Assembly: GCF_026000775.1 (NCBI RefSeq)
Contig: NZ_AP026830.1
Span: 310,001 to 374,000 of the forward strand
Reading direction: 5' to 3'
Origin: Vulcanisaeta souniana JCM 11219
GTDB lineage: Archaea; Thermoproteota; Thermoprotei; Thermoproteales; Thermocladiaceae
Length of the DNA: 64,000 bases
Shown here: piece by piece, positions 1 through 64,000 of the stretch
Numbering within the stretch: the stretch's first letter is position 1
Layout: every line of letters begins with the position of its first letter
Made by a program: the position numbers and the translations under genes
Notes under the pieces: generated by a model
Told to the model about the DNA's origin: nothing
The model's input: only the letters and a program-made list of their open reading frames with translations
The model's database searches: none

Positions 1-1
1 G

Positions 2-1306
2 CAAAGTGACCTCCTGGCTCAAATACTCATGGGTGAGGAAATGACCGAGGAGATATTCGGCGTTAAGGCAACTGGTGCTTGGACACCTGAGATGGCATTC
101 AACATGGGCTTGGTCCACCTATATAATGAGACTGGCATTGAATTCACAATACCCGATGCCCAGGCATTCCTGCCCTATGCAACTGTGGTTAATGGCACTC
201 CATCACCCTATGGGCCGATAATTGTTGGGGATTCAACAGGTAAGCAAATAATAGTACTGTTTAGGGATACGGATCTTTCCAATACATTCTCATTTGCATA
301 CTTCAGTCAGTCACCGCAGGTAACCGCTAGGGAACTAATTCATTACCTCGCCAGTATATACATGCAGAATCCGGGTGCTGTAGTCGTCGTAGCGCTGGAC
401 GGTGAGAACCCACTAATTTTCAACCCAACCACAGGACCCGCTGATTTACAGGCTATTTATCAAGTACTCTCTGAGTACCAGGGTACCTGGTTCATAACAC
501 AGACAGCCAGCGAGGCCATAGCAACTCACAAACCCATAGCCGTTTTAACGAACTTACCTGAGTCCTCATGGGCCCTAAACCTGAACAACTGGAATAATGG
601 CTACACAGGTAAGGTTGAGATTTGGCGCTCGGTGGCCCTGGCTAGGGAGTACCTTGTGGCGTTTACGAATGCTGTGAACATGCCAATATCACCCGTGGTA
701 CCACCACCCTTCAACACAACGCCAAACTCGACAAAACCAATATACACACCGTGGAATTACCTATACGTTGCCGAGGGCAGTGACTGGACTTGGCAAACAG
801 GACCTCCGAACTACGGTCCAGCGTGGTTCCAAGAGCAGGCATTAACGTACACGAGCGCCATAATTAACACCATAGAGAATTATTTGACTGAGATTAGGCT
901 TGTTAAGTACGTGGTTGAGGATGACGCCGTAGTACTACAGATATACAACGGCCTGAACTACACATTATATGTAACGCTAGTGGTGAGTAATGGCACGTAT
1001 ACGATTGCCAAGCCCGTAGTGTTGATGCCTCACCACATAACGACAATACCCATTATAGGCATTGAAAATGCAACAACGGCTCAATTATACTCGCCGGTTA
1101 CCGAGTACGAGCTTGGCGATCACCCAATACCGATTAATCAATACGGATTCCCACTGGCTACGTTTACCCTCAGCCCAGGCAATTCGCAGGCGATGTCGGC
1201 GATGCAGGGAGGATCTAGTGAATTGATAGCAAGCCTAATAGCAATTTTACTTAGTGCATCAGTCATAATGATAATCATACTGATTCAGAAGGGCCCATTT
1301 AGGTAA
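2..1306 (+). CDS. Glycoside hydrolase family 57 protein, C-terminal part, membrane-anchored (5' end outside window)
   Basis: The reading frame is open from base 2, so the gene starts upstream of the window; the ATG at 29 is internal. About 430 residues are visible. The first half resembles the end of the GH57 catalytic barrel: a hydrophobic beta strand leads into ALDGENP, which fits the conserved GH57 region carrying the catalytic aspartate, followed by a helical segment rich in Trp and Tyr. GH57 enzymes act on alpha-glucans such as starch and glycogen. A beta-rich region follows, and the last ~25 residues form one hydrophobic helix with a short basic tail, so the enzyme is probably displayed outside the cell on a C-terminal anchor. 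Substrate cannot be told from this fragment. GH57 membership is fairly sure; amylase versus pullulanase is open. Confidence 0.75.
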   Translation, partial: QSDLLAQILMGEEMTEEIFGVKATGAWTPEMAFNMGLVHLYNETGIEFTIPDAQAFLPYATVVNGTPSPYGPIIVGDSTGKQIIVLFRDTDLSNTFSFAYFSQSPQVTARELIHYLASIYMQNPGAVVVVALDGENPLIFNPTTGPADLQAIYQVLSEYQGTWFITQTASEAIATHKPIAVLTNLPESSWALNLNNWNNGYTGKVEIWRSVALAREYLVAFTNAVNMPISPVVPPPFNTTPNSTKPIYTPWNYLYVAEGSDWTWQTGPPNYGPAWFQEQALTYTSAIINTIENYLTEIRLVKYVVEDDAVVLQIYNGLNYTLYVTLVVSNGTYTIAKPVVLMPHHITTIPIIGIENATTAQLYSPVTEYELGDHPIPINQYGFPLATFTLSPGNSQAMSAMQGGSSELIASLIAILLSASVIMIIILIQKGPFR

Positions 1307-1337
1307 TTCCTGCTGAACGATGATGTTTAAATTAAAC

Positions 1338-1544
1338 TCATTTCTCCTCTTTAACCGATTCCCTAGATACCATTGAGTAATACCTACTAAGTACAGGGCA
1401 CCCACGGCCACCATTTAGGCAAAAGTTGATGAACTTACTCCTACTGACCCTCCAGTCCTCAGGTGGCATGAGTATGCAACGCTCGCCATCATACGTCCTC
1501 TGATAAAAAATGCACCTATTCCCACTAGATGACACAGAAGTCAC
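1338..1544 (-). CDS. Small four-cysteine protein, unknown function
   Basis: A 68-residue protein starting at GTG. Four cysteines (about residues 11, 23, 42 and 49) in a compact, basic and aromatic-rich core could bind a metal or an Fe-S cluster. It lies just downstream of copR on the same strand with only 6 bases between, so it is probably co-transcribed with the copper regulator. I do not recognise the family. A role in metal handling is only a guess from position and cysteines. The length and the tight junction support a real gene. Confidence 0.55.
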   Translation of the reverse strand: MTSVSSSGNRCIFYQRTYDGERCILMPPEDWRVSRSKFINFCLNGGRGCPVLSRYYSMVSRESVKEEK

Positions 1545-1550
1545 GATGAG

Positions 1551-2081
1551 TTAGGCCTTATTTTTATTACTCCTGCTCAATTTCTTCTTCAATTCCCTTA
1601 AACAAGCCTCACAGCATAGGTAATACGTCCTCCTACCCCTCCTGTATATTATTGGCACCGTTATGGGTCCACCACAGTAATCACACACCAAACCAACACT
1701 AATTAACTGCCTACTCACGGGTCTCAACGCTATGTAAACCTCATCCTTATCCCTAAGCCCATCAATGATAGTTACCAACTCATTGAAGTCCCTAGCCCTC
1801 ATAATTACTATGTACCTACCATCAACCAATTTATAGCAGTCACCAAGGTCCGCATGAGGTTCCCTAGTTATTATGAATGCCCTTGGTGAATCCTCTGGTA
1901 CATCCACCGTGAATTTAATGCCCTTATTAATCAACGACCTTAATGCCCTATACACGGTCACCCTCGACACGCCGAGTCTCTCGGCTATTTCTGAAACACT
2001 AGCCCTGGCATTCTCCCTAAGTATGTTTAATACTCTGATCTCAATATCCGTGAATCTAGAAACAACTGTTTCTTGTCTCAT
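1551..2081 (-). CDS. copR: Copper-responsive transcription regulator, HTH plus TRASH domain (CopR-like)
   Basis: A 176-residue protein. Residues ~10-55 form a winged helix-turn-helix of the Lrp/MarR type (SEIAERLGVSRVTVYRALR). The middle is an alpha/beta effector-like region. The C-terminus (~130-165) is a TRASH metal-binding domain with the pattern C-x2-C ... C-C-x2-C. This domain order matches the archaeal copper regulator studied in Sulfolobus, which controls a small TRASH/YHS metallochaperone and a copper ATPase. Here it is divergent from exactly those two genes. It most likely senses Cu(I) through the C-terminal cysteines and acts on the shared intergenic region. Confidence 0.85.
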   Translation of the reverse strand: MRQETVVSRFTDIEIRVLNILRENARASVSEIAERLGVSRVTVYRALRSLINKGIKFTVDVPEDSPRAFIITREPHADLGDCYKLVDGRYIVIMRARDFNELVTIIDGLRDKDEVYIALRPVSRQLISVGLVCDYCGGPITVPIIYRRGRRTYYLCCEACLRELKKKLSRSNKNKA

Positions 2082-2146
2082 TGAGTATGGATTAACAAAT
2101 TGTTCTTGATAAACTATACAGTTCAGTGCATTGGCTGCATATCTGT
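2082..2146. promoter_or_regulatory. Bidirectional promoter region between copR and copM-copA
   Basis: The 65-base spacer separates the divergent copR and copM starts. On the + strand an A/T-rich box (GATAAACTATAC, about 2108-2119) lies ~30 bases before the ATG at 2147, as expected for an archaeal TATA element with a very short leader. The region is the natural place for a CopR operator, but I see no clear long palindrome. Confidence 0.5.
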
Positions 2147-2323
2147 ATGAGCAAGGCTATAGATCCCGTATGTGGTATGGAGGTTGATACGAGTACGCAG
2201 TATAAAACCATCTATAAGGGTAAGGTGTATTACTTCTGCTCGCCGATGTGTAAACGGGCATTTGAGGCAAACCCAGAATATTACCTGACGCACGGTCCTC
2301 AGGGAATGCCGCATGAGCATTAG
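2147..2323 (+). CDS. copM: Small YHS/TRASH-domain copper metallochaperone (CopM-like)
   Basis: A 58-residue protein made almost entirely of a YHS/TRASH domain: DPVCGMEV near the start, then [12 protein letters not shown], giving the three conserved cysteines, and a histidine-containing tail. Such proteins pass copper to the neighbouring ATPase or buffer it. The start is set at ATG 2147; a GTG at 2126 in frame would add seven residues not typical of the family and would lie too close to the likely TATA box. It ends directly against the copA start at 2324, so the two are surely co-transcribed. Confidence 0.8.
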
Positions 2324-4762
2324 GTGAGTTGGGTGGGTATTAATGATGAATTGAGTAAGGTGAGTATTGGACTTAGATTCAGTAATGGTAGGGAGGTCCA
2401 CTTTAAAATCATTGGAATGCACTGTGCGACTTGTTCCCTGACCGTGCAAAAGGCGTTATTATCGGTTAATGGCGTGCTATCGGCCAGCGTCAGTCTTGCC
2501 AATGATGAGGCGGTCGTGATAGTTGACCCAGCGGTGTTCGACTATGCCAAGGCCCTAAAGGCCGTGCAGGGGGTTGGTTACGATATCTACAGGGAAACAC
2601 TAACATTCATGCTCAAGGGCCTTGAGCCTGAGGAAGTCAATACAATAGTCAGGGCACTACATGCCCCAGGGGTATTCAGTGTTGTTCCGAATCCCGTTAA
2701 TCACACAGTAACTATTACGTACAATCCATTGGAAATCGATGAGGGTGGACTTAGGGCGATCATTGAGAACGCAGGTTTTAAGGTAATTGGCGTGAGTAAG
2801 GGAGGTACTGAGGACTTTGACGTTGATAGGAAGGCCGTTGAGACAGACCTAAAGGACATTAAGGCTAAGCTTACTGTGGCAATTCCTTTAACCGCCCTTA
2901 TATTCTTACTCGAAGCCCTAAGCATTGTGGGGATCATACCAGGTGCTTTATATGCCATTGCATCCTTCGCCTTATCGACCCCAGTCCAGTTCTACTCAGG
3001 AATGCGCTTCATTAGGGGTGCCGTCAGGGCCTTTAGAAATGTCACCGCCAACATGGACACCCTAGTAACGTTAGGTACTTTGTCGGCATACGTATTCAGT
3101 GTGCTAGTACTGACTCATGTGATTGGTGGAGACGTATTTTTTGACTCGAGCGCGGCGATAATCACGTTCATATTAATTGGTCGTTACCTGGAGACGAGGC
3201 TTAAGCTTAGGGTTGGCTCGACAATGAGAGAATTAGCCAGGCTTTACCCAAGGAGCGCCAGGGTAGTCAGGAGTGGCGTTGAGACTTTGGTCTCAATTAA
3301 TGAGGTTAAGCCTGGTGATATTGTGGTTATTAAGGAGGGTGAGGTAATACCGGTGGATGGCTATGTGGATGGTGGTGAGGGTTATGTGGATGAATCTGTG
3401 ATGACGGGGGAGCCAAGGCCAAGGCATAAGGGCATCGGCGACCTGGTGCTGGCTGGTACGATACTTGCGAGGGGTTACTTGAGGATTAAAGTGACAAGAA
3501 GCGGTGAGTATGCCTTTATTGCGCAGGTAATTAAGCAGGCGAGACAAGCTCAGTCACTTCGTTTACCGATACAATCACTCGTGGATAGGATTGCCTCGTA
3601 CTTCACCTGGTTTGTGATTTCTGCCGGCGTGTTGACATTCATGGCTTGGTACCTAATTGGTGCACCAATTTACATGGCCGTGCTTCACATGGCCTCCGTA
3701 CTTGTGATCGCGTGTCCATGTGCCCTCGGTCTCGCCACGCCAATTAGTGTTGTGGCCGGCACAAACAATGCCCTAAAGCATGGTATCTTGATTAGGGAAT
3801 CTAGGGCAATAGAGCTTAGCCCTGGAATTAAGGTGGTGGCCTTTGATAAGACTGGCACCCTGACTAGGGGTAGGTTTGAGGTTATTTCCGTATTTGGTGA
3901 CGAAAAGACCCTATACTATGCGGCAATAGCTGAGGGAGGTTCTGAGCATCCAATAGCCAAGGCTATTCTTGAGAGGGCTAGGGAGGTTTATGGCGAGGTG
4001 CCCAGTGCAGAGAGTTATGACTCAGTGCCTGGTATGGGTGTCATTACTCAGTGGAATGGTTTAACCATAGGTGTTGGTAATGAGAAATTGATTAAGGGCT
4101 TTGAGGCAAGGATTAACCCAGAGATTGAGAACAAAGCTAATGATAGTGTCGGTGAGGGCTTCACGGTGGTTTACGTCATAGTTAATAACGAGGTATCGGG
4201 GGCGATAGCGCTTGGTGATTCTCCGAGGCCTGAGGCTCCCATGGTTATCAGCGAGTTGAGGCGCATGAATATTATTCCCATGATGCTCACTGGTGATAAT
4301 ACTGAGGCCGCGAAGGTAGTTGCCAAGAAATTAGGCATTGACTATGTATATTCGGGATTAATGCCTGACGAGAAGGCCGAAGTGATTAAGGAGTTAAGGG
4401 ATAAGTTCGGCATTACTGTAATGGTCGGCGATGGGGTTAATGACGCGGTAGCATTGAAGGCTGCCGATATTGGCATAGCCATGGGTGCGGGTACGGACAT
4501 AGCCAAGAGCGTCGGTGATGTTGTGCTATTAGATAGCGACTTGACAAAAATACTGAGCTTCATTAAATTATCAAGGAAGATACTAAGTAACATTAGGTTC
4601 AATATACTGTACGCGTTCATGTATAACGTAGTATTGATACCGATAGCTGCGGGTGCCATGCCCGGGCTCACAGTAAGACCCGAATGGGCTGGCTTGGCGA
4701 TGGCGTTGAGTAGCATAACAGTAACGCTTAATGCGCTACGGCTTAGGTATAGCCATGTCTGA
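2324..4762 (+). CDS. copA: Copper-transporting P1B-type ATPase (CopA)
   Basis: An 812-residue copper-exporting P-type ATPase starting at GTG next to the copM stop. An N-terminal heavy-metal-associated domain has GMHCATC at 31-37. A second HMA-like repeat (~80-150) lacks the CxxC pair. Then come the transmembrane helices, the TGEP actuator loop, the CPC metal-translocation motif (464-466), the phosphorylation motif DKTGTLT (508-514), and GDGVND of the nucleotide/hinge region. CPC with an N-terminal CxxC indicates Cu(I)/Ag(I). The gene is full length. It is the efflux arm of the copR-copM-copA system. Confidence 0.95.
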   Translation: MSWVGINDELSKVSIGLRFSNGREVHFKIIGMHCATCSLTVQKALLSVNGVLSASVSLANDEAVVIVDPAVFDYAKALKAVQGVGYDIYRETLTFMLKGLEPEEVNTIVRALHAPGVFSVVPNPVNHTVTITYNPLEIDEGGLRAIIENAGFKVIGVSKGGTEDFDVDRKAVETDLKDIKAKLTVAIPLTALIFLLEALSIVGIIPGALYAIASFALSTPVQFYSGMRFIRGAVRAFRNVTANMDTLVTLGTLSAYVFSVLVLTHVIGGDVFFDSSAAIITFILIGRYLETRLKLRVGSTMRELARLYPRSARVVRSGVETLVSINEVKPGDIVVIKEGEVIPVDGYVDGGEGYVDESVMTGEPRPRHKGIGDLVLAGTILARGYLRIKVTRSGEYAFIAQVIKQARQAQSLRLPIQSLVDRIASYFTWFVISAGVLTFMAWYLIGAPIYMAVLHMASVLVIACPCALGLATPISVVAGTNNALKHGILIRESRAIELSPGIKVVAFDKTGTLTRGRFEVISVFGDEKTLYYAAIAEGGSEHPIAKAILERAREVYGEVPSAESYDSVPGMGVITQWNGLTIGVGNEKLIKGFEARINPEIENKANDSVGEGFTVVYVIVNNEVSGAIALGDSPRPEAPMVISELRRMNIIPMMLTGDNTEAAKVVAKKLGIDYVYSGLMPDEKAEVIKELRDKFGITVMVGDGVNDAVALKAADIGIAMGAGTDIAKSVGDVVLLDSDLTKILSFIKLSRKILSNIRFNILYAFMYNVVLIPIAAGAMPGLTVRPEWAGLAMALSSITVTLNALRLRYSHV

Positions 4763-4785
4763 AAATAGGAAAAAGACTGAGATAA

Positions 4786-4795
4786 GTTAAATAAC
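4786..4795 (+). promoter_or_regulatory. TATA box for the gene at 4820
   Basis: GTTAAATAAC is centred about 28 bases before the ATG at 4820, the spacing expected for leaderless crenarchaeal transcription. Confidence 0.5.
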
Positions 4796-4819
4796 ACCCC
4801 TGTATATTGCCTAGTTAGT

Positions 4820-5116
4820 ATGGGTGTTATTGTGGAGATAGCCATAGACCCTATAGGTACTAACTCCCCAAGCGTTAGTAACTACATTAAGGTGGCGATA
4901 GATGTGATTAGAAGGTCAGGCTATAAGTACGAGGTCGGCCCCATGGGGACGTCAATTGAACTGCCAAGTATCGAGGCTTTGGGTAAGTTGCTCCAGGATA
5001 TTCACGACACTCTCTACAGGGCTGGTATTAAGAGGATCGTTACTACAGTTAGGATTGATGATAGGAGGGATAAGGCAATAACCATGGAGTATAAGGTTGA
5101 GAGGGTTAGTAAGTGA
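4820..5116 (+). CDS. MTH1187-family (UPF0045) putative thiamine-binding protein
   Basis: A 98-residue ferredoxin-like fold protein of the MTH1187/YkoF-related family. The conserved features are the N-terminal strand ending in PIG, the YEVGPMGTSIE segment, and the C-terminal VTTVRIDDRRDK strand. Family members form tetramers and some bind thiamine or a pyrimidine; the physiological role in archaea is uncertain. Its own TATA box lies just upstream. The next gene begins two bases after its stop, so the two are likely co-transcribed. Confidence 0.85.
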   Translation: MGVIVEIAIDPIGTNSPSVSNYIKVAIDVIRRSGYKYEVGPMGTSIELPSIEALGKLLQDIHDTLYRAGIKRIVTTVRIDDRRDKAITMEYKVERVSK

Positions 5117-5117
5117 T

Positions 5118-5576
5118 ATGGTTAAGATACGTGTTAGGCTTGGCACGGTATTTGATGATACAGAGTTCTTTGAGGTTAAAATGAATTGTACCAAGTGCGG
5201 TAGGTGCTGTTTAAATACGGAAATGGAGCTTTTACCTGAGGATATAGAGAGGATAACGGGGCTTGGTTATAGGGTTAGGGACTTTGCGGTATTTGATGGT
5301 GAGATATGGAGATTGAGGAATGTGGATGGTCATTGCGTATTTCTTAACCCACAGACCATGGAGTGCACTATATATGAGAATAGACCGATTGGCTGTAGGT
5401 TATACCCGTTGGTGTATGATGATATTGAGGGTCCATATATTGATAGGGAATGCCCTGCATGGAACACCGTAAAGCAAAGCGAGTTAGATAGATTGGGGAG
5501 GTTCTTGGCATTGTTCCTAGCGAGGTCGAGACAGACTAATCAGTGGGTCAGGATTAGGTATGGTTTTCGTCATTAA
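5118..5576 (+). CDS. YkgJ-type cysteine-cluster protein (putative Fe-S or zinc protein)
   Basis: A 152-residue protein with the YkgJ cysteine-cluster signature: CTKCGRCC near residue 25, a further Cys in GHCVFLNP, then CTIYENRPIGCRLYP, and a later CPAW. These cysteines probably hold an iron-sulfur cluster or zinc. The ATG at 5118 is preferred because it follows the previous stop at once; the longer frame from 5097 would overlap the upstream gene. Substrate and partners are not known. Confidence 0.8.
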   Translation: MVKIRVRLGTVFDDTEFFEVKMNCTKCGRCCLNTEMELLPEDIERITGLGYRVRDFAVFDGEIWRLRNVDGHCVFLNPQTMECTIYENRPIGCRLYPLVYDDIEGPYIDRECPAWNTVKQSELDRLGRFLALFLARSRQTNQWVRIRYGFRH

Positions 5577-5783
5577 TCATTTTATCTTTATCAAGAATAT
5601 TATTTGTTTTACTCCCAGTGTAAATCTTCAAAGCCTTTCATTATATTAATTTAAGCATATTTCTAGTTTGTACAGTCATTGTTTTATATGATTCATAATT
5701 ATTTTATTAAGTCATTCCAACATTCCTATGAGTTTATATTTAACTATTTTTATCATTTAGAGATAAATAATCTACCAGAAGCA

Positions 5784-5792
5784 TTTATAAAA
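5784..5792 (+). promoter_or_regulatory. TATA box of the ferredoxin oxidoreductase operon
   Basis: TTTATAAAA lies 30-38 bases before the ATG at 5822. The remaining spacer from 5577 is very A/T-rich and holds no gene I can support. Confidence 0.6.
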
Positions 5793-5821
5793 CCCCCAGT
5801 ATTTACGGTTCATGAGTTAAT

Positions 5822-6382
5822 ATGGCTGGTGTAACTGAATTCGTGATCCTAGGCAGAGGGGGGCAGGGTGGAGTCACCGCCGCCAGGATCCTAGTGTCTG
5901 CGGCTCTTAAGGATGGCAAGTGGGGCCAGGCAATTCCTGAGTTTGGCGCTGAACGTAGGGGTGCTGTTGTTAAGTCATACGCTAGAATTGCGGATAAGCC
6001 GGTGCCTCTCCACAGTAATGTAAAGAAGGCCGACGTTCTCATTGTACTGATATCCAATGTTCTTGACTTAGTCAATATCGATGAATTAATGAAGAGCAGA
6101 GATTCAATAATCATTGTTAACTCTCCATCCCCAATAAAGACGGGCTATAGGACTTACTATGTCGATGCAACGTCAATAAGTGAGAAGCTGGGTCTCATTA
6201 TTGCTGGATGGCACATAGTGAGCACACCATTGCTCGGCGCAGTCGCCAGGGTCACTGGCGTGGTTAGTCTTGAATCCATTATTAATTCACTGCCTGAGTT
6301 CGTTGGTAGGGAGAACCTTGTTAAGTTAAATGCCGAGGCCGTTAAGCTAGGTTATGAATCCGTCAGGGGTGGTGAAAAATGA
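5822..6382 (+). CDS. porC: Pyruvate/2-oxoacid:ferredoxin oxidoreductase, gamma subunit
   Basis: A 186-residue gamma subunit. The N-terminus has the signature GRGGQGGVTAARIL, then EFGAERRGAVVKSYARI, both typical of the PorG/VorG family that helps bind coenzyme A. It is the first gene of a four-gene operon (gamma-delta-alpha-beta) with overlapping or abutting ends and a strong TATA box. The complex oxidatively decarboxylates a 2-oxoacid to acyl-CoA while reducing ferredoxin, in the cytoplasm. Pyruvate is the likeliest substrate, but 2-oxoisovalerate enzymes look alike. Confidence 0.9.
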   Translation: MAGVTEFVILGRGGQGGVTAARILVSAALKDGKWGQAIPEFGAERRGAVVKSYARIADKPVPLHSNVKKADVLIVLISNVLDLVNIDELMKSRDSIIIVNSPSPIKTGYRTYYVDATSISEKLGLIIAGWHIVSTPLLGAVARVTGVVSLESIINSLPEFVGRENLVKLNAEAVKLGYESVRGGEK

Positions 6383-6654
6383 GCGTTGCCGAGAGAATAA
6401 GGGGTTCCCTCTTGTCAAAACCTGCGGAAGGAGCTGGCGGTAGGACAGGTACCTGGAGGGTATACAGGCCAATCGTTAATTACTCCAAGTGCACGAAGTG
6501 CGGTATTTGCTGGCTTTACTGTCCCGAGAACGTCATTGATTGGCTTGAGGACAAGAGCGTTAGGATTAACTATGATTATTGCAAGGGCTGTGGAATCTGT
6601 GCTGATGTTTGTCCGGTTAAGGCAATAGACATGGTAAAGGAGGGGGTGGTGTGA
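6379..6654 (+). CDS. porD: Pyruvate/2-oxoacid:ferredoxin oxidoreductase, delta subunit (2[4Fe-4S])
   Basis: A 91-residue ferredoxin-like subunit with two classical cluster motifs, CTKCGICWLYCPE (about residues 35-47) and CKGCGICADVCPV (about 71-83). It carries electrons from the thiamine diphosphate site to external ferredoxin. It overlaps porC by four bases (ATGA) and ends two bases before porA. Confidence 0.92.
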   Translation: MSVAERIRGSLLSKPAEGAGGRTGTWRVYRPIVNYSKCTKCGICWLYCPENVIDWLEDKSVRINYDYCKGCGICADVCPVKAIDMVKEGVV

Positions 6655-6655
6655 T

Positions 6656-7870
6656 ATGAGTAGTCAGGTACCCCTCGCTAAGCAGGTTAGGAAGGTCTTG
6701 GTTGGGGATCACGCAGTTGCCGAGGCTGTTAGGTTAGCAAAGGTTAACATTGTTTCTGCCTATCCCATAACACCGCAGACGTTGATTGTTGAGAGAATTA
6801 GCGAAATGATTGAAAGAGGAGAGTTAAGGGCTGACTATGTTAGGGTTGAGAGTGAATTCGCTGCGCTGGCCACGGTGTACGGAGCAGCGGCAGGAGGCGC
6901 CAGGGCATTCACTGCAACCTCTAGTCACGGGTTATTCTATATGTATGAAATGCTCTGGTGGGCGGCGGCTTCGAGGGTTCCCTTGGTTATGGCGGTGGTC
7001 ACCAGGGCATTGGGTCCTCCGTGGAACATACATGATGAGCACACGGATATACTGGCAATGAGAGACAGCGGTTGGATAATCGGTATGGCTCAGAATGTGC
7101 AGGAGGCCTTTGACATGACATTAACGGCCTTCAAGATCAGTGAGGATGAAAGGGTACTATTACCGGTAGCCGTTGGGCTAGATGGTTTCATCCTCAGTCA
7201 TACGGCTGAGCCCCTCGATGTGCCATCACAGGAGGATGTGGATGCATGGTTACCTCCAAGGAACCCGAGGATTCCATACGTGATTGAACCTGGTGGCGAA
7301 GCCATAACCATGGGTAATTTACCTGGAAACGATGTATACCATGCAATACTTAAGAAGTATATGGATGAGTCCATGGAGTCTGCGAAGAAGGTTATTGCTG
7401 AGGTTTATGACGAGTATGGTAAGTTGACAGGTAGGAATTATGGGCCATTGACCGAGTGCTACAGGTGTAGTGATGCCAAGTATCTAGCCGTGTCAATGGG
7501 TGCGTGGAGTGGGGATATAATGAATGCAATTGATAGGCTCAGGAATGAGGGTTACTCAATTGGTTTATTGAGGATTAGGTACGTCAGGCCCTTCCCCGAG
7601 GAGGACATTAGTGGGTGGATCAACGGTATGAGGGGCATTATAGTCTTTGATAGGGATTACTCTGCGGGCATGGGTGGCGTATTGGCAGGTGAGATTAATG
7701 GTTTGGTGCCTAATAATGTCTCCTTCGAGGGTGTCTTGGCTGGTCTTGGTGGGTTTGATGTTTCAGCAGATGAATTCAAGGCTATAATGAGGGATTTTGT
7801 GGATAAGACCGAACGCGAGGGCCTAGTGAGGATTAGGAAGTATTGGTATATACCGAAGATTGAGAGGTGA
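6656..7870 (+). CDS. porA: Pyruvate/2-oxoacid:ferredoxin oxidoreductase, alpha subunit
   Basis: A 404-residue alpha subunit. It shows GDHAVAEAVRLAKV, then AYPITPQT and VESEFAALATVYGAAAGGARAFTATSSHG, the conserved pyrimidine-side elements of the family, and the C-terminal transketolase-like domain with LRIRYVRPFPEEDI. It pairs with PorB to build the thiamine diphosphate active site. Its stop overlaps the porB GTG start. Confidence 0.92.
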   Translation: MSSQVPLAKQVRKVLVGDHAVAEAVRLAKVNIVSAYPITPQTLIVERISEMIERGELRADYVRVESEFAALATVYGAAAGGARAFTATSSHGLFYMYEMLWWAAASRVPLVMAVVTRALGPPWNIHDEHTDILAMRDSGWIIGMAQNVQEAFDMTLTAFKISEDERVLLPVAVGLDGFILSHTAEPLDVPSQEDVDAWLPPRNPRIPYVIEPGGEAITMGNLPGNDVYHAILKKYMDESMESAKKVIAEVYDEYGKLTGRNYGPLTECYRCSDAKYLAVSMGAWSGDIMNAIDRLRNEGYSIGLLRIRYVRPFPEEDISGWINGMRGIIVFDRDYSAGMGGVLAGEINGLVPNNVSFEGVLAGLGGFDVSADEFKAIMRDFVDKTEREGLVRIRKYWYIPKIER

Positions 7871-8778
7871 TGGGCATGGTCACCATAACAGAGCTACACA
7901 AGTACGGTAAAACCAAGTTCATAATGCCTGGTACAGCTGCATGCCCTGGTTGCCCATTGCAGGTTGGCATGAGGCAGTTGGCGATGGCGCTTGATGGGAA
8001 GTTCGCCATGGTAATACCGGCTGGTTGTTCAAGTGTGATACCTGGTGTCGCTCCATACACTGCATATACAGTACCTGTGCTTCATGTACCATTTGCATCA
8101 AGTCCAGCGGTGGCCAGCGGCTTAGTGAGGGCTGTTAAGCAAAGGGGTGTTAATGGGCCTGTGGTTGTTTGGGCTGGCGATGGCGCTACTGCCGACATAG
8201 GCTTCGCCGCATTAAGCGGTGCTGCCTATAGGGACGAGGACATCCTCTATGTGATGGCTGATAATGAGGCCTACATGAACACTGGAATACAGGCCAGCGG
8301 CACGACGTCATGGATGGCTTGGACAACAACGTCACCTAGAGGCAAGACTGAGGATAAGAAGGATGTGGCGCTGATAATGCTCATGCATAAGGTACCCTAT
8401 GTAGCCACCGCAAGCATTGCCTACCCAATGGACTTCATTGATAAGGTTAGGAGGGCCATGCAGATTAAGGGCTTTAAGTTCATACACCTGCACGCACCTT
8501 GCCCACCTGGTTGGAAGATGGATGACTCCTACACAGTTAGGGCTGCTAGGCTGGCTGTCGAGACAGGAGCCTGGATACTCTGGGAGTATAACCAGGGTAA
8601 ATTGATTATTAGTCCACCGAGTATTCCATATAGAGATAAGTCGAGGAGGAAACCCTTGGAGGATTACATAAAGATCCAGGGTAGGTTTGCTCACCTTAAG
8701 CCTGAGGATATTAAGGTCATGGAGGAGAAGATCGATAGGCAGTGGGATCTCATTCTTAAGCTGGCTGAGATAATATAA
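7867..8778 (+). CDS. porB: Pyruvate/2-oxoacid:ferredoxin oxidoreductase, beta subunit (TPP-binding)
   Basis: A 303-residue beta subunit. The thiamine diphosphate motif is WAGDGATADIGF ... DNEAYMNTG, and CPGCPLQ near the start gives cysteines of the proximal Fe-S cluster. Starts are possible at GTG 7867, ATG 7870 or ATG 7876; all fit the overlap with porA. Last gene of the operon; an A/T-rich spacer with the serS promoter follows. Confidence 0.92.
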   Translation: MMGMVTITELHKYGKTKFIMPGTAACPGCPLQVGMRQLAMALDGKFAMVIPAGCSSVIPGVAPYTAYTVPVLHVPFASSPAVASGLVRAVKQRGVNGPVVVWAGDGATADIGFAALSGAAYRDEDILYVMADNEAYMNTGIQASGTTSWMAWTTTSPRGKTEDKKDVALIMLMHKVPYVATASIAYPMDFIDKVRRAMQIKGFKFIHLHAPCPPGWKMDDSYTVRAARLAVETGAWILWEYNQGKLIISPPSIPYRDKSRRKPLEDYIKIQGRFAHLKPEDIKVMEEKIDRQWDLILKLAEII

Positions 8779-8793
8779 GTAGGTATTTCGTAA

Positions 8794-8803
8794 TTAAATA
8801 AAA
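8794..8803 (+). promoter_or_regulatory. TATA box of serS
   Basis: TTAAATAAAA centred at ~8799 predicts a transcript start near 8825, which favours the ATG at 8834 over the one at 8822. Confidence 0.5.
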
Positions 8804-8833
8804 TTTAATAATTCCATAATCATGAACCGGCTA

Positions 8834-10240
8834 ATGAGTTGGAGCCTGTTGGATGCATTGAGGAACAAACCGGATGTTGTTAGGGATTCGATTAGGAAGA
8901 GGAGGATGGATGTGGGTGTTGTTGATAAATTTATTGAGTTGGATAGTAAGTGGAGGGGCCTTAAGGCAGAGATTGATGAGTTGAGGCATAGGCATAACGT
9001 AATTACTAAGGAGGTCAGTAAGCTGGGCGGTGCTGAGAGGGACGCTAAGATTAGGGAAGCTAAGGAGTTATTGGGTGAGATACAGAAAAAGGAGGAGGAA
9101 TTGAACGCCCTTGAGAAGGAAAGAGAGAGGGTGCTTAGGTCAATACCTAATTTGGTGCATGATAGCGTGCCGTACAATTGCCCTGAAGGTGTTGATTCAA
9201 TGCCCGTTAGGTTTTATGGGACACCTAGGGTTTGGGTTGGTTATCTAAGGGACTTTAAGGAGCAAACGGAGCACTTTGGTTTTAATGTGCCGTATGAGAC
9301 CATTGATTGGAGACCCATTGGGCACGCCGACATGCTTGAGGTTGTGCTTGGCATGGGAGATACGCTCAAGGCCGGCGAGGTCGCTGGGTCTAGGTTTTAT
9401 TACCTATTTGATGACCTAGTAATGCTTGATATAGCGCTGTTGTCCTATGCCATTGATCAAATGACCAAGAAGGGCTTCAAGCTGGTGCTTCCGCCGTACA
9501 TGCTAAAGTACGAGGTACTCTCTGACATCTTAGATATGGATACATTCAAGGACATGGTCTATAAGGTAGAAAATGAGGACTTATACCTAATAGGCACTGC
9601 TGAGCATCCAATAGCCGCTTACTTAAGGCACACGGAGCTGCTTGAGGATCAATTACCCCTGCTTTTTGTTGGCGTGTCACCAAGCTTCAGGAGAGAGGCC
9701 AGTGCAGGTAATAGGGACATGAAGGGAATATTTAGGGTTCATCAATTCCACAAGGTTGAGCAATTCGTTTTTTCATTGCCTGAGGAGAGTTGGAAATGGC
9801 ATGAGGAATTAATAAGAAACGCGGAGGAGTTGTGGCAGGGACTTGGTCTGCCTCATAGGGTCGTGCTACTTTGCGCGCATGACATGGGTAGGTGCGCCGC
9901 CAAGCAGTATGACCTTGAAGTTTGGATGCCAGCCCAGGGTAAGTATAGGGAAATGGTATCATGCAGTAATTGCACAGACTGGCAATCAGCAAAGCTTAGT
10001 ATTAGGGTCCTTAGGAAAGACATGCGTAGAGAGTTTGTTCATACACTGAACTCCACGGCCATAGCGAGCACTAGGGCCATAACGGCGATACTCGAGAATT
10101 ACCAGGAACCAGATGGAACAGTGGTAATACCCAAGGCTTTAAGGAAATACCTGGAGATCTTCAGCAAGGGGCCAACTGACGTTATTCACCCAAGGAAGAA
10201 GGTAAGGAGGAATGACAAAGGGGACCCTATAATCGAGTAA
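8834..10240 (+). CDS. serS: Seryl-tRNA synthetase
   Basis: A class II aminoacyl-tRNA synthetase of about 468 residues. Residues ~5-110 form the long antiparallel coiled-coil arm that grips tRNA(Ser). Motif 2 is seen in SPSFRREASAGNRD and motif 3 in STRAITAILENYQ. The start MSWSLLDALRN is chosen because archaeal relatives begin this way and because of the TATA position; ATG 8822 would add four residues. It ends two bases before the convergent TrmB-like gene. Confidence 0.95.
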   Translation: MSWSLLDALRNKPDVVRDSIRKRRMDVGVVDKFIELDSKWRGLKAEIDELRHRHNVITKEVSKLGGAERDAKIREAKELLGEIQKKEEELNALEKERERVLRSIPNLVHDSVPYNCPEGVDSMPVRFYGTPRVWVGYLRDFKEQTEHFGFNVPYETIDWRPIGHADMLEVVLGMGDTLKAGEVAGSRFYYLFDDLVMLDIALLSYAIDQMTKKGFKLVLPPYMLKYEVLSDILDMDTFKDMVYKVENEDLYLIGTAEHPIAAYLRHTELLEDQLPLLFVGVSPSFRREASAGNRDMKGIFRVHQFHKVEQFVFSLPEESWKWHEELIRNAEELWQGLGLPHRVVLLCAHDMGRCAAKQYDLEVWMPAQGKYREMVSCSNCTDWQSAKLSIRVLRKDMRREFVHTLNSTAIASTRAITAILENYQEPDGTVVIPKALRKYLEIFSKGPTDVIHPRKKVRRNDKGDPIIE

Positions 10241-10242
10241 TC

Positions 10243-10992
10243 TTAACGCTGAATTACCTCTGATCCATTCCATAGGTAATTGAAGTATGTCTTGGCTATA
10301 TCAATTATGTAATCCTGCCTTGAGTATAGACTTATATAGTCAGTACTATGTTTAATCACGAGAACTATGCCGCCGATGCCCACGAAGCCGCCGCCAAACA
10401 GTTTATCCCTAACCCTAATGTGTATTCGTGGTGGTAGGTCCTTAACGTAATCCACAAGGTCCTGAGAAACCAATAGCCTTGTCTCGTTATTACGCGATAT
10501 TTCCTCGACCATGGACAATACCCTATGATCGAGTAGTTCTGTGTATGGTGTCGCAATGTCGAGGTTTCCATACCCCATTGACTTCATTATTAACTCCTTG
10601 GTGCTATCGAGGCCCCTAACCACGTAAAGCAACTCGCTTTGGGCGGTTACCCTACCCCTATAGGCTGATTCGTACATTAATTGGAGTGAGTCTATTAATG
10701 GTTTTATTGAGTTTACATAGTCAGAGAACTTCTGTACCAATCTGTTGAATATGTCCGTCGGGGATACGGCATAAAATAACTCAGGCCTCTTCTTATCGTC
10801 AATTTCAACATAACCCAGCCTATATAACTTGTGGAGGACCGAGTAAACCTTTGATGACGGGATATTAGCCTTTATTGCTGCATCCCTTGCAGTTAATGGA
10901 CCATTCTCCACAAGCGCTATGTATGCCTTTATGTCATAACTAGTCAACCCAATAAGCCTAGCAAGTTCTTGAAGTCTTTTCTCGATGCTCAT
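10243..10992 (-). CDS. TrmB-like transcription regulator
   Basis: A 249-residue protein with an N-terminal TrmB-type winged helix (LTSYDIKAYIALVENGPLTARDAA ... KVYSVLHKLYRLGYVEI), a coiled linker (~85-115), and a C-terminal alpha/beta effector region that may be a degenerate sugar- or ligand-binding domain. TrmB relatives often regulate sugar or lipid metabolism. It is divergent from the tetraether synthase candidate with only 67 bases between, so it may control that gene, itself, or both. The ligand is unknown. Confidence 0.75.
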   Translation of the reverse strand: MSIEKRLQELARLIGLTSYDIKAYIALVENGPLTARDAAIKANIPSSKVYSVLHKLYRLGYVEIDDKKRPELFYAVSPTDIFNRLVQKFSDYVNSIKPLIDSLQLMYESAYRGRVTAQSELLYVVRGLDSTKELIMKSMGYGNLDIATPYTELLDHRVLSMVEEISRNNETRLLVSQDLVDYVKDLPPRIHIRVRDKLFGGGFVGIGGIVLVIKHSTDYISLYSRQDYIIDIAKTYFNYLWNGSEVIQR

Positions 10993-11059
10993 ACTAAAAC
11001 ACTTCTGAGAGTATTAGTTGGTGACAAAGCTTTTAAATAATTAACCCTCAATTATCGTA
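10993..11059. promoter_or_regulatory. Divergent promoter region, TrmB-like regulator / radical SAM gene
   Basis: On the + strand the TATA element CTTTTAAATAATT (11030-11042) is centred ~24 bases before the ATG at 11060, predicting a leaderless mRNA. An operator for the divergent regulator would be expected here. Confidence 0.55.
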
Positions 11060-12778
11060 ATGGTCCAGGTAGTATCCGCGAAGACGGAAATTGTTGAGGC
11101 ACAAAAAACAAGAAAACCACTTGTGGAGTTAAGCAGGTTCAGATTACCTAAGCACTATAGGAATGCCCTAGAGAATGAGAGACTTCAGCAAATGTGGAAG
11201 AGGCAGTTCGGTTTGCCGGATCATGTGAGGGTCATTAAGGTGTCGGTGTCCGTATGCCCCGTCTGCAGTAGGCAGATACCAATGGCTGTTTATGAGGAGG
11301 ATGGAGCAATATGGCTGAAGAAGACCTGCCCAGAACATGGAACCTTCAGGGACCTATACTGGGGCGATGCGGAGCTCTACTACTACTTCCTCCAGTGGGA
11401 CGCCCCTGAGTACATTGGTAAGGGCACGGCAAACCCAAACACAGACCTCAACTACTACCTAGCGGCAGGTAGTTGCCCGCAGGGATGCGGCCTGTGTCCA
11501 GTTCACAAGACAAATACCATACTCGCAATAATTGATGTAACAAATAGGTGCAACATGAAATGCCCCGTGTGCTTCGCCAACGCCTACGCAGCTGGTTACG
11601 TATACGAACCAACACTCGAGCAGATCGAGTACATGCTCAGGACCCTTAGGGCTCAGAAGCCCTGGGCGCCAAATGCTATTCAATTTAGCGGTGGCGAACC
11701 AACACTTAGGAATGACTTACCGGAGATCATTAGAATGGCCAAGACCCTCGGCTTTGACCACATCGAGGTCAATACCAATGGCATAAGGATCGCTAATGAT
11801 ATTGATTATTACAGGAAACTATTAGATGCGGGTATATCAACGATATACCTACAATTCGACACAATAGATCCGAATAATCAGGGTGTTTGGAGACATAGGC
11901 TATATGATCCAAAGGCGTATGCGGCTGTTAAGAAGAAGGTTATTGAGAATGCCAGGAAGCTTGGCCATAGGTCCGTAGTTCTTGTGGTTACAATGGCTAA
12001 GAACTATAACGATAGAGACATGGATAAGATAATAGATTTCGCAATTGAAAATAGGGACGTCGTTAGGTGGATTAACATACAGCCCGTGGCCTTCGCAGGT
12101 AGAGCCAAGGAGTATAGCCCTGAGGAAATTAGGCAATTCAGGATAACAATACCTGATGTAATTAATGGCATTGAGGAACAGACCAGCGGTAAAATAAGTA
12201 AGTGGGATTGGAGACCAGTTAATTGGCCGGTGGCTATTGGAAAACTCGTTGAGGCATTGACGGGCAGTCCTAAGCCAATATTCGGCAATAACCCTGTCTG
12301 TGGAGCGTCAACGTTTATTTATTATGACCAAGACACTAAGGATATACTTCCAATAACGAAGATTATTGATGTCGATGGCTTCGAGAAGACGGTCTGGGAC
12401 ATACATAGTAAGGCCGTTAAAGGAGGTGTTTGGAGAGGCATTGCTACCGTTGAGACCCTTAAGTTGCTTAGGTACGTTAAGCACAAGGGCTTCAGGAATA
12501 TACTTGCGAACTTCCTAACTAGGAAGGACTATGAATCACTAGGCCAGATAATGTTTAACGTTATTGGACTTGGAATAATGCACTTCATGGACACATTTAA
12601 TTTCGATGTACAGAGGGTCCAAAGGTGTGATATCCACTATGCAGCGCCAGATGGTAGGATAATACCCTTCTGTACAATGAATAACTTCCATAGGGATAAG
12701 GTTGAGCACAGCTTTAAGATGGAAGTGAAGGATTGGCTGAAGATAAAGCTTGCTAGGAATACAGCGGTCTATATATGA
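11060..12778 (+). CDS. tes: Radical SAM protein, candidate tetraether lipid synthase (Tes, MJ0619-like)
   Basis: A 572-residue radical SAM enzyme. The SAM-cluster motif CNMKCPVC has cysteines at 164, 168 and 171. The N-terminal region has CPVC (66-69), KTCPEHG (Cys 90) and CPQGCGLC (139, 143, 146), and further cysteines are in NPVCGAS, RCDIHYAAPDG and PFCTM near the end, enough for extra clusters or a rubredoxin-like iron. This layout and motifs such as IQFSGGEPTLR and EVNTNGIR match the archaeal Tes family, which joins two archaeol chains by C-C bonds to form tetraether membrane lipids. There is no B12-binding domain, which argues against the GDGT ring synthases. The assignment is by motif and layout, not by database search. 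Confidence 0.75.
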   Translation: MVQVVSAKTEIVEAQKTRKPLVELSRFRLPKHYRNALENERLQQMWKRQFGLPDHVRVIKVSVSVCPVCSRQIPMAVYEEDGAIWLKKTCPEHGTFRDLYWGDAELYYYFLQWDAPEYIGKGTANPNTDLNYYLAAGSCPQGCGLCPVHKTNTILAIIDVTNRCNMKCPVCFANAYAAGYVYEPTLEQIEYMLRTLRAQKPWAPNAIQFSGGEPTLRNDLPEIIRMAKTLGFDHIEVNTNGIRIANDIDYYRKLLDAGISTIYLQFDTIDPNNQGVWRHRLYDPKAYAAVKKKVIENARKLGHRSVVLVVTMAKNYNDRDMDKIIDFAIENRDVVRWINIQPVAFAGRAKEYSPEEIRQFRITIPDVINGIEEQTSGKISKWDWRPVNWPVAIGKLVEALTGSPKPIFGNNPVCGASTFIYYDQDTKDILPITKIIDVDGFEKTVWDIHSKAVKGGVWRGIATVETLKLLRYVKHKGFRNILANFLTRKDYESLGQIMFNVIGLGIMHFMDTFNFDVQRVQRCDIHYAAPDGRIIPFCTMNNFHRDKVEHSFKMEVKDWLKIKLARNTAVYI

Positions 12779-12848
12779 AATTACCTATCGTATTTATTTA
12801 CCCTACTTCTAAGTAATTATTAATAAGGACTTTTGCAGCACAAATGAT

Positions 12849-14009
12849 GTGAAATCCAAGGGAAGACTTATCTTGGATTCAATAATAAATTCAAGCGATA
12901 ATTTATTAATAATCACACCGCCATTTATTAATTCACTGCTGGCGTCAATAATAATATTAATTGAGCGATTTAGAAGAAATCTACTAACGCACGTAACGCT
13001 ATTGACACTTGAGTCATTAAATGATTTAAGGGACGTGGCGGGTAGGTATAATTCAATTCTATTTGTCGAGCCACCATCAATCATGAGACTTAGTGAAATC
13101 ACGAATTCATTCAATGGCAAGAGATTATTTATAATAGGTAAGGAGGATGCGGAGTGGGTTAATGCAGATACCTACCTTGAGTATTCAGTTTCCATGCCGC
13201 AGTTAATATGGCAATTACTGAACAATGAGTTAGGGCAGGATTCACTTAGATTCTTAGAGGCGGCAATAATCTATGAGCTAATGATAGTCCCCAATTACGA
13301 CATATCATCATTTAATGGCTGGTCGGTCACAGAACCCATTAACTTCCCTGCATTACCAGGTATACTTAGGCTACCATTGAGTGCATCTCTCTCACGCGCC
13401 CTTTCGCCAATAATACCGGGAATTACAGGTAATGAGACTGAGGCTAGAAATCTTGTGAAGGTCATTACCAAGAAGGCGAATGCAACATACAGGGAACTTG
13501 GTGAGGATGAGGTAATGACTTTACTAAAGTATATAGGTGATTTCATGCTTAGGGCAGGTTTTAGGGGTGATTACCTCGATAAGCTAATACTCATGCAAAG
13601 AAAGTGGAGTGATACGGATGTTGATGTTTTAGAGTCAATACTGGCAATAGAGGCTCAGTTGTCACTTTGGGAGTATATAAATGGAATAATGAGTCCGGTA
13701 CTTAACCCACAAAGCGTTGGGGATACCGATAATGTGGTTGCTAAATACGTATCTGTGATTGGTGAATACCTAGGTCAGTTGGGCAAGGCTAATGACATTG
13801 TCTTAAGGCAGGGATATCAATCATTAACCCTAGTGGACAGACTATGTTCAATAATGAACTTCTATACAGAAAGCCATAACCAGTCATTCGCAATAGAAGG
13901 CAGTCCACTAAAGATAATGTGCATATTCAGTAATGAGGAGGTTGGCGATGCAGAGTTAGTGTTTAAACGCACTGGCTACTCAATGGCCGTAAGGGGACTA
14001 AGGCAATGA
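12849..14009 (+). CDS. Degenerate RecJ/Cdc45-like protein (archaeal Cdc45 candidate)
   Basis: A 386-residue protein from GTG 12849 that resembles no family strongly. The N-terminal ~100 residues look like an alpha/beta sheet fold as in DHH phosphoesterases, but the DHH and other metal-binding acidic motifs are not visible. The main evidence is gene order: it overlaps pcc1 by four bases, and rps3Ae follows, which is the archaeal neighbourhood of RecJ/Cdc45 homologues. Crenarchaeal Cdc45 proteins are catalytically dead and join GINS and MCM in the replicative helicase. If right, this is a strongly diverged subunit of that complex. A structure prediction would settle it. Confidence 0.55.
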   Translation: MKSKGRLILDSIINSSDNLLIITPPFINSLLASIIILIERFRRNLLTHVTLLTLESLNDLRDVAGRYNSILFVEPPSIMRLSEITNSFNGKRLFIIGKEDAEWVNADTYLEYSVSMPQLIWQLLNNELGQDSLRFLEAAIIYELMIVPNYDISSFNGWSVTEPINFPALPGILRLPLSASLSRALSPIIPGITGNETEARNLVKVITKKANATYRELGEDEVMTLLKYIGDFMLRAGFRGDYLDKLILMQRKWSDTDVDVLESILAIEAQLSLWEYINGIMSPVLNPQSVGDTDNVVAKYVSVIGEYLGQLGKANDIVLRQGYQSLTLVDRLCSIMNFYTESHNQSFAIEGSPLKIMCIFSNEEVGDAELVFKRTGYSMAVRGLRQ

Positions 14010-14263
14010 GGGTTAAGGGAAAGGTTACCCTAAGCATTACGATGAAGACGTTCGAGGATTGCCAAGCAGCCCTCCTTTCACTATTGCCTGATGAAAGGGA
14101 TTTACCACCAGGCCTGTCATCAAGCATTAAATGCATTGGAAACCAGTTAATATATGAACTAAATTATGATATTGATAGTGAGAAGTTATTAAGTATTTAT
14201 AATACAGTTGATGATTTCATTAGGAACCTAAGGATACTCATGGATTCCCTCAATACCCCATGA
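14006..14263 (+). CDS. pcc1: KEOPS complex subunit Pcc1
   Basis: An 85-residue protein of the CTAG/Pcc1 family: an N-terminal beta strand, a helix with FEDCQAALLSLLPDE, two strands, and a C-terminal helix with VDDFIRNLRILMDSL. Pcc1 dimerises and binds Kae1 in the KEOPS complex that makes t6A on tRNAs. It overlaps the Cdc45-like gene (ATGA). Another KEOPS subunit, Bud32, lies at 20.0-20.7 kb. Confidence 0.8.
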   Translation: MRVKGKVTLSITMKTFEDCQAALLSLLPDERDLPPGLSSSIKCIGNQLIYELNYDIDSEKLLSIYNTVDDFIRNLRILMDSLNTP

Positions 14264-14267
14264 AGGT

Positions 14268-14280
14268 AAAAATATAAAAA
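14268..14280 (+). promoter_or_regulatory. TATA box of rps3Ae
   Basis: AAAAATATAAAAA lies in the short gap after pcc1. Its centre at ~14275 predicts transcription from ~14301, downstream of the TTG at 14288 but just before the GTG at 14309. Confidence 0.55.
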
Positions 14281-14308
14281 GGGTTTTTTGATTATCGATA
14301 AGACCACC

Positions 14309-14980
14309 GTGTCAGCGCAAAAGCAGGCCAAGACAGGTAAGTGGATGATAAAGAAATGGTTTACCATTTACGCCCCTACACTATTTAATGGGGTGGAGAT
14401 TGGCGAGGTTCCCGCCAATGAACCCAACGATATCATTGGAAGGACGATAGAAATAACGTTATTCGACATAACCAAGGACCTTAGCCACCTACACATTAAG
14501 CTTAGGTTCCAAATAGACAGGGTAGAGGGCGATAGGGCATACACTAGGTTCAAGGGTATGGAGCTAACAAGGGACTACATTAAGAGCCTAATTAGGAGAG
14601 GATCAAGCCTTATACAATTGATCCAGGACATAAATACCACAGACAATGCTGTTCTAAGGGTCACAATACTGGCAATGACACCAACTAGGTGCAAATCAAG
14701 CCAAAAGAGGGCCATTAGGAAGGAGTTTATAAAAGCGTTAATGGATGCATCGGGTAAGGTTGACTTTAATGGTTTCGTAAAGGCCGCGGTGTATGGTGAT
14801 ATTAGTAATCAATTATTCGCCGTCGGTAAAAAGATATACCCGCTAAGAAAGGTCGAGGTTTATAAGATAAAGGTCTTAAGATACCCAACTGGCGGCGGCG
14901 AGACAAAGCCTACTGAGGAGGTAAAGATTACTGAGGCGGCGGCCGCTCAGCCTTCATCTTCGCTTTCATCGTCCTCCTGA
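14309..14980 (+). CDS. rps3ae: 30S ribosomal protein S3Ae (eS1)
   Basis: A ribosomal protein eS1 of about 223 residues. Recognisable parts are the start MSAQKQAKTGKW, KKWFTIYAPTLFNG, GRTIEITLFDITKD, HLHIKLRFQ and the basic C-terminal half with FIKALMDASGKVDFN. An upstream TTG at 14288 keeps the frame open, but the GTG at 14309 fits the TATA box and the usual family start. The last ~35 residues (Pro/Thr/Glu, then poly-Ser) are encoded in DNA that overlaps the convergent KH-protein gene by 34 bases. Confidence 0.92.
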   Translation: MSAQKQAKTGKWMIKKWFTIYAPTLFNGVEIGEVPANEPNDIIGRTIEITLFDITKDLSHLHIKLRFQIDRVEGDRAYTRFKGMELTRDYIKSLIRRGSSLIQLIQDINTTDNAVLRVTILAMTPTRCKSSQKRAIRKEFIKALMDASGKVDFNGFVKAAVYGDISNQLFAVGKKIYPLRKVEVYKIKVLRYPTGGGETKPTEEVKITEAAAAQPSSSLSSSS

Positions 14981-15549
14981 TAAGACCTACTTAGTCTTTC
15001 CATCAATTCTCTGTACTTATTTTCTCTTCTCCAGTTTTGTATCCACTTGTAAACAGTGGCGTGTTGTCTGCCTCGGATAAGCATCTCTAGGGCCTCCCTT
15101 GCGATTTTCACGTTCTCGTAAAAGCCAAGTATTGCAATATACTTATCGCCGATTACAATGTTTGTATCCGTTAACTCCTGGAGAACCCTTTTGGCTCTTC
15201 CATCTTCCCCAATTATCCTAGCCTTAACCCTATTTACATGGTTGGCTTTATCCTTATCCACATAATCCCTCAGGTCTATGATCTCAAGCGTATAGTCATC
15301 ACTTCTTAGATTCTGGGCGTCATTATAATCAAAGCCATATGATATTGCCTCAATTATGTTCTTTGCTTTCATTAATTGATCGAAATTCGTATTGTCGCCT
15401 GGCACTATTGTAACTTCGCCCTTGTCGCTGTCGATAATTAGCCTAACGCCGAATTCCTCCTCAATAAGCCTTGCGGCGTCGCTTATTGCCTTTAGTCGAT
15501 TTTTCTCAATTGTAATCCTAAAACCACCCTTCATGTAATCGCTTATCAT
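14947..15549 (-). CDS. KH-domain RNA-binding protein (archaeal Dim2/Pno1/Krr1-like)
   Basis: A 200-residue protein with two KH-like units. The first (~10-75) carries a weak GxxG region. The second has VKARIIGEDGRAKRVLQELT, a classical GxxG loop, then IVIGDKYIAILGF. The GRQHATVYKWI segment and acidic tail are typical of archaeal Dim2/Pno1 homologues that take part in 16S rRNA maturation and bind translation factor aIF2. It is convergent with and overlaps rps3Ae. Confidence 0.85.
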   Translation of the reverse strand: MISDYMKGGFRITIEKNRLKAISDAARLIEEEFGVRLIIDSDKGEVTIVPGDNTNFDQLMKAKNIIEAISYGFDYNDAQNLRSDDYTLEIIDLRDYVDKDKANHVNRVKARIIGEDGRAKRVLQELTDTNIVIGDKYIAILGFYENVKIAREALEMLIRGRQHATVYKWIQNWRRENKYRELMERLSRSYQEDDESEDEG

Positions 15550-15646
15550 GTTCCCATTAACACGCGATTTTTCGGTTTAAAAAACTTGATTTCGTTGTGG
15601 ATTTATTAATTATTTATAATTATAATTATTACTATGGTAAGAAAAT

Positions 15647-15656
15647 CTTAAATATA
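15647..15656 (+). promoter_or_regulatory. TATA box of pgk-gap
   Basis: CTTAAATATA is centred 27 bases before the pgk ATG at 15679, predicting a leaderless pgk-gap transcript. Confidence 0.6.
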
Positions 15657-15678
15657 CAACCAGATAGAGCTGAGTGAT

Positions 15679-16890
15679 ATGAGTTTACCCGGTTTACTCA
15701 GTCCACTCCCAACAATAAACATGTGCGGCAAAGGCAGGGTCCTGGTCAGGGTCGACATGAACGTCCCAATAGACAAAAACAGTGGTGAAATACTTGATGA
15801 GTACAGGATTGAAGCTCACTCAAGAACCATAAGGTACCTAGTGGACTCCGGCCTACCTGTTGTTGTGGTGACTCACCAGGGAAGACCAGGCGATGCTGAA
15901 TTCGTGTCCCTCGAGAAACATTCACAGGCATTAAGCAAGTATCTCGGCATGGATGTTCACTTCATTGATGATGTAATGGGCCCCAGGGCACGTGAAGAAA
16001 TAAGCAAATTAGGACCTGGTGAGGTGCTTATGTTGGACAACCTAAGGTTCGTTAGTGAGGAGATTATTGAAGGCGAACCCCAGAAGCTTGCAGGTACTTA
16101 CCTAGTTACGAGATTGGCACCATTATTCAACCACTTCATTCTCGATGCCTTTGCCACAGCTCACAGATCACAACCAAGCATTGTTGGTTTTCCCTATGTA
16201 CTACCGAGTTGCATGGGGCTCGTTATGGAAAGTGAAGTTAATGCATTAAGTAAGGTATTGGACGCCAGAGGCGTCTCAACCGTGTTAATAGCCGGTGGCG
16301 CAAAGGTACCTGAGACCGTGAAGACAGTAAAGGTACTTCTAAGCAAGAGGATAATTGGCAAGGTATTACTTGGTGGTTTGGTTGGTCAGTTATTTCTGGC
16401 CTTGGGCCACGGCAATAATAAATTAATGGGTAATGTTAAGGTTGGCCAGGAAACCATTAACGACGTGTTGGAGATAATGAAGACCTTCAGCGATAGCATA
16501 GTGTTACCCGTAGATGCCGTTCAGTCTGATGATAAGGTCGTTGAGCCGGGTAACGCCCAGTCAATGCTAGACGTAGGCCCAGCTACTATTGAATTATTCA
16601 ATAAGCACATAATGTCCGCTGATGTTGCAATAATGACGGGACCACTCGGCTTAGTAGAGGTGGAGAAGTACTCAAGGGGTACCAGGGAGGTCTTGAGGTC
16701 TATGGTGGACAATGCGCAGTTCACTGTTATTGGCGGTGGCCACACAATAATGTCGGCCAGGAAATTTGGATTGATAAACAGGATAAGTCACGTGTCCACT
16801 GGTGGTAGGGCATTTATTCAATTTCTAGCAGACCCGTACTTACCCGGTATTAAGGCGCTTGAGTTATCAAGGTCAAGGTTTTGGGTGTGA
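15679..16890 (+). CDS. pgk: Phosphoglycerate kinase
   Basis: A 403-residue enzyme that interconverts 1,3-bisphosphoglycerate and 3-phosphoglycerate with ADP/ATP. Seen are RVDMNVPID at the substrate site, THQGRPGD, LDNLRFVSEE, DAFATAHR, AGGAKVPETVKTV and the C-terminal GGGHT nucleotide loop. Its length is normal for archaea. It forms an operon with gap three bases downstream, as usual in crenarchaea, serving gluconeogenesis and glycolysis. Confidence 0.95.
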   Translation: MSLPGLLSPLPTINMCGKGRVLVRVDMNVPIDKNSGEILDEYRIEAHSRTIRYLVDSGLPVVVVTHQGRPGDAEFVSLEKHSQALSKYLGMDVHFIDDVMGPRAREEISKLGPGEVLMLDNLRFVSEEIIEGEPQKLAGTYLVTRLAPLFNHFILDAFATAHRSQPSIVGFPYVLPSCMGLVMESEVNALSKVLDARGVSTVLIAGGAKVPETVKTVKVLLSKRIIGKVLLGGLVGQLFLALGHGNNKLMGNVKVGQETINDVLEIMKTFSDSIVLPVDAVQSDDKVVEPGNAQSMLDVGPATIELFNKHIMSADVAIMTGPLGLVEVEKYSRGTREVLRSMVDNAQFTVIGGGHTIMSARKFGLINRISHVSTGGRAFIQFLADPYLPGIKALELSRSRFWV

Positions 16891-16893
16891 GTC

Positions 16894-17940
16894 ATGGTAA
16901 TTAGAATCGGGCTAATGGGCTATGGAACAATTGGGAAGAGGGTTGCCGATGCGGTAATGGCGATGGACGACATGGAACTCGTTGGCGTTATTAAACAAAC
17001 ACCGGATTATGAGAGCGAGGTTGCAATCAACAAGGGCATAAGGCTATACACCTATGACGATAAGATCAGCAAGTTTGAAAAACTGGGTATTAAGGTTGCG
17101 GGTACTGTTAATGATTTGATCAAGAGTGTTGATGTGATGATAGACGCCACGCCTGATGGAGTTGGCGCAGAGAATAAGGTGAAGATCTATGAACCAATGG
17201 GGCTCAGGGCAGTATTTCAGGGCGGTGAGGAGGCTGAGGTTGCTGACGTAAGTTTTAATGCGCTTGCTAATTACGATATGGCCATTGGGAGAAGGTTTGT
17301 TAGGGTCGTTAGTTGCAACACAACAGCCCTATCGAGGTTGATAGGCGCCTTCCTGGTGCATGGCTATAGGATAAGGAGGGTTAGGGCTTATTTGGTTAGG
17401 AGGGGTGCCGACCCAAGGGAGTTTAAGAAGGGGCCCATTAATGACGTTGTTTTTAACCCAGCAACCGTACCTAGTCATCATGGTCCGGACGTCATGACTG
17501 TAATACCAACAGTGGACGTAGTGACCATGGCGGTTGCAGTACCGACAACAATGATGCACCTACACATGGTGAACATGGAGTTTGATGGGCAAATAACCAG
17601 GGGTGAGGCTGTGAAGGTTCTCGAGGAAACACCTAGGGTATTACTGTTCAACACGGCATTCAGGAAATTCGATTCATTGGCACAAATAATAGAGTGGGCT
17701 AGGGATATTGGTAGGCTTAGGGGTGATGTTATGGAGAATGCGGTCATAGAGGATTCAATAACAGTATTCCAAAATGAATTGTTCCTAATGCAGGGTGTTC
17801 ATCAGGAGAGTATTGTGGTTCCTGAGAATATTGATGCGGTGAGGGCTATGTTTAGGCTAACTGATAAGTGGTCCTCCATTAGGAAAACAGATAGTGCGCT
17901 TAACCTGGTTACAATGGGAAAGAATTACAACCTTACTTAG
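16894..17940 (+). CDS. gap: Glyceraldehyde-3-phosphate dehydrogenase, archaeal type (phosphorylating)
   Basis: A 348-residue archaeal GAPDH. The Rossmann motif is GYGTIGKRVADAV; the catalytic cysteine is in VSCNTTALSRL; RRGADPREFKKGPIN and VPSHHGPDV are conserved in archaeal type II enzymes. It reversibly converts glyceraldehyde 3-phosphate to 1,3-bisphosphoglycerate using NADP or NAD. It follows pgk directly and the pair makes a metabolic unit. Confidence 0.95.
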   Translation: MVIRIGLMGYGTIGKRVADAVMAMDDMELVGVIKQTPDYESEVAINKGIRLYTYDDKISKFEKLGIKVAGTVNDLIKSVDVMIDATPDGVGAENKVKIYEPMGLRAVFQGGEEAEVADVSFNALANYDMAIGRRFVRVVSCNTTALSRLIGAFLVHGYRIRRVRAYLVRRGADPREFKKGPINDVVFNPATVPSHHGPDVMTVIPTVDVVTMAVAVPTTMMHLHMVNMEFDGQITRGEAVKVLEETPRVLLFNTAFRKFDSLAQIIEWARDIGRLRGDVMENAVIEDSITVFQNELFLMQGVHQESIVVPENIDAVRAMFRLTDKWSSIRKTDSALNLVTMGKNYNLT

Positions 17941-17995
17941 GTTATGAGCCGGTTTTAAGTTTTTAAGCCTAAGTTAACACATTACGGTGTATAAT

Positions 17996-19048
17996 ATGGA
18001 TGTAGAACTACTGAGTAGATTATCCATGGAAATAGGTCCCTCGGGCTTTGAGGACAGGGTTAGGAGGACCATTAAGGAGTCTGTGAGTAACTATGCAGAT
18101 GAGGTTACAGTTGATAATTTGGGCAACCTAATTGCCAGGGTAGGTAATGGTTCATTTAGGGTACTAGTTAGTGCGCACATGGATGAGGTCGGGGTCATGA
18201 TTTCTCACATTGATCAAAGGGGTTTCCTGAGGATAGTACCGATAGGCGGCTTGGACCCCTGGGTTTTTTTAGATAAGGAGTTGGTGTTTATGGGTAGGAA
18301 TGGGGATGTCGTTGGTGTTGTCGGTGTTGATCCTCCACATCTACGTAGGGAAAAACCACCATCAAAATTTGAGGAGTTATATGTTGACGTGGGTTTCAGT
18401 AATAGGGATGAGGCGTTAAAGAGTGGTTTAATTCCAGGTTCTTCAGGTACCTTCGTGGGTGATTTCAGACAGAGGGGTTCCGTGGCAATTGGTAAGGCCT
18501 TTGATAATAGGGTTGGCTGTACCGCGCTGATAGACACCCTGAGGAATATTAAGAGCAAGATCAGTGGTGATGTATCCATATACTTTGCGTGGAATACCCA
18601 GGAGGAGGTTGGTCTCAGGGGTATAAATGCAGTGGTTAATCAGGTAAATCCACACTTGGCCTTTATTGTTGAGACCACGGTTGCCGCTGATGTCCCCACC
18701 AGTAGTGAGGAGTTATGGATTACGAGGATTGGCGGTGGGGTAGCACTTAGGGCCTTTGACAGGTCTATGATAGCTAATCCCAGGTTATTGTCGGCGGCGC
18801 TGGAGTTGGCGGAGTCCAATGGCATTAAGTATCAACTGCAGGTTAATCCCTATGGTGGTACAGATGCAGGCGTGGTTCATATCCACGGCACCGGCGTACC
18901 GTCACTGGTATTATCAACACCAGCCAGATACATACACTCGCCGGCATCGTTAATAAGCATAGATGATTTAAGGCAAGTAGAGGCGCTACTAACCGCGTTA
19001 CTACTGAATCTTGACCTGATTAGGAATAGTGCGAATAGTGAAGGGTGA
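17996..19048 (+). CDS. M42-family aminopeptidase (deblocking/glutamyl aminopeptidase type)
   Basis: A metallopeptidase of about 350 residues. Metal ligands and catalytic residues appear in SAHMDEVGVMI, FDNRVG, WNTQEEVGLRG, ET after AFIVE, and THH-like YGGTDAGVVHIHGTGVPS. M42 enzymes are tetrahedral dodecamers that trim peptides in the cytoplasm. ATG 17996 is used; GTG 17987 would add three residues. Two TATA-like runs (TTTTAAG) occur about 30-45 bases upstream. The stop overlaps the next gene's start. Confidence 0.9.
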   Translation: MDVELLSRLSMEIGPSGFEDRVRRTIKESVSNYADEVTVDNLGNLIARVGNGSFRVLVSAHMDEVGVMISHIDQRGFLRIVPIGGLDPWVFLDKELVFMGRNGDVVGVVGVDPPHLRREKPPSKFEELYVDVGFSNRDEALKSGLIPGSSGTFVGDFRQRGSVAIGKAFDNRVGCTALIDTLRNIKSKISGDVSIYFAWNTQEEVGLRGINAVVNQVNPHLAFIVETTVAADVPTSSEELWITRIGGGVALRAFDRSMIANPRLLSAALELAESNGIKYQLQVNPYGGTDAGVVHIHGTGVPSLVLSTPARYIHSPASLISIDDLRQVEALLTALLLNLDLIRNSANSEG

Positions 19049-19500
19049 TGGAAACAAAGCGAATAATGACATTAATAAGCAAGGAGCAGGCCGTTGTTGG
19101 TAAAACCTTTAGACTATACTCAATACCCGATGAGTGTAGACGATGTAAGTTATTCAATCTATGCGTGTCAAGACTTAAGCCAGGTAGGGTGTATAGGGTC
19201 GTTGATGTTAAGCATGTAGGTTTGCCGCAGACCAACAAGTGCCTCTTGACGGGTGAGGAGATGGTTCCAATAATTGTCGAAGAACTACCATTAATTATTC
19301 CTGTGCCCGCAAAGTTATTTATTGAGGGGGTAGTAATAACTTACACCAAGTCAGATATTGTGTGCGATAATGCAAAGAAGTATTTGCCAAATGAGCAAGT
19401 GCTTAAGGAAGGCACCAGGGTAAAGATCGTTAGGGAGACCGGCAGGGTAAAATGCGATAATGAGAATTACGTATTGGCAGAGGTCGTACCACTCGATTAA
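19048..19500 (+). CDS. UPF0179 family cysteine-rich protein
   Basis: A 150-residue protein of the archaeal UPF0179 family. It has a four-cysteine cluster in CRRCKLFNLCVSRL with a later Cys near TNKCLLTGEE, and two Cys near the end (IVCDNA, VKCDNE), possibly zinc or Fe-S ligands. The function is not known. Its ATG overlaps the M42 peptidase stop (GTGATG), so they are co-transcribed. Confidence 0.85.
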   Translation: METKRIMTLISKEQAVVGKTFRLYSIPDECRRCKLFNLCVSRLKPGRVYRVVDVKHVGLPQTNKCLLTGEEMVPIIVEELPLIIPVPAKLFIEGVVITYTKSDIVCDNAKKYLPNEQVLKEGTRVKIVRETGRVKCDNENYVLAEVVPLD

Positions 19501-19532
19501 TACGCACTCATTAAAGCATTATTATATTAAAG

Positions 19533-19985
19533 CTATGCAAGCATTGAGAATGCCTCCGGTGTATATACGAAATCCTGTGGCAACTTACCTACACGCTTAT
19601 AGTACTTCACTAACCTATAGATCTTTGACTCGACTAGGTTTAACCCCCTCTTTGCGCTTAAGTCCTTGGGGTGTTCCTCAAGGTGTTTCCTGATCCTTAC
19701 GGCTCTCCTGATCGTGTTCATAAGGTCCTCAGGGATTTGTGGAGCTAAGCCGTGTTCCTCAAGGATCTTCGTTATTGTCTTACCAAGGACAGGCTTTATG
19801 AGTGGTATTCCATACTGATCCCTAAGTATTATGCCGATCATTGATGGCGAGAAACCCCTCTTAGCCAACTCAATGACTAGTTGTTCAACCTCCTCCTGCG
19901 TGTATGAAACCCATGAAGGTGTTACCTTAGATACAGGCCTTGTACTTGCACTCCTACCTCGCTTATGCCTACTACGGTGAGGCAC
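19533..19985 (-). CDS. rps15: 30S ribosomal protein S15 (uS15)
   Basis: A 150-residue archaeal/eukaryotic-type uS15. The start [17 protein letters not shown] is typical, then [21 protein letters not shown], the archaeal N-terminal extension, followed by the core with [20 protein letters not shown]. It binds 16S rRNA early in small-subunit assembly. In many archaea rps15 lies beside the RecJ/Cdc45 gene; here it is about 5.5 kb away and on the other strand. Confidence 0.95.
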
Positions 19986-20043
19986 GCCTAACGATACTAA
20001 GAGAACTTTTAAAGCTTATTTATTCGTAAAGGAACGAAATCCC

Positions 20044-20715
20044 TCATCTAACGGAGTACCTAACCATCTTCCTCACTTTATTGACAATTGCTTTAACCCT
20101 ACCCGTTAACTCAAACCCTAGGACGCTCTCATAACCACTAAGGAATTCTGCGAATAGAAAATGGCTTTGGTCCTTACGTAAAGCTTCGAGTGATCTCAGG
20201 GTTACATTGAGATCAAGAGCCAACTTATATAGCATTCTAACGTCCTGTATCGTAGGTGCCCTGCCCAGGGTCTCCGACAAGCCAAAGTCTATGATATATA
20301 GCTTGTCCCCAACAATTAATACATTAGCTGGAGTTGGGTCTCCATGCACTATGCCATTTCTGTGCAATACACCTATGTAACTACCCATTGTCCTTATGTA
20401 ACTAATAATGGCGGCATTGAAGCCATTACTGCTGCTCATCAATAACCTAACCAGAGGAACCCCATTAAGGTACTCCATCCTAATTCTCATATTAACTGGG
20501 TCGACATCATAAATCCTAGGTACGTGTATCCCTAGCTCTCTGGCCCTTATCATGGCCCTGGTTTCATTAATAGTCCTTGACCTACGAATATAATTATCGA
20601 ATTCGACCCTCCTGTAACCTTTAGGCAATCTCTCCTTAACGAGAACAGTTAATCCCAGCCAATCCTCCAGATATAGCACGGCCTCCGCTCCAATAGCAAT
20701 TATCTTACGATTCAC
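20044..20715 (-). CDS. bud32: KEOPS complex kinase/ATPase Bud32
   Basis: A 223-residue minimal protein kinase of the Bud32/PRPK type. It has GAEAVLYLEDW in place of a glycine loop, the invariant Lys region KERLPKGYR, the catalytic loop HGDPTPANVL and the metal loop IIDFGLSE. It acts as an ATPase that drives t6A formation by Kae1. As usual for Bud32, it lacks the large kinase substrate lobe elements. It stands alone, apart from kae1, but pcc1 is in the same region. Confidence 0.9.
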   Translation of the reverse strand: MNRKIIAIGAEAVLYLEDWLGLTVLVKERLPKGYRRVEFDNYIRRSRTINETRAMIRARELGIHVPRIYDVDPVNMRIRMEYLNGVPLVRLLMSSSNGFNAAIISYIRTMGSYIGVLHRNGIVHGDPTPANVLIVGDKLYIIDFGLSETLGRAPTIQDVRMLYKLALDLNVTLRSLEALRKDQSHFLFAEFLSGYESVLGFELTGRVKAIVNKVRKMVRYSVR

Positions 20716-20768
20716 TGAAATTAAGGAATGAGGTTTTAGGGTTAAATAATTTTTACATTAATTAAGAA

Positions 20769-22802
20769 TTATTGGGTCGCCTTGGTTTCCTGGGATTTAA
20801 TGAGTGATAACTTCACGATCTCCGATATATCCAGTACCTTTACCTTATCCTCCGCACCCTTGATCCTGGCCGCATCAGTGAGCATTGCATTGCAGAATGG
20901 ACATAGCGTGACTATTGTTTGGGCGCCAGTCTCCATTAACTGCTCAAGCCTTATGTGACTAATCCTCTTTTTCTCGGGCACGTCATACCAGTAATTGGCA
21001 CCACCAGCTCCGCAACAGAAGGTTTGCGTACCGTGGTACTTCGTCTCCTTTAACTCACCAAGCTTCACGACAATGTTTCTCTGGGGATCAACAACGCCAT
21101 TGTGTCTGGCTAGGTAACATGGATCATGTATAGTAAAGATAGTATTATCCTTATTTATTCTTATCTTACCCTCATTAATTAACTGCTCCAGGAACTCTGA
21201 ATGATGCATTACCTTTATGTTATTCATCCAAGGATCCACCTTCGAGTATTCATTCTTGAAGGTGTTATAGCCGTGCGGGCAGATCGTTATTATTTTCTTC
21301 ACGTTATACTTCCTGAACAGCTCAATATTACTAAGTGCTAGTTCCTGGAACCTGCTCTCTTCACCGAGCCTCCTTGCTGGGTCACCGCAGCAAGTCTCCT
21401 CATCACCAAGTACGGCTATCTTGTCCAGGAGACCCGCCTCTCTCAATATCTCAATCAAGGATTTTATTATATCCCTAGACCTATTGTCAAAGCTACCCAT
21501 GCAGCCAACCCAGAGCAGGTACTCAAAGTCTGGGTTCTCCTGGACAGTCTTGACGCCCAGTTCCTTCAACCAATCATGCCTACCGTAATTAGACATGCCC
21601 ATTGAATTATTGTACTGGGATAGGTTGAGCAATAGGCTTGACTTCTTTTGGTCTATCCTCATGTTAACCATGACCAAGTACCTCCTCATGTCAAGTATGT
21701 AGTCGACATGCCTTATGTAGACGGGGCACGTATTCATGCATGCGCCGCATGTTGTGCATGCCCATAATTCGTCATCAGCAATGGAGCCATCAATTAACTT
21801 GTTCTCATTATTATTATAAAGCCCGTGCTTTATCTTCGTCACTATCATCATGGGTGATAGGGGTCTACCCGCGGCATATGCGGGGCAAGCGTCTTGGCAC
21901 CTAAAGCAGTTCGTGCATGCCATAGCCTCTAGTTTGCTTAACTTCGGTATTTCCCCTACATCTGAGAAACCCACCTTTAGTTCAGTCGCGGAATCTGCTG
22001 TTAATTCCTTCAGATCAAAGGGTTTGTTCAACTCGCCGAGGGGCCTGCCGTAATTAATTATGTAATTGTAAAGCCCTAGTAGTGAGTGGAAGATTGCCGT
22101 GAGTGGTATTATTGCTATTAATAGCAGTGCCAGTGGGAAATGCGTGTAGTAAATCGCCACGTACAGAGCACTTGATGAACTAATTGGCGATAGTATTAGG
22201 GCGTTCGGCATGAACATCCAATAACTCCAAAGATCCATGTGAATGAACCTATAGCTCTCGATTATAGCCCCGCTCACGGCTAGGTACATGAAGCCAGCAA
22301 GAAATAATATGTTTGCGTAGTACTCACTCTTTGTGTATAGTTCCTTCCTGCCTAGAACCCTGTATATACCTAGGGCAGAGCCTATGAAGAGGACCCAGGC
22401 AGTTATGTCCATTACTAGGCTATAGCCCAGGAAGAAGTACCCGCAAAAGATCTCTTTACCGGTAAATATACCTATGTATTGATTGGCGGCCACTATTAAT
22501 GTGCCTATTAATGATAATAATAATGCATATAGTATCATTAAATGAGCTATTGCTCCAGTACCTTCGTACTTCGTGAAACGCCTGTGAGTAGCGAGATCCC
22601 AGAGAAACGGTATCCATGCCCTATAGCCCTTTAGCAGTATTAATATGAATTCCCAAAGTCCAATGCCATACTTATTCAACCTTATCTTAAGAAAATAGAA
22701 AAACAATATAACGGATAATGCTGCTAGGCCATATACGGAAACCATAGATGGTAATCTAGGTAGACCAAAATACTCTGCATAACACACATAGGATAAGTCC
22801 AT
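20769..22802 (-). CDS. Membrane Fe-S oxidoreductase, candidate ETF:quinone oxidoreductase (EMO/HdrD-like)
   Basis: About 677 residues. The N-terminal ~260 residues hold about six membrane helices resembling the heme-b NarI/HdrE domain. Next come two [4Fe-4S] motifs, CTNCFRCQDACP and CTTCGACMNTCP, then two CCG domains with CCGDPARRLG and CCGAGGANYW, as in HdrD and GlpC. This fusion next to etfAB is the signature of the ETF:(methyl)menaquinone oxidoreductase that moves electrons from acyl-CoA dehydrogenases to the quinone pool. ATG 22802 is preferred; a TATA-like TTTAAAAG lies ~28 bases upstream. etfA and etfB lie upstream on the same strand after a 180-base A/T-rich gap. Confidence 0.8.
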   Translation of the reverse strand: MDLSYVCYAEYFGLPRLPSMVSVYGLAALSVILFFYFLKIRLNKYGIGLWEFILILLKGYRAWIPFLWDLATHRRFTKYEGTGAIAHLMILYALLLSLIGTLIVAANQYIGIFTGKEIFCGYFFLGYSLVMDITAWVLFIGSALGIYRVLGRKELYTKSEYYANILFLAGFMYLAVSGAIIESYRFIHMDLWSYWMFMPNALILSPISSSSALYVAIYYTHFPLALLLIAIIPLTAIFHSLLGLYNYIINYGRPLGELNKPFDLKELTADSATELKVGFSDVGEIPKLSKLEAMACTNCFRCQDACPAYAAGRPLSPMMIVTKIKHGLYNNNENKLIDGSIADDELWACTTCGACMNTCPVYIRHVDYILDMRRYLVMVNMRIDQKKSSLLLNLSQYNNSMGMSNYGRHDWLKELGVKTVQENPDFEYLLWVGCMGSFDNRSRDIIKSLIEILREAGLLDKIAVLGDEETCCGDPARRLGEESRFQELALSNIELFRKYNVKKIITICPHGYNTFKNEYSKVDPWMNNIKVMHHSEFLEQLINEGKIRINKDNTIFTIHDPCYLARHNGVVDPQRNIVVKLGELKETKYHGTQTFCCGAGGANYWYDVPEKKRISHIRLEQLMETGAQTIVTLCPFCNAMLTDAARIKGAEDKVKVLDISEIVKLSLIKSQETKATQ

Positions 22803-22984
22803 CGAGTTGAACAAGCCATGATCTTTTAAAGCATTATTTTATTTTACTTTATATATTTTGTCTTTCCAATTAATATTAATAATTATAGAATATTTCCCAT
22901 TGATATTTAATAATATAATGCATAAAATATAATGAGGTAATTAATTATTAAAAATACTATTCCTAGAATTTAATTCCCCGTCAT

Positions 22985-23911
22985 TTATTTCTTAAGTATC
23001 TCACGAAGCTTCTTCGTTAGCGCCGGTACGAATTTATATAGGTCCTCAACAACACCATAATCACAGTTCTTGAAGAATGGTGCATTGGGATCACTATTTA
23101 TCACGACCACGGTCTTAGCCTCCATCATCCCGGCTAAGTGCTGTGGTTGCCCACTTATGCCTATTGCCATGTAGAGTTTTGGTCTTACCTTATGTCCGCT
23201 GAGTCCAACCCAATGATCTTCACTAAGCCACTTCAAATCCGCGGCTATTGGCCTTGAGCAACCAACCTCGGCCCCAAGAACCTCGGCTAACTCAAAGGCC
23301 AGCTTAAGATCCTCCTGTTTCTTGAAACCCCTACCCACCGAAACAATTAGTTCAGCGTCCTCGATCCTAACCTTACCCTTAGGCTTTTCCTCCGTAGAGA
23401 CAACCTTAACACCTGTAACAACCTTGGGTTGCAGAGACTCCGTAGACACTGTGGTGGCCTTCTCACTGGGCTTGAAACGTGCTGGTGGTGCAATTAGGAA
23501 TACCTTATCGCTTACCTTAACGGTAACCTGCGCCCTATTTCCAACACCATTATAAGTAACTTCAAATGCACTATCGCTTTGCTTCAGGTCTAATACATCA
23601 ACAATTACTGGGGCCAATAATTTCTGCGCTGATATTGGTATTGCGGTCTTGAAGAATTTACTTGCCGGGGCTATCACCACTGAGTAATTATTGGAGTTAA
23701 TGACACCAATAAGAGTCTCGGCGAATGAGGTCTCATCAACCTGCGCGGTGAGTAAGTATGCCTTGGTAACACCGTACTTACCCAACTGCGATGTATCACC
23801 AGTACCAAGCACTAGGTAGTGGATTTCTGGATTACCTACCTTCTGCGCCAGTCCTATTAATCCAGTGTCATTGATCGAACCTATTACGAGTACCTTGGTC
23901 ATGTTCATCAC
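22985..23911 (-). CDS. etfA: Electron transfer flavoprotein, alpha subunit
   Basis: A 308-residue ETF alpha. The N-terminal domain matches the adenine-nucleotide hydrolase-like fold, and the FAD domain shows ELIVSVGRGFKKQEDL, AEVLGAEVGCSRPIAADLKW, VGLSGHKVRPKLYMAIGISGQPQHLAG and VVINSDPNAPFF. It accepts electrons from dehydrogenases and passes them to the membrane oxidoreductase next door. It overlaps etfB by four bases. Starts at GTG 23911 or ATG 23908/23902 are all possible. Confidence 0.93.
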   Translation of the reverse strand: MMNMTKVLVIGSINDTGLIGLAQKVGNPEIHYLVLGTGDTSQLGKYGVTKAYLLTAQVDETSFAETLIGVINSNNYSVVIAPASKFFKTAIPISAQKLLAPVIVDVLDLKQSDSAFEVTYNGVGNRAQVTVKVSDKVFLIAPPARFKPSEKATTVSTESLQPKVVTGVKVVSTEEKPKGKVRIEDAELIVSVGRGFKKQEDLKLAFELAEVLGAEVGCSRPIAADLKWLSEDHWVGLSGHKVRPKLYMAIGISGQPQHLAGMMEAKTVVVINSDPNAPFFKNCDYGVVEDLYKFVPALTKKLREILKK

Positions 23912-24702
23912 CTCGGCGTTATAAGTCCTTCTTGAATAAGAGCCTGTGTTAATTTATCCACCTTCTCATCGACAGTCCCATCCTTAATTATCACGCCTTT
24001 TCTCTTGACCTGTATTGGCGCTATATTCACGATCTCGGCCAGTGACTTCATGGAAATACCGAGATCAGCAAGGCTCAACTTGTTTATGGGTTTCTTCATG
24101 GCTGCCCTTATTTGGAGTAGCGGCGGTATCCTAGGCACGTTTATCTCCCTAGTGACAGTGACCAGGGCTGGTAATTGGGCCTCCACGGTTTGTATTGCGT
24201 CCTCCAGGTCACGCTTAGCGGTCACCTTATTGCCTTCAACCCTCAATTCCCTAACAAAGGAAATAACAGGAATACCCAACTCAGCAGCTACTCTAGACCC
24301 GACCTGGCTTGTGTAGCCATCAATCGTGGCCTCACCGGCAATTATTAAGTCATAATTACCCAACTTCTTCACAGTAGCAGCTATAGCCTTTGCTGTTAAT
24401 AATTGATCACTATTGACTAGGGCATTGTCCACTATTAGGTAAGCCTCATCAGCGCCCATGGCCAGTGCCTCCCTCAATAAGCTCTCCGCCTCTTGTTGCC
24501 TCTTTGGTAATGGGCCGTACTTAAGCACGGCGATTACACGGGCTCTGCCACCAACCTTCTCCTTGATCCTAACCGCCTCCTCGACTGCGCTCCTGTCGAT
24601 ATCGCTGATCTTGAGCGGCGTGGCGTCGATGTCAACCTTCGACTCATTCATCCTTAGTTGCCCCGTATCGAGAGCCAGTTTTACAAGGGCTAATACCTCC
24701 AT
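23908..24702 (-). CDS. etfB: Electron transfer flavoprotein, beta subunit
   Basis: A 264-residue ETF beta with DLIIAGEATIDGYTSQVG and ALVTVTREINVPRIP, the conserved nucleotide-binding and interface segments. It heterodimerises with EtfA. It is the first gene of the etfB-etfA-EMO run on the minus strand. Whether this is a classical or bifurcating ETF cannot be told, but the neighbouring quinone oxidoreductase favours a role in acyl-CoA oxidation. Confidence 0.93.
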   Translation of the reverse strand: MEVLALVKLALDTGQLRMNESKVDIDATPLKISDIDRSAVEEAVRIKEKVGGRARVIAVLKYGPLPKRQQEAESLLREALAMGADEAYLIVDNALVNSDQLLTAKAIAATVKKLGNYDLIIAGEATIDGYTSQVGSRVAAELGIPVISFVRELRVEGNKVTAKRDLEDAIQTVEAQLPALVTVTREINVPRIPPLLQIRAAMKKPINKLSLADLGISMKSLAEIVNIAPIQVKRKGVIIKDGTVDEKVDKLTQALIQEGLITPR

Positions 24703-24793
24703 TGACTGGAGGCACTAACGCACGCTTTTTAGTATTACCTATTATTTAAGCTATATATTTGACTTTAGTAAGTCGTATATGGTCATGAGTAAT

Positions 24794-24803
24794 CCTTATA
24801 AGG
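24794..24803 (+). promoter_or_regulatory. TATA box of pheS
   Basis: The palindrome CCTTATAAGG is centred ~33 bases before the pheS ATG at 24832. The ATGs at 24822 and 24828 are out of frame and meet a stop at once. Confidence 0.5.
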
Positions 24804-24831
24804 AATGATATTCGCTGATCAATGTACATGA

Positions 24832-26403
24832 ATGAATGGGAATAGGGAGTTAATACTACCGCCGCAGGAATTCGACTTACTAAAGGTACTAAGAGATGTC
24901 AATGCGCCAATGAAGGTAGAGGAGGTGGCATCCAGATTGGGCACAGACGTGAACTCACTCATGAGAAGCATAGCAGAGTTAGAGAACCTGGGTTTAATAC
25001 TAACGAATAAGAGTACGAGAAGAATTATAGAATTGACAGAGGAAGGTAGGAAATATGTTGAGACTGGGCTTCCCGAGGTTAGGCTCGTAAAGGTACTACT
25101 AAGTTGTAAATGTAAACCGGGCATTAATGACATGCCCAACATAGCTAGGGAACACGGCATCTCATTATCGCTCAACGAAATTAACTACGCATTATCATCA
25201 CTAACCAAAATGGGCATTATCAGGGTTAGTAAGGGCATTATTGAATTGACCGCCGACAAAAACAAACTCACAGACATAAATAATAGGCAAGAGACGTTAA
25301 GCATTATCGGTAATGGGATCTTCGAAGACGAAGTGCCTGACAACGTAAGGCCTGTGGTACAGGAGTTCATGAGGAGGGGCATAGTCAAGGCTAAAGAGAG
25401 GAGCATTATCGAGTTAGTTATTACCGACAAAGCCCGCGAATTGTTAAGCAAGGGCTTAGTGAAGTCTGGTACCGTGATCACCGCATTAACCCCTGAACTC
25501 ATAACAAGCGGTAATTGGAGAAACTTTATCATAAAGAAATTCGACCTATCAATACCACCACCCCAGGCACCCATTGCGACCAAGCACTTCTTCGCGGAAT
25601 TCATTAAATTCGTTAAGGAAGTCTTTGTATCACTGGGTTTTGAGGAGGTTTATGGACCGCACATAGAGCTTGAGTTTTGGAACTTCGATGCATTGTTTCA
25701 AGCCCAGGATCATCCGGCTAGGGAAATACACGATACGTACTTCCTCAAATACCCAAGCACTGGTAAATTACTCGACAATGACTTAGTTAGTAGGGTTGCG
25801 CATACTCATGAGGATGGTTGGATAACGGGTTCGAGAGGCTGGGGCTATAAGTGGGACCCAGGTAGAGCAGTTAGGCTTGTGCTGAGGACGCAGACCACCT
25901 CGGTCTCCGTAAGGACCCTCCACGATCGTGGCGATGGTGAATATAGAGCATTCACCATAGATAGGGTATTTAGGCCCGAGATCCTTGATCCCAAGCACTC
26001 AATGGAATTCAACCAAGCCGATGGGATCGTCGTGGGCGAAAAACTAAGCTTCAAGCACCTACTCGGTGTCCTTGAGGCATTGGCTAGGGGCATGGGCATG
26101 AAAAAGGTGATGTTTAAACCAGCCTACTTCCCATTCACGAGCCCCTCTGCAGAGGGCTATGCATATCATGAGAAGCTTGGGTGGATTGAATTCGTTGGTT
26201 CAGGGATATTCAGACCAGAGGTGGTCATGCCCCTCGGAATTAGGAGGAGTAGGGTTCTGGCGTTCGGTATGGGGCTTGATAGGATCGCGATGATACTCAT
26301 GAACATTGAGGACATTAGGGACTTATTCTCCAGGGACTTGAATGCAATAAAGACTTACTGGTCTAATTACTCAAGGTTTGTTAATAACCTAACAAACCGT
26401 TGA
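24832..26403 (+). CDS. pheS: Phenylalanyl-tRNA synthetase, alpha subunit
   Basis: A 523-residue archaeal/eukaryotic-type alpha subunit. The N-terminal ~200 residues contain winged-helix DNA-binding-fold modules (APMKVEEVASRLGTD ...). The catalytic core shows motif 1 (FVSLGFEEVYGPHIELEFWNFDALFQ), motif 2 (TIDRVFRPE) and motif 3 (VLAFGMGLDRIAM). It charges tRNA(Phe) with the beta subunit, whose gene lies 17.5 kb away on the other strand. Its stop overlaps the next gene's TTG. Confidence 0.95.
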   Translation: MNGNRELILPPQEFDLLKVLRDVNAPMKVEEVASRLGTDVNSLMRSIAELENLGLILTNKSTRRIIELTEEGRKYVETGLPEVRLVKVLLSCKCKPGINDMPNIAREHGISLSLNEINYALSSLTKMGIIRVSKGIIELTADKNKLTDINNRQETLSIIGNGIFEDEVPDNVRPVVQEFMRRGIVKAKERSIIELVITDKARELLSKGLVKSGTVITALTPELITSGNWRNFIIKKFDLSIPPPQAPIATKHFFAEFIKFVKEVFVSLGFEEVYGPHIELEFWNFDALFQAQDHPAREIHDTYFLKYPSTGKLLDNDLVSRVAHTHEDGWITGSRGWGYKWDPGRAVRLVLRTQTTSVSVRTLHDRGDGEYRAFTIDRVFRPEILDPKHSMEFNQADGIVVGEKLSFKHLLGVLEALARGMGMKKVMFKPAYFPFTSPSAEGYAYHEKLGWIEFVGSGIFRPEVVMPLGIRRSRVLAFGMGLDRIAMILMNIEDIRDLFSRDLNAIKTYWSNYSRFVNNLTNR

Positions 26404-27350
26404 AGTTAGTTAAGATTATAAATAAAGACCTTAATCTCTGTCCTGTGTCAGGTAGTGAGGAGCACACCATTAGGTTATATCACCTATTGTTACCATTAAC
26501 GTCGCCAATAATAGCCATATTACTCATAATGACCTTAGCAAGCATTGGTGAGACGCAGGTACCTGCAGGGCCGCCATTCCAGTCAACGAATACCTCAAGC
26601 GCCGGGTTGTATAATGTCATTGTGATAATAATAATAATGCTTGCCGCCACGTATTTAATATATAGATTAATAAAAAGGGGGTTCATAAGGACCTTTGAGA
26701 CAGTAAAGAATGTGCTACTGGCTATAGTGGTAATTAGCTCCACGTTTTTCTACGTTACGACGTATGTTTATGGGTATGAAATAAAGCCATTGATTAATTA
26801 CCCATTATCGACGATAGTGGTTACGGCAGTAATCAGTGCATTGATCATGTACGCAGCAATTAGGGCCAGAAACACAGTGATCAGGGCATTGGCAATAGGC
26901 TCCTATAGTTCCATGGCCGGGGTCATATTCACAATAGCCCTACCAGCATGGACATTAGTACTACTACTTATTGCGCTACCGCTTTACGACATAGTAATGG
27001 TATACAGGGGGCTACTTGGCAGGTTAGTCACGGAGCTCTCTAAGTACGGCGAAGGCAAATATCCAATACTAAGGGGCTTAATACTTGATATGAATGGAAT
27101 AGGAATTGGGGTCGGTGACCTGGTACTCTACTCAACATTGGTCTCACTGACAATGATTCAATACTACATGCACAATTTCCCAGTTATCCAAAGCGCGGCG
27201 GCGGCATTAGGGTCACTGATCGGCATATTGATAGGTCTCTACATAACATTTAGGTACATCCTACCAATCAAGAAATACGCACCAGCACTGCCAATACCCC
27301 TACTGCTCGGTTCAATCCCACTGATCTACTTGGTGACAACGCTAATATGA
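26400..27350 (+). CDS. Presenilin-like GxGD intramembrane aspartyl protease
   Basis: A 316-residue membrane protein with about nine hydrophobic helices. It has the three hallmarks of presenilin and signal peptide peptidase: a YD motif (Asp 197, in PLYDIVMV), a GxGD motif (GVGD, Asp 240), and a PALP motif (295-298) near the C-terminus. The two aspartates would cut substrates inside the membrane. The first ~25 residues from TTG 26400 are not membrane-like, and the true start may be a little downstream. It overlaps pheS (TTGA) but no link to translation is implied. Substrates are unknown. Confidence 0.82.
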   Translation: MKLVKIINKDLNLCPVSGSEEHTIRLYHLLLPLTSPIIAILLIMTLASIGETQVPAGPPFQSTNTSSAGLYNVIVIIIIMLAATYLIYRLIKRGFIRTFETVKNVLLAIVVISSTFFYVTTYVYGYEIKPLINYPLSTIVVTAVISALIMYAAIRARNTVIRALAIGSYSSMAGVIFTIALPAWTLVLLLIALPLYDIVMVYRGLLGRLVTELSKYGEGKYPILRGLILDMNGIGIGVGDLVLYSTLVSLTMIQYYMHNFPVIQSAAAALGSLIGILIGLYITFRYILPIKKYAPALPIPLLLGSIPLIYLVTTLI

Positions 27351-27352
27351 GA

Positions 27353-27475
27353 CTACAATTGAATGGTTCCGGACTTCCTAAGCACTTCACGTTCCCTCTG
27401 CGTAGGGTACTTATTGAGTATTTTTATCCAGGGGTTACTACTTAACTCCACGAATGGGAAGTCCACGTTTTTCAC
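27353..27475 (-). CDS. Possible small protein (40 aa), unknown
   Basis: A 40-codon frame from GTG 27475, with well-formed protein-like composition: it begins MKNVDFPFVELSSNPW and ends in a basic amphipathic stretch (KYPTQREREVLRKSG). It sits convergent to the presenilin-like gene in a 243-base gap, and an A/T-rich region about 25-40 bases upstream could be a promoter. I do not recognise the family. It could also be the tail of a decayed gene. The rest of the gap (27476-27593) is A/T-rich and holds the thiolase promoter. Confidence 0.35.
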   Translation of the reverse strand: MKNVDFPFVELSSNPWIKILNKYPTQREREVLRKSGTIQL

Positions 27476-27593
27476 CGCGTGGGATTAATTAAAATAATAA
27501 TCGAGTAAAATAAGCAAATATTATATAGTGTCTATAACAGTAAATATTGACTTCAAGAAGCAATCTTATTAGAATCCTCTGGTGAGGTGATAT

Positions 27594-28757
27594 GTGCGTA
27601 GAGTGGGTATTATCGGCGTTGGTCAATCCCTTTTTGGTGTTAGGAATGATGTCACGATACAGGAGCTTGCCTGGGAGGCCGTTAGGGAGGCTCTTGAGAA
27701 TGCTGGATTAGCTCAAAGGGATATCGAGATATCGATAGTCGGTAGTGCAGGCACCAGGGCATACGAGTTATACCCAGCGGTACCAGTTAATGAGTATAGT
27801 GGTTTTAGTGAGAAGGGCCCCATGAGGGTTGAGGCCGCCTGCGCCACGGGTAGCGCTGCATTGGCCGTGGCCTATAATATGGTTGCCTCGGGCTTTGTAA
27901 ACATAGCCCTAGCCGTAGGTGTGGAGAAGATGAATGAAGTCGATACAGCAACATCACTTGCGGTGGGTGGCAGGGGCGGTAATTACCTGTGGGAATATCA
28001 CTTCTACGGGACCACATTCCCAGCATACTATGCCCTATACGCCACATCCCACATGGCTAGGTTCAGGACAACCGAGGAACAACTAGCCCTGGTCAGGGTT
28101 AAGAACCAGAAGTACGCCGCGAGGAATCCCAAGGCCCAATTCCAGTTTGAGATAACAGTGGACGAAGTTCTTAAGTCGAGACCTATAACATGGCCCCTTA
28201 AACTGTATGACTGCTCGGCAATAACTGATGGTGCAGCGGCCGTAATAGTGGCTGGTGAGGATGTGATTAGGAAATTGCACGTTGATACTCCCGTGTGGAT
28301 TGAGGCCATTGGTTATGCATCCGATACTTCGAACATAACCAGGCGTGAGGACTACGTAAGCCTAAAGGCCACAAAAATAGCCGCGCAAATGGCGTATAAA
28401 AAGGCAGGAATCGAGCCGAAGGATGTGGAGGTTGCTGAGGTTCATGACTGCTTCACAATAGCGGAGATAATGGCCTACGAAGACCTGGGCTTCGCCGAGA
28501 AGGGTAAAGGCGGTAAATTCATTGAGGAGGGACAGAGCGACATAGGCGGTAAAGTAGCCATTAACCTAAGTGGTGGGCTCCTCGGGAAAGGCCACCCGCT
28601 GGGCGCCACGGGGCTCGCAATGATTTATGAACTTGTTAAGCAGTTGAGAGAGGAGAGGGAGCGTGGTAGACAGGCGCCTTTGAAGAGGTATATTGCACTG
28701 GCTCATAATATTGGTGGTACTGGTCATTATGGTTATGTGACGGTACTGAGGAGGTGA
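27594..28757 (+). CDS. Thiolase-family acyl-CoA acyltransferase (SCP2/archaeal type)
   Basis: A 387-residue thiolase. The nucleophilic cysteine is in VEAACATGSAALA, the catalytic histidine in EVHDCFTIAE and GKGHPLGATG, and the C-terminus in NIGGTGHYGYVTVL. Archaeal thiolases of this kind act with a DUF35 protein, which follows here, and with HMG-CoA synthase in isoprenoid synthesis, or work on acyl-CoAs in degradation. GTG 27594 is the start; an ATG two bases earlier is in the wrong frame. The etf and acyl-CoA ligase genes in this window make an acyl-CoA role plausible. Confidence 0.9.
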   Translation: MRRVGIIGVGQSLFGVRNDVTIQELAWEAVREALENAGLAQRDIEISIVGSAGTRAYELYPAVPVNEYSGFSEKGPMRVEAACATGSAALAVAYNMVASGFVNIALAVGVEKMNEVDTATSLAVGGRGGNYLWEYHFYGTTFPAYYALYATSHMARFRTTEEQLALVRVKNQKYAARNPKAQFQFEITVDEVLKSRPITWPLKLYDCSAITDGAAAVIVAGEDVIRKLHVDTPVWIEAIGYASDTSNITRREDYVSLKATKIAAQMAYKKAGIEPKDVEVAEVHDCFTIAEIMAYEDLGFAEKGKGGKFIEEGQSDIGGKVAINLSGGLLGKGHPLGATGLAMIYELVKQLREERERGRQAPLKRYIALAHNIGGTGHYGYVTVLRR

Positions 28758-28763
28758 TGAGGA

Positions 28764-29240
28764 ATGGCAGAGAGGAAACCCAGTAGGAAGACTGTTAAGG
28801 TTGAGGGACCAACCATAGACTCAGTGCCAATTATTTACAGGCACAAAATACCCATTGGTAAGACGGTTAAGTATTGGGAGGGCCTTAGGGAGGGCAGGAT
28901 ATACGCAGTAAAGTGCAAGTCCTGCGGCGCCGTTTATTACCCACCACAGGCCGACTGCCCATACTGTGGCTCAAGTGATGTTGAGTGGGTTGAGCTGCCC
29001 AGGGAGGGTGTTCTCGAGACCTTCACCAGAGTTTACACCAGGCCCCAGGGCTTTGAGGACTTTGAGCCATACATAATTGCGATTGCCAGGGTGGGTGATG
29101 TTAGGGTCATGGGTTGGTTGGTAAATGTTAAGGATGAGAGGTGTGTTAATGTTGGTGATTCCGTAGTGCTCAGTACTACGTATATCGAGAAACACGGCAA
29201 GTATATAATAACATTTCAATTAAGGGATAAACAGTGCTGA
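28764..29240 (+). CDS. DUF35 OB-fold/zinc-ribbon thiolase partner protein
   Basis: A 158-residue protein with a rubredoxin-like zinc ribbon (CKSCGAVYYPPQADCPYCGS, about residues 50-70) followed by an OB fold that binds acyl-CoA. In archaea this protein bridges thiolase and HMG-CoA synthase so that acetoacetyl-CoA is channelled. It follows the thiolase by six bases, so they are co-transcribed. The residues before ~30 are basic and variable. Confidence 0.88.
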   Translation: MAERKPSRKTVKVEGPTIDSVPIIYRHKIPIGKTVKYWEGLREGRIYAVKCKSCGAVYYPPQADCPYCGSSDVEWVELPREGVLETFTRVYTRPQGFEDFEPYIIAIARVGDVRVMGWLVNVKDERCVNVGDSVVLSTTYIEKHGKYIITFQLRDKQC

Positions 29241-30014
29241 TCACGTGCTTATTGGCAGCCTCAAAATGGCATCAACGACTTGCCTAACTACGCAGTCCTC
29301 ATCTATTACCCTAAAGTAGGTGTTTCTGGAGCCAATGGGTCCTGGGGCCACTATGGGCTCCACGCAGTTATTTAGGTTGTTAATTAGTGATGCCTTTATG
29401 TCGAAGTTCCTAATTAATTGTTTAAGGCAGTTGTTTAGGTTGTCCATTCTGAGGATTTTTTGATTGTTTGTTATCGCTATGGATTTCCTAATGCATTCAC
29501 TAACTGATGCTGTGTACCTTATGTTCACCTTATTATTCGTTACCTCAATTACCTCAAGATCAATTGCCAATCCAATCAACGCCTTGTATGCGACATCATT
29601 GAGCCAGGCAGTTGGTGATAATTCCCTGATTCTCCTATTTGCCAATTCATGGAGTTCAGTCACTCCCACTGGCTCGTGCTCGCTTATTAGATCAATCAGT
29701 AACCTGTAGTGGGGTAATTCCCTGTAGAGTACTAGGTGGAGTAGCATCTTTGCCAGTGTCAGGTCCTCATTCAATGCCTTGAATACTGCATTTCCCACTT
29801 CCGTTAATCTAACACCGCATTTCTCATCAACCTCTATCAATCCGATCCTCTGAAAAAACCTGGTTATGTCGCCCTTTCCCTTGCCAATATCTAGTCTCTT
29901 TTCCTTGATCACTGAGCAGTTGATTCCTGGGTTTTCGCCAACGAGAAGTATGTAATTTATGAGTTTCTCAAGACCAATCCTTGGGATTGGGATGCTTCTT
30001 TGTATGCTAAGCAT
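29241..30014 (-). CDS. Hypothetical protein with probable winged-helix regions
   Basis: A 257-residue protein abutting the DUF35 gene end to end (convergent). The N-terminal ~80 residues read like a winged helix (a helix pair around KGDITRFFQRIGLIEV and RLTEVGNAVFKAL). The middle is helical, and the C-terminal third contains several cysteines and Asn-rich stretches. It is soluble with no signal peptide. A regulatory or DNA-binding role is possible but not shown; the family was not recognised. It borders the accessory zone. Confidence 0.6.
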   Translation of the reverse strand: MLSIQRSIPIPRIGLEKLINYILLVGENPGINCSVIKEKRLDIGKGKGDITRFFQRIGLIEVDEKCGVRLTEVGNAVFKALNEDLTLAKMLLHLVLYRELPHYRLLIDLISEHEPVGVTELHELANRRIRELSPTAWLNDVAYKALIGLAIDLEVIEVTNNKVNIRYTASVSECIRKSIAITNNQKILRMDNLNNCLKQLIRNFDIKASLINNLNNCVEPIVAPGPIGSRNTYFRVIDEDCVVRQVVDAILRLPIST

Positions 30015-30185
30015 TGGTGATTAGTTATTATGCATGATTTATTTACAGTGAGCCTGTAAAATAACGCTAATATCAGTAACAATACTAAATTAAAAACCAG
30101 TTTGTACAACCCAGTTACCCTGGTACTTAAGGTCTCGCCCTTTAGGCGGATCTTCCTTATTAGGACGGGAAGTAGGCCGGTTCAA

Positions 30186-30639
30186 TGTACGTGACGGTAA
30201 TAATGGGGCTAACCTGCCTGTTAGTCATAAATACCCACAAGGACTATGACGCCAACATTTTGGCAGTCTCCCCTGTGACTGAGCCTTTTATACCTGATTG
30301 TTAACTAGCCAGTAAATAACTAAGACACGCCTCAAGTAAACCCTCCTCAGTTTAGGATCCACGGAGATGGTGACGGGACTGAATTTAAGGGCGCCGTACG
30401 TAAATAATATATTCAACGGCAATGCATTGACAATAAGCCTTGAGGTTGCATGTGGGTTGTTGCTTGACTTGGTCAACGAAGCTTATGATTACTTACTAAT
30501 CGACTTGGCTGGCATAACTTACGGACTTAAGGCCTCAGTGGCGTTCTTAATTAATGTTAGGTTGGTTATCAATTACGGTTACCTGAAACCAAGCGTTATT
30601 TTTGTAGTTAATTACTCAAGGGCACAAGGCTGTGGCTGA
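30186..30639 (+). pseudogene. Decayed gene, possibly a ParA/MinD-like (SIMIBI) ATPase
   Basis: Two protein-like frames lie in tandem. The first (30186-30302, 38 codons) reads LLVINTHKDYDANILAVSP. The second (30367-30639, 90 codons) has YDYLLIDLAG, like a Walker B strand, and later KPSVIFVVN, like the base-specificity strand of ParA/MinD ATPases. No Walker A P-loop is visible and the frames are broken by stops. This fits a long-decayed ATPase gene. The first part has a partial copy at 34177-34226. Confidence 0.35.
30212..30261 (+). repeat. Imperfect direct repeat, left copy (50 bp)
   Basis: By hand alignment 40 of 50 bases match 34177-34226 without gaps. The shared translation is TxLLxINT ... 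YDxNILx, so it is probably homologous coding DNA. Confidence 0.6.
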
Positions 30640-31033
30640 GTCGAGGATCAGGTAGCTTGGGGTTCGGGCCTGGATTGCATGCCTGCTGAAGATGGGTCGG
30701 CTTAACCTCAAGAATTAGAGTAAGCTCGAGGTCTCGGCGCATTTCATGGGTCTTGATCCAAGGAGTAAGTCATAGGCAGAACGATTAAGCACCTCATTTA
30801 TGTACGTTATTTTGCCGTCATTGGTTATTGACCCCGTGACTTACGCACTTTTATACCTAAGGCGATCTTGCCGTAGTTCACAATACTTACGTGTATTAAG
30901 TGCTGATTAAAGTGAGCGTTAAGAATGACGCGCACGGCGACAATTCTAGGCAGGCTCATGGACATTATAAAGGGTGTTGTTAATCGAAAATAAACTTAAC
31001 CCATTTTTAAACTCACACACCATCAATACCGTA
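30640..31033. other. Gene-poor spacer with no supported feature
   Basis: About 390 bases after the decayed ATPase-like frames. Short protein-like runs (for example AHFMGLDPRSK on the + strand) occur between stops, consistent with further decayed coding DNA. No tRNA, repeat or intact ORF is supported. Confidence 0.4.
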
Positions 31034-32623
31034 TTAGCCAGGGCATGTGGGTGAGGGTAGGTCGAACACGTAAGCACTTGAGGATGGATATACTGTTTGT
31101 TGTAGACTTACGGTGTAGGTGGCGCTTGGGTTATACTGGAGGACGAAGTAAAACTCACTGCCGAAATCCTCAACTGTGTAACCACTAACTAACGGGTAGC
31201 AGATGGTGCCTCCGCCATAGAATACCGGCGACGCCGCCGTACTTACCGTGTTTGTGTTTATGTACCATACACCCTGCCAATTAATTACGCCGAAGCCCAC
31301 TGGGTAGTTATAACCAGCCTGTGTCGAGATTGGTGAGCAGAAGAAATTCTGGTTCTCAACGCCTATAGACCAAACGAGGTTCGTGGTCCCGCCAGGTCCC
31401 GGCCCTATGGCACTTAACGACGCGGTCAGTGAGTACACCGGGTTGGATGGGTCGGATGCCAACGCTACATCGTATATGAATTCAAAGATCTCCTGGGCTA
31501 TCTCCATTGATAGTTCGAGCACTGAAGCGGATGGTGGGAACCAACTGCAACTGGTGCTGTCTGGCTCAGCATCAGTCGTCGTCCACGTCATGTACGAATT
31601 ATAGCCGTTCTTCTGGTCTATGTAGTACGCAGTCGTCATGTTAATACCAACCACATAACCAACCCAATTACCGCCGCTGGTATTGGCATATAGATTATTG
31701 AAGCCCAGGTAGTCAACGCCGATTGTTGATGCATACGGCTGGTAAGAACCAGTTATGCAGTAATCGTACTCATAAACATTACCGGTGTCAGAACCTGCAA
31801 TATTCGTGAGCCCCGTCCCAAAGAGCCAATCATTAGAGCCTAAATAATGTTGCATTGCATTACATTCATCTTGGTCGTAATATGTTTGGTCTAGACTCAA
31901 TGAATATGACTTACTGATTAGCCCCTTATTAGTTAATAACCAATCATGTATTAAGCTATTTAATGACACGGTATACTCACCGCGTACCTGTACCGGGTTT
32001 ATCACTAGGTAGTTTCTTCCTCCAAAGGCTATTATGTATGTTGTGGTGTTTACGGCCATGACTGGGTAACCAATAACCGTACTGTGGTAGTGGTTGCCCC
32101 ATGCTACGGCTATTGCATCCTCAAGCGGTAGGACCCTCCCTGGGCTTGCCGTGTAAAGGATTATTAAATCTCCCTTACCAATTACATTCTCCAACTGTCT
32201 CGCCAATTGGCTTAGGGATATACGCATTGTCTTGTTGATGTAATCCCAATCAATGATAATAATCGAATCATTAGGCACTGAGGACAATTCACCGAGGGTT
32301 ATGGGCTTAACCATCGACTGAGGCGCACCAGCACTAATTAACCCATTAATGAACTGGTTGGACCCAACCACATAGGCAGTGGCAGGTAGGGTAAGAGGCT
32401 GAGGCTTGATCTGTGTATGCGGTAAACTAATGGCTCCCCGTCTCATTAATTCGAATTTGTAGGTGGTACTTAGTATAGTCTTTACTGCGCCCTTAATGCC
32501 ATTGATCATTGGCGATATAACCGAGGGCTTCAGGAGCGCCGCAATAAGTAATGTATCTGCGACGGCGAGGATTATTACCGCAGTAACAAGCAAGAGCCTT
32601 GATTTAGAGGCCATACCCATCAA
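31034..32623 (-). CDS. Secreted or surface-anchored protein, unknown function
   Basis: A 529-residue protein with an N-terminal hydrophobic helix (about 10-32) acting as signal or anchor. The next ~150 residues look like an alpha/beta domain that may be Rossmann-like. The C-terminal ~300 residues are rich in Tyr, Ser, Thr, Asn, Gly and Trp, typical of an extracellular beta-rich domain, with a few cysteines that may form disulfides. No catalytic motif was recognised. It sits alone in the accessory zone, transcribed away from the LAGLIDADG-like gene. Starts at TTG 32623 or ATG 32620/32614 are equivalent. Confidence 0.6.
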   Translation of the reverse strand: MMGMASKSRLLLVTAVIILAVADTLLIAALLKPSVISPMINGIKGAVKTILSTTYKFELMRRGAISLPHTQIKPQPLTLPATAYVVGSNQFINGLISAGAPQSMVKPITLGELSSVPNDSIIIIDWDYINKTMRISLSQLARQLENVIGKGDLIILYTASPGRVLPLEDAIAVAWGNHYHSTVIGYPVMAVNTTTYIIAFGGRNYLVINPVQVRGEYTVSLNSLIHDWLLTNKGLISKSYSLSLDQTYYDQDECNAMQHYLGSNDWLFGTGLTNIAGSDTGNVYEYDYCITGSYQPYASTIGVDYLGFNNLYANTSGGNWVGYVVGINMTTAYYIDQKNGYNSYMTWTTTDAEPDSTSCSWFPPSASVLELSMEIAQEIFEFIYDVALASDPSNPVYSLTASLSAIGPGPGGTTNLVWSIGVENQNFFCSPISTQAGYNYPVGFGVINWQGVWYINTNTVSTAASPVFYGGGTICYPLVSGYTVEDFGSEFYFVLQYNPSATYTVSLQQTVYPSSSAYVFDLPSPTCPG

Positions 32624-32770
32624 CTAAGAATCTACTTGCAGGTTTTTAACTTCGGGTGTTCACAAAAAGTGATTCGAGTGGGGTTGAGTGGTGGGTGTGA
32701 GTCCTGAGTATCAACTCCAATGGTGGTTGTGTGTTGCGGTTTTTCGTGGTTTTCCATTTTGATTTTGAGA

Positions 32771-32784
32771 AGCTTATATAAGCT
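32771..32784. promoter_or_regulatory. Palindromic TATA element upstream of the LAGLIDADG-like ORF
   Basis: AGCTTATATAAGCT is a perfect 14-base palindrome. Its centre is ~40 bases before the ATG at 32818, which fits a promoter for the gene that follows. Confidence 0.5.
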
Positions 32785-32890
32785 AGTTTGGTTATTTGGA
32801 ATTGATTAGTTTGGGTAATGAGCCCGAGGTAAATATGATGTTAGTGGGTTCATAAATTACATTAATGCCCAAATTAATTATATTGAGAAA

Positions 32891-33892
32891 TTGCTATGGG
32901 ATGGCATATGGACTTATGAGGTTAAGGAATTACTGAGAAAAATATTGGAAGGCAATGCTGAGGTTATTATTCGACTTGGTGGAATCGTTGTGTATGGGAG
33001 TCATATAATACTCCTTGTAGACATGTTGAGAAGAGGCACATTGGTTCATTTATTGATTAGAGATCTTGAGGGCACATCCATTGAGGTGCCTAACCTGGTA
33101 GAAATTAACGAAGTAATTAAGACAATACGGTATGGGTTGTTCATAGCCGATGGGTATATACAAGAGTCTAGGGTAACTATAGGTACGTCTCAGACATGGC
33201 AGAACATTTTAGTAGCATTTTTGTTTCCAGGAAAAATACATAGTAACATCATCGGTATTGATGTAAATAAGAAAGATGTTAAATTGATGTGGTTTTTAAG
33301 GACGGATTATACACCAGGTGATTTACTATTCGAGATTAATAATAATACGGTGATTGCGGCTTTATTCGGGGCTATACTTGGCGATGGTAGCGTAACAATC
33401 AGAAACGTTTACAACTATAAGGAACCTGTTATCGATTTAACGAATAAGGATTTTAACGATGTAAGATGGAGATTGTTGCTGAGTGAGTTAGTCAAGGGGC
33501 GCACATATCCTATGCACCTAATGTTCTTAGGTAGCAAAGCTATAGACATGGCGAGACGTATTGTTAATGTAATGCCACCTACGCTGAAAGAGCTAATGGA
33601 TGCACTTAATGTTAGTAAATGGGTTACGTTAAGAGAGATGGCGAATATGGAACTTAAGTGGCGAAGGGGTAAGTGGGTAGTTAATGTGTTGAACTATAAG
33701 TTTTCCGTTGCTACCAATCCATTAATGCTGTACCACTATGTTAAGAGTGAGGATGAAGCACAGGTTATTATCAACATATTAAAGGAGAATGGTATTGAAG
33801 CACACAGAAAAAAGAGCGGTCAGTACATAATGGTTGTGATACCAGCAAGGTCTTTAAATAATAACGACAATATCAAGATACAAACAATATAA
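32891..33892 (+). CDS. LAGLIDADG-like homing-endonuclease-type protein, 5' end probably frameshifted
   Basis: A 333-codon frame from TTG 32891. The motif LFGAILGDGSV (~165-175) resembles a LAGLIDADG helix. The C-terminal part, with KSEDEAQVIINILKENGIEAHRKKSGQYIMVVIP, looks like the second half of such a domain. A freestanding mobile or domesticated endonuclease is likely; a relation to the PaRep2 repeat families of Thermoproteales is possible but unproved. The frame is open back to 32822 and encodes natural-looking protein, but its only ATG (32818) is one base out of frame. This suggests a frameshift near the start and perhaps loss of function. Confidence 0.45.
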   Translation: MLWDGIWTYEVKELLRKILEGNAEVIIRLGGIVVYGSHIILLVDMLRRGTLVHLLIRDLEGTSIEVPNLVEINEVIKTIRYGLFIADGYIQESRVTIGTSQTWQNILVAFLFPGKIHSNIIGIDVNKKDVKLMWFLRTDYTPGDLLFEINNNTVIAALFGAILGDGSVTIRNVYNYKEPVIDLTNKDFNDVRWRLLLSELVKGRTYPMHLMFLGSKAIDMARRIVNVMPPTLKELMDALNVSKWVTLREMANMELKWRRGKWVVNVLNYKFSVATNPLMLYHYVKSEDEAQVIINILKENGIEAHRKKSGQYIMVVIPARSLNNNDNIKIQTI

Positions 33893-33898
33893 GGCACT

Positions 33899-34012
33899 AT
33901 GCGGAAACTTGCAGAGGCGAAGGACGAAAAGAAGCAAGAAATTATTGAAGCCCTGAAACATCTTACGTTCACAAAGGGGGCGGCCGCGGTGAATCCAGCC
34001 CTGGATCAATAG
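33899..34012 (+). pseudogene. Short coding remnant (37 aa)
   Basis: ATG 33899 opens 37 codons of charged, helical protein (AKDEKKQEIIEALKHL) ending at a TAG. It begins a few bases after the LAGLIDADG-like ORF and runs into the dtdA fragment. Without a recognised family it is best read as a remnant. Confidence 0.25.
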
Positions 34013-34074
34013 GGGATCTCCACTATCTAACGATAGATAACAGGTTAATTATAAGCCATGCAATACCGAAGTAC
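34006..34074 (+). pseudogene. Fragment of a D-aminoacyl-tRNA deacylase (dtdA) gene
   Basis: Codons from 34006 read SIGDLHYLTIDNRLI then SHAIPKY. The intact dtdA at 43084-43932 encodes the same stretch with an extra seven or so residues (GETDIG) in the middle. The match is ~23 residues, and the DNA is clearly diverged, so this is an old or foreign partial copy. It lies in the opposite orientation to the intact gene. No start, promoter or further homology is visible. Confidence 0.6.
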
Positions 34075-34176
34075 AATATCAGTATCAATACATACCGAGT
34101 CAAAAATACACGATGATATATCACCCTATTGCTTAAATTAATAATAATATCCTAAACGAACGTATTATGGATAGAT

Positions 34177-34226
34177 ACCTACCTGTTACCCATAAATACT
34201 TAACGGAACTATGACGTCAACATTTT
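34177..34226 (+). repeat. Imperfect direct repeat, right copy (50 bp)
   Basis: Partner of 30212-30261. In this copy the shared frame is broken by a TAA, and the ATG at 34211 of the zinc-ribbon ORF lies inside it in a different frame. Confidence 0.6.
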
Positions 34227-34531
34227 ACTCGTTAATTAAAAATCCTGCTAGTTTCAATACCCAAACAATGGTATCTGAGGAAACATCAAAGTTAGAGCTG
34301 GGCCTGAAATGCCCCATGTGTGGTTCTAACCTCCAGCTTATTGAGAATTCCACATACGTGGTCCTCGGATGTCCGCATTGCAAGGTATATACCAGGATGA
34401 CGAAGAAGCATATTTACAGGAGCTATATTAACTATGAGGGTAAGTATGTCCACCTAAAATGGACTGAGTTAATAAAGGAATTGTACATAAGGATCAGTGG
34501 TCGTTCACATCAAGAATCAAGTACAACCTAG
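34211..34531 (+). CDS. Small zinc-ribbon protein
   Basis: A 106-residue protein with one zinc ribbon, CPMCGSNLQLIE ... LGCPHCKVYT (about residues 35-60), followed by a basic C-terminus. ATG 34268 (MVSEETSKLELGLKCPMCG) may be the true start, since the first 20 codons fall in a decayed repeat. The last ~15 codons are encoded by the left 48-bp direct repeat, so the tail may not be ancestral. Function unknown; it could bind nucleic acid. Confidence 0.5.
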   Translation: MTSTFYSLIKNPASFNTQTMVSEETSKLELGLKCPMCGSNLQLIENSTYVVLGCPHCKVYTRMTKKHIYRSYINYEGKYVHLKWTELIKELYIRISGRSHQESSTT

Positions 34532-34533
34532 TG
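34486..34533 (+). repeat. Perfect 48-bp direct repeat, left copy
   Basis: Identical over all 48 bases to 41593-41640 and with abrupt loss of similarity on both sides. It includes the 3' end of the zinc-ribbon ORF. Together the copies bracket MoxR cluster A exactly, 7,059 bases apart, like attachment sites or a target duplication. Confidence 0.9.
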
Positions 34534-34813
34534 TTGTTTGTTTATGCCTTTCAAATGATCTAAACTGCTTATGTAGTATTGTGGGATTTGAGCAATCAAT
34601 TAATTGACTGCTTTTTCTGGGAACCCTTGACCATCCTAGTCCCTTTACTTCCTCTTTGTTTAAGCTTAGCTTGTTTCTTGGTGATGCCTTGGTTTCCTGC
34701 TTATCTAGGTCCTGCTCACGATATACCTTAGTCGTGTTGTTTTGACTTGATACCGAAGCTTGTGGCTGGGTCTCAGGTGATTGCGACTGACGAATTAGAC
34801 CTGAAGTGGTAGA
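34517..34813 (-). pseudogene. Start-less 98-codon frame, remnant of a Gln/Ser-rich protein
   Basis: On the minus strand the frame is open for 98 codons after a TAA and stops at a TGA inside the left repeat, but contains no usable start codon. The translation is protein-like: a Gln/Ser/Thr-rich part, then KLSLNKEEVKGLGWSRVP and a short hydrophobic stretch. This suggests a gene that has lost its 5' end, or was cut off when the cluster arrived. The family is unknown. The rest of the gap to 34961 holds no supported gene. Confidence 0.35.
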
Positions 34814-34961
34814 TTATTGTGAGTTATAATGATGCAGATTGGTGATTCTGCTGATGTTGCTCCTAAAAATTAAAGGATATTACGCTGGGCATCATGGCAT
34901 CAAACACCCTCTTCCTAACCAACCCATTGGTTGAGTACATTGCCCTTTAACTTCTCTTTGT

Positions 34962-36095
34962 CTATATTTTTGCGACTTTGCACGTGGTTATTAACTTCAT
35001 TAACTCCGTAACCAGTTGCTTCCTTGCTTCAGCATCCTTCATTGCAATTCCCTCAACATTGCGTCTCTCCCAGGGCCAGATGCCCGTGTAATGGGGTGGT
35101 TCATAGTCAATGAGTCCCCTTAATGCGGTACTCACCTCAGTGAAGTCTATGTCGCAGTGGGCTAGGGCGTAGGCTGCGTAGGCTATTAACTCCTCCTTTC
35201 TCCCACGCCTTATGAACTCGTTAATTGCGTTGACCAATACATCATCCTCACTTGAAGCAAGCAGTGGCGATTCCCTAACGTGCTGCTCATAAATCCTCTC
35301 CGCAATTTTCTCAGCAACCCTCGAGAACGCGCTATATAGCCTATAACCAATGACCACCACAATAATTGCCAGGAGGATTAGTGATACCATGGTTAGGTAG
35401 CCGCTGTATGGCTTTAATTGCGGTATTTGTGCGAACATAGATATAAATCCCACAACGAAGAGTAGTGCCACAATGGGTTTCGCAATCCTTGGTAAGTCAC
35501 TAACCAGGGGTCTCAGTGCTGGGTGTAGACTCATTAACATGACGATGCCCATCAATGCCGAGCCAATTGAGGCATAAAGGAATGGCATACCAAGCGGCGT
35601 ATAGGCAATGGATCCCATACCAGCAACCCCGTAAAGCACAACCGCAGCGCCCAGGTAGGTTAGTGATGACTTAACGGGTTCGCCAAAACCCCTACCGTAA
35701 TTAATGAGCACGGCACCAACAAAGATCACGAATATTGCCGTGAATATTCCCGGGAGTTTATTGAAGTGTATGAGGGGTGGTATCGTTGTCAAAGTACCCT
35801 CCAGAAGCAGGTATGCAAATACTGTCGGCGCAATCACGCTAACCAATACACTGCCTAGGACCTTGAATAACGTACCAGTCCTCGTTGATAAAAACCCTCC
35901 AGCCAGTCTAATGGCCATGAATATGATGAGCGGTAACAGTAATGCGTTAATTAACCACTTAATCGGTATTGATGCTAATGGAACGTAATTAATTATTGAT
36001 GGCCCCAGTGTAAGGATTATTAAGAGCACTGCGATTAGAACGCCGATCCTAATCCCATAATGCCTAGCTAACTTGTTCAGGCTCATCCTGGACAC
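34962..36095 (-). CDS. Multi-helix membrane protein with cytoplasmic helical C-terminus (cluster A)
   Basis: A 377-residue protein. About eight membrane helices span residues ~15-255. The C-terminal ~110 residues are soluble and helical (AEKIAERIYEQHVRESPLL ... EFIRRGRKEELIAYAAYALAHC) and somewhat like the DUF4129 tail often found with MoxR/DUF58 genes. It is the last gene of cluster A and overlaps the preceding gene by 13 bases. A paralogue with the same layout is at 57705-58778. Its role is presumably membrane scaffold or client of the MoxR system. Confidence 0.7.
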   Translation of the reverse strand: MSRMSLNKLARHYGIRIGVLIAVLLIILTLGPSIINYVPLASIPIKWLINALLLPLIIFMAIRLAGGFLSTRTGTLFKVLGSVLVSVIAPTVFAYLLLEGTLTTIPPLIHFNKLPGIFTAIFVIFVGAVLINYGRGFGEPVKSSLTYLGAAVVLYGVAGMGSIAYTPLGMPFLYASIGSALMGIVMLMSLHPALRPLVSDLPRIAKPIVALLFVVGFISMFAQIPQLKPYSGYLTMVSLILLAIIVVVIGYRLYSAFSRVAEKIAERIYEQHVRESPLLASSEDDVLVNAINEFIRRGRKEELIAYAAYALAHCDIDFTEVSTALRGLIDYEPPHYTGIWPWERRNVEGIAMKDAEARKQLVTELMKLITTCKVAKI

Positions 36096-37366
36096 CCCAT
36101 GACCAGCGCATCCCTCAGCCTTGTTAACCCACGTATGAAATCCTCATAAGCCCTCCTATCAACGCCCACATGCCCATACCTAACAGCCTCAAAAATCCTG
36201 AGGCTAACCCAGTACTCGCAATTCGTCTCACTCACCAAACCCTTACTGGCCAACTCCATGCAGATCTCCCTGGGCGTCTTATTCTCAATGTCCTCAAGCC
36301 CGTGCATAGCCATGTTGGCCCTAAACACGTTCATCACATCCCCATCGTAATCCTCTACTACGAGGATTCTATGAACCTCGGCAACATTACCATTAACCCT
36401 AGCCCTAACCTCATGACAACCGGGGTTACGGAATACCAGCGTGTTGTCAATAACCTCACCCTCAGGGTGCAACTCAAGGGATGCGCCGTTACTTACTGTG
36501 AAGGGCAGTGGGTCATTAATCCTCCAGGTGAGTGGTAGGTCCTTATCAATGCCAAGGTCGACAAATTTACCACCACCCCAACCCCTGAGAGGCGTTGGCA
36601 ATCCATTAATGGGTAATTCCATCCTTGGCAAGGCTTGTTGGGGTTTTTCCATGGGCTTTGGCCTTGGCATCTCAGCCTTAACCTTCGGCTTCCTCTCAAC
36701 CCTCCTCTCACTCTTCTCACTAAGCAACCTAAGTCTCACCAGGGAACTCCTCGCACTTATTATCGTAAATATCAATAGTATAATTATTATGGCTATGAGA
36801 ACCCACAATAGCCAGGGTAGGACTATCTTAATGACCGTGGTCTTAACGACTTCATTATTCATGGAATTAACACCATGAACGCCACTGGCGACCCCACCGC
36901 CACTTCCACCGCCCCCACCGCCTCCGTGATGTTGCATAGTTGTATTGGTTATTGACCAAGAAAATACCGGGGATATTATTGGCATGTTGCTAAATGTGAG
37001 TGGTAGGACTGGCTGCGTAATGTGTATTTTTGGTGGTAATGGGCTTATCACTGGTTCATTTATGAAGGGCATGGTTAATGCTATAAACTCTCCAAGACCG
37101 TGAAGGCCGAATCCAACGCCTGAAAAACCAAAGCCGCTACCAAATAATCCAATGCCGAAGCCATTAATGCCAAAGCCGGCACCGAATAGCCCAGTACCAA
37201 GTCCAATGCCCGGTATTTGTGACTTACTGACACTCACGATATTCACCAGGTTATTTGACTTAGACCCACTGGTCTTGATTATCAACGGCGTTATTGAACT
37301 CATGAGAATCCAAGTGATTACAAGCACGATTAACAGGAAGACCGTTGCAGTTGTTCTTGAGTTCAT
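36083..37366 (-). CDS. Two-helix membrane protein with Gly/Phe-rich outer loop and cytoplasmic domain (cluster A)
   Basis: About 427 residues from ATG 37366, which overlaps the upstream stop (ATGA); a longer frame from 37591 would run back over the neighbouring gene and is rejected. Order: a membrane helix (~8-27), a Gly/Phe-rich run (~53-92, units such as GFGIGLFGSGFG), a proline-rich part, a poly-Gly stretch, a second helix (~175-203), then a cytoplasmic part. That part has GWGGGKFVDLGIDKDLPLTW, a beta-rich section, and a helical end (AVRYGHVGVDRRAYEDFIRGL) like DUF4129. Its paralogue is at 56594-57727. Confidence 0.7.
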   Translation of the reverse strand: MNSRTTATVFLLIVLVITWILMSSITPLIIKTSGSKSNNLVNIVSVSKSQIPGIGLGTGLFGAGFGINGFGIGLFGSGFGFSGVGFGLHGLGEFIALTMPFINEPVISPLPPKIHITQPVLPLTFSNMPIISPVFSWSITNTTMQHHGGGGGGGSGGGVASGVHGVNSMNNEVVKTTVIKIVLPWLLWVLIAIIIILLIFTIISARSSLVRLRLLSEKSERRVERKPKVKAEMPRPKPMEKPQQALPRMELPINGLPTPLRGWGGGKFVDLGIDKDLPLTWRINDPLPFTVSNGASLELHPEGEVIDNTLVFRNPGCHEVRARVNGNVAEVHRILVVEDYDGDVMNVFRANMAMHGLEDIENKTPREICMELASKGLVSETNCEYWVSLRIFEAVRYGHVGVDRRAYEDFIRGLTRLRDALVMGCPG

Positions 37367-38148
37367 ATGGCAACACCCCTCCTGGTTAATACTATAAGTC
37401 CGCTGGCAATGGACATTAGTATAAAGCCTATTAGTAACATTCCAATAATTGATAATATTGACCCAATTATTAATATTGCCATAAACGCAATACCAAGGAA
37501 ATCCCCATCCCTGACGAGAAATATTAACAAAAGGATCCCAACAATGCCAATACCGAGGATCCACAATAACGTGCCCATCGTCATTGGCCATGGAAATGGA
37601 AGAGCCATATAAATGGAGGATGAACTTAACGTTAATGCCATTCCCTGATTAACAACCGGGGTAACGTCAGTGGTAAGTAGCAGTATTAAACCAATTAATG
37701 CCAACACTGACCCAATTAATGATAGCGATGCGCCGACTAACGTTGCGAGACTAAGGATTGACCTATGGCCTTTCCAGATGGTACGTACACCGAACCACAG
37801 CCTTAAACTGGCCAGTAGGGCTAATCCGAAAATTGTGAATAATATTGCGTCGACAATGGCCGAGAGTACGAAGAAGAAAGAAGGTGATATGCCGAATATA
37901 TTAACTATTTTAGTAAAGGCTGATTGATGGGCCGACGGGTTAACCACCGTTACAAAGAACTCAGCAAAGTCCCTAGCAGCCCTGAGTGGGTCTTCCTGAA
38001 TAACCTTCGCAGCGTATGGTGAAGCTAGGACCGCATAATTAACTATAAGAGTTACGGCTAAAAGGATTATGGTCCAGGCAATGAACGCCTTTAATAAATC
38101 CATAAACCCCAGGTCACTTAACGTTACCTTAGCACTCATGGTCTTCAC
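37363..38148 (-). CDS. Membrane protein, about six helices (cluster A only)
   Basis: A 261-residue hydrophobic protein with about six membrane helices and a larger loop (~50-95) after the first. It overlaps both neighbours by four bases, so it belongs to the same transcript. Cluster B has no counterpart. No known family was recognised. Confidence 0.65.
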   Translation of the reverse strand: MKTMSAKVTLSDLGFMDLLKAFIAWTIILLAVTLIVNYAVLASPYAAKVIQEDPLRAARDFAEFFVTVVNPSAHQSAFTKIVNIFGISPSFFFVLSAIVDAILFTIFGLALLASLRLWFGVRTIWKGHRSILSLATLVGASLSLIGSVLALIGLILLLTTDVTPVVNQGMALTLSSSSIYMALPFPWPMTMGTLLWILGIGIVGILLLIFLVRDGDFLGIAFMAILIIGSILSIIGMLLIGFILMSIASGLIVLTRRGVAI

Positions 38149-38729
38149 CCCCTATGGACCCTCGCTATTACCATGGCTATTAGGTAAACTATAATGAATA
38201 GTAACAGTGCAATTACTGGAGCTAAACTAATGATCCTTAGTACCTCCATTAACAGGGTTATCACGAAGGATACCCCAAGCAACAGGACGCCAACGCCGAT
38301 CACTACGGCATTGGTAGTATCCAACTCCCTAAGTCCCTCAGCACCGTAACCCAATTCCCTCATTCTCCTGGCTATCCTACTGCTTGCCTCATAAACGTTG
38401 CCTAGGAAGTACGCGTAAATAGATAGGGATATTGACAGGGCAAGCCACCTAAGGGCTGGCTCATTCACAGTACCCAGAGCAACACCCGTTGTGTACGGTA
38501 TGTAACCCATGGCGAAGGCCAGGAGGGCCATTGATGAGAATGCCGAGAACAAACCAGCCCTGCCCAAGCCCCTACCCCTAACCAGGCCGATGACGCCTAT
38601 TATCGCCGTTATCCCCATGAAGACGTAGATCAATATGCCTGAGTAATCGGTCATTACCATGAAGACTATGAATGGTGTTAATGGTAGTGATAGGGCCAAT
38701 GCCGCGGATAGGAGTCTCATGACAACCAC
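38145..38729 (-). CDS. Membrane protein with cytoplasmic loop (cluster A)
   Basis: A 194-residue protein with about six membrane helices and one charged loop (EASSRIARRMRELGYGAEGLRELD). The corresponding loop in cluster B (61050-61631) is NYVKYMRELSNRGYDKAEVNNALD, and helix layout agrees, so the two are paralogues. It overlaps the DUF58 gene by 13 bases and the next gene by four. Confidence 0.65.
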   Translation of the reverse strand: MVVMRLLSAALALSLPLTPFIVFMVMTDYSGILIYVFMGITAIIGVIGLVRGRGLGRAGLFSAFSSMALLAFAMGYIPYTTGVALGTVNEPALRWLALSISLSIYAYFLGNVYEASSRIARRMRELGYGAEGLRELDTTNAVVIGVGVLLLGVSFVITLLMEVLRIISLAPVIALLLFIIVYLIAMVIARVHRG

Positions 38730-40063
38730 CTCACCCTGGGCATTAACCTTGCCACTGCCAAACCCACGTTTTCACAACCTGGGTCCCAGGGCACAACAAG
38801 CATGCCCTTGGGTAATGCCTTGTACAGCCTAGCCCTGGTACCTATGCGACCAATGCATGTAGTTATTTCATAATCACCTAGTTTCTCGCCCATGACTATG
38901 GACCCGTGGGACACGTCAATCACCAAGGCCCTACCCAACAACCTACACCTGTTTCCTGGCCCTACGCATAGGGACTTCCTGAGGGCGTTGACCACGTCCT
39001 TACTGGCCATGTTGGTGATAATAATTAGTATGGGCTTTGTTTCCATGATCACCCTGAGCAGGGCTGGATCGGCAAACTCGTACCTAGGCTCCTCCACATA
39101 CTCAATCCTAAGTAATGTGCTTAATACCCTGTAGAACTGGGTCTGGCCTGACGACGGCATTACGTAAACGTCACTAGGAGGTATCGTCCACAGGCCCACG
39201 TTGTAGCCATACCTAAGCAGTACCTTAGTGAGTGAGAGTACGAGCGATGTACCGAATTCAAGTGGGTTCTCGTGTGGGTAGCCGAGTCTCATCCATGGGC
39301 CTAAGTCGATTAGAAACACCACGTTCCTCAAGCCCTCCCTCTCGTAATTATTAACCATTAACTTACCCTCAATGGACCTAGCCGTGGCCTTCCAATTAAT
39401 GAATTTGAATGGGTCCCCAGGCACGTACTCTCTAATGTCCATGAAATCCGTTGAGTGCGGACCGAGCCTGTTCGGCGTCACCCTGGGCGTCACCGTAGAC
39501 GGCTTAATCTTGCCAACACCCCTCCTAATGATCCTGTACCTAGGCATAACCACTAACTTAATGTCATCATTGACCTCATCCTCAATGATCCTAAGACCAA
39601 AGAGGTGGTGGTATGTGTACCTAATGCGTCCAAAATCGTACACGCCCCTCTTTAATGCCTTAACCTTGAACTTGAACTCCCTCTCCACGTCACTAAACCC
39701 CTTGAAGACTATTTGGGCAGCCTTACCATTAACAACATCAAAGCCCTCCTTATACCTCCTTGAGTCGCCGTATGACGCCGGCGGCGTCGCTATTGACACT
39801 AGACCAAGCCCACCCTTAACCCTCACCCTAACCCTAGCCTCAACTTCATCCCCAGCGAATACCCTGGTTCTCGGTAAGTCAATGTTCATGGTTATTACGG
39901 GCTTCATGTCCGTAATAAGGGCTAAGAATACCATGAGTGCCGAGAAGATAACGGCCATTAACAGTTCCTTAGCTGTGGCTATAATGGCCATTATGGCCAC
40001 GAATATGGGTATAGCCAGGAGTAGGTAGTAAGACTTCGTTATTTCCCTAACCATACCAATCAC
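38717..40063 (-). CDS. DUF58 domain protein (cluster A)
   Basis: A 448-residue DUF58 protein. Two N-terminal membrane helices are followed by a beta-sandwich (~55-160). The DUF58 signature is GPHSTDFMDIREYVPGDPF then KFINWKATARS, leading into a von Willebrand A-like domain with LIDLGPWMRLGYPHENPLEFG. DUF58 proteins work with MoxR ATPases in assembling or activating protein complexes. It overlaps moxR by four bases. MVREITK at ~40054 is an alternative start. Confidence 0.88.
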   Translation of the reverse strand: MIGMVREITKSYYLLLAIPIFVAIMAIIATAKELLMAVIFSALMVFLALITDMKPVITMNIDLPRTRVFAGDEVEARVRVRVKGGLGLVSIATPPASYGDSRRYKEGFDVVNGKAAQIVFKGFSDVEREFKFKVKALKRGVYDFGRIRYTYHHLFGLRIIEDEVNDDIKLVVMPRYRIIRRGVGKIKPSTVTPRVTPNRLGPHSTDFMDIREYVPGDPFKFINWKATARSIEGKLMVNNYEREGLRNVVFLIDLGPWMRLGYPHENPLEFGTSLVLSLTKVLLRYGYNVGLWTIPPSDVYVMPSSGQTQFYRVLSTLLRIEYVEEPRYEFADPALLRVIMETKPILIIITNMASKDVVNALRKSLCVGPGNRCRLLGRALVIDVSHGSIVMGEKLGDYEITTCIGRIGTRARLYKALPKGMLVVPWDPGCENVGLAVARLMPRVRWLS

Positions 40064-41022
40064 TTGGGCACAGATATCTTGCCCAGGTATTCAAGGACTA
40101 TGTCCCTACCCGTGATCTCGCTCTCTATTGCATACTCGGGCTTTAGCACGATCCTGTGCCCAAGCGTATCCGCAGCCACGGACTTAACGTCATCGGGTAT
40201 TACGTAATCCCTACCATCAATAACGGCTATGGCCCTGGCAATCCTCAGGAGCGATAATAAACCCCTCGGGCTTGGACCAGCAGCGACCCTTTCATCGTCC
40301 CTAATCACCCTGAAGGCAAGTATGTACTTAATGATGTCCTGGTCAACCCTAACCTTACCCTCTATGAACTGCCTAATCGCGAGCAAGTCATTGGTGTTCG
40401 TGATAGTATTAGCATAACCCGTTGGGTCATCAGTCATCCACTTAATCCTCCTACTCAATAACTCACCCTCCTCATCCTCACTTGGGTACCCAAGGCTCAT
40501 CTTAAGCATGAACCTATCCATCTGAGCCTCAGGTAGTGGGTAAGTGCCCTCGTACTCAATCGGGTTCTGCGTCGCAATAACAATGAACGGCTGTGGTAAC
40601 TTATACGTCTCGCCCTCAATAGTTACCTGGAGCTCCTCCATGGCCTCAAGGAGCGCCGCCTGGGTCTTCGGTGGAGCCCTATTAATCTCGTCGGCCAGTA
40701 TGAAGTTCGCGAAGACAGGCCCTGTCATTACCACAAACCTGCCCTCACTCGGTCTCCAAACTTTAGTGCCAACTATGTCACTGGGCAGTAGGTCTGGAGT
40801 GAATTGTATCCTTGAGAATTGAAGCCCCAGGACCTTTGCCATGAGTTTTGCAAGGAAGGTCTTACCAACGCCAGGCTTATCCTCTAGGAGCACGTGCCCA
40901 CCAGCCAAGGCCGCAGCCAATATCTTCCTAATCACCTCCTCCTTACCTGAGTAATAACCAAGTATCTCACCAACAATGGCCTTAATCTTACCCCTAATCA
41001 TATCTATATTTAATGCGGCCAT
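40060..41022 (-). CDS. MoxR-family AAA+ ATPase (cluster A)
   Basis: A 320-residue MoxR ATPase. Walker A is GGHVLLEDKPGVGKTFL, Walker B LADEINRAPPKTQAALLEAM; sensor 1 lies in IATQNPIEYEGTYPLPEAQ, and the arginine finger and sensor 2 regions are also conserved. MoxR ATPases act as chaperones for metal insertion or complex assembly and nearly always sit next to DUF58/VWA genes, as here. It is the first gene of the six-gene cluster A operon and is ~60% identical by eye to the cluster B copy. Confidence 0.92.
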   Translation of the reverse strand: MAALNIDMIRGKIKAIVGEILGYYSGKEEVIRKILAAALAGGHVLLEDKPGVGKTFLAKLMAKVLGLQFSRIQFTPDLLPSDIVGTKVWRPSEGRFVVMTGPVFANFILADEINRAPPKTQAALLEAMEELQVTIEGETYKLPQPFIVIATQNPIEYEGTYPLPEAQMDRFMLKMSLGYPSEDEEGELLSRRIKWMTDDPTGYANTITNTNDLLAIRQFIEGKVRVDQDIIKYILAFRVIRDDERVAAGPSPRGLLSLLRIARAIAVIDGRDYVIPDDVKSVAADTLGHRIVLKPEYAIESEITGRDIVLEYLGKISVPK

Positions 41023-41043
41023 AATTATTTTGAAACAATCTTA

Positions 41044-41053
41044 ATTATTTAAA
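41044..41053 (-). promoter_or_regulatory. TATA box of MoxR cluster A
   Basis: On the minus strand the A/T run around 41049 lies 27 bases before the moxR ATG (41022), predicting leaderless transcription of the cluster. Confidence 0.45.
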
Positions 41054-41160
41054 CATTAAGTTCGTATTTTAGAACGCATTACTTAAGTTCTCTTAATCTC
41101 TTTCTATCTCATTCTTTTTCATCAGATACCTGGTTGTTTACGTAATATAATTAAACCATG

Positions 41161-41196
41161 ATTACCGAGGACGGGGTCCTCGCGAACGCCGGTAAT
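41161..41196. other. Nested inverted repeat, possible structured RNA or decayed element
   Basis: ATTACCG (41161-41167) pairs with CGGTAAT (41190-41196). Inside it GAGGAC pairs with GTCCTC. The result is a 36-base hairpin with a bulged side loop. It opens a short frame (ATG 41158) of 38 codons with no known homologue. The function is unknown; it may be a regulatory RNA or the end of a mobile element. Confidence 0.35.
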
Positions 41197-41224
41197 CCGT
41201 ACTGGTTGATCTTTGGCTTTCTAG

Positions 41225-41464
41225 TTAACTATCCTCATCCTCTTTACCTTAGCTCTAAAATCCTTACTCAGTAATGATTATGAGACTGTAAAGGCTATTA
41301 CTAAGTCCAATGAACTTAACTCACTATCGCGCACCACTCTATCTCCGCTGGTAAACTAGTTCCATGAGTACTCCAAGTTCATTCAACGCCTCTATGCTAA
41401 CACCAATAGGGCATTGGGGATAGTAAGGCCATTTGTGAAGCTGATCTGTAAGGGCCCCGCCTAA
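41225..41464 (+). pseudogene. Decayed coding frame with one in-frame stop
   Basis: One frame runs 80 codons with a single TAG at 41357. It starts with a hydrophobic helix (LTILILFTLALKSLL) and ends with FIQRLYANTNRALGIVRPF, both protein-like. Start and upstream part are missing. It lies between moxR and the right 48-bp repeat. I cannot name the family. Confidence 0.3.
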
Positions 41465-41477
41465 GGCCCACGGGGCC
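41453..41477. other. GC-rich hairpin (possible terminator or structured element)
   Basis: GGCCCCG (41453-41459) pairs with CGGGGCC (41471-41477) around an 11-base loop. The stem stands out from the A/T-rich surroundings. It overlaps the end of the decayed frame. Confidence 0.35.
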
Positions 41478-41592
41478 TCGTTTTCTAGGTATTTTACCCT
41501 ATAGGGTTTCCTTGAATAGTATTACGCCTTAGTTAGGGTAAAATCGTGATGACTACGGAGGCATCATCAACAATAAGGAGGGTTGACATACT

Positions 41593-41640
41593 CATAAGGA
41601 TCAGTGGTCGTTCACATCAAGAATCAAGTACAACCTAGTG
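41593..41640 (+). repeat. Perfect 48-bp direct repeat, right copy
   Basis: Identical to 34486-34533. It covers the last ~13 codons and stop of the minus-strand gene at 41601-42140, so this copy is likely the original site and the left copy the duplicate. Confidence 0.9.
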
Positions 41641-42140
41641 CCCATTTTCATTAAATACTCAAGGTTCCCATTTAAAACAGAATACGCGTCAGGCATATGG
41701 TCCCTTCTTTCCCTAATATACGGGTTATATAAATGGGCATAAACCACTATCCCTCTCCTTACCAGGTTAATTATCCTGTATGCATCAAGGTGAATAACTA
41801 CTTCCTGAGTGAGTGGGCATTCATCGCTAGTTATGTAATTCATTACCGTAAAGCCAAGCCTACCTAATAACGTAACCAGGTCTAGGGTAGCGCACGGATA
41901 TATGATCAGCCTGTTGATACCCATTCTCAGTAATGACCTTATTAGGGATGGTCGCCTCAATAACTCATGAACTTGGTCAGGATCTATCATTAGGCCATAC
42001 ATGCGGCAATTAAGTTCCTTAATGCGAGTCCAATCGGTGACCCTGCTAATGCAATCATCACCACAGCAATCAATACCCAATCTCAAGACCCGTATTATGA
42101 TATCCCTATGCCTATTGATTAATTCATTAAGCATATCCAC
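41601..42140 (-). CDS. Cysteine-containing protein of unknown function
   Basis: A 179-residue protein with an alpha/beta pattern of strands and helices (INRLIIYPCATLDLVTLLGRLGF) and seven cysteines, including CCGDDC near residue 24, that could bind a metal. Its last residues (LILDVNDH) are encoded in the right 48-bp repeat. It overlaps the DUF429 gene upstream by 14 bases, so the two form an operon. Family not recognised. Confidence 0.55.
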   Translation of the reverse strand: MDMLNELINRHRDIIIRVLRLGIDCCGDDCISRVTDWTRIKELNCRMYGLMIDPDQVHELLRRPSLIRSLLRMGINRLIIYPCATLDLVTLLGRLGFTVMNYITSDECPLTQEVVIHLDAYRIINLVRRGIVVYAHLYNPYIRERRDHMPDAYSVLNGNLEYLMKMGTRLYLILDVNDH

Positions 42141-42768
42141 GCAGTAGCACCTGGATCTCGCAATCGCTACGTGGAATTATCAATGCGCCCTCATCATCAC
42201 CGTAGCCGGTCAACGCCTCCGTGCATCCATGATCATGAAGTAGGCACGTGAATGCCGAGACCAATGCATCGATCTCATGCACATTACTTACCTGGGGGCC
42301 CCTCAGTGACGAGGTTATGATCCTCATGAAACCCTGCCTATCCATCCCAAGTACCTTAAGCGTTGATGTGGGGTGCACCTCAAGCACCTTAATGTTTACT
42401 TGCCTTAAATAATTCGCAACCTGGATGCCGTACATTGTCAGCAACCTCATGGAGCCCAGCAGTGGCGGAAGAAGTCTAAGCCCCAGTTTTCTGGCCTTGA
42501 TTTCAATTAACCTATTAAATCCATGCCTAGGAAGCCCCAGGGGTGCGTCAATACATACAAATGATGGTTTTTGACCTAAAGCAAAACTCACTAACTCCTC
42601 CCTTGAGGATAAGGTGTTTACGAAGTACATGGGTTCAACGGTATTCAACACACCGACGCCTGTTCTCCTCCTGCCTGGCAGCGCCAAGTCAATACCAACG
42701 TAGATCCCACTCATTTGTTCATAAAAGGGATTTACTTGGTCCCTTGTTGCCATGATTGGGTCCCTCAT
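42127..42768 (-). CDS. DUF429 family protein (RNase H-like fold)
   Basis: A 213-residue protein. GIYVGIDLALP at the start (~20-30), FVCIDAPLGLPR (~90-100) and NVHEIDALVSAFTCLLH near the end are the acidic motifs of the DUF429 family, which has an RNase H-like fold and is predicted to be a nuclease or ATPase. Activity is not established. The ATG at 42712 (MSGIYVGIDLALP) is an alternative start. Confidence 0.75.
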   Translation of the reverse strand: MRDPIMATRDQVNPFYEQMSGIYVGIDLALPGRRRTGVGVLNTVEPMYFVNTLSSREELVSFALGQKPSFVCIDAPLGLPRHGFNRLIEIKARKLGLRLLPPLLGSMRLLTMYGIQVANYLRQVNIKVLEVHPTSTLKVLGMDRQGFMRIITSSLRGPQVSNVHEIDALVSAFTCLLHDHGCTEALTGYGDDEGALIIPRSDCEIQVLLRGYA

Positions 42769-42973
42769 TGTTGTTAATTAACATGGTTTTAATACCTGCA
42801 TTGGTTATCAATGGAGGACTTGAATACGTGATTTTTGAATAAATAATAATGCCATGATTTATTATAAACCCGTCAGAATTGATTAGGTAGGTCATGATTA
42901 GTACCTGTAGTCTTTAGATTCCTGTGTTAATAAGGATACTAGGTCTTAGTAATTAAAAGTAGGTCGAGAATTT

Positions 42974-43081
42974 ATGGAGACATTATGTTCAACATGTAAA
43001 TCCCTTCATACTGAGGTATTGAGGGCATTAAAACGCGTTATGTTTACCCTGGGGTTCAAGTTCAGGGGATCGAATGCATGA
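42974..43081 (+). CDS. Possible 35-aa protein with a CxxC pair
   Basis: ATG 42974 opens 35 codons: METLCSTCKSLHTEVLRAL, then a hydrophobic-basic tail. An A/T-rich box lies ~25 bases upstream, as for other genes here. It may be a real small zinc-binding protein or a remnant. The rest of the 42769-43083 gap has no feature I can support. Confidence 0.25.
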   Translation: METLCSTCKSLHTEVLRALKRVMFTLGFKFRGSNA

Positions 43082-43083
43082 AA

Positions 43084-43932
43084 CTAGGTCCTTTTGATAA
43101 TTCTTATACCAAGTCTATTGAGGGCCTCTGTAACTACTTTCCTGGTTTCATTATCGATGGACTTCCAACTTACGTAAGCCTTGGTCGGCTTGTCGATCAT
43201 CATTTTAACAGCCTTTATTATCATGTCCTCGGTCACCGGCTTAATGTACTTTGGTATTGCGTGCCCTATGTCAGTCTCACCGCTGATTATTCTATTATCC
43301 ATAGTTAGGTAATGGAGATCCCCAATGGATATTGAGGGTTCACTATTACTCACTAATTTGCCGTCGAGGAACTCATTAACCACATGATAAAGTAGCTCCC
43401 AGCCCCTACTCACAGACCAATCGTTTTCGCTACTTCCCTGTTCAACGAAGGTCACCGGCATCGATTCAATGGTTGGCCCATGATGGGTAGCCTCAACATG
43501 GCACTCAAAGTTTTCCAATCCATACTCATGCCTTACCCTGCATAATTCCCTGTAGAATGCCGTGATGGTGTGCGGGTTGGCCAGTGATATGGTGTTTGGT
43601 TTGCCGCCAAGTTCTGCCGTGCTCCAGTTACCCGTGACGTGTGACGTGAACATGGGCCTTGGGTTTTTCATTGCATGGCGACTGACGAAAATTAACTCCT
43701 GCAGTTTCTCGGGAATTCTTTGCAGTAGTTCCTCTAGATCATCCAGGTAAACAATATCCCTATCCAACGCGTAAAACGCTAGGTTACCCCCTAGGTCATA
43801 AACCTCGTAACTACCCATGTTTAGTCTATACTTGAGGTTCCCATTTTTGTTGAATATTTCAAAGACACCCCTTGATACTGGGTCAACCTTACTAAATACA
43901 ATACCATACATACGCGTCTCAACTAAATCCAT
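43084..43932 (-). CDS. dtdA: D-aminoacyl-tRNA deacylase, archaeal type
   Basis: A 282-residue archaeal DtdA (Dtd2), which removes D-amino acids from tRNA. Recognisable are FVSRHAMKNPRPMFTSHVTGNW, LANPHTITAFYRELC, FECHVEATHHGPTIESMP and FVEQGSSENDW, which contain the conserved His and Glu residues. The SIGDLHYL ... IGHAIPKY part is the one found as a fragment at 34 kb. It follows pheT on the minus strand with a 20-base gap. Confidence 0.88.
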   Translation of the reverse strand: MDLVETRMYGIVFSKVDPVSRGVFEIFNKNGNLKYRLNMGSYEVYDLGGNLAFYALDRDIVYLDDLEELLQRIPEKLQELIFVSRHAMKNPRPMFTSHVTGNWSTAELGGKPNTISLANPHTITAFYRELCRVRHEYGLENFECHVEATHHGPTIESMPVTFVEQGSSENDWSVSRGWELLYHVVNEFLDGKLVSNSEPSISIGDLHYLTMDNRIISGETDIGHAIPKYIKPVTEDMIIKAVKMMIDKPTKAYVSWKSIDNETRKVVTEALNRLGIRIIKRT

Positions 43933-43952
43933 AGCGCTTCTACCCTTATTAA

Positions 43953-45614
43953 TTATTCCTGCTTCAATAACTCATTAAGTTTAATCTCACTAATAACAAC
44001 GGGATACTCTAGGTCGAACGATATTATTACGTCTGGTCTTAATTCCATAACAAAGCCAACGTCTTTAGTTCCTACGTATATGCATGCGGTCCTCTCGGGT
44101 AGGCCTGATGGTACTTCGCATGGATTAAGTGAGTAATTAATGCCGAGGCTTGTGAACATTGTCCTTAATGTAGAAAGACCATCTGTGAGCGTTATCTCAG
44201 GTCCACTGATGAGGTAACTAAGCACTAGGTCCTCCCTAACCCCCACCTCCCTGTCCTGGTCCGGCGTTGCCGTATAACCCACCTCAAAGATCCTGAGGCC
44301 GCCCTCAATTAGGGCCTTATTCCTAGCCGCAATCTCCATCAGTTGAGGCCATATGTGGTCCCTAATAACGGTGTAGAGCTCTGACTTGGGGTTATCGACC
44401 TCCACAAGCTCCCTTTGGTCCATGGTCCTCCTTATCATGACGTCCCTATTACTCATCATGTAATTGAGAACCTCCTGGAAACCAAGTCCTATCATTAGGT
44501 CCCTCACTAGGTCAGTGAACATGCTTAATCCATACCGCGCACCCCTAACAGGCTGGGATGGTAATTCCTTTGGTATTTTGTCATAGCCATAGGCCACTGC
44601 GACATCCTCCGCAAGATCCACTGGGTGAAGTACGTTAAACCTGTACGGAGCAACCTTAACCAGCAATTCCTTGTCCTCATCTACAGCATCGTGCCTAGAC
44701 ATAAGTAGGTAATTCATGACATCATCCTTACTAAGGTTGAGACCTAGGTAATCGTTCACGAAGTTTATGGTTAACCTAAACTCAAGGGGGTTCAGTGCTG
44801 GGGACTCCGTGGTACCCCATGGAGCTTCCACATTAATTACCTCAACAGTCCTTGAGGAGCTTCTCTCGAGTAGATTGTATGTTAGGACGGCAAGTATTGA
44901 CTTGGCGAGTTTTAGGTCTGTTGCGGTTACATCGATTAGTACATTCCTCGTCTTCTCCGTGACCTTAAAGTCTTCACTACCAAGCACGGGTATTATCACG
45001 AGAACCCTACCCTCAGAATCAACTAGTATTGGTACCTTACCCTCATAAACAGCGTATTTACCGTATAACCTCCCCTTTTCCATCCCCTCAATAACCTCGG
45101 CCCCACTCAACTCCCTATCACTCTCCAGGGGCCTATACCTAATGGCATCAAGTTTCTCAAGCCTATACGTGAGAGGTGGCTTAATCTTATCAGCATCGTA
45201 GAAACCAATGGCCATCTTCCTCCTATCTCTACCATACGTCGCGTGCAGCTTCTCCTGTAGTTGAATCATCTGCCTAATGGCCTCGTCATTAAGCCTTAGG
45301 TCACGTACAATGCCCATCATTATGTACGGTCTATTAGGAACGTCCTCAGCAACCAACCTAAAGCCAGAAGTAATCATGTTGAGCCTAGGGAGACCAACCT
45401 CAATCCTCAGCAATCCCCTGAGCGACCTGGCTATGCCCTCGACAGAGAGTAGGTCGGGCCTATCGTGGGTAGTTTCAAACATCACATCATCGCCAGAGAC
45501 GCCCTCAACCTCGCCCTTAAGCCTATTCAAAAGAGTAATGAGCTCCTCCTCACCACTGAAGTACTTACCCAATAAACCCTCTAGGTCGCTTCGCTTAAAT
45601 GTAATTATAGGCAT
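43953..45614 (-). CDS. pheT: Phenylalanyl-tRNA synthetase, beta subunit
   Basis: A 553-residue archaeal-type beta subunit. The B1/B3-B4 region shows VSGDDVMFETTHDRPDLLSVEGIARSLRG, and the B5/catalytic-like part YRFNVLHPVDLAEDVAVAYGYDKIPKELP. It partners PheS (24.8 kb). It is on the opposite strand and far away, as often in archaea where the two genes are split. Confidence 0.93.
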   Translation of the reverse strand: MPIITFKRSDLEGLLGKYFSGEEELITLLNRLKGEVEGVSGDDVMFETTHDRPDLLSVEGIARSLRGLLRIEVGLPRLNMITSGFRLVAEDVPNRPYIMMGIVRDLRLNDEAIRQMIQLQEKLHATYGRDRRKMAIGFYDADKIKPPLTYRLEKLDAIRYRPLESDRELSGAEVIEGMEKGRLYGKYAVYEGKVPILVDSEGRVLVIIPVLGSEDFKVTEKTRNVLIDVTATDLKLAKSILAVLTYNLLERSSSRTVEVINVEAPWGTTESPALNPLEFRLTINFVNDYLGLNLSKDDVMNYLLMSRHDAVDEDKELLVKVAPYRFNVLHPVDLAEDVAVAYGYDKIPKELPSQPVRGARYGLSMFTDLVRDLMIGLGFQEVLNYMMSNRDVMIRRTMDQRELVEVDNPKSELYTVIRDHIWPQLMEIAARNKALIEGGLRIFEVGYTATPDQDREVGVREDLVLSYLISGPEITLTDGLSTLRTMFTSLGINYSLNPCEVPSGLPERTACIYVGTKDVGFVMELRPDVIISFDLEYPVVISEIKLNELLKQE

Positions 45615-45668
45615 TCAGTTTTCGAGACAACAAAACCTATTAAGCATTTTGATCATGATTACTAAGTA

Positions 45669-46265
45669 ATGAGGCCCCATCTAATTATCGTCCTGGTCAT
45701 AATTATAATAACCATGGCGATGATCATAGGCACCTTGCAATATGCACGGAGAGGGGTTACGAAGGCGATTTCTATAGGCCTTGTGAAGGTTCCATCTAAT
45801 GCACCAAGGATCATTGTAAAGTCAGTATTCAACAATGGTTCCCAAATACCCATCAATTACACGTGTAATGGATTGGATGTGTCAATACCGTTGTACATAA
45901 GTAATGTACCCAACAACACCAAGTCATTAATGGTCATTATGGAGGACCTAGATGCGCCGAATGGTATCTTCGTACATTGGGTCCTCTATGATGTGCCGCC
46001 GAATGTTACCGAGATACCGCAGGGAGTATCGGCTCAGTATTACGTGCCTGGTGTTGGGTATCAGGGATTGAATGATTTTGGTAAGGTCGGTTATGGAGGA
46101 CCATGTCCACCTGCCGGTCCTCCACATGAGTACGTAATCATAGTACTAGCCCTGAATAGGGAAATAGCCCCGAGTGAGGGTGTTAGTGATTTGGATCTAA
46201 TTAATGCTGTGGGTGTGAATGATATTGTTGGATATGGCGTTTTAACGGGGTATTATGGTGGCTAG
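45669..46265 (+). CDS. PEBP/YbhB-YbcL family protein with N-terminal membrane anchor
   Basis: A 198-residue protein: a membrane helix (~4-22), then a phosphatidylethanolamine-binding-protein fold with MEDLDAPNGIFVHWVLYDVPP and GKVGYGGPCPPAGPPHEYVI, the ligand-pocket motifs DxD and GPxPP/H. Bacterial and archaeal PEBPs have no firm role. The anchor places it at the cell surface. Its stop overlaps by four bases the stop of the convergent ThermoDBP-like gene. Confidence 0.85.
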   Translation: MRPHLIIVLVIIIITMAMIIGTLQYARRGVTKAISIGLVKVPSNAPRIIVKSVFNNGSQIPINYTCNGLDVSIPLYISNVPNNTKSLMVIMEDLDAPNGIFVHWVLYDVPPNVTEIPQGVSAQYYVPGVGYQGLNDFGKVGYGGPCPPAGPPHEYVIIVLALNREIAPSEGVSDLDLINAVGVNDIVGYGVLTGYYGG

Positions 46266-46909
46266 GTTAGTCCCACTATGCGTTTGATTTCCTCGAGTTT
46301 CTTTCTCAATTCCTCATTCTCCGCCATCAATCTACTATTCTCATTGGCTAATTCATTAATTCTCTTGGTTAATTCCTCCCTCTTCAACTTATTAGTTTCC
46401 TCACCGCCGGTTCCTGTAACACCCAACTCTCTACACTTCTCGGCAATCCTATCGCTCCTTACCCAGTAAATAACCCGCGTGCTCTCCCTGTCCCACTTGA
46501 GTTCTCCAGTGTCAATGTTAAGTTCAAGTGTTGTTGATATTGCGAAGACATCACCACGTTCAAGCTTGTACCTAGGAACGACCTCATCAAAAAACCAACT
46601 CTTCATTGAATCAAATACATTATCCAGTGAATCCTTGAACTCTTGGGAATTCCTAATTCTTCTGAATATTTCATTTGCCTTGTCCTCGGGGAATTTAGAT
46701 CTTAAACTGCCGCCAATGGCGCCAAAGAGGAGCCTGAAGAAGTCCGGCCTTCCCTCCCTACCGTACTTACCGAATAATTTAGCAGCCGAGGTCTTACCGG
46801 TTACCCACCTAATCTTTAGAATATTACCTCTAACTAACTCGGCGGATACGCCTCCCCTCTCTAACTCCTCCTCGCCACCGGCCTCCTCCCTTCTCTCTTC
46901 ACCACTCAT
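46262..46909 (-). CDS. ThermoDBP-like single-stranded-DNA-binding protein (candidate)
   Basis: A 215-residue protein: an acidic flexible N-terminus (1-25), a folded domain (~28-160) with VRGNILKIRWVTGKTSAAKLFGKYGR and aromatic-rich strands, and a C-terminal leucine-zipper-like coiled coil (~175-212, KLKREELTKRINELANENS). Thermoproteales lack usual SSB/RPA proteins and use ThermoDBP, which has this arrangement of a binding domain and a dimerising coiled coil. The match is from memory of the family layout, not a search. If right, it protects single-stranded DNA in replication and repair. Confidence 0.65.
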   Translation of the reverse strand: MSGEERREEAGGEEELERGGVSAELVRGNILKIRWVTGKTSAAKLFGKYGREGRPDFFRLLFGAIGGSLRSKFPEDKANEIFRRIRNSQEFKDSLDNVFDSMKSWFFDEVVPRYKLERGDVFAISTTLELNIDTGELKWDRESTRVIYWVRSDRIAEKCRELGVTGTGGEETNKLKREELTKRINELANENSRLMAENEELRKKLEEIKRIVGLT

Positions 46910-47048
46910 GAATTAAATAAATAACTATTTTTAATAAAAACCTTTCACCGCATGATTATTAGTAATATATTAATTTTATTATGGTTGTAGAGCTAATGAA
47001 GTATTTTAGTGATTAACTTTTTAAACAATTGATTAAACAATAAATCAA

Positions 47049-47789
47049 ATGCGGGCAGGTAGAAGGTTAGTTAAGGTTGATGAGCAGTTGGAGGCGGTGG
47101 AGTTCATAAACACCGCAAAGTCTATATACGGCTTATCATACAGGGAATTATCGCAAATACTGGGTATACCAGAGAGCCTGCTGTGTAGGTATGCCAATGG
47201 TGATTTACTGCCCTCGCTGGATACAGTTAGCGTGATAAAGGATAGACTGAAGTCAATGTTGGATCTCACGGAGGTCCTGAGAAGGAATGTTGTAATGAAG
47301 GACGGCTTTGTTGATCTAAATAATGTCCTGTTTAACCCATACATACTAAGACTTTATCAAAGAAGGATTAGGGAGTTCTTCTCTGATTTACCAATTAACA
47401 AGGTATTAACAGCGGCAACCGACGGGATACCTCTCTCGGTAATGGCATCCTATGCCCTAAATGCAAGACTCGCCATAGCCAAGCAGTATAAGGACATAGC
47501 CACAGAGGATTTTTACGAGGTTGGTTACATAGCCGACTCACCGCCACGTAGAGTCTCCCTATACCTACCAAAGCACCTACTGGAGAAGGGTGACGAGGTC
47601 TTGATCGTTGATGACATAGTCAGGACCGGAAGAACGCTAAATGCACTGGTGGAGATGATAAATAATGCAGGCGCCCATCTTGCCGGCGTCTCAGTCCTAA
47701 TATCAATGAGTAACTCATGGGTTGAAAAAATGAGGGACAGGAATGTACGCATAGACATAATACTGGATCTAGGCAGTATGAGGACCTAA
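47049..47789 (+). CDS. GfcR-like regulator: HTH plus phosphoribosyltransferase domain
   Basis: A 246-residue protein. Residues ~10-55 form a helix-turn-helix (YGLSYRELSQILGIPESLLCRYANG). The rest is a type I phosphoribosyltransferase with VLIVDDIVRTGRT (about 184-196), the PRPP-binding motif. This fusion is known in archaea as a transcription regulator of sugar metabolism (GfcR of haloarchaea) and was once annotated as PyrE-like. PRPP or a nucleotide may be the ligand. Targets here are unknown. Confidence 0.75.
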   Translation: MRAGRRLVKVDEQLEAVEFINTAKSIYGLSYRELSQILGIPESLLCRYANGDLLPSLDTVSVIKDRLKSMLDLTEVLRRNVVMKDGFVDLNNVLFNPYILRLYQRRIREFFSDLPINKVLTAATDGIPLSVMASYALNARLAIAKQYKDIATEDFYEVGYIADSPPRRVSLYLPKHLLEKGDEVLIVDDIVRTGRTLNALVEMINNAGAHLAGVSVLISMSNSWVEKMRDRNVRIDIILDLGSMRT

Positions 47790-47852
47790 ATCATAAGCGG
47801 CAATCAAGAGGAACTGACAGCAGACAATGAGGGATAAGTTATTAAGCATCAC

Positions 47853-49268
47853 GTGATCAATGGACCCGTGGTATTCATCAATTATGAAACACTGATTATG
47901 ATAATATATATGGTAATAACGTTCGTGTCCTTCTACCCGATAACATATCAATTACTAATAATCAAGAGAGGGATTAGGAAGCACGATGAAACACCGAGCA
48001 CCGAGGGTTTGAATATGGAAAACAGGAGTAGGGTTAGGGTATTCATAGTAGTTCCTGCGAAGTCCGAACCCCTCGACCTAATAGAGTCATCCATGAGTAG
48101 GTTATCATCACTAGGTAATGAATTTAACATCACCTATGTACTGGATAATTATGATAATGAGACAATAAGCATCATCAAGGCCCTAGGAAGTAAGTACGGT
48201 TTTAAGGTAATACACAGGGAAAAACCGAGGGGGTTCAAGGGTGGCGCACTGAACCACGTGATTAAGAGATTGGGGCTTAACGATGAGGATTACATGCTTG
48301 TACTCGACATAGACTCCGTAATTAGCACAGACACACTTAGGGAATTACAGAGGTTTCTTGGCTCAGCAAGTGCAGTGGTGCCTCGTTGGACCACCATTAA
48401 TAGGAATGATTCATTATTAGCCCGCGGGCAATGGCTCGGCTACCTATTCTTCTTCAGAGTTTTCAAGGCACTTGATAACCTGGTCAATTGGGTCCCAATA
48501 CTTGGCAGTGGGTCTCTGGTCAGCGTTGGCGCGGTTAGGAGGGTTGGTTATTGGCCTGAGGATGTTCTTGAGGATGTTGAATTAGGCGTTAAGTTCTTCA
48601 CGGGAAACTTAAGGGTTAAATACAGTGATAATGCCCAGGTGCAGGTAGAGGTCCCTGTTAATTACATGGGTTTCCTCAGACAACAGCTTAGGTGGAGTCT
48701 CGGCGTGGGTAGGGTAATTAGGAGGTACTTCTGGCAGGTACTGCGTAGGAGACATGGAAGTACAGTAATGCTTTACCTGGGTCAGTACCTCGCCTACATA
48801 CTTCAATTAATTTCAATACTAATGCTTGCCATAATCGACATCATAGGCCTAAGAATACCACTATGGGTCTTCGCGTCATTATTAGTACTTGTAGTACCGT
48901 CACTGGCACTGTACCTATACAACCTGATTGATCTTGATAGGGAATACGGTGGTGATCCCCGTAGGGACGTATTCGCAATAAACAGTGTTAACCTAGCCTT
49001 CATAATGGCGCTACCCAGGATAGCCATTGCAAACCTAATGGGGCTACTCGGTATTGGCAGTATTGAGTGGGTACCAACACCGAAGGGTTCCCGTAAATGG
49101 TCCAGGGAAGGCATAAACCTATTACCCGAGTTCCTAATGACGTCAATAGTAATCATAGCATTCATCTTCTCCGTAATACACCTAACGCTATTGAACATGT
49201 TAATAACACTACCGTACCTCGCGGGGTACGTAAGGGGACTTTGGAGGGTAATCAACGGTACACTATGA
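47853..49268 (+). CDS. Membrane-bound GT2 family glycosyltransferase
   Basis: A 471-residue processive glycosyltransferase. An N-terminal membrane helix leads into the GT-A domain with VVPAKSE, LVLDIDSVIS (metal-binding Asp residues), EDVELGVK (acceptor/catalytic Asp) and QQLRW, the Q-x-x-R-W motif of cellulose/hyaluronan synthase-like enzymes. Four or five helices follow. It probably makes a surface polysaccharide or glycolipid from a nucleotide sugar. GTG 47853 is the start used. Its neighbours give no substrate hint. Confidence 0.87.
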   Translation: MINGPVVFINYETLIMIIYMVITFVSFYPITYQLLIIKRGIRKHDETPSTEGLNMENRSRVRVFIVVPAKSEPLDLIESSMSRLSSLGNEFNITYVLDNYDNETISIIKALGSKYGFKVIHREKPRGFKGGALNHVIKRLGLNDEDYMLVLDIDSVISTDTLRELQRFLGSASAVVPRWTTINRNDSLLARGQWLGYLFFFRVFKALDNLVNWVPILGSGSLVSVGAVRRVGYWPEDVLEDVELGVKFFTGNLRVKYSDNAQVQVEVPVNYMGFLRQQLRWSLGVGRVIRRYFWQVLRRRHGSTVMLYLGQYLAYILQLISILMLAIIDIIGLRIPLWVFASLLVLVVPSLALYLYNLIDLDREYGGDPRRDVFAINSVNLAFIMALPRIAIANLMGLLGIGSIEWVPTPKGSRKWSREGINLLPEFLMTSIVIIAFIFSVIHLTLLNMLITLPYLAGYVRGLWRVINGTL

Positions 49269-49270
49269 AA

Positions 49271-49909
49271 CTAGATATAATCAAGTATACCGCCTCTCTC
49301 ACTCTTATTAATTAATGACCTGACCTTCCTCAAGTCATCCTCAATAACCTCCCTTAGCCTCGGATTATAGAGAGCCGCTGCTGGGTGATAGGTCGGGAGA
49401 ACCTTAGCACTAACATCACCAATTCTGGCGGTAAATACCTTACCTCTAATACTACTTATGTTTGACACGGACTTCTCTGGGTAGCCAGCCATTGTGAGGA
49501 CCTCCCTGGCGCTATGCCTGCCAAGGCATACAATTACCTGGGGTTTAATCATGAGTATCTGAGTCACGAGATATGGTCTACATGCATCAACCTCATCCTC
49601 TTCAGGATCCCTATTATTGGGCGGCCTGCACTTAACAACATTAGTAATGTAAACCTCTTCCCTCATAATACCCACATTACCCAACAACTTAGTTAGCAGT
49701 TGACCGGCGGCACCCACAAAGGGCCTACCCTCCTCATCCTCCCTCTCGCCAGGTGCTTCACCTATCAACATGATCCTTGCATTTAATGGGCCCTCACCCG
49801 GAACAACCCTCTTCCTTGTACTGTATAATTTACACTTGGTACAATTAAGCATTAAATTCACCAGCTCATCATAATTAGCAACGTTAATCCTGAGTTTAAT
49901 GATATCCAT
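49271..49909 (-). CDS. Family 4 uracil-DNA glycosylase
   Basis: About 212 residues. Motif GEAPGEREDEEGRPFVGAAG binds and cleaves uracil, YNPRLR/HPAAALYNPRLR is the family-specific loop, and four cysteines (two in NCTKCKLY, two in KCRPPNNR ... DAC) hold a [4Fe-4S] cluster. It removes uracil from DNA, important at high temperature. ATG 49909 is preferred; TTG 49921 would add four residues and overlap the upstream small gene. Confidence 0.92.
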   Translation of the reverse strand: MDIIKLRINVANYDELVNLMLNCTKCKLYSTRKRVVPGEGPLNARIMLIGEAPGEREDEEGRPFVGAAGQLLTKLLGNVGIMREEVYITNVVKCRPPNNRDPEEDEVDACRPYLVTQILMIKPQVIVCLGRHSAREVLTMAGYPEKSVSNISSIRGKVFTARIGDVSAKVLPTYHPAAALYNPRLREVIEDDLRKVRSLINKSERGGILDYI

Positions 49910-49917
49910 AAAGCGAC

Positions 49918-50100
49918 TCAATTAAGATCAAAGGCAGGCTGGATTTTAATTTTGCCTTTACAATTATTCAACTTGGTATTTCTCAGGCACATACTTAATT
50001 GGCCCAGTAAGGGTTCGCAGTAAATAGGTGGTGCCACGGTGAAGATCACGGTATGGGCCTTGCCGTATACAATTACTATTTGCCTCAATGCGCAGAACAT
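49918..50100 (-). CDS. Small protein, unknown (60 aa)
   Basis: A 60-residue frame from ATG 50100 with VIVYGKAHTVIFTVAPPIYC and three further cysteines, between rps6e and the uracil-DNA glycosylase gene on the same strand. The ORF could be extended to 50211 but that overlaps rps6e, so the ATG after the rps6e stop is preferred. Composition looks protein-like, and tight spacing suggests translation with its neighbours. Family not recognised. Confidence 0.45.
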   Translation of the reverse strand: MFCALRQIVIVYGKAHTVIFTVAPPIYCEPLLGQLSMCLRNTKLNNCKGKIKIQPAFDLN

Positions 50101-50146
50101 ACCTGGTGTTATTGACTGTGCAATTTTATGCCAGAACAAGTGGGAA

Positions 50147-50602
50147 TTATTGCTGTTTTTCCTCGGCCTTTTGTTCACCACCGCTGAGCTTTTGAAGTTC
50201 CTTGTCGCCAAGTGGTATTATCGGGCCTTCCTTCCAGTCCTTTGGGTAGATTAGGATTGCGTTTACCTGGACTATTTGGTCACTTATTGTATTACCCCTA
50301 ACGAGCTTCCTCTTCCTCATGCCGCGCCTCTCAGGGTGATATCCAAGCCCCTCATTCATTAGCAAGTACTTCTTCACGGCGCCCTCTATGTTTGGGAGCA
50401 TTGGAGCGCCATCAATCCCACTGCCGCCCGTAATCCTTATCTTAAAACCAGGCGGTAGCTCAAGAACCTCCTTTACTGCGCCTCCATCAATCTCATCACC
50501 AATCCTTAAACCCACGAACCTCTGAGCAATTGGATCCTTAACCTCCAGTTGCTTAGCCCTTCCGCTCACTGGATCGTTAAGCACTAGCTTAAACGTAGGC
50601 AT
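50147..50602 (-). CDS. rps6e: 30S ribosomal protein S6e (eS6)
   Basis: A 151-residue eS6. The start MPTFKLVLNDPVSGRAKQLEV, the motif GLRIGDEIDG, PGFKIRITGGSGIDGAPMLPN and GMRKRKLVRGNTIS are typical. The C-terminal tail is Lys/Glu/Gln-rich. It binds 16S rRNA in the small subunit. Confidence 0.93.
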   Translation of the reverse strand: MPTFKLVLNDPVSGRAKQLEVKDPIAQRFVGLRIGDEIDGGAVKEVLELPPGFKIRITGGSGIDGAPMLPNIEGAVKKYLLMNEGLGYHPERRGMRKRKLVRGNTISDQIVQVNAILIYPKDWKEGPIIPLGDKELQKLSGGEQKAEEKQQ

Positions 50603-50732
50603 TGACTTGAGCGTAGATAGGGGCTATTAAAATGCTTCTATCGTTATGAATAATCAGTATTTTGATATAAAATGTCATATTTTTGAAATAAAAGTATTTA
50701 AAAATAACAGATAGCCTAGATTTGTGACTAGT

Positions 50733-52109
50733 ATGGGTAGTAAGTCCCTGAAAATTCAGGTTGGTGCTACAAACCTTAAGCCAATGTGGGTGGTGGCATC
50801 AATACTTTTGGTGGGTGCCCTAGCAATGCTTGTGGGTGGTGTCGTCATGCAATTAGTATATCACATAATCCTTGCACCATTGTGGGTCGGCATCTTTGCA
50901 GGGATATTATTATCAATTCCTCTAGAAATTTGGGACTTCTCTAATCCAGATGTCATAATTAAGGCAATAACCCTAAAGGATAGACTATTAATGGTATGCT
51001 TTGGTTTAGTCATAGGACTTGGCGCAATACTACTCTACGCACTTAACCTATTTGTTCCTGCGCTACACTGGGGCATTAAGGCATTCTTCGTACCTGGTGT
51101 CGTAATTGGAGGCTTAATATTCGGTATCGGTGTAGCCATCGCCGGTTACTTCCCAGGCACCATCTGGATTGCGCTCGGTCAAGGAAGAAGAGATGCCGTA
51201 TACGCCGTGGTTGGTGGATTACTGGGTGCCTTGACCTGGTCATTAATATTTGGGCAGGCGAGGTACTTCTTCTGGGATACCCTTAACTTTGGTCCAATAA
51301 CGTGGCCCACACTATTTGGTTTAACGACTAAGGTCGATGAGTTAATTGTAGCTGTGGTATTTGGCATTTTAATGATTAGTATGTGGTTATTCATACCAAG
51401 AAGGCAAGGTGGCAAGGCATGCGTGCTCCACCTAACTGGTAAGACTAGGGAGGTGATGCCGCTTGAGGATGAAATTAGCGAGTTTAAGGAGGATTATCCG
51501 AAAATACCTGACTATGTAATTGAGGCTGTCTCCGTTCAGCAGCCCCGTTCATCAAGGATAATATTCGCGCTTGCCTTCGACTTCACGCTAGTGGCGGTCG
51601 CGGTAATCGTGCTTAGACAGATATTCGGCGAGTCAACTACATACACATGGATATGGGCACAAATACTATACTTCATAAACCCGCACTGGGCCGCTAGCTT
51701 ACCCTATTTCCAGTTATTTGGTGGATTAAAAATAGTTAACGGTGTCCCTGTTAATAAGCCGTTTAGTGAGATCGGTTGGGAACCACTTTCTGACCTAGGC
51801 ACTTTCCTTGGCGGCCTAATATCATCAATCCTCATAACAAGGAGGTTCATGGCGTTTAAGCCATGGGCACCGCACATATGGAGGAATAGGTTCGGTAATA
51901 CGTCGGGACTTAGGGCCCTAGCATCATTCATAGGAGCCTACCTAGTATTATTCGGTGCTAGAATGGCCAATGGTTGCGCTAGCGGTCATATTTTGAGCGG
52001 GAATTTACAGATGGCTGTTAGTAGCTTCGTGTTCTTCATCGCCGTGATAATAGGCGCAATTATCATGGCATATGCACTGTATGGTTTGAAACCATGGACT
52101 TCAAGGTAA
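50733..52109 (+). CDS. YeeE/YedE-family sulfur (thiosulfate) transporter
   Basis: About 458 residues with ten or more membrane helices. Two internal halves each carry the YeeE/YedE pattern; ARMANGCASGHILSG near the end has the conserved cysteine used for thiosulfate passage in the TsuA/YeeE family, and GIAVAGYFPGTIWIALGQG fits the first half without an obvious cysteine. The likely substrate is thiosulfate or another sulfur compound. GTG 50724 is three codons upstream of the chosen ATG. The small OsmC-like gene follows. Confidence 0.82.
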   Translation: MGSKSLKIQVGATNLKPMWVVASILLVGALAMLVGGVVMQLVYHIILAPLWVGIFAGILLSIPLEIWDFSNPDVIIKAITLKDRLLMVCFGLVIGLGAILLYALNLFVPALHWGIKAFFVPGVVIGGLIFGIGVAIAGYFPGTIWIALGQGRRDAVYAVVGGLLGALTWSLIFGQARYFFWDTLNFGPITWPTLFGLTTKVDELIVAVVFGILMISMWLFIPRRQGGKACVLHLTGKTREVMPLEDEISEFKEDYPKIPDYVIEAVSVQQPRSSRIIFALAFDFTLVAVAVIVLRQIFGESTTYTWIWAQILYFINPHWAASLPYFQLFGGLKIVNGVPVNKPFSEIGWEPLSDLGTFLGGLISSILITRRFMAFKPWAPHIWRNRFGNTSGLRALASFIGAYLVLFGARMANGCASGHILSGNLQMAVSSFVFFIAVIIGAIIMAYALYGLKPWTSR

Positions 52110-52163
52110 TTGCACAAAACATGTGGAATCTCCCTTAAAAATCATTAAAATCCTTGTTTTACC

Positions 52164-52454
52164 ATGATTATAAGGTTTTACAGAAAGGATTCCGACTATT
52201 ACGTTGAGGTTAATGGAATAACGATCAAGGTTAATGGGACAAGGCCCATTGACTACCTCCTAGTCGCATTAGTGTATGGACTTGGTGTTCGCTTTATTGA
52301 TAAGTATGGTGTTGATGAGTACGTTATTAATTGCGAAATAGCTAATGATGAACTTAGGTGCGATGTTAATTGTAGTGGGTTTGAAAATAGGTGCCTTGTG
52401 TACAGGTTATTAACACGCGGCAGTTTAATGCTTAGGTGCTTAACTCAATCATGA
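52164..52454 (+). CDS. Small OsmC-like or unknown protein
   Basis: A 96-residue protein. The N-terminal half (YVEVNGITIKVNGTRPIDYLLVALVYGLG) resembles the first half of an OsmC-fold peroxidase, which is a known partner of sulfur-transfer genes. The second half has four cysteines, including CDVNCSG. The full OsmC fold is not present. It is 55 bases downstream of the YeeE gene, so a role in sulfur trafficking is possible. The 3' end overlaps exonuclease III by 23 bases. Confidence 0.45.
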   Translation: MIIRFYRKDSDYYVEVNGITIKVNGTRPIDYLLVALVYGLGVRFIDKYGVDEYVINCEIANDELRCDVNCSGFENRCLVYRLLTRGSLMLRCLTQS

Positions 52455-53172
52455 CGGGCACATGATCCGAGCCCTCAACATTGCTTAAAACCTCAGCTTT
52501 GATGACTTTACTCCTTAACTCCTCACTTACTATGCAGTAATCGATCCTCATAGCCCTCCATCTTTCCCTATAACTGCGCCACGTGTATACCTTAGTGTTT
52601 GGATGGAGTTCTCTGAACACATCAATGAATCCCTCCTTGAGAAATTGATTGAGCCAATCCCTCTCCTCAGGTGTTAATCCAGGATGCTTCTCATCCCAAA
52701 ATGAGGAGTCAATTTTATCCCTGGCTATGTTAAAATCACCACATATAATAATTGGTTTCTTATACCTTAGGTTATTCAGGAATTTCTCAACGGCATTGCA
52801 GAAGGACAACTTAAAGTTTAAACGACTAAGGTCATCACCGGCTCTTGGGAAGTAGGCATTAACTATGTAGAGGTCATTAAATTCTACCGTGATCATCCTG
52901 CCCTCGGCATCAAACTCCTTGATCCCAAGGCCCTTAATGACCGAGACTGGGTGAACCTTGGTAAGCGTCATGACACCTGCATAACCCTTCCTCTCGGCTG
53001 GTAATGAGTATGCCTCATAACCAAGATTCATGATTGTTAGTGGTAGATCACCGGAACCCCTGATTTCCTGGAGTAAAACAACATCGTAATTACCTGTACC
53101 TAGGAGCCTCTCAAGCGATCCCTTCTTCATTATACTCCGTAAGCCATTGACATTCCAAGAAAGCATCATCAT
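52432..53172 (-). CDS. xth: Exodeoxyribonuclease III / AP endonuclease
   Basis: A 246-residue enzyme with the exonuclease III/AP endonuclease motifs: WNVNGLRS, LQEIRG, GYAGVMTLTK, CGDFNIARD, and the C-terminal YTWRSYRERWRAMRIDYC and GSDHVPVMIEL (catalytic Asp-His). It cuts at abasic sites in base-excision repair and may work with the uracil-DNA glycosylase at 49.3 kb. Confidence 0.95.
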   Translation of the reverse strand: MMMLSWNVNGLRSIMKKGSLERLLGTGNYDVVLLQEIRGSGDLPLTIMNLGYEAYSLPAERKGYAGVMTLTKVHPVSVIKGLGIKEFDAEGRMITVEFNDLYIVNAYFPRAGDDLSRLNFKLSFCNAVEKFLNNLRYKKPIIICGDFNIARDKIDSSFWDEKHPGLTPEERDWLNQFLKEGFIDVFRELHPNTKVYTWRSYRERWRAMRIDYCIVSEELRSKVIKAEVLSNVEGSDHVPVMIELST

Positions 53173-53212
53173 TTTTGATTCCTTGAGGATAACACCTTAA
53201 TTTAATAAAAAT

Positions 53213-54910
53213 TCACTTGCTTAGTGCTGTTTTGAATTGGTCTCTTAGTACTTTTTTGTCTATTTTTCCTGTGCTTGTTAGTGGTAGTTCTTTTACGAAT
53301 ATTACCTTGTCTGGTATCCACCATTTTGGTATTTCGCCCTTCTCCACGAATTTCATTAGGTGGTTCTTAATATCATCCTCAGTGAGCCTACCTTCATAAC
53401 CAGACTTTGGTACCACAATGGCCACGGGTCTCTCACCCCACTTCTCATGCGGAATACCCACAACGGCCACCAGGTTAACGCCTGGGTGCGTACTAATCAA
53501 GTCCTCAAGCCTTAGGCTTGGTATCCACTCACCACCGCTCTTAATAACGTCCTTAAGCCTATCAGCAATCTTAACATAATTATCTGGGAACCAAACCGCT
53601 GCATCGCCAGTGTGGAACCAACCATTGCGCCAGGCATTCCTAGTCTTCTCTGGGTCACCAATATACTCCCTGAACAACCATGGTGCCCTAACAGCAATCT
53701 CACCAATACTCTTTCCATCCTTCGGTACGTCATTGTCCTGCTCATCAACAACACGCAACTGAACAAGGGGTATCACGATACCAGTCCTCATGTAAATTTC
53801 GTTCTTCTTCTCGGGAGACAGATCCTTATGCTCAGGCCTTAGGTGGGCTATGGTTAGTACTGGGGCTGTCTCCGTTAATCCATAACCACTGATCACTGTC
53901 ATACCCCTGGCCTGGGCGGCCTTCAGCAAGCCCTCTGGGAGCGCGGCACCACCAATTACGAACTTTAACCTACTTAGGTCGTATTTGGGCGAGTCTGGGT
54001 GGTTGAGTAGGTTGTACAGTATCGTCGGCACACCGGCGCTGAAGGTAACCCCTTCCTCATGTATGAGCTTTAGTATGTGGCCCCAGTCATACCTGCCTGG
54101 GTACACGATCTTCCTGTGTCCATTGAGCATCGTTGACCATGGGTAACCCCATGCATGAACATGGTACATGGGTACAAAGAACATTGCAACATCATCCTGC
54201 GATACATTCATCGGTGGGTTCTTTATGGAGAGTGCCGTGGATAGTGTATGCAGCACTAGGCCTCTGTGGGTGTGGTACCCACCCTTCGGTAGGCCCGTGG
54301 TTCCTGAGGTGAATAGCATTGTGGCCGGCGTCCTCTCGTCGATTTCCGGGAATTCCCTCAATGGTTCATGCTTGAGCAATTCCTCGTAGGGTATCATCTT
54401 TACTCCGTAATCCTGGCTTGGTTCCTTACCCTTATCACTCATGTAGACCACGGCCTTAATACTCTTCACATTATCAATTACGGGCTTTATTAGCGGTTCG
54501 AAGTAGTCAATGTTGACTATGAATACCTCGGGCTTCGCAACACCCATGGTGTATATGATCTCCTTGGGAGCCAGTAGGGCATTTACAGTGAACAAAACGG
54601 CACCAATACTCGGCACAGCGTAATAGAGGTCCAGGTACCTGAGGGTATTCCACTCAAGAACAGCAACCCTACTACCCAATTCCCAGGCCTTACCGGGCCT
54701 TAGGCCAAGATCCATTAGTGCAGCCGAAACCCTCCTAACCCTATCAGCCAGTTGGGAGAAGGTTACGGAGGTCCTAGAACCACCAGAAGGCCAGTAAACG
54801 ATTTCATTATTCGGAAAGGCAGTAACAGCATAATCAAGAACCTTATCCAAAGTCAACTGAAACTCATAGAAAAAGGACTTAACTTCCTTGCTCACCATAC
54901 CAAAGGACAA
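53213..54910 (-). CDS. AMP-dependent long-chain acyl-CoA synthetase/ligase
   Basis: A 565-residue ANL-superfamily enzyme. The A3 P-loop is TMLFTSGTTGLPKGGYHTH; A5 is ISGYGLTETAPVL; A7 is GWFHTGDAAVWFPDNYVKIADRLKDVIKSGGEWI, and the catalytic lysine is in LTSTGKIDKKVLR. It activates a carboxylic acid with ATP and CoA. Substrate length is unknown, but with etf and thiolase genes nearby fatty-acid or branched-chain-acid use is plausible. ATG 54898 is an alternative start. Confidence 0.92.
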   Translation of the reverse strand: MSFGMVSKEVKSFFYEFQLTLDKVLDYAVTAFPNNEIVYWPSGGSRTSVTFSQLADRVRRVSAALMDLGLRPGKAWELGSRVAVLEWNTLRYLDLYYAVPSIGAVLFTVNALLAPKEIIYTMGVAKPEVFIVNIDYFEPLIKPVIDNVKSIKAVVYMSDKGKEPSQDYGVKMIPYEELLKHEPLREFPEIDERTPATMLFTSGTTGLPKGGYHTHRGLVLHTLSTALSIKNPPMNVSQDDVAMFFVPMYHVHAWGYPWSTMLNGHRKIVYPGRYDWGHILKLIHEEGVTFSAGVPTILYNLLNHPDSPKYDLSRLKFVIGGAALPEGLLKAAQARGMTVISGYGLTETAPVLTIAHLRPEHKDLSPEKKNEIYMRTGIVIPLVQLRVVDEQDNDVPKDGKSIGEIAVRAPWLFREYIGDPEKTRNAWRNGWFHTGDAAVWFPDNYVKIADRLKDVIKSGGEWIPSLRLEDLISTHPGVNLVAVVGIPHEKWGERPVAIVVPKSGYEGRLTEDDIKNHLMKFVEKGEIPKWWIPDKVIFVKELPLTSTGKIDKKVLRDQFKTALSK

Positions 54911-55031
54911 CCATACACCAACTTATAAAACTTCTGAATACAATGCATATATAGAAATACATACACATGTACAAAGTGGGGCAACAGGAAAACTAAAAAC
55001 TTAAAATATTTAATCAAATAATATTAAGCCT

Positions 55032-55841
55032 ATGAAGATAACAATACTCGTGGATAACTACGCAACGCAATTATCCTCATTAAGCAGACGATTACTGAGT
55101 GAATGGGGCTTCGCGGCCTACATACACGACCATAAAATACTATATGATACCGGGTTAACAGGGACAACCCTATTGAATAATATGAGGGCGTTGGGCATAA
55201 ATCCCAATGAACCTGAATACCTAGTAATCAGCCACAGGCATATTGACCACACGGGTGGTGTTAAGGCGTTCCTCAACGCTAGATCAAGGTCAATAAAGAT
55301 GATAGCCCACGCAAACCTATTCACAAGGGCCTATGCGGTTGGTGAGGGTGGTAAGCCCGAAGACATAAGCGTGGACTTTACGTGGGAGTACCTAAAGAAC
55401 AAAGGCGTGGATTTAATACTAATTAAGGAACCCTATAAAATAGCCAATGGTGTCATGGTATCAGGCGAAATACCCAGAAAATGGGGTCCCAGTCATACTG
55501 GTGCGGTGGCTGATGAGGTGCCTGACGATATGGCGCTCTACATGGAACATCCAAATGGCTTAATCGTGCTTACTGGCTGTGGGCATTCAGGAGTTGAGAA
55601 CATGGTGGAGTACGGGTTTCAGGTGACTGGTTTGAATAAACTTTATGCCGTCATTGGCGGCCTGCATTTCATGGGTCTACCAGATGAAAGGGTTAGGCAG
55701 GTAACTAATTACTTAGTTGGTAAGTCACCCAGGATCATAGTGGGAACTCATTGCACGGGTGTTTTGGGTATTGCTGCGTTGTATAATGCCTTGCCTGGGG
55801 CGTTTAGGCTTGGTGGAGTTGGGGCCATCTTCGAGCTTTAA
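55032..55841 (+). CDS. Metallo-beta-lactamase fold hydrolase
   Basis: A 269-residue MBL-fold enzyme with SHRHIDHTGG (67-76), the zinc-binding HxHxDH-like motif with one His replaced, HANLF, GCGHSGVENMVEY and HCTG near the end. It resembles the archaeal dihydropterin-related MBL phosphatase/synthase group. Substrate unknown. It is transcribed away from the acyl-CoA ligase. Confidence 0.82.
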   Translation: MKITILVDNYATQLSSLSRRLLSEWGFAAYIHDHKILYDTGLTGTTLLNNMRALGINPNEPEYLVISHRHIDHTGGVKAFLNARSRSIKMIAHANLFTRAYAVGEGGKPEDISVDFTWEYLKNKGVDLILIKEPYKIANGVMVSGEIPRKWGPSHTGAVADEVPDDMALYMEHPNGLIVLTGCGHSGVENMVEYGFQVTGLNKLYAVIGGLHFMGLPDERVRQVTNYLVGKSPRIIVGTHCTGVLGIAALYNALPGAFRLGGVGAIFEL

Positions 55842-55887
55842 CCTGGAATTAATATTAATATCTCCTTAAGACGCTGTTGGTGTTGAA

Positions 55888-56535
55888 ATGAGTCTTGATT
55901 CCCTGGAACGTGGAATTGAGTATATCCGTTGGTCCCTGTTTATTGTATCAGCTGACGCGTCTACCCTGGTACTCCTACTGCTTTTGTCGTTGTTTGTCTC
56001 TTCATTTGCTGCGTACATATTTACTGTCGTCCTTGCGTATTTTTTGCTGGTTTCTACGGTAGTACCCTACGTAATTATTGCCATACTTTGGCTACTTGGC
56101 TTTAGGAATCTGGCTAGGTATAGTAGGAGGTATTTTATTGGTTTTATTGGTTCTCTGATCACCGTGGTTTCCTACTTCATGAACGTCACGTATATGGGCT
56201 ACCTAATAATCAATGAACTTGTGGGTAATACCCTTGTTCCGCAACCACTGTTTCTGGAGCCTATAATACTGGCCTACAGTAGGTACTTTATTGTGTTCTC
56301 GCTTTATCTGCCGCTGCCGTTATTTGCGTCCTTTATTCTGGGCATTATTGGTTCTATACTAAGCATGTTGGTTCTGTACAGGCTCGGTAATGACTTTAAT
56401 TCACCAGGATCTAGGCGTAGTGCCTTGGTGAGTATTATTGGTTTACTGGCGATGGAGTTTCCATTGGTTGGTGGCTTGTTAATTAGTATTGGTTCGGCGT
56501 TTCTGGCGATTAACCTGGGGTCAATTAAGACATAA
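55888..56535 (+). CDS. Membrane protein, unknown (possible DUF973-like)
   Basis: A 215-residue protein with five or six membrane helices and a short cytoplasmic N-terminus. The pattern of hydrophobic helices and small loops recalls the crenarchaeal DUF973 family, but no diagnostic motif was seen. It is followed by cluster B. Confidence 0.5.
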   Translation: MSLDSLERGIEYIRWSLFIVSADASTLVLLLLLSLFVSSFAAYIFTVVLAYFLLVSTVVPYVIIAILWLLGFRNLARYSRRYFIGFIGSLITVVSYFMNVTYMGYLIINELVGNTLVPQPLFLEPIILAYSRYFIVFSLYLPLPLFASFILGIIGSILSMLVLYRLGNDFNSPGSRRSALVSIIGLLAMEFPLVGGLLISIGSAFLAINLGSIKT

Positions 56536-56563
56536 GAACACGAGCATAGCAACTTACTAAGAA

Positions 56564-56574
56564 TTTTAAATAAT
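56564..56574 (+). promoter_or_regulatory. TATA box of MoxR cluster B
   Basis: TTTTAAATAAT is centred 25 bases before the GTG at 56594, predicting a leaderless cluster B transcript. An ATG at 56590 is out of frame and followed by an early stop. Confidence 0.5.
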
Positions 56575-56593
56575 TCATTGTATAAAGCAATGC

Positions 56594-57727
56594 GTGGATA
56601 AAACTGCAGTTATAATTCTAATAATTGGATTGTTAATAACATGGTTATTGGCATCATCGATAGGCACATTAATAAAGATAAAAGAGGCAAGCGGTTCACC
56701 GGGAGGCAACTCACTGTTCCCAAGGGTAAACTTACCACAACCAGCAATTGCGCTACCTCCAATAAACATAACACTACCTCAGCATGTCAATGAGACGAAG
56801 GGTTCAATTCTAGACATACCATTAATACCACTGCCAATAATAATGCCAAACATCCCAATTAATGCCTCGAATTACATCTCCATAAACACGCCCGGACAGG
56901 AACAATCACAAGGCGGAGAGCCCGGTCTGGTGGGTTCACAGGTGGGTTCAGGTAATTCCCAGTACCGTATCAATACCGCAGTAATGCCATTTAAGGTACC
57001 CCCACTTTTAATTATCGTGATATTGATAGCGGCCGTAATGATCATTGGTTTAAGCCTGCTTATGATCACCAGGGGAAGTCATAGGGAATATGCCGAGGCT
57101 AAGAATATTAGCGAGAGCAAATCAATAATGCAATTAGGGATTAGCACCGCTGGGAATAATGTTAGTGGAGGTATGATGAGGTCGATGCAGGGTATTGAGC
57201 TTCTGCCGAGTGAGGTTGTGAAGCCCATGGTTGGTTGGGGCGGTAGCGCAATAATAGACTTGGCAATACCCAGGGACTTACCCCTGGTATGGAGTTACGG
57301 TAAACCATTACCCATTAGGGCAAGGGATGGTTCTACACTCACTGTGTCAAGTCCAGGTATTATCAGGGATGGCTATGTGATAATGCCATCCGTGGGTTGC
57401 TATGGGGTCAATGCTGCGCTTGGTGACCATGAGGAGACACTGTTCATTAGGGCAAGTGATTATGGGGATGACGTTGTTAAGTTCACTAGATTGAATGTTG
57501 GGGCTTTTGTTAATAGGGATTCAGAAACCATTAGAGAGGTCGTGGGGAAGTTGGTTAATGAGGGAATCGTGGTAGATGTTGATTCCATTAATAAGGTCAT
57601 TAGGATATTCGAGAAAGTAAAGTATGGGCTTAAGGACGTTGATAGGCATGAGTATGAGGAGTTCCTAAGGGCATTGAGGAATGCGTTTAGGGAAGCCAGG
57701 GTGATTGTTTGTGAGGGCACGCCGTGA
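56594..57727 (+). CDS. Two-helix membrane protein, cytoplasmic DUF4129-like domain (cluster B)
   Basis: A 377-residue paralogue of the cluster A protein at 36083-37366. A first helix (~4-25), an outer Pro/Ile/Asn/Gly/Gln-rich region without the Gly/Phe run, a second helix (~135-157), and a cytoplasmic part. The shared signature is GWGGSAIIDLAIPRDLPLVW, then GCYGVNAAL and a helical tail (KVKYGLKDVDRHEYEEFLRAL). First gene of cluster B. Confidence 0.7.
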   Translation: MDKTAVIILIIGLLITWLLASSIGTLIKIKEASGSPGGNSLFPRVNLPQPAIALPPINITLPQHVNETKGSILDIPLIPLPIIMPNIPINASNYISINTPGQEQSQGGEPGLVGSQVGSGNSQYRINTAVMPFKVPPLLIIVILIAAVMIIGLSLLMITRGSHREYAEAKNISESKSIMQLGISTAGNNVSGGMMRSMQGIELLPSEVVKPMVGWGGSAIIDLAIPRDLPLVWSYGKPLPIRARDGSTLTVSSPGIIRDGYVIMPSVGCYGVNAALGDHEETLFIRASDYGDDVVKFTRLNVGAFVNRDSETIREVVGKLVNEGIVVDVDSINKVIRIFEKVKYGLKDVDRHEYEEFLRALRNAFREARVIVCEGTP

Positions 57728-58778
57728 CCCGTTGATAAAGTACGTAATTACCTACATAATACTGGCATCATCAGCGCTACTGTTGCTTCTTTGGCGGCCC
57801 ATGGGTGTTTACGTAATCACCATATTAATGATCCCCATGGTTGCCCTGGTAACGGCGCTCCTCGCAAGCACTATCTTAAAGTACCGAAATGAGGTTCTTT
57901 CAGACGTGCTTAGAGGGTTGGTGGCGCCATCCCTATTCGTATACCTAATGATCGGCGGGTTAACGCCAGTATTGATATCAAGCCATAGAGTTTACTCCCT
58001 GGTTATAAGTTACCTAATGAATTTCCTGGCATTTACCGTAATCGGCGCCTTAACGAATTGGTACTCTAGGCGAGGAACCATTGAGAGAAGCAGCATGGAG
58101 CCATTAATGAAGTACCTGTCATACTTCTTCATATTCCTTGGACTGGGATACCTATTTGGCACCGCGTATTCGCCTTTGTTCTACCCATTCATGGCCATAT
58201 CCATTGTTTACCTGGCGATCGCGCCGGCATCCATGGTTAAGGACCGCAATAATAGCCTTGGGAACATCATTGGGAATTCGCGTTCCCTGGCTATGGCAGC
58301 CTTTGGCATTGGTTTACTATACTCGATATTATCAATACCAAAACCACCGGCGTGGAACACCTACATATTAATCGCTTTCGTGTTTGTGGCGTCCATGGCC
58401 ATTATGTATGCGGGTTATAGGCTGTACACCGGTGGGTTGAGCGCCCTGGAGGGAATTGAGGAGGAACTGTATGAGGCGCATAAACGAGAGATCAGGGTGG
58501 TTACATCCCCTGAGTATGCGCTTTTTGAGGAAGCCGTGAAGGAGTTCATAACCAATGGACAAAAGGATAAGTTAATTGCTTACCTTGTTCATGAACTCAC
58601 GAATGACGGTTTGGACTATGAAGACATAATCAATAGGCTGAATAGGTTGATTAATTACTCGAGTGTTGCAACCTGCAGGAGGAGGGTTAATAGGAGGGTC
58701 CTTGAGTTGGAGGTTAGGGATAGGATTGACCTGGTTAATGAATTAATGAGTGAATTATTGAGCAATAAAAACACTTAA
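57705..58778 (+). CDS. Multi-helix membrane protein with cytoplasmic helical C-terminus (cluster B)
   Basis: A 357-residue protein, about eight helices (~12-240) and a soluble end (ELYEAHKREIRVVTSPEYA ... EFITNGQKDKLIAYLVHELTNDGLDYEDI), paralogous to the cluster A gene at 34962-36095. It overlaps the upstream gene by 23 bases. TTG 57705 or GTG 57711 could start it. Confidence 0.7.
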   Translation: MFVRARRDPLIKYVITYIILASSALLLLLWRPMGVYVITILMIPMVALVTALLASTILKYRNEVLSDVLRGLVAPSLFVYLMIGGLTPVLISSHRVYSLVISYLMNFLAFTVIGALTNWYSRRGTIERSSMEPLMKYLSYFFIFLGLGYLFGTAYSPLFYPFMAISIVYLAIAPASMVKDRNNSLGNIIGNSRSLAMAAFGIGLLYSILSIPKPPAWNTYILIAFVFVASMAIMYAGYRLYTGGLSALEGIEEELYEAHKREIRVVTSPEYALFEEAVKEFITNGQKDKLIAYLVHELTNDGLDYEDIINRLNRLINYSSVATCRRRVNRRVLELEVRDRIDLVNELMSELLSNKNT

Positions 58779-58806
58779 TTAGGATCTCTCGGTACTTAAC
58801 CTAATA

Positions 58807-59760
58807 ATGAGTAAACTAAGCATTGACTACATCACTGGGAAGATTAGGTCGGTGATTGACGAGGTTATGAAGTACTTCGTCGGTGATGAGGCAGTTATAA
58901 TAAAGATAATGGCTTCTATACTGATTGGTGGGCACGTACTACTTGAGGACGTACCAGGTGTTGGTAAAACCTTCCTATCTAAGATGCTGGCTAGGGTCCT
59001 TGGGCTCAAGTTCAGCAGGATCCAGTTTACGCCTGACCTACTGCCCAGCGACATAGTTGGCACTAAGGTTTGGAGACCTGATAAGGGCAGTTTCGAGTTA
59101 GTGCTTGGCCCAATATTTGCCAATTTCATACTGGCCGACGAGATTAATAGGGCTCCTCCTAAGGTTCAGTCTGCCTTGCTTGAGGCTATGCAGGAGGGCC
59201 AGGTGACAATTGAGGGCGAGACCATTAAGCTACCGCAACCATTCCTCGTGGTCGCCACGCAGAATCCCATTGAGCTCGAGGGAACATACCCACTACCGGA
59301 GGCACAACTGGACAGGTTCATGATAAGAATAAGACTAGGATACCCAGGGGACGAGGTTGAATTACTTAGGAGGAGGATCTCGTGGCGTAGTAATGATCCA
59401 ACATCTCAAGTAAGGACTATATTAAGTGGTGACGAGCTTATGGCAATTAGGGAGTTCATAGAGGGCCAGGTAATTGTTAGTGACGATGTCATGAGGTATA
59501 TAACGGGCTTTAACATAATTAGGAGGGACCCAAGGGTTATAGCGGGTCCCAGTCCCAGGGGTTTAATGATTTTAATGAGTGTGGGCAGGGCCATGGCTGT
59601 GATTGAGGGTAGGGATTACGTGATACCTGATGACATAAAAAAGGTAGCCATAGAAACGCTTGGGCATAGGATTGTCTTAAAGCCTGAGGTTTCTCTAGAG
59701 GGCGTTAGCGGTGAGGATATCGTCAGGGAATACATCGAGAAAATACCAGTGCCCAAGTGA
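58807..59760 (+). CDS. MoxR-family AAA+ ATPase (cluster B)
   Basis: A 317-residue MoxR ATPase with Walker A GGHVLLEDVPGVGKTFL, Walker B LADEINRAPPKVQSALLEAM, ATQNPIELEGTYPLPEAQ and a conserved C-terminal helical lid. It is a full-length paralogue of the cluster A MoxR and is followed by DUF58 after six bases. Confidence 0.92.
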   Translation: MSKLSIDYITGKIRSVIDEVMKYFVGDEAVIIKIMASILIGGHVLLEDVPGVGKTFLSKMLARVLGLKFSRIQFTPDLLPSDIVGTKVWRPDKGSFELVLGPIFANFILADEINRAPPKVQSALLEAMQEGQVTIEGETIKLPQPFLVVATQNPIELEGTYPLPEAQLDRFMIRIRLGYPGDEVELLRRRISWRSNDPTSQVRTILSGDELMAIREFIEGQVIVSDDVMRYITGFNIIRRDPRVIAGPSPRGLMILMSVGRAMAVIEGRDYVIPDDIKKVAIETLGHRIVLKPEVSLEGVSGEDIVREYIEKIPVPK

Positions 59761-59766
59761 TTATTA

Positions 59767-61059
59767 ATGAGGGATGTTTCGAAAATAATCATAATACTTG
59801 CGCTACTGCCAATGATAATGGCTGTAATGGCAATATTGACGGTCTCCAGGCCATACATAATTCCTGCATTGTTTCCATTAATCATAATCATAATAGCCCT
59901 AGGCCTAAGTGGCAAATCCACGATAAGGCTGTCGCTAGGCATCGACAGAGACGTAATGTACGTTGGCGATGAATTACACGTGGAGCTGAATGTGTATGTA
60001 CACGGTGGTTTCGGCCTATTGGTAATTAGGGCACCGCCAGGCCCTGGTTCATTCATGGCGGAGGGCTTTGAAGTGACCAGTGGTAATAATGTCCACGTGT
60101 TCTTTAAGGGATTCAGTGACGTAAGTAGGAGGTTTGAGTACACATTAAGGGCTGTGAAGAGAGGCATCTATGGACTGGGCAGTATAGAGTACACCTACTA
60201 CCACGTCTTTGGTATCCATGAACCAATCAAGGGCACCATAAGTCTAGAGAAGACCATACAAGTCATTCCAAGGATTAAGATAGTCAGGAGGGTATTGGGC
60301 ATAGTTAAACCAAGGCAGGGATTACCTAGGTACCCACCTTCTAGGCTCGGCCCCCACTCCACGGAGTTTAAGACCGTGAGAAATTACGTGCCTGGAGACC
60401 CCTATAAATTCATCAATTGGAAGGCAACGGCAAGAAGCGCAGACAACAGACTAATGGTTAATGAGTATGAGAGGGAGGGCCTTAGGACCGCAATAATACT
60501 CCTTGACACGGGTTGGTGGATGAGGTACGGCACGTCCGAAGAAAATCCATTGGAATACGGCATATCATTCATTCTATCCCTAGGCAGGGTTTTACTTAGG
60601 TATGGCTATAATATCGGCCTATGGACAATGCCAATGGGCCCGAGGGTAATGCCGAGCTCCGGGATGACTCAGTACTATAGGTTATTGAGTGCATTGATAA
60701 GCATTAGGTCGCTACCCATTAAGGGCTACTCAATGGACATGACGCTTTATCGGGTCATTCGTGATACCAATCCCGTACTCATTGCCGTGACGAATATAAA
60801 TAAGGAAAGTGTTGGAAAGCTCGGTGAGATCATTAGTCGGCTACCAACTAGAGCATTGGTAATAGACGTAGTGCCCAATACGATATTAATGAGGGGTATG
60901 TTTAGGAACATTCCCTGTAATCAATGGGTCATTAGAGATAGGAGGAGGTTATACGGGGCATTACCGAGGAATACCAAGGTCATTACCTGGGATCCAGCCT
61001 GTGAGGGAATTGGTTCAGTTATAGCCAAGGCATCGACATACATTGGTAGGTGGTTATAG
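59767..61059 (+). CDS. DUF58 domain protein (cluster B)
   Basis: A 430-residue DUF58 protein: two N-terminal membrane helices, a beta-sandwich, the signature GPHSTEFKTVRNYVPGDPY then KFINWKATARS, and a VWA-like domain. It is a paralogue of 38717-40063 and follows MoxR. It overlaps the last gene by ten bases. Confidence 0.88.
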   Translation: MRDVSKIIIILALLPMIMAVMAILTVSRPYIIPALFPLIIIIIALGLSGKSTIRLSLGIDRDVMYVGDELHVELNVYVHGGFGLLVIRAPPGPGSFMAEGFEVTSGNNVHVFFKGFSDVSRRFEYTLRAVKRGIYGLGSIEYTYYHVFGIHEPIKGTISLEKTIQVIPRIKIVRRVLGIVKPRQGLPRYPPSRLGPHSTEFKTVRNYVPGDPYKFINWKATARSADNRLMVNEYEREGLRTAIILLDTGWWMRYGTSEENPLEYGISFILSLGRVLLRYGYNIGLWTMPMGPRVMPSSGMTQYYRLLSALISIRSLPIKGYSMDMTLYRVIRDTNPVLIAVTNINKESVGKLGEIISRLPTRALVIDVVPNTILMRGMFRNIPCNQWVIRDRRRLYGALPRNTKVITWDPACEGIGSVIAKASTYIGRWL

Positions 61060-61631
61060 TGAGCATGAAGCAGATACTAATCATATTATCACTTGCGCTA
61101 CCCCTCGTACCGCCCACGATACTACTGCCCAGTAATACATTATTGGGCTCGATAGCGATGATCCTAACCGCCTCCCTGGGCCTAGTGGGTTTGATCATGA
61201 ATAGGTTGGCAATTGAATCATGGGCATCGTTAATCCTCATGCTAGTAATATCCCTGACTTCCCAGGGCTATGTACCGTACATACTACACTCATCACTAAC
61301 ACAAATATGGAACCCAGCTCTGCTTAACGGTTTAATAGTGGTAATTGAGTATTCCCTGGTATCCTCGCAGTTGTATGGAAACTATGTAAAATACATGAGG
61401 GAACTCAGTAATAGGGGTTATGACAAGGCTGAGGTCAATAACGCCCTGGATAACCTGGTTAAGTGGATAATGGCATTACTAACCATAGCCCTGACACTAT
61501 CGCTGGCCTTTTACTACGTAATAACAATGGTAACAATACCCCTGGCGGACCCATTCACAGCCCTCGTGGTCTTTGCCGTAACCTACATAGTAATAACAAG
61601 GTACGTAATAACGCGAATAAGGAGCTCATGA
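61050..61631 (+). CDS. Membrane protein with cytoplasmic loop (cluster B)
   Basis: A 193-residue protein with about six helices and one charged loop (~105-130), paralogous to the cluster A gene at 38145-38729. Last gene of cluster B. The downstream ATG at 61065 is a possible start. It ends by overlapping the convergent small gene by six bases. Confidence 0.65.
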   Translation: MVIVSMKQILIILSLALPLVPPTILLPSNTLLGSIAMILTASLGLVGLIMNRLAIESWASLILMLVISLTSQGYVPYILHSSLTQIWNPALLNGLIVVIEYSLVSSQLYGNYVKYMRELSNRGYDKAEVNNALDNLVKWIMALLTIALTLSLAFYYVITMVTIPLADPFTALVVFAVTYIVITRYVITRIRSS

Positions 61632-61937
61632 AACCTCGAAGAAATCACTAAGGCACTCAAGGACATTGCCGTTGGCTACTGGCCGCCAAACAACCCTATA
61701 CCTACCCCTACTAACGGGTTTACCATCATTATCAAACTGAAACCAAACAACAACAAACGAGGAACTTGGGCTAATCATAATTTGTGGAGGTTCAATTGAG
61801 TAAACAATCCTACCATTAGCATCAATCACCTGCCAGGAACCAATGTTAATAGGCGTATTGCCCAGGTTAATGAGAGTGATGTAAATAGGCTCACCGCTTG
61901 AAAAGACCCTCCTATCTAAATAAACACTACAATTCAC
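61626..61937 (-). CDS. Small beta-rich protein, possible Ig-like fold
   Basis: A 103-residue protein with alternating beta strands and few helices (SVYLDRRVFSSGEPIYITLIN ... FVVVWFQFDNDGKPVSRGRYRVVW), similar in pattern to BsuPI-like or other intracellular beta-sandwich domains. It has no signal peptide. It is convergent with cluster B; any tie to the cluster is unproved. Confidence 0.5.
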   Translation of the reverse strand: MNCSVYLDRRVFSSGEPIYITLINLGNTPINIGSWQVIDANGRIVYSIEPPQIMISPSSSFVVVWFQFDNDGKPVSRGRYRVVWRPVANGNVLECLSDFFEVS

Positions 61938-62077
61938 ACATATAAAGTAGGGTCACACCTATAAATATTAACCGAGGACGTTGCAATGCGTAATAAAGCC
62001 AATTTAATGGTGCCATAAATAAGGCAATGCATTGAAAAATATAAGGGATTGAATATGACCTAGAAATATTATTTAAG

Positions 62078-63526
62078 CTATCCCCGTCTTCCTCTCTTCC
62101 TTGCAAGGATCCCAATCCCGCCCTCCAAGACCATTTGCTCTATTTGCGATGGTGTCAAGCCCTTTGTCTCAGGCATGAGGAGGTATGACCAAAGAGCCAC
62201 AAAGAGTATTGCGCTACCAAGCAGTATAAATGCCCCATCATAACCAATTTGATGGATCAGCACTGGCATGTAGAAGGTAGAGAATGCCGCGCCAAACCTA
62301 GAGAACATGGCAGCAAGACCCTGGCCGGTGGCCCTAACCCTAGTTGGCCAGATCTCGGCCATTGCCACAGTGAATGGTCCAGGACCAAAATTCATGAAGT
62401 AGTAATAGATCGTGAATAGCGTCATGACGAGTGGGAAGGCTAAGGATGTTGAGAATAGTTTCATTTCATATAGTGCCAGTCCAATGAACATGTCGATCCC
62501 CATCACCGTTGATCCAAGTATTGTTACAAGCCTCCTGCCAAGGATGTCATAGGTGACCGCCGTTGTGTAATAACCAAGGAGCGCAATAGCCCAGTAAAGC
62601 GCTGATGCTAGGAAGGACATCTGGGGTGTTGTTAATCCAAGTCCCTTAGTAATGTATGGTGTGTACATGTTTGATCCATAGAAGGCTATGTCAGCGACGG
62701 GCCACCAAACCCATATGAATATCGTCACAATCCACATCTTACCAGCAAATAAATCCTTAATTGACGGCTTCTTAGCAACACCAGCATCGAAACTAGCCTC
62801 CTTACCACCAGTCATCTTCTTAACCACATCATTAGCCTTCTCCTTAACTCTCCTACCCAATTGCTCCTGTAGCGCAGCCCACCTTGGTGATTCAAGAATG
62901 CCCATCCTGAGTAAAATGACCACTAGGCCCCAAATGGCCTCGCTACCGAGCATGAACCTCCAGGTAAAGTCAGGGCTTGTGTTTCCCCAGGCAACTGCCA
63001 TGCCGTATGCAGATAGGAAGCCGACGACAGAGCCAATTCCCCAGAAACTATTCATTGACGCAAGTGCGAAGCCCCTGCGCCTTGCCGGTGCGTACTCAGC
63101 AACCATTGTTGGTGACAATGAGTAATCACCGCCAATACCTATACCCAGTAAAAACCTCACGGCAAATAATTCCCAGAAGTTCGTGACAAAGGCTGAGAGG
63201 GCACCGAAGACCACGAAGAATACTAAGTCATAGATATAGAGTAGTCGTCTACCCATTCTATCAGCAATTGGACCAAACAATACGGCGCCCAGGGCAACAC
63301 CGATAAAGGCTGACGCCGCCAATAGACCAGTCTCTACAGGCGTTAACTTCCATAGGGGTTCTATATAAAGTAGTGCGGCGCCTATGATTAAAGTGTCATA
63401 GGCATCCACAAACTGACCCATGGATGCTGTGAACCAAGCAAGCCAGAAATACCTACCTAGTTTCCTCAACGGCATATCATCAAAATTAATACCGCCTAGG
63501 TTTCCTCCATTCCTCATTAACGGCAA
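62078..63526 (-). CDS. Major facilitator superfamily transporter (metabolite:H+ symporter type)
   Basis: A 482-residue MFS protein with about 12 helices. The motif ADRMGRRLLYIYDL between helices 2 and 3, and GIGIGGDYSLSPTMVAEYAPARRRG match the phosphate/sugar-acid:H+ symporter branch. A long cytoplasmic loop (~205-255) joins the halves. The substrate (organic acid, phosphate or sugar) cannot be told. The ~140 bases before it are A/T-rich. Confidence 0.88.
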   Translation of the reverse strand: MPLMRNGGNLGGINFDDMPLRKLGRYFWLAWFTASMGQFVDAYDTLIIGAALLYIEPLWKLTPVETGLLAASAFIGVALGAVLFGPIADRMGRRLLYIYDLVFFVVFGALSAFVTNFWELFAVRFLLGIGIGGDYSLSPTMVAEYAPARRRGFALASMNSFWGIGSVVGFLSAYGMAVAWGNTSPDFTWRFMLGSEAIWGLVVILLRMGILESPRWAALQEQLGRRVKEKANDVVKKMTGGKEASFDAGVAKKPSIKDLFAGKMWIVTIFIWVWWPVADIAFYGSNMYTPYITKGLGLTTPQMSFLASALYWAIALLGYYTTAVTYDILGRRLVTILGSTVMGIDMFIGLALYEMKLFSTSLAFPLVMTLFTIYYYFMNFGPGPFTVAMAEIWPTRVRATGQGLAAMFSRFGAAFSTFYMPVLIHQIGYDGAFILLGSAILFVALWSYLLMPETKGLTPSQIEQMVLEGGIGILARKRGRRG

Positions 63527-63549
63527 ATATTAACAACTATTAATATGCA

Positions 63550-64000
63550 TTACCCATTGCACCCAAGGATCTGCGGCAGATCCAGCAAAGAACTAATTAT
63601 GAAATCAGGCCTTGAACCTCCACCTAAATCATCAATACCTAATGAACCGCTCCTATCAACAATAACGGCATACATGCCCACAGCCTTAGCCCCCGGAACA
63701 TCGGTGCTCACCCTATCACCAACATAAACAGCCTCCCTACCCTCAACACCCAACACCCGCAGGGCCTTAAGGAATGGCTCAGGATGTGGCTTAACATGCT
63801 CAGTATCATCACCAGCGACAATTATTAAGTCAAAGAAGTCGTAAACACCATCCCTACGTAACCTATCCCTTTTAAGACCCGGCTCTCCATCCGTATTAGT
63901 CACCATGCCAAGCCTATAACCACAAGCCCTTAATTGCCTCAACACAGGCAGCGTCTCAGGGAATAACCTACTTCTCGAGGACCAGGAATCCCAATAAACC
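63550..64000 (-). CDS. HAD-superfamily hydrolase (5' end outside window)
   Basis: Partial: the frame is open to the window edge (start not seen; TTG 63945 is internal). Visible motifs are VTNTDGEPGLKRDRL (HAD motif II), KPHPEPFLKALRVLG (motif III Lys) and VYVGDRVSTDVPGAKAVGM (motif IV). The nucleophile motif lies beyond the window. It is a phosphoglycolate-phosphatase-like enzyme acting on a small phosphorylated metabolite. Confidence 0.88.
   Translation of the reverse strand, partial: VYWDSWSSRSRLFPETLPVLRQLRACGYRLGMVTNTDGEPGLKRDRLRRDGVYDFFDLIIVAGDDTEHVKPHPEPFLKALRVLGVEGREAVYVGDRVSTDVPGAKAVGMYAVIVDRSGSLGIDDLGGGSRPDFIISSLLDLPQILGCNG

Follow-up and report, generated by a model that had tools for sequence, protein, structure and literature searches.

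The cdc45 locus in Vulcanisaeta

The window is a stretch of 64,000 nucleotides from the genome of Vulcanisaeta souniana JCM 11219, which is assembled as one contig of 2,432,148 bases. It contains a cdc45/recJ-like gene that has lost the catalytic residues of a nuclease, followed by pcc1 and the gene for ribosomal protein S3Ae (Table 1). The stop codon of cdc45 overlaps the ATG of pcc1 by 4 bp (ATGA, 14006-14009). The preliminary description of this locus had noted a 386-amino acid protein lacking a DHH motif ahead of pcc1 and rps3Ae, and this is borne out by the open reading frame and by the matches of the neighbouring genes. The GTG start of cdc45 is common to most of its relatives. The longest frame of rpS3Ae begins at TTG 14288, and alignment of the start with those of relatives points to GTG 14309 as the probable true start. 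Orthologous S3Ae regions are found in Vulcanisaeta sp. UBA163 and V. distributa JCM 11217, among others.

Table 1. Features of the cdc45 locus, in window positions, and the corresponding candidate in a Caldivirga-type genome.
Feature	Position	Strand	Description and evidence
cdc45/recJ-like gene, nuclease-dead	12849..14009	+	386 aa, GTG start
Degenerate DHH-type alpha/beta domain	12849..13286	+	residues 1-146; AF2 strand-helix alternation, Foldseek, hhalign
Motif I position, catalytic residues lost	12912..12938	+	residues 22-30; hhalign residue map, HMMER against 5x4h
DHH motif position, lost	13134..13148	+	residues 96-100; hhalign residue map
CMG-interacting domain (CID)	13341..13589	+	residues 165-247; Pfam DHH_CID, SSO0295_fam, PDB profile search
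Small C-terminal alpha/beta domain (predicted)	13821..13997	+	residues 325-383; DHHA1-like position; AF2 secondary structure
pcc1 (KEOPS subunit)	14006..14263	+	NCBIfam NF011470, 43.6 bits against a cut-off of 27; Pfam 0.001
rpS3Ae	14288..14980	+	Pfam 1.5e-69; directly after pcc1
rpS15 (uS15)	19533..19985	-	ancestral member of the RecJ neighbourhood; 5.5 kb from cdc45-pcc1-S3Ae
Bud32/RIO-type kinase	20044..20715	-	adjoins uS15, as in relatives with the ancestral order
Caldivirga-type Cdc45 candidate	G012:C1:1655174-1656307; L066:7175-8308	-	CID motif largely eroded

In the sister genus (g3; loci L034/L084, L083 and L099) the genes run in the order Bud32-type kinase, uS15, cdc45 homologue, pcc1, S3Ae and a KH protein. 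Since the kinase, uS15, cdc45, pcc1 and S3Ae genes lie in one run there, the uS15/kinase pair and the cdc45-pcc1-S3Ae block have probably been split apart in Vulcanisaeta. The uS15-RecJ-Pcc1-S3Ae neighbourhood is present at this locus, with pcc1 and S3Ae adjacent, uS15 5.5 kb off and the full order kept in g3. An active RecJ occupies the slot between uS15 and S3Ae at five crenarchaeal loci that are more distant (L089 and L091-L094).

Orthologs of cdc45 occur in all 11 of the other Vulcanisaeta genomes at 37-89% identity, and the same gene order surrounds full-length homologues throughout the genus. The dN/dS ratio among the Vulcanisaeta orthologs is 0.13-0.17. A ratio this low, together with full-length homologues across the genus, shows that this is a real, working gene under selection. 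Eight of the 11 genomes have an uninterrupted full-length frame, and in a ninth the open frame is truncated by the end of the contig. In two draft assemblies (G003:C15:24547-25705 and G005:C6:87596-88749) it is broken. Those two breaks, and the loss of the catalytic residues, are what a decaying pseudogene might display. Yet the genes beside the broken frames are themselves broken (L078, L104), which suggests sequencing errors in the drafts, and neither the open frames elsewhere in the genus nor the dN/dS values fit decay, so that we regard it as vanishingly improbable.

Lost and retained elements of the protein

The N-terminal domain aligns collinearly with RecJ in hhalign, and has a pLDDT of about 80 in a model built without RecJ sequences. 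The residue map from the same alignment places the RecJ motif I SHxDADG over T-P-P-F-I-N-S, so that DxD becomes F26-I27-N28. DHH is replaced by G97-K98-E99, the motif II aspartate by E74 and the motif IV aspartate by I146. The set of residues that characterizes an active RecJ/GAN nuclease (DxD of motif I, the motif II aspartate, DHH and the motif IV aspartate) is therefore not found, and judging from the sequence all the metal-binding residues are gone, with the possible exception of E74.

The CID is a different matter. The signature P-L-x9-P-[FIY]-[IL]-P-G-[LI]-[ST]-G-N-E is intact, in the form P-L-x9-P-I-I-P-G-I-T-G-N-E, and the domain is recognized as that of the archaeal Cdc45/RecJ (GAN) family by Pfam DHH_CID, by the PDB profile search and by SSO0295_fam. 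The CID belongs to the GINS-associated GAN branch; the HAN proteins have neither a CID nor an interaction with GINS (PMC5717133, PMC7776575). The RecJ profile alignment stops near residue 320, and the C-terminal ~60 residues are beta-rich with no GGGH motif. They are predicted to form a domain that is DHHA1-like in position only.

Homology with RecJ and Cdc45

Searched singly, the protein gives a sole Pfam match, to DHH_CID (E 0.024, 15.5 bits against a curated cut-off of 27). The same model is the best match in 10 of 14 family members, each being under the curated cut-off when taken singly. In NCBIfam the best match is SSO0295_fam (E 2.5e-7), where 30 bits falls short of the equivalog cut-off of 350. 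When the single protein was searched against 101 genomes, those weak matches outside its own taxonomic family that were translated proved to be RecJ-like and aligned in the CID region, and most of them carry an intact DHH motif.

Profiles reveal the relationship more clearly. A profile of 13 family members, without any RecJ sequence, was searched against all PDB sequences and returned four matches, all to archaeal RecJ/GAN, of which the first three are P. furiosus RecJ (6.3e-8 for entry 5x4h, and 1.2e-7) and T. kodakarensis GAN (5ghr, 4.3e-5). The P. furiosus alignments (5x4h) span motif I and then the CID, in the correct order. Comparison of the family with 10 active crenarchaeal RecJ sequences by hhalign gave 98.8% (E 5.7e-17) over 306 columns; a repeat scored 134.5, whereas none of 60 column shuffles exceeded 27.7 and the reversed profile reached 18.5.

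In the reciprocal direction, the RecJ profile finds only two matches in the whole genome. One is the cdc45 gene of the window (E 1.2e-7, in the CID), and the other is a small DHH-DHHA1 protein without a CID. The preliminary description had proposed a catalytically dead Cdc45, a reading that another clear Cdc45 elsewhere in the genome would have contradicted; the RecJ profile search gives no second Cdc45 candidate. The true Cdc45/RecJ might nonetheless be sought in another DHH protein, at G000:C1:1010576-1011466 or 1201676-1201930. The first of these retains intact DHH and DHHA1 domains and matches the RecJ profile at 9.2e-8, but it is a protein of 333 amino acids without a CID, its match is limited to the DHHA1 end, and it matches models of the Mn-pyrophosphatase/NrnA type as well as RecJ. 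The 314-amino acid DHH protein is unmatched by the RecJ profile. That either is the Cdc45 of this organism appears extremely unlikely.

The predicted fold

A first AlphaFold (AF2) model was calculated from 12 family members with no RecJ sequences in the alignment. Its overall pLDDT is 61.7; the N-terminal alpha/beta domain is modelled confidently, whereas the middle part is uncertain. Foldseek finds 42 PDB matches at E <= 1e-3, each of them to RecJ/GAN of archaea, RecJ of bacteria or Cdc45 of eukaryotes; an unrelated protein first appears at 3.6e-3. TM-scores over the query are 0.34-0.45, low because the arrangement of the domains is unsettled. In a second model a Thermoproteus member, one half-worn RecJ and six active RecJ sequences were added, and the pLDDT rose to 88.6 with a pTM of 0.91. 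The top matches are P. furiosus RecJ (1e-14, TM 0.7) and entry 7e15, a GAN complex (8.6e-14), and Cdc45 of the human, frog and yeast CMG follows at about 1e-9 to 1e-10. Since RecJ sequences entered its input, this high-confidence model cannot on its own count as independent evidence of homology, as the first model can.

The DHH-type alpha/beta fold of the N-terminal domain is thus indicated by the model without RecJ sequences, by Foldseek and by hhalign. The alternative of a fold unrelated to the DHH phosphoesterases, which the preliminary description had left to be decided by prediction, gives way to a DHH/RecJ/Cdc45 fold, and with the profile matches and the lost catalytic residues this upholds its proposal of a dead Cdc45/RecJ. 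An unrelated hypothetical protein, lying in a conserved neighbourhood by chance, would account for the weakness of the standard single-sequence searches. Profile, reciprocal profile and fold, though, all indicate RecJ/Cdc45 and nothing else, and we give that explanation almost no weight.

Role and partners in the replicative helicase

We conclude, with a probability of about 0.92, that this is the archaeal Cdc45/RecJ of Vulcanisaeta, orthologous to GAN of Thermococcus and to the RecJdbd/Cdc45 of Sulfolobus (SSO0295), and that its DHH domain has been inactivated. Homology, the gene neighbourhood and the retained CID lead us to infer a role in the replicative helicase. The CID would attach the protein, as a structural component, to the B domain of Gins51, and together with GINS the protein would clamp onto the hexamer of MCM, activating the replicative helicase without degrading DNA; the dead DHH domain would serve as a scaffold. 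Both the binding of Gins51 through the CID and the activation of MCM are proposed on the model of GAN and of the Sulfolobus Cdc45 (PMC5717133), and so go a step beyond homology.

The expected partners can be located in the genome. The gene for a GINS protein (GINS23) at C1:490758 is closely followed by the MCM gene at C1:491849. A Gins51-like protein of 173 amino acids (G000:C1:2355545-2355658, minus strand; L154) scores under the Pfam Gins51_C cut-off, and the Gins51-like proteins of Vulcanisaeta align with a Pyrobaculum-type protein that exceeds it. On this alignment the 173-amino acid protein is likely to be a strongly diverged Gins51. Two frames of AAA-type ATPases in the window, at 40540-40899 (minus strand, 326 aa) and 59128-59271 (plus strand, 325 aa), are weakly matched by the profile for MCM (E 7e-4 and 0.26); these are probably other AAA ATPases, not MCM.

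A former Cdc45 might instead have lost its replication role and now serve translation or tRNA modification with Pcc1 and the ribosomal proteins. Its overlap with pcc1, the adjoining rpS3Ae and the extreme divergence of its sequence could all be read in this way. The same neighbourhood also flanks active RecJ/GAN (PMC3307487), however, so that gene context cannot separate a Cdc45 from a protein with such a changed role. The CID motif is kept, the genome has no other Cdc45, and Caldivirga-type genomes keep the gene away from both uS15 and S3Ae. Against these observations a loss of the replication role seems very unlikely, and we retain the reading of a nuclease-dead Cdc45.

A Cdc45 candidate in Caldivirga-type genomes

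In the 2012 survey Caldivirga maquilingensis was the sole archaeon without a RecJ homolog, and its neighbourhood was not conserved (PMC3307487); the exception is repeated in PMC3655853. A profile made from Vulcanisaeta and its sister genus g3 matches a single open frame of 367-381 codons in each of five genomes of the Caldivirga type (g2, another genus of the family), twice and in the correct order; the proteins have 366-378 amino acids. One of these genomes (G012, a single contig of 2,077,567 bases) is presumably C. maquilingensis IC-167, going by its size and its kinship to Vulcanisaeta; its frame is matched at E 1.5e-11 and 1.4e-8. Comparison of the Vulcanisaeta/g3 and g2 groups extends over 322 columns (99.0%, E 4.7e-18), with a score of 132 against at most 22 for shuffles. 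In the reverse search, the best match of a g2-type profile is the cdc45 gene of the window, or its ortholog, in 11 of 12 Vulcanisaeta and four of five g3 genomes.

The G012 candidate adjoins a gene for an agmatinase/arginase and not pcc1 or uS15, in agreement with the 2012 remark on the unconserved neighbourhood. In a fourth genus (G014) uS15 is immediately followed by a gene of the g2 type, and this restores the argument from synteny. The RecJ profile gives no other Cdc45 candidate in G012, save a small DHH-DHHA1-type protein. The Caldivirga-type profile alone has no matches in PDB and no direct match to RecJ (0.7%), and the Caldivirga type joins the family only through the profile of Vulcanisaeta and its sister genus. 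Neither Pfam nor NCBIfam gives anything useful for the proteins of the Caldivirga type (L066) or of Thermoproteaceae (L085).

Two other matches were set aside. One, of the family profile in L064, is by sequence a pyruvate:ferredoxin-oxidoreductase-like protein and was dropped as a chance match; the other, of Gins51_C in a Caldivirga-type genome (L155), looks to be of the GINS23 type, not Gins51.

These profile comparisons make it very probable that the Caldivirga-type genomes do have a Cdc45, reachable only by way of the Vulcanisaeta branch. All Archaea would then possess a Cdc45-like subunit, one whose interface with GINS could be rebuilt beyond recognition in the sequence. The literature searched contains no subsequent report of a Cdc45 in Caldivirga, although papers beyond it could exist.

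Comparison with known RecJ and Cdc45 proteins

How does the Vulcanisaeta protein relate to those already described? Makarova, Koonin and Kelman in 2012 assigned the dead RecJ homologs of Thermoproteales to arCOG05692, predicted from the neighbourhood and from a remote link to the RecJdbd of Sulfolobales with no direct link to RecJ; Vulcanisaeta is unmentioned in their text (PMC3307487). The window protein shares with arCOG05692 its neighbourhood of uS15, Pcc1 and S3Ae, its size and an inactivated DHH domain. A Thermoproteaceae set, composed of the frames between uS15 and pcc1 together with two profile matches, aligns with the Vulcanisaeta family in hhalign (96.1%, E 3e-9), and so we consider the window gene a member of this known kind. 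In contrast to arCOG05692 as described, the Vulcanisaeta branch still carries the CID motif and gives direct matches to active RecJ. Two things appear to be new: the branch seems to act as a sequence bridge that ties arCOG05692 to active RecJ directly, and it seems to reveal the Cdc45 of the Caldivirga-type genomes, the single exception of 2012. That Thermoproteales keep a dead Cdc45 is confirmed by independent profile and fold evidence, and this missing link appears to close the only published exception to the presence of Cdc45 in every archaeon (PMC3307487; PMC3655853).

A further protein, of 400 amino acids, is a half-worn RecJ/Cdc45 (L100:2634-3833, plus strand) encoded between a zinc-ribbon (TFS-like) gene and pcc1-S3Ae; downstream lies a PCNA-like gene. 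It is intermediate between the active and dead forms. The proteins can thus be set out as a series from active RecJ (L089, L091-L094) through the half-worn form (L100) and the worn forms of Vulcanisaeta and Thermoproteaceae to the nearly unrecognizable Caldivirga type, and this series of wear should be useful in asking what the CMG helicase minimally needs from Cdc45.

The Sulfolobus Cdc45 (SSO0295, RecJdbd) is likewise a nuclease-dead crenarchaeal Cdc45, and its profile matches in the CID region. The score of the window protein is far under the equivalog cut-off of that family, and we therefore regard it as a separate branch. With GAN/RecJ of Thermococcales (5ghr, 5x4h) it shares the order of DHH domain, CID and C-terminal domain, and the predicted fold; GAN is an active 5'-3' exonuclease, whereas the window protein is without the motif residues and falls short of it by about 90-115 residues. 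The Cdc45 of eukaryotes, too, is a catalytically dead DHH protein in the CMG helicase, and Cdc45 of the human replisome (7pfo) is matched by the model that includes RecJ sequences at a Foldseek E of 3e-10, at an identity of about 8-11%. In the scenario of PMC3307487 the eukaryotic protein was inactivated separately.
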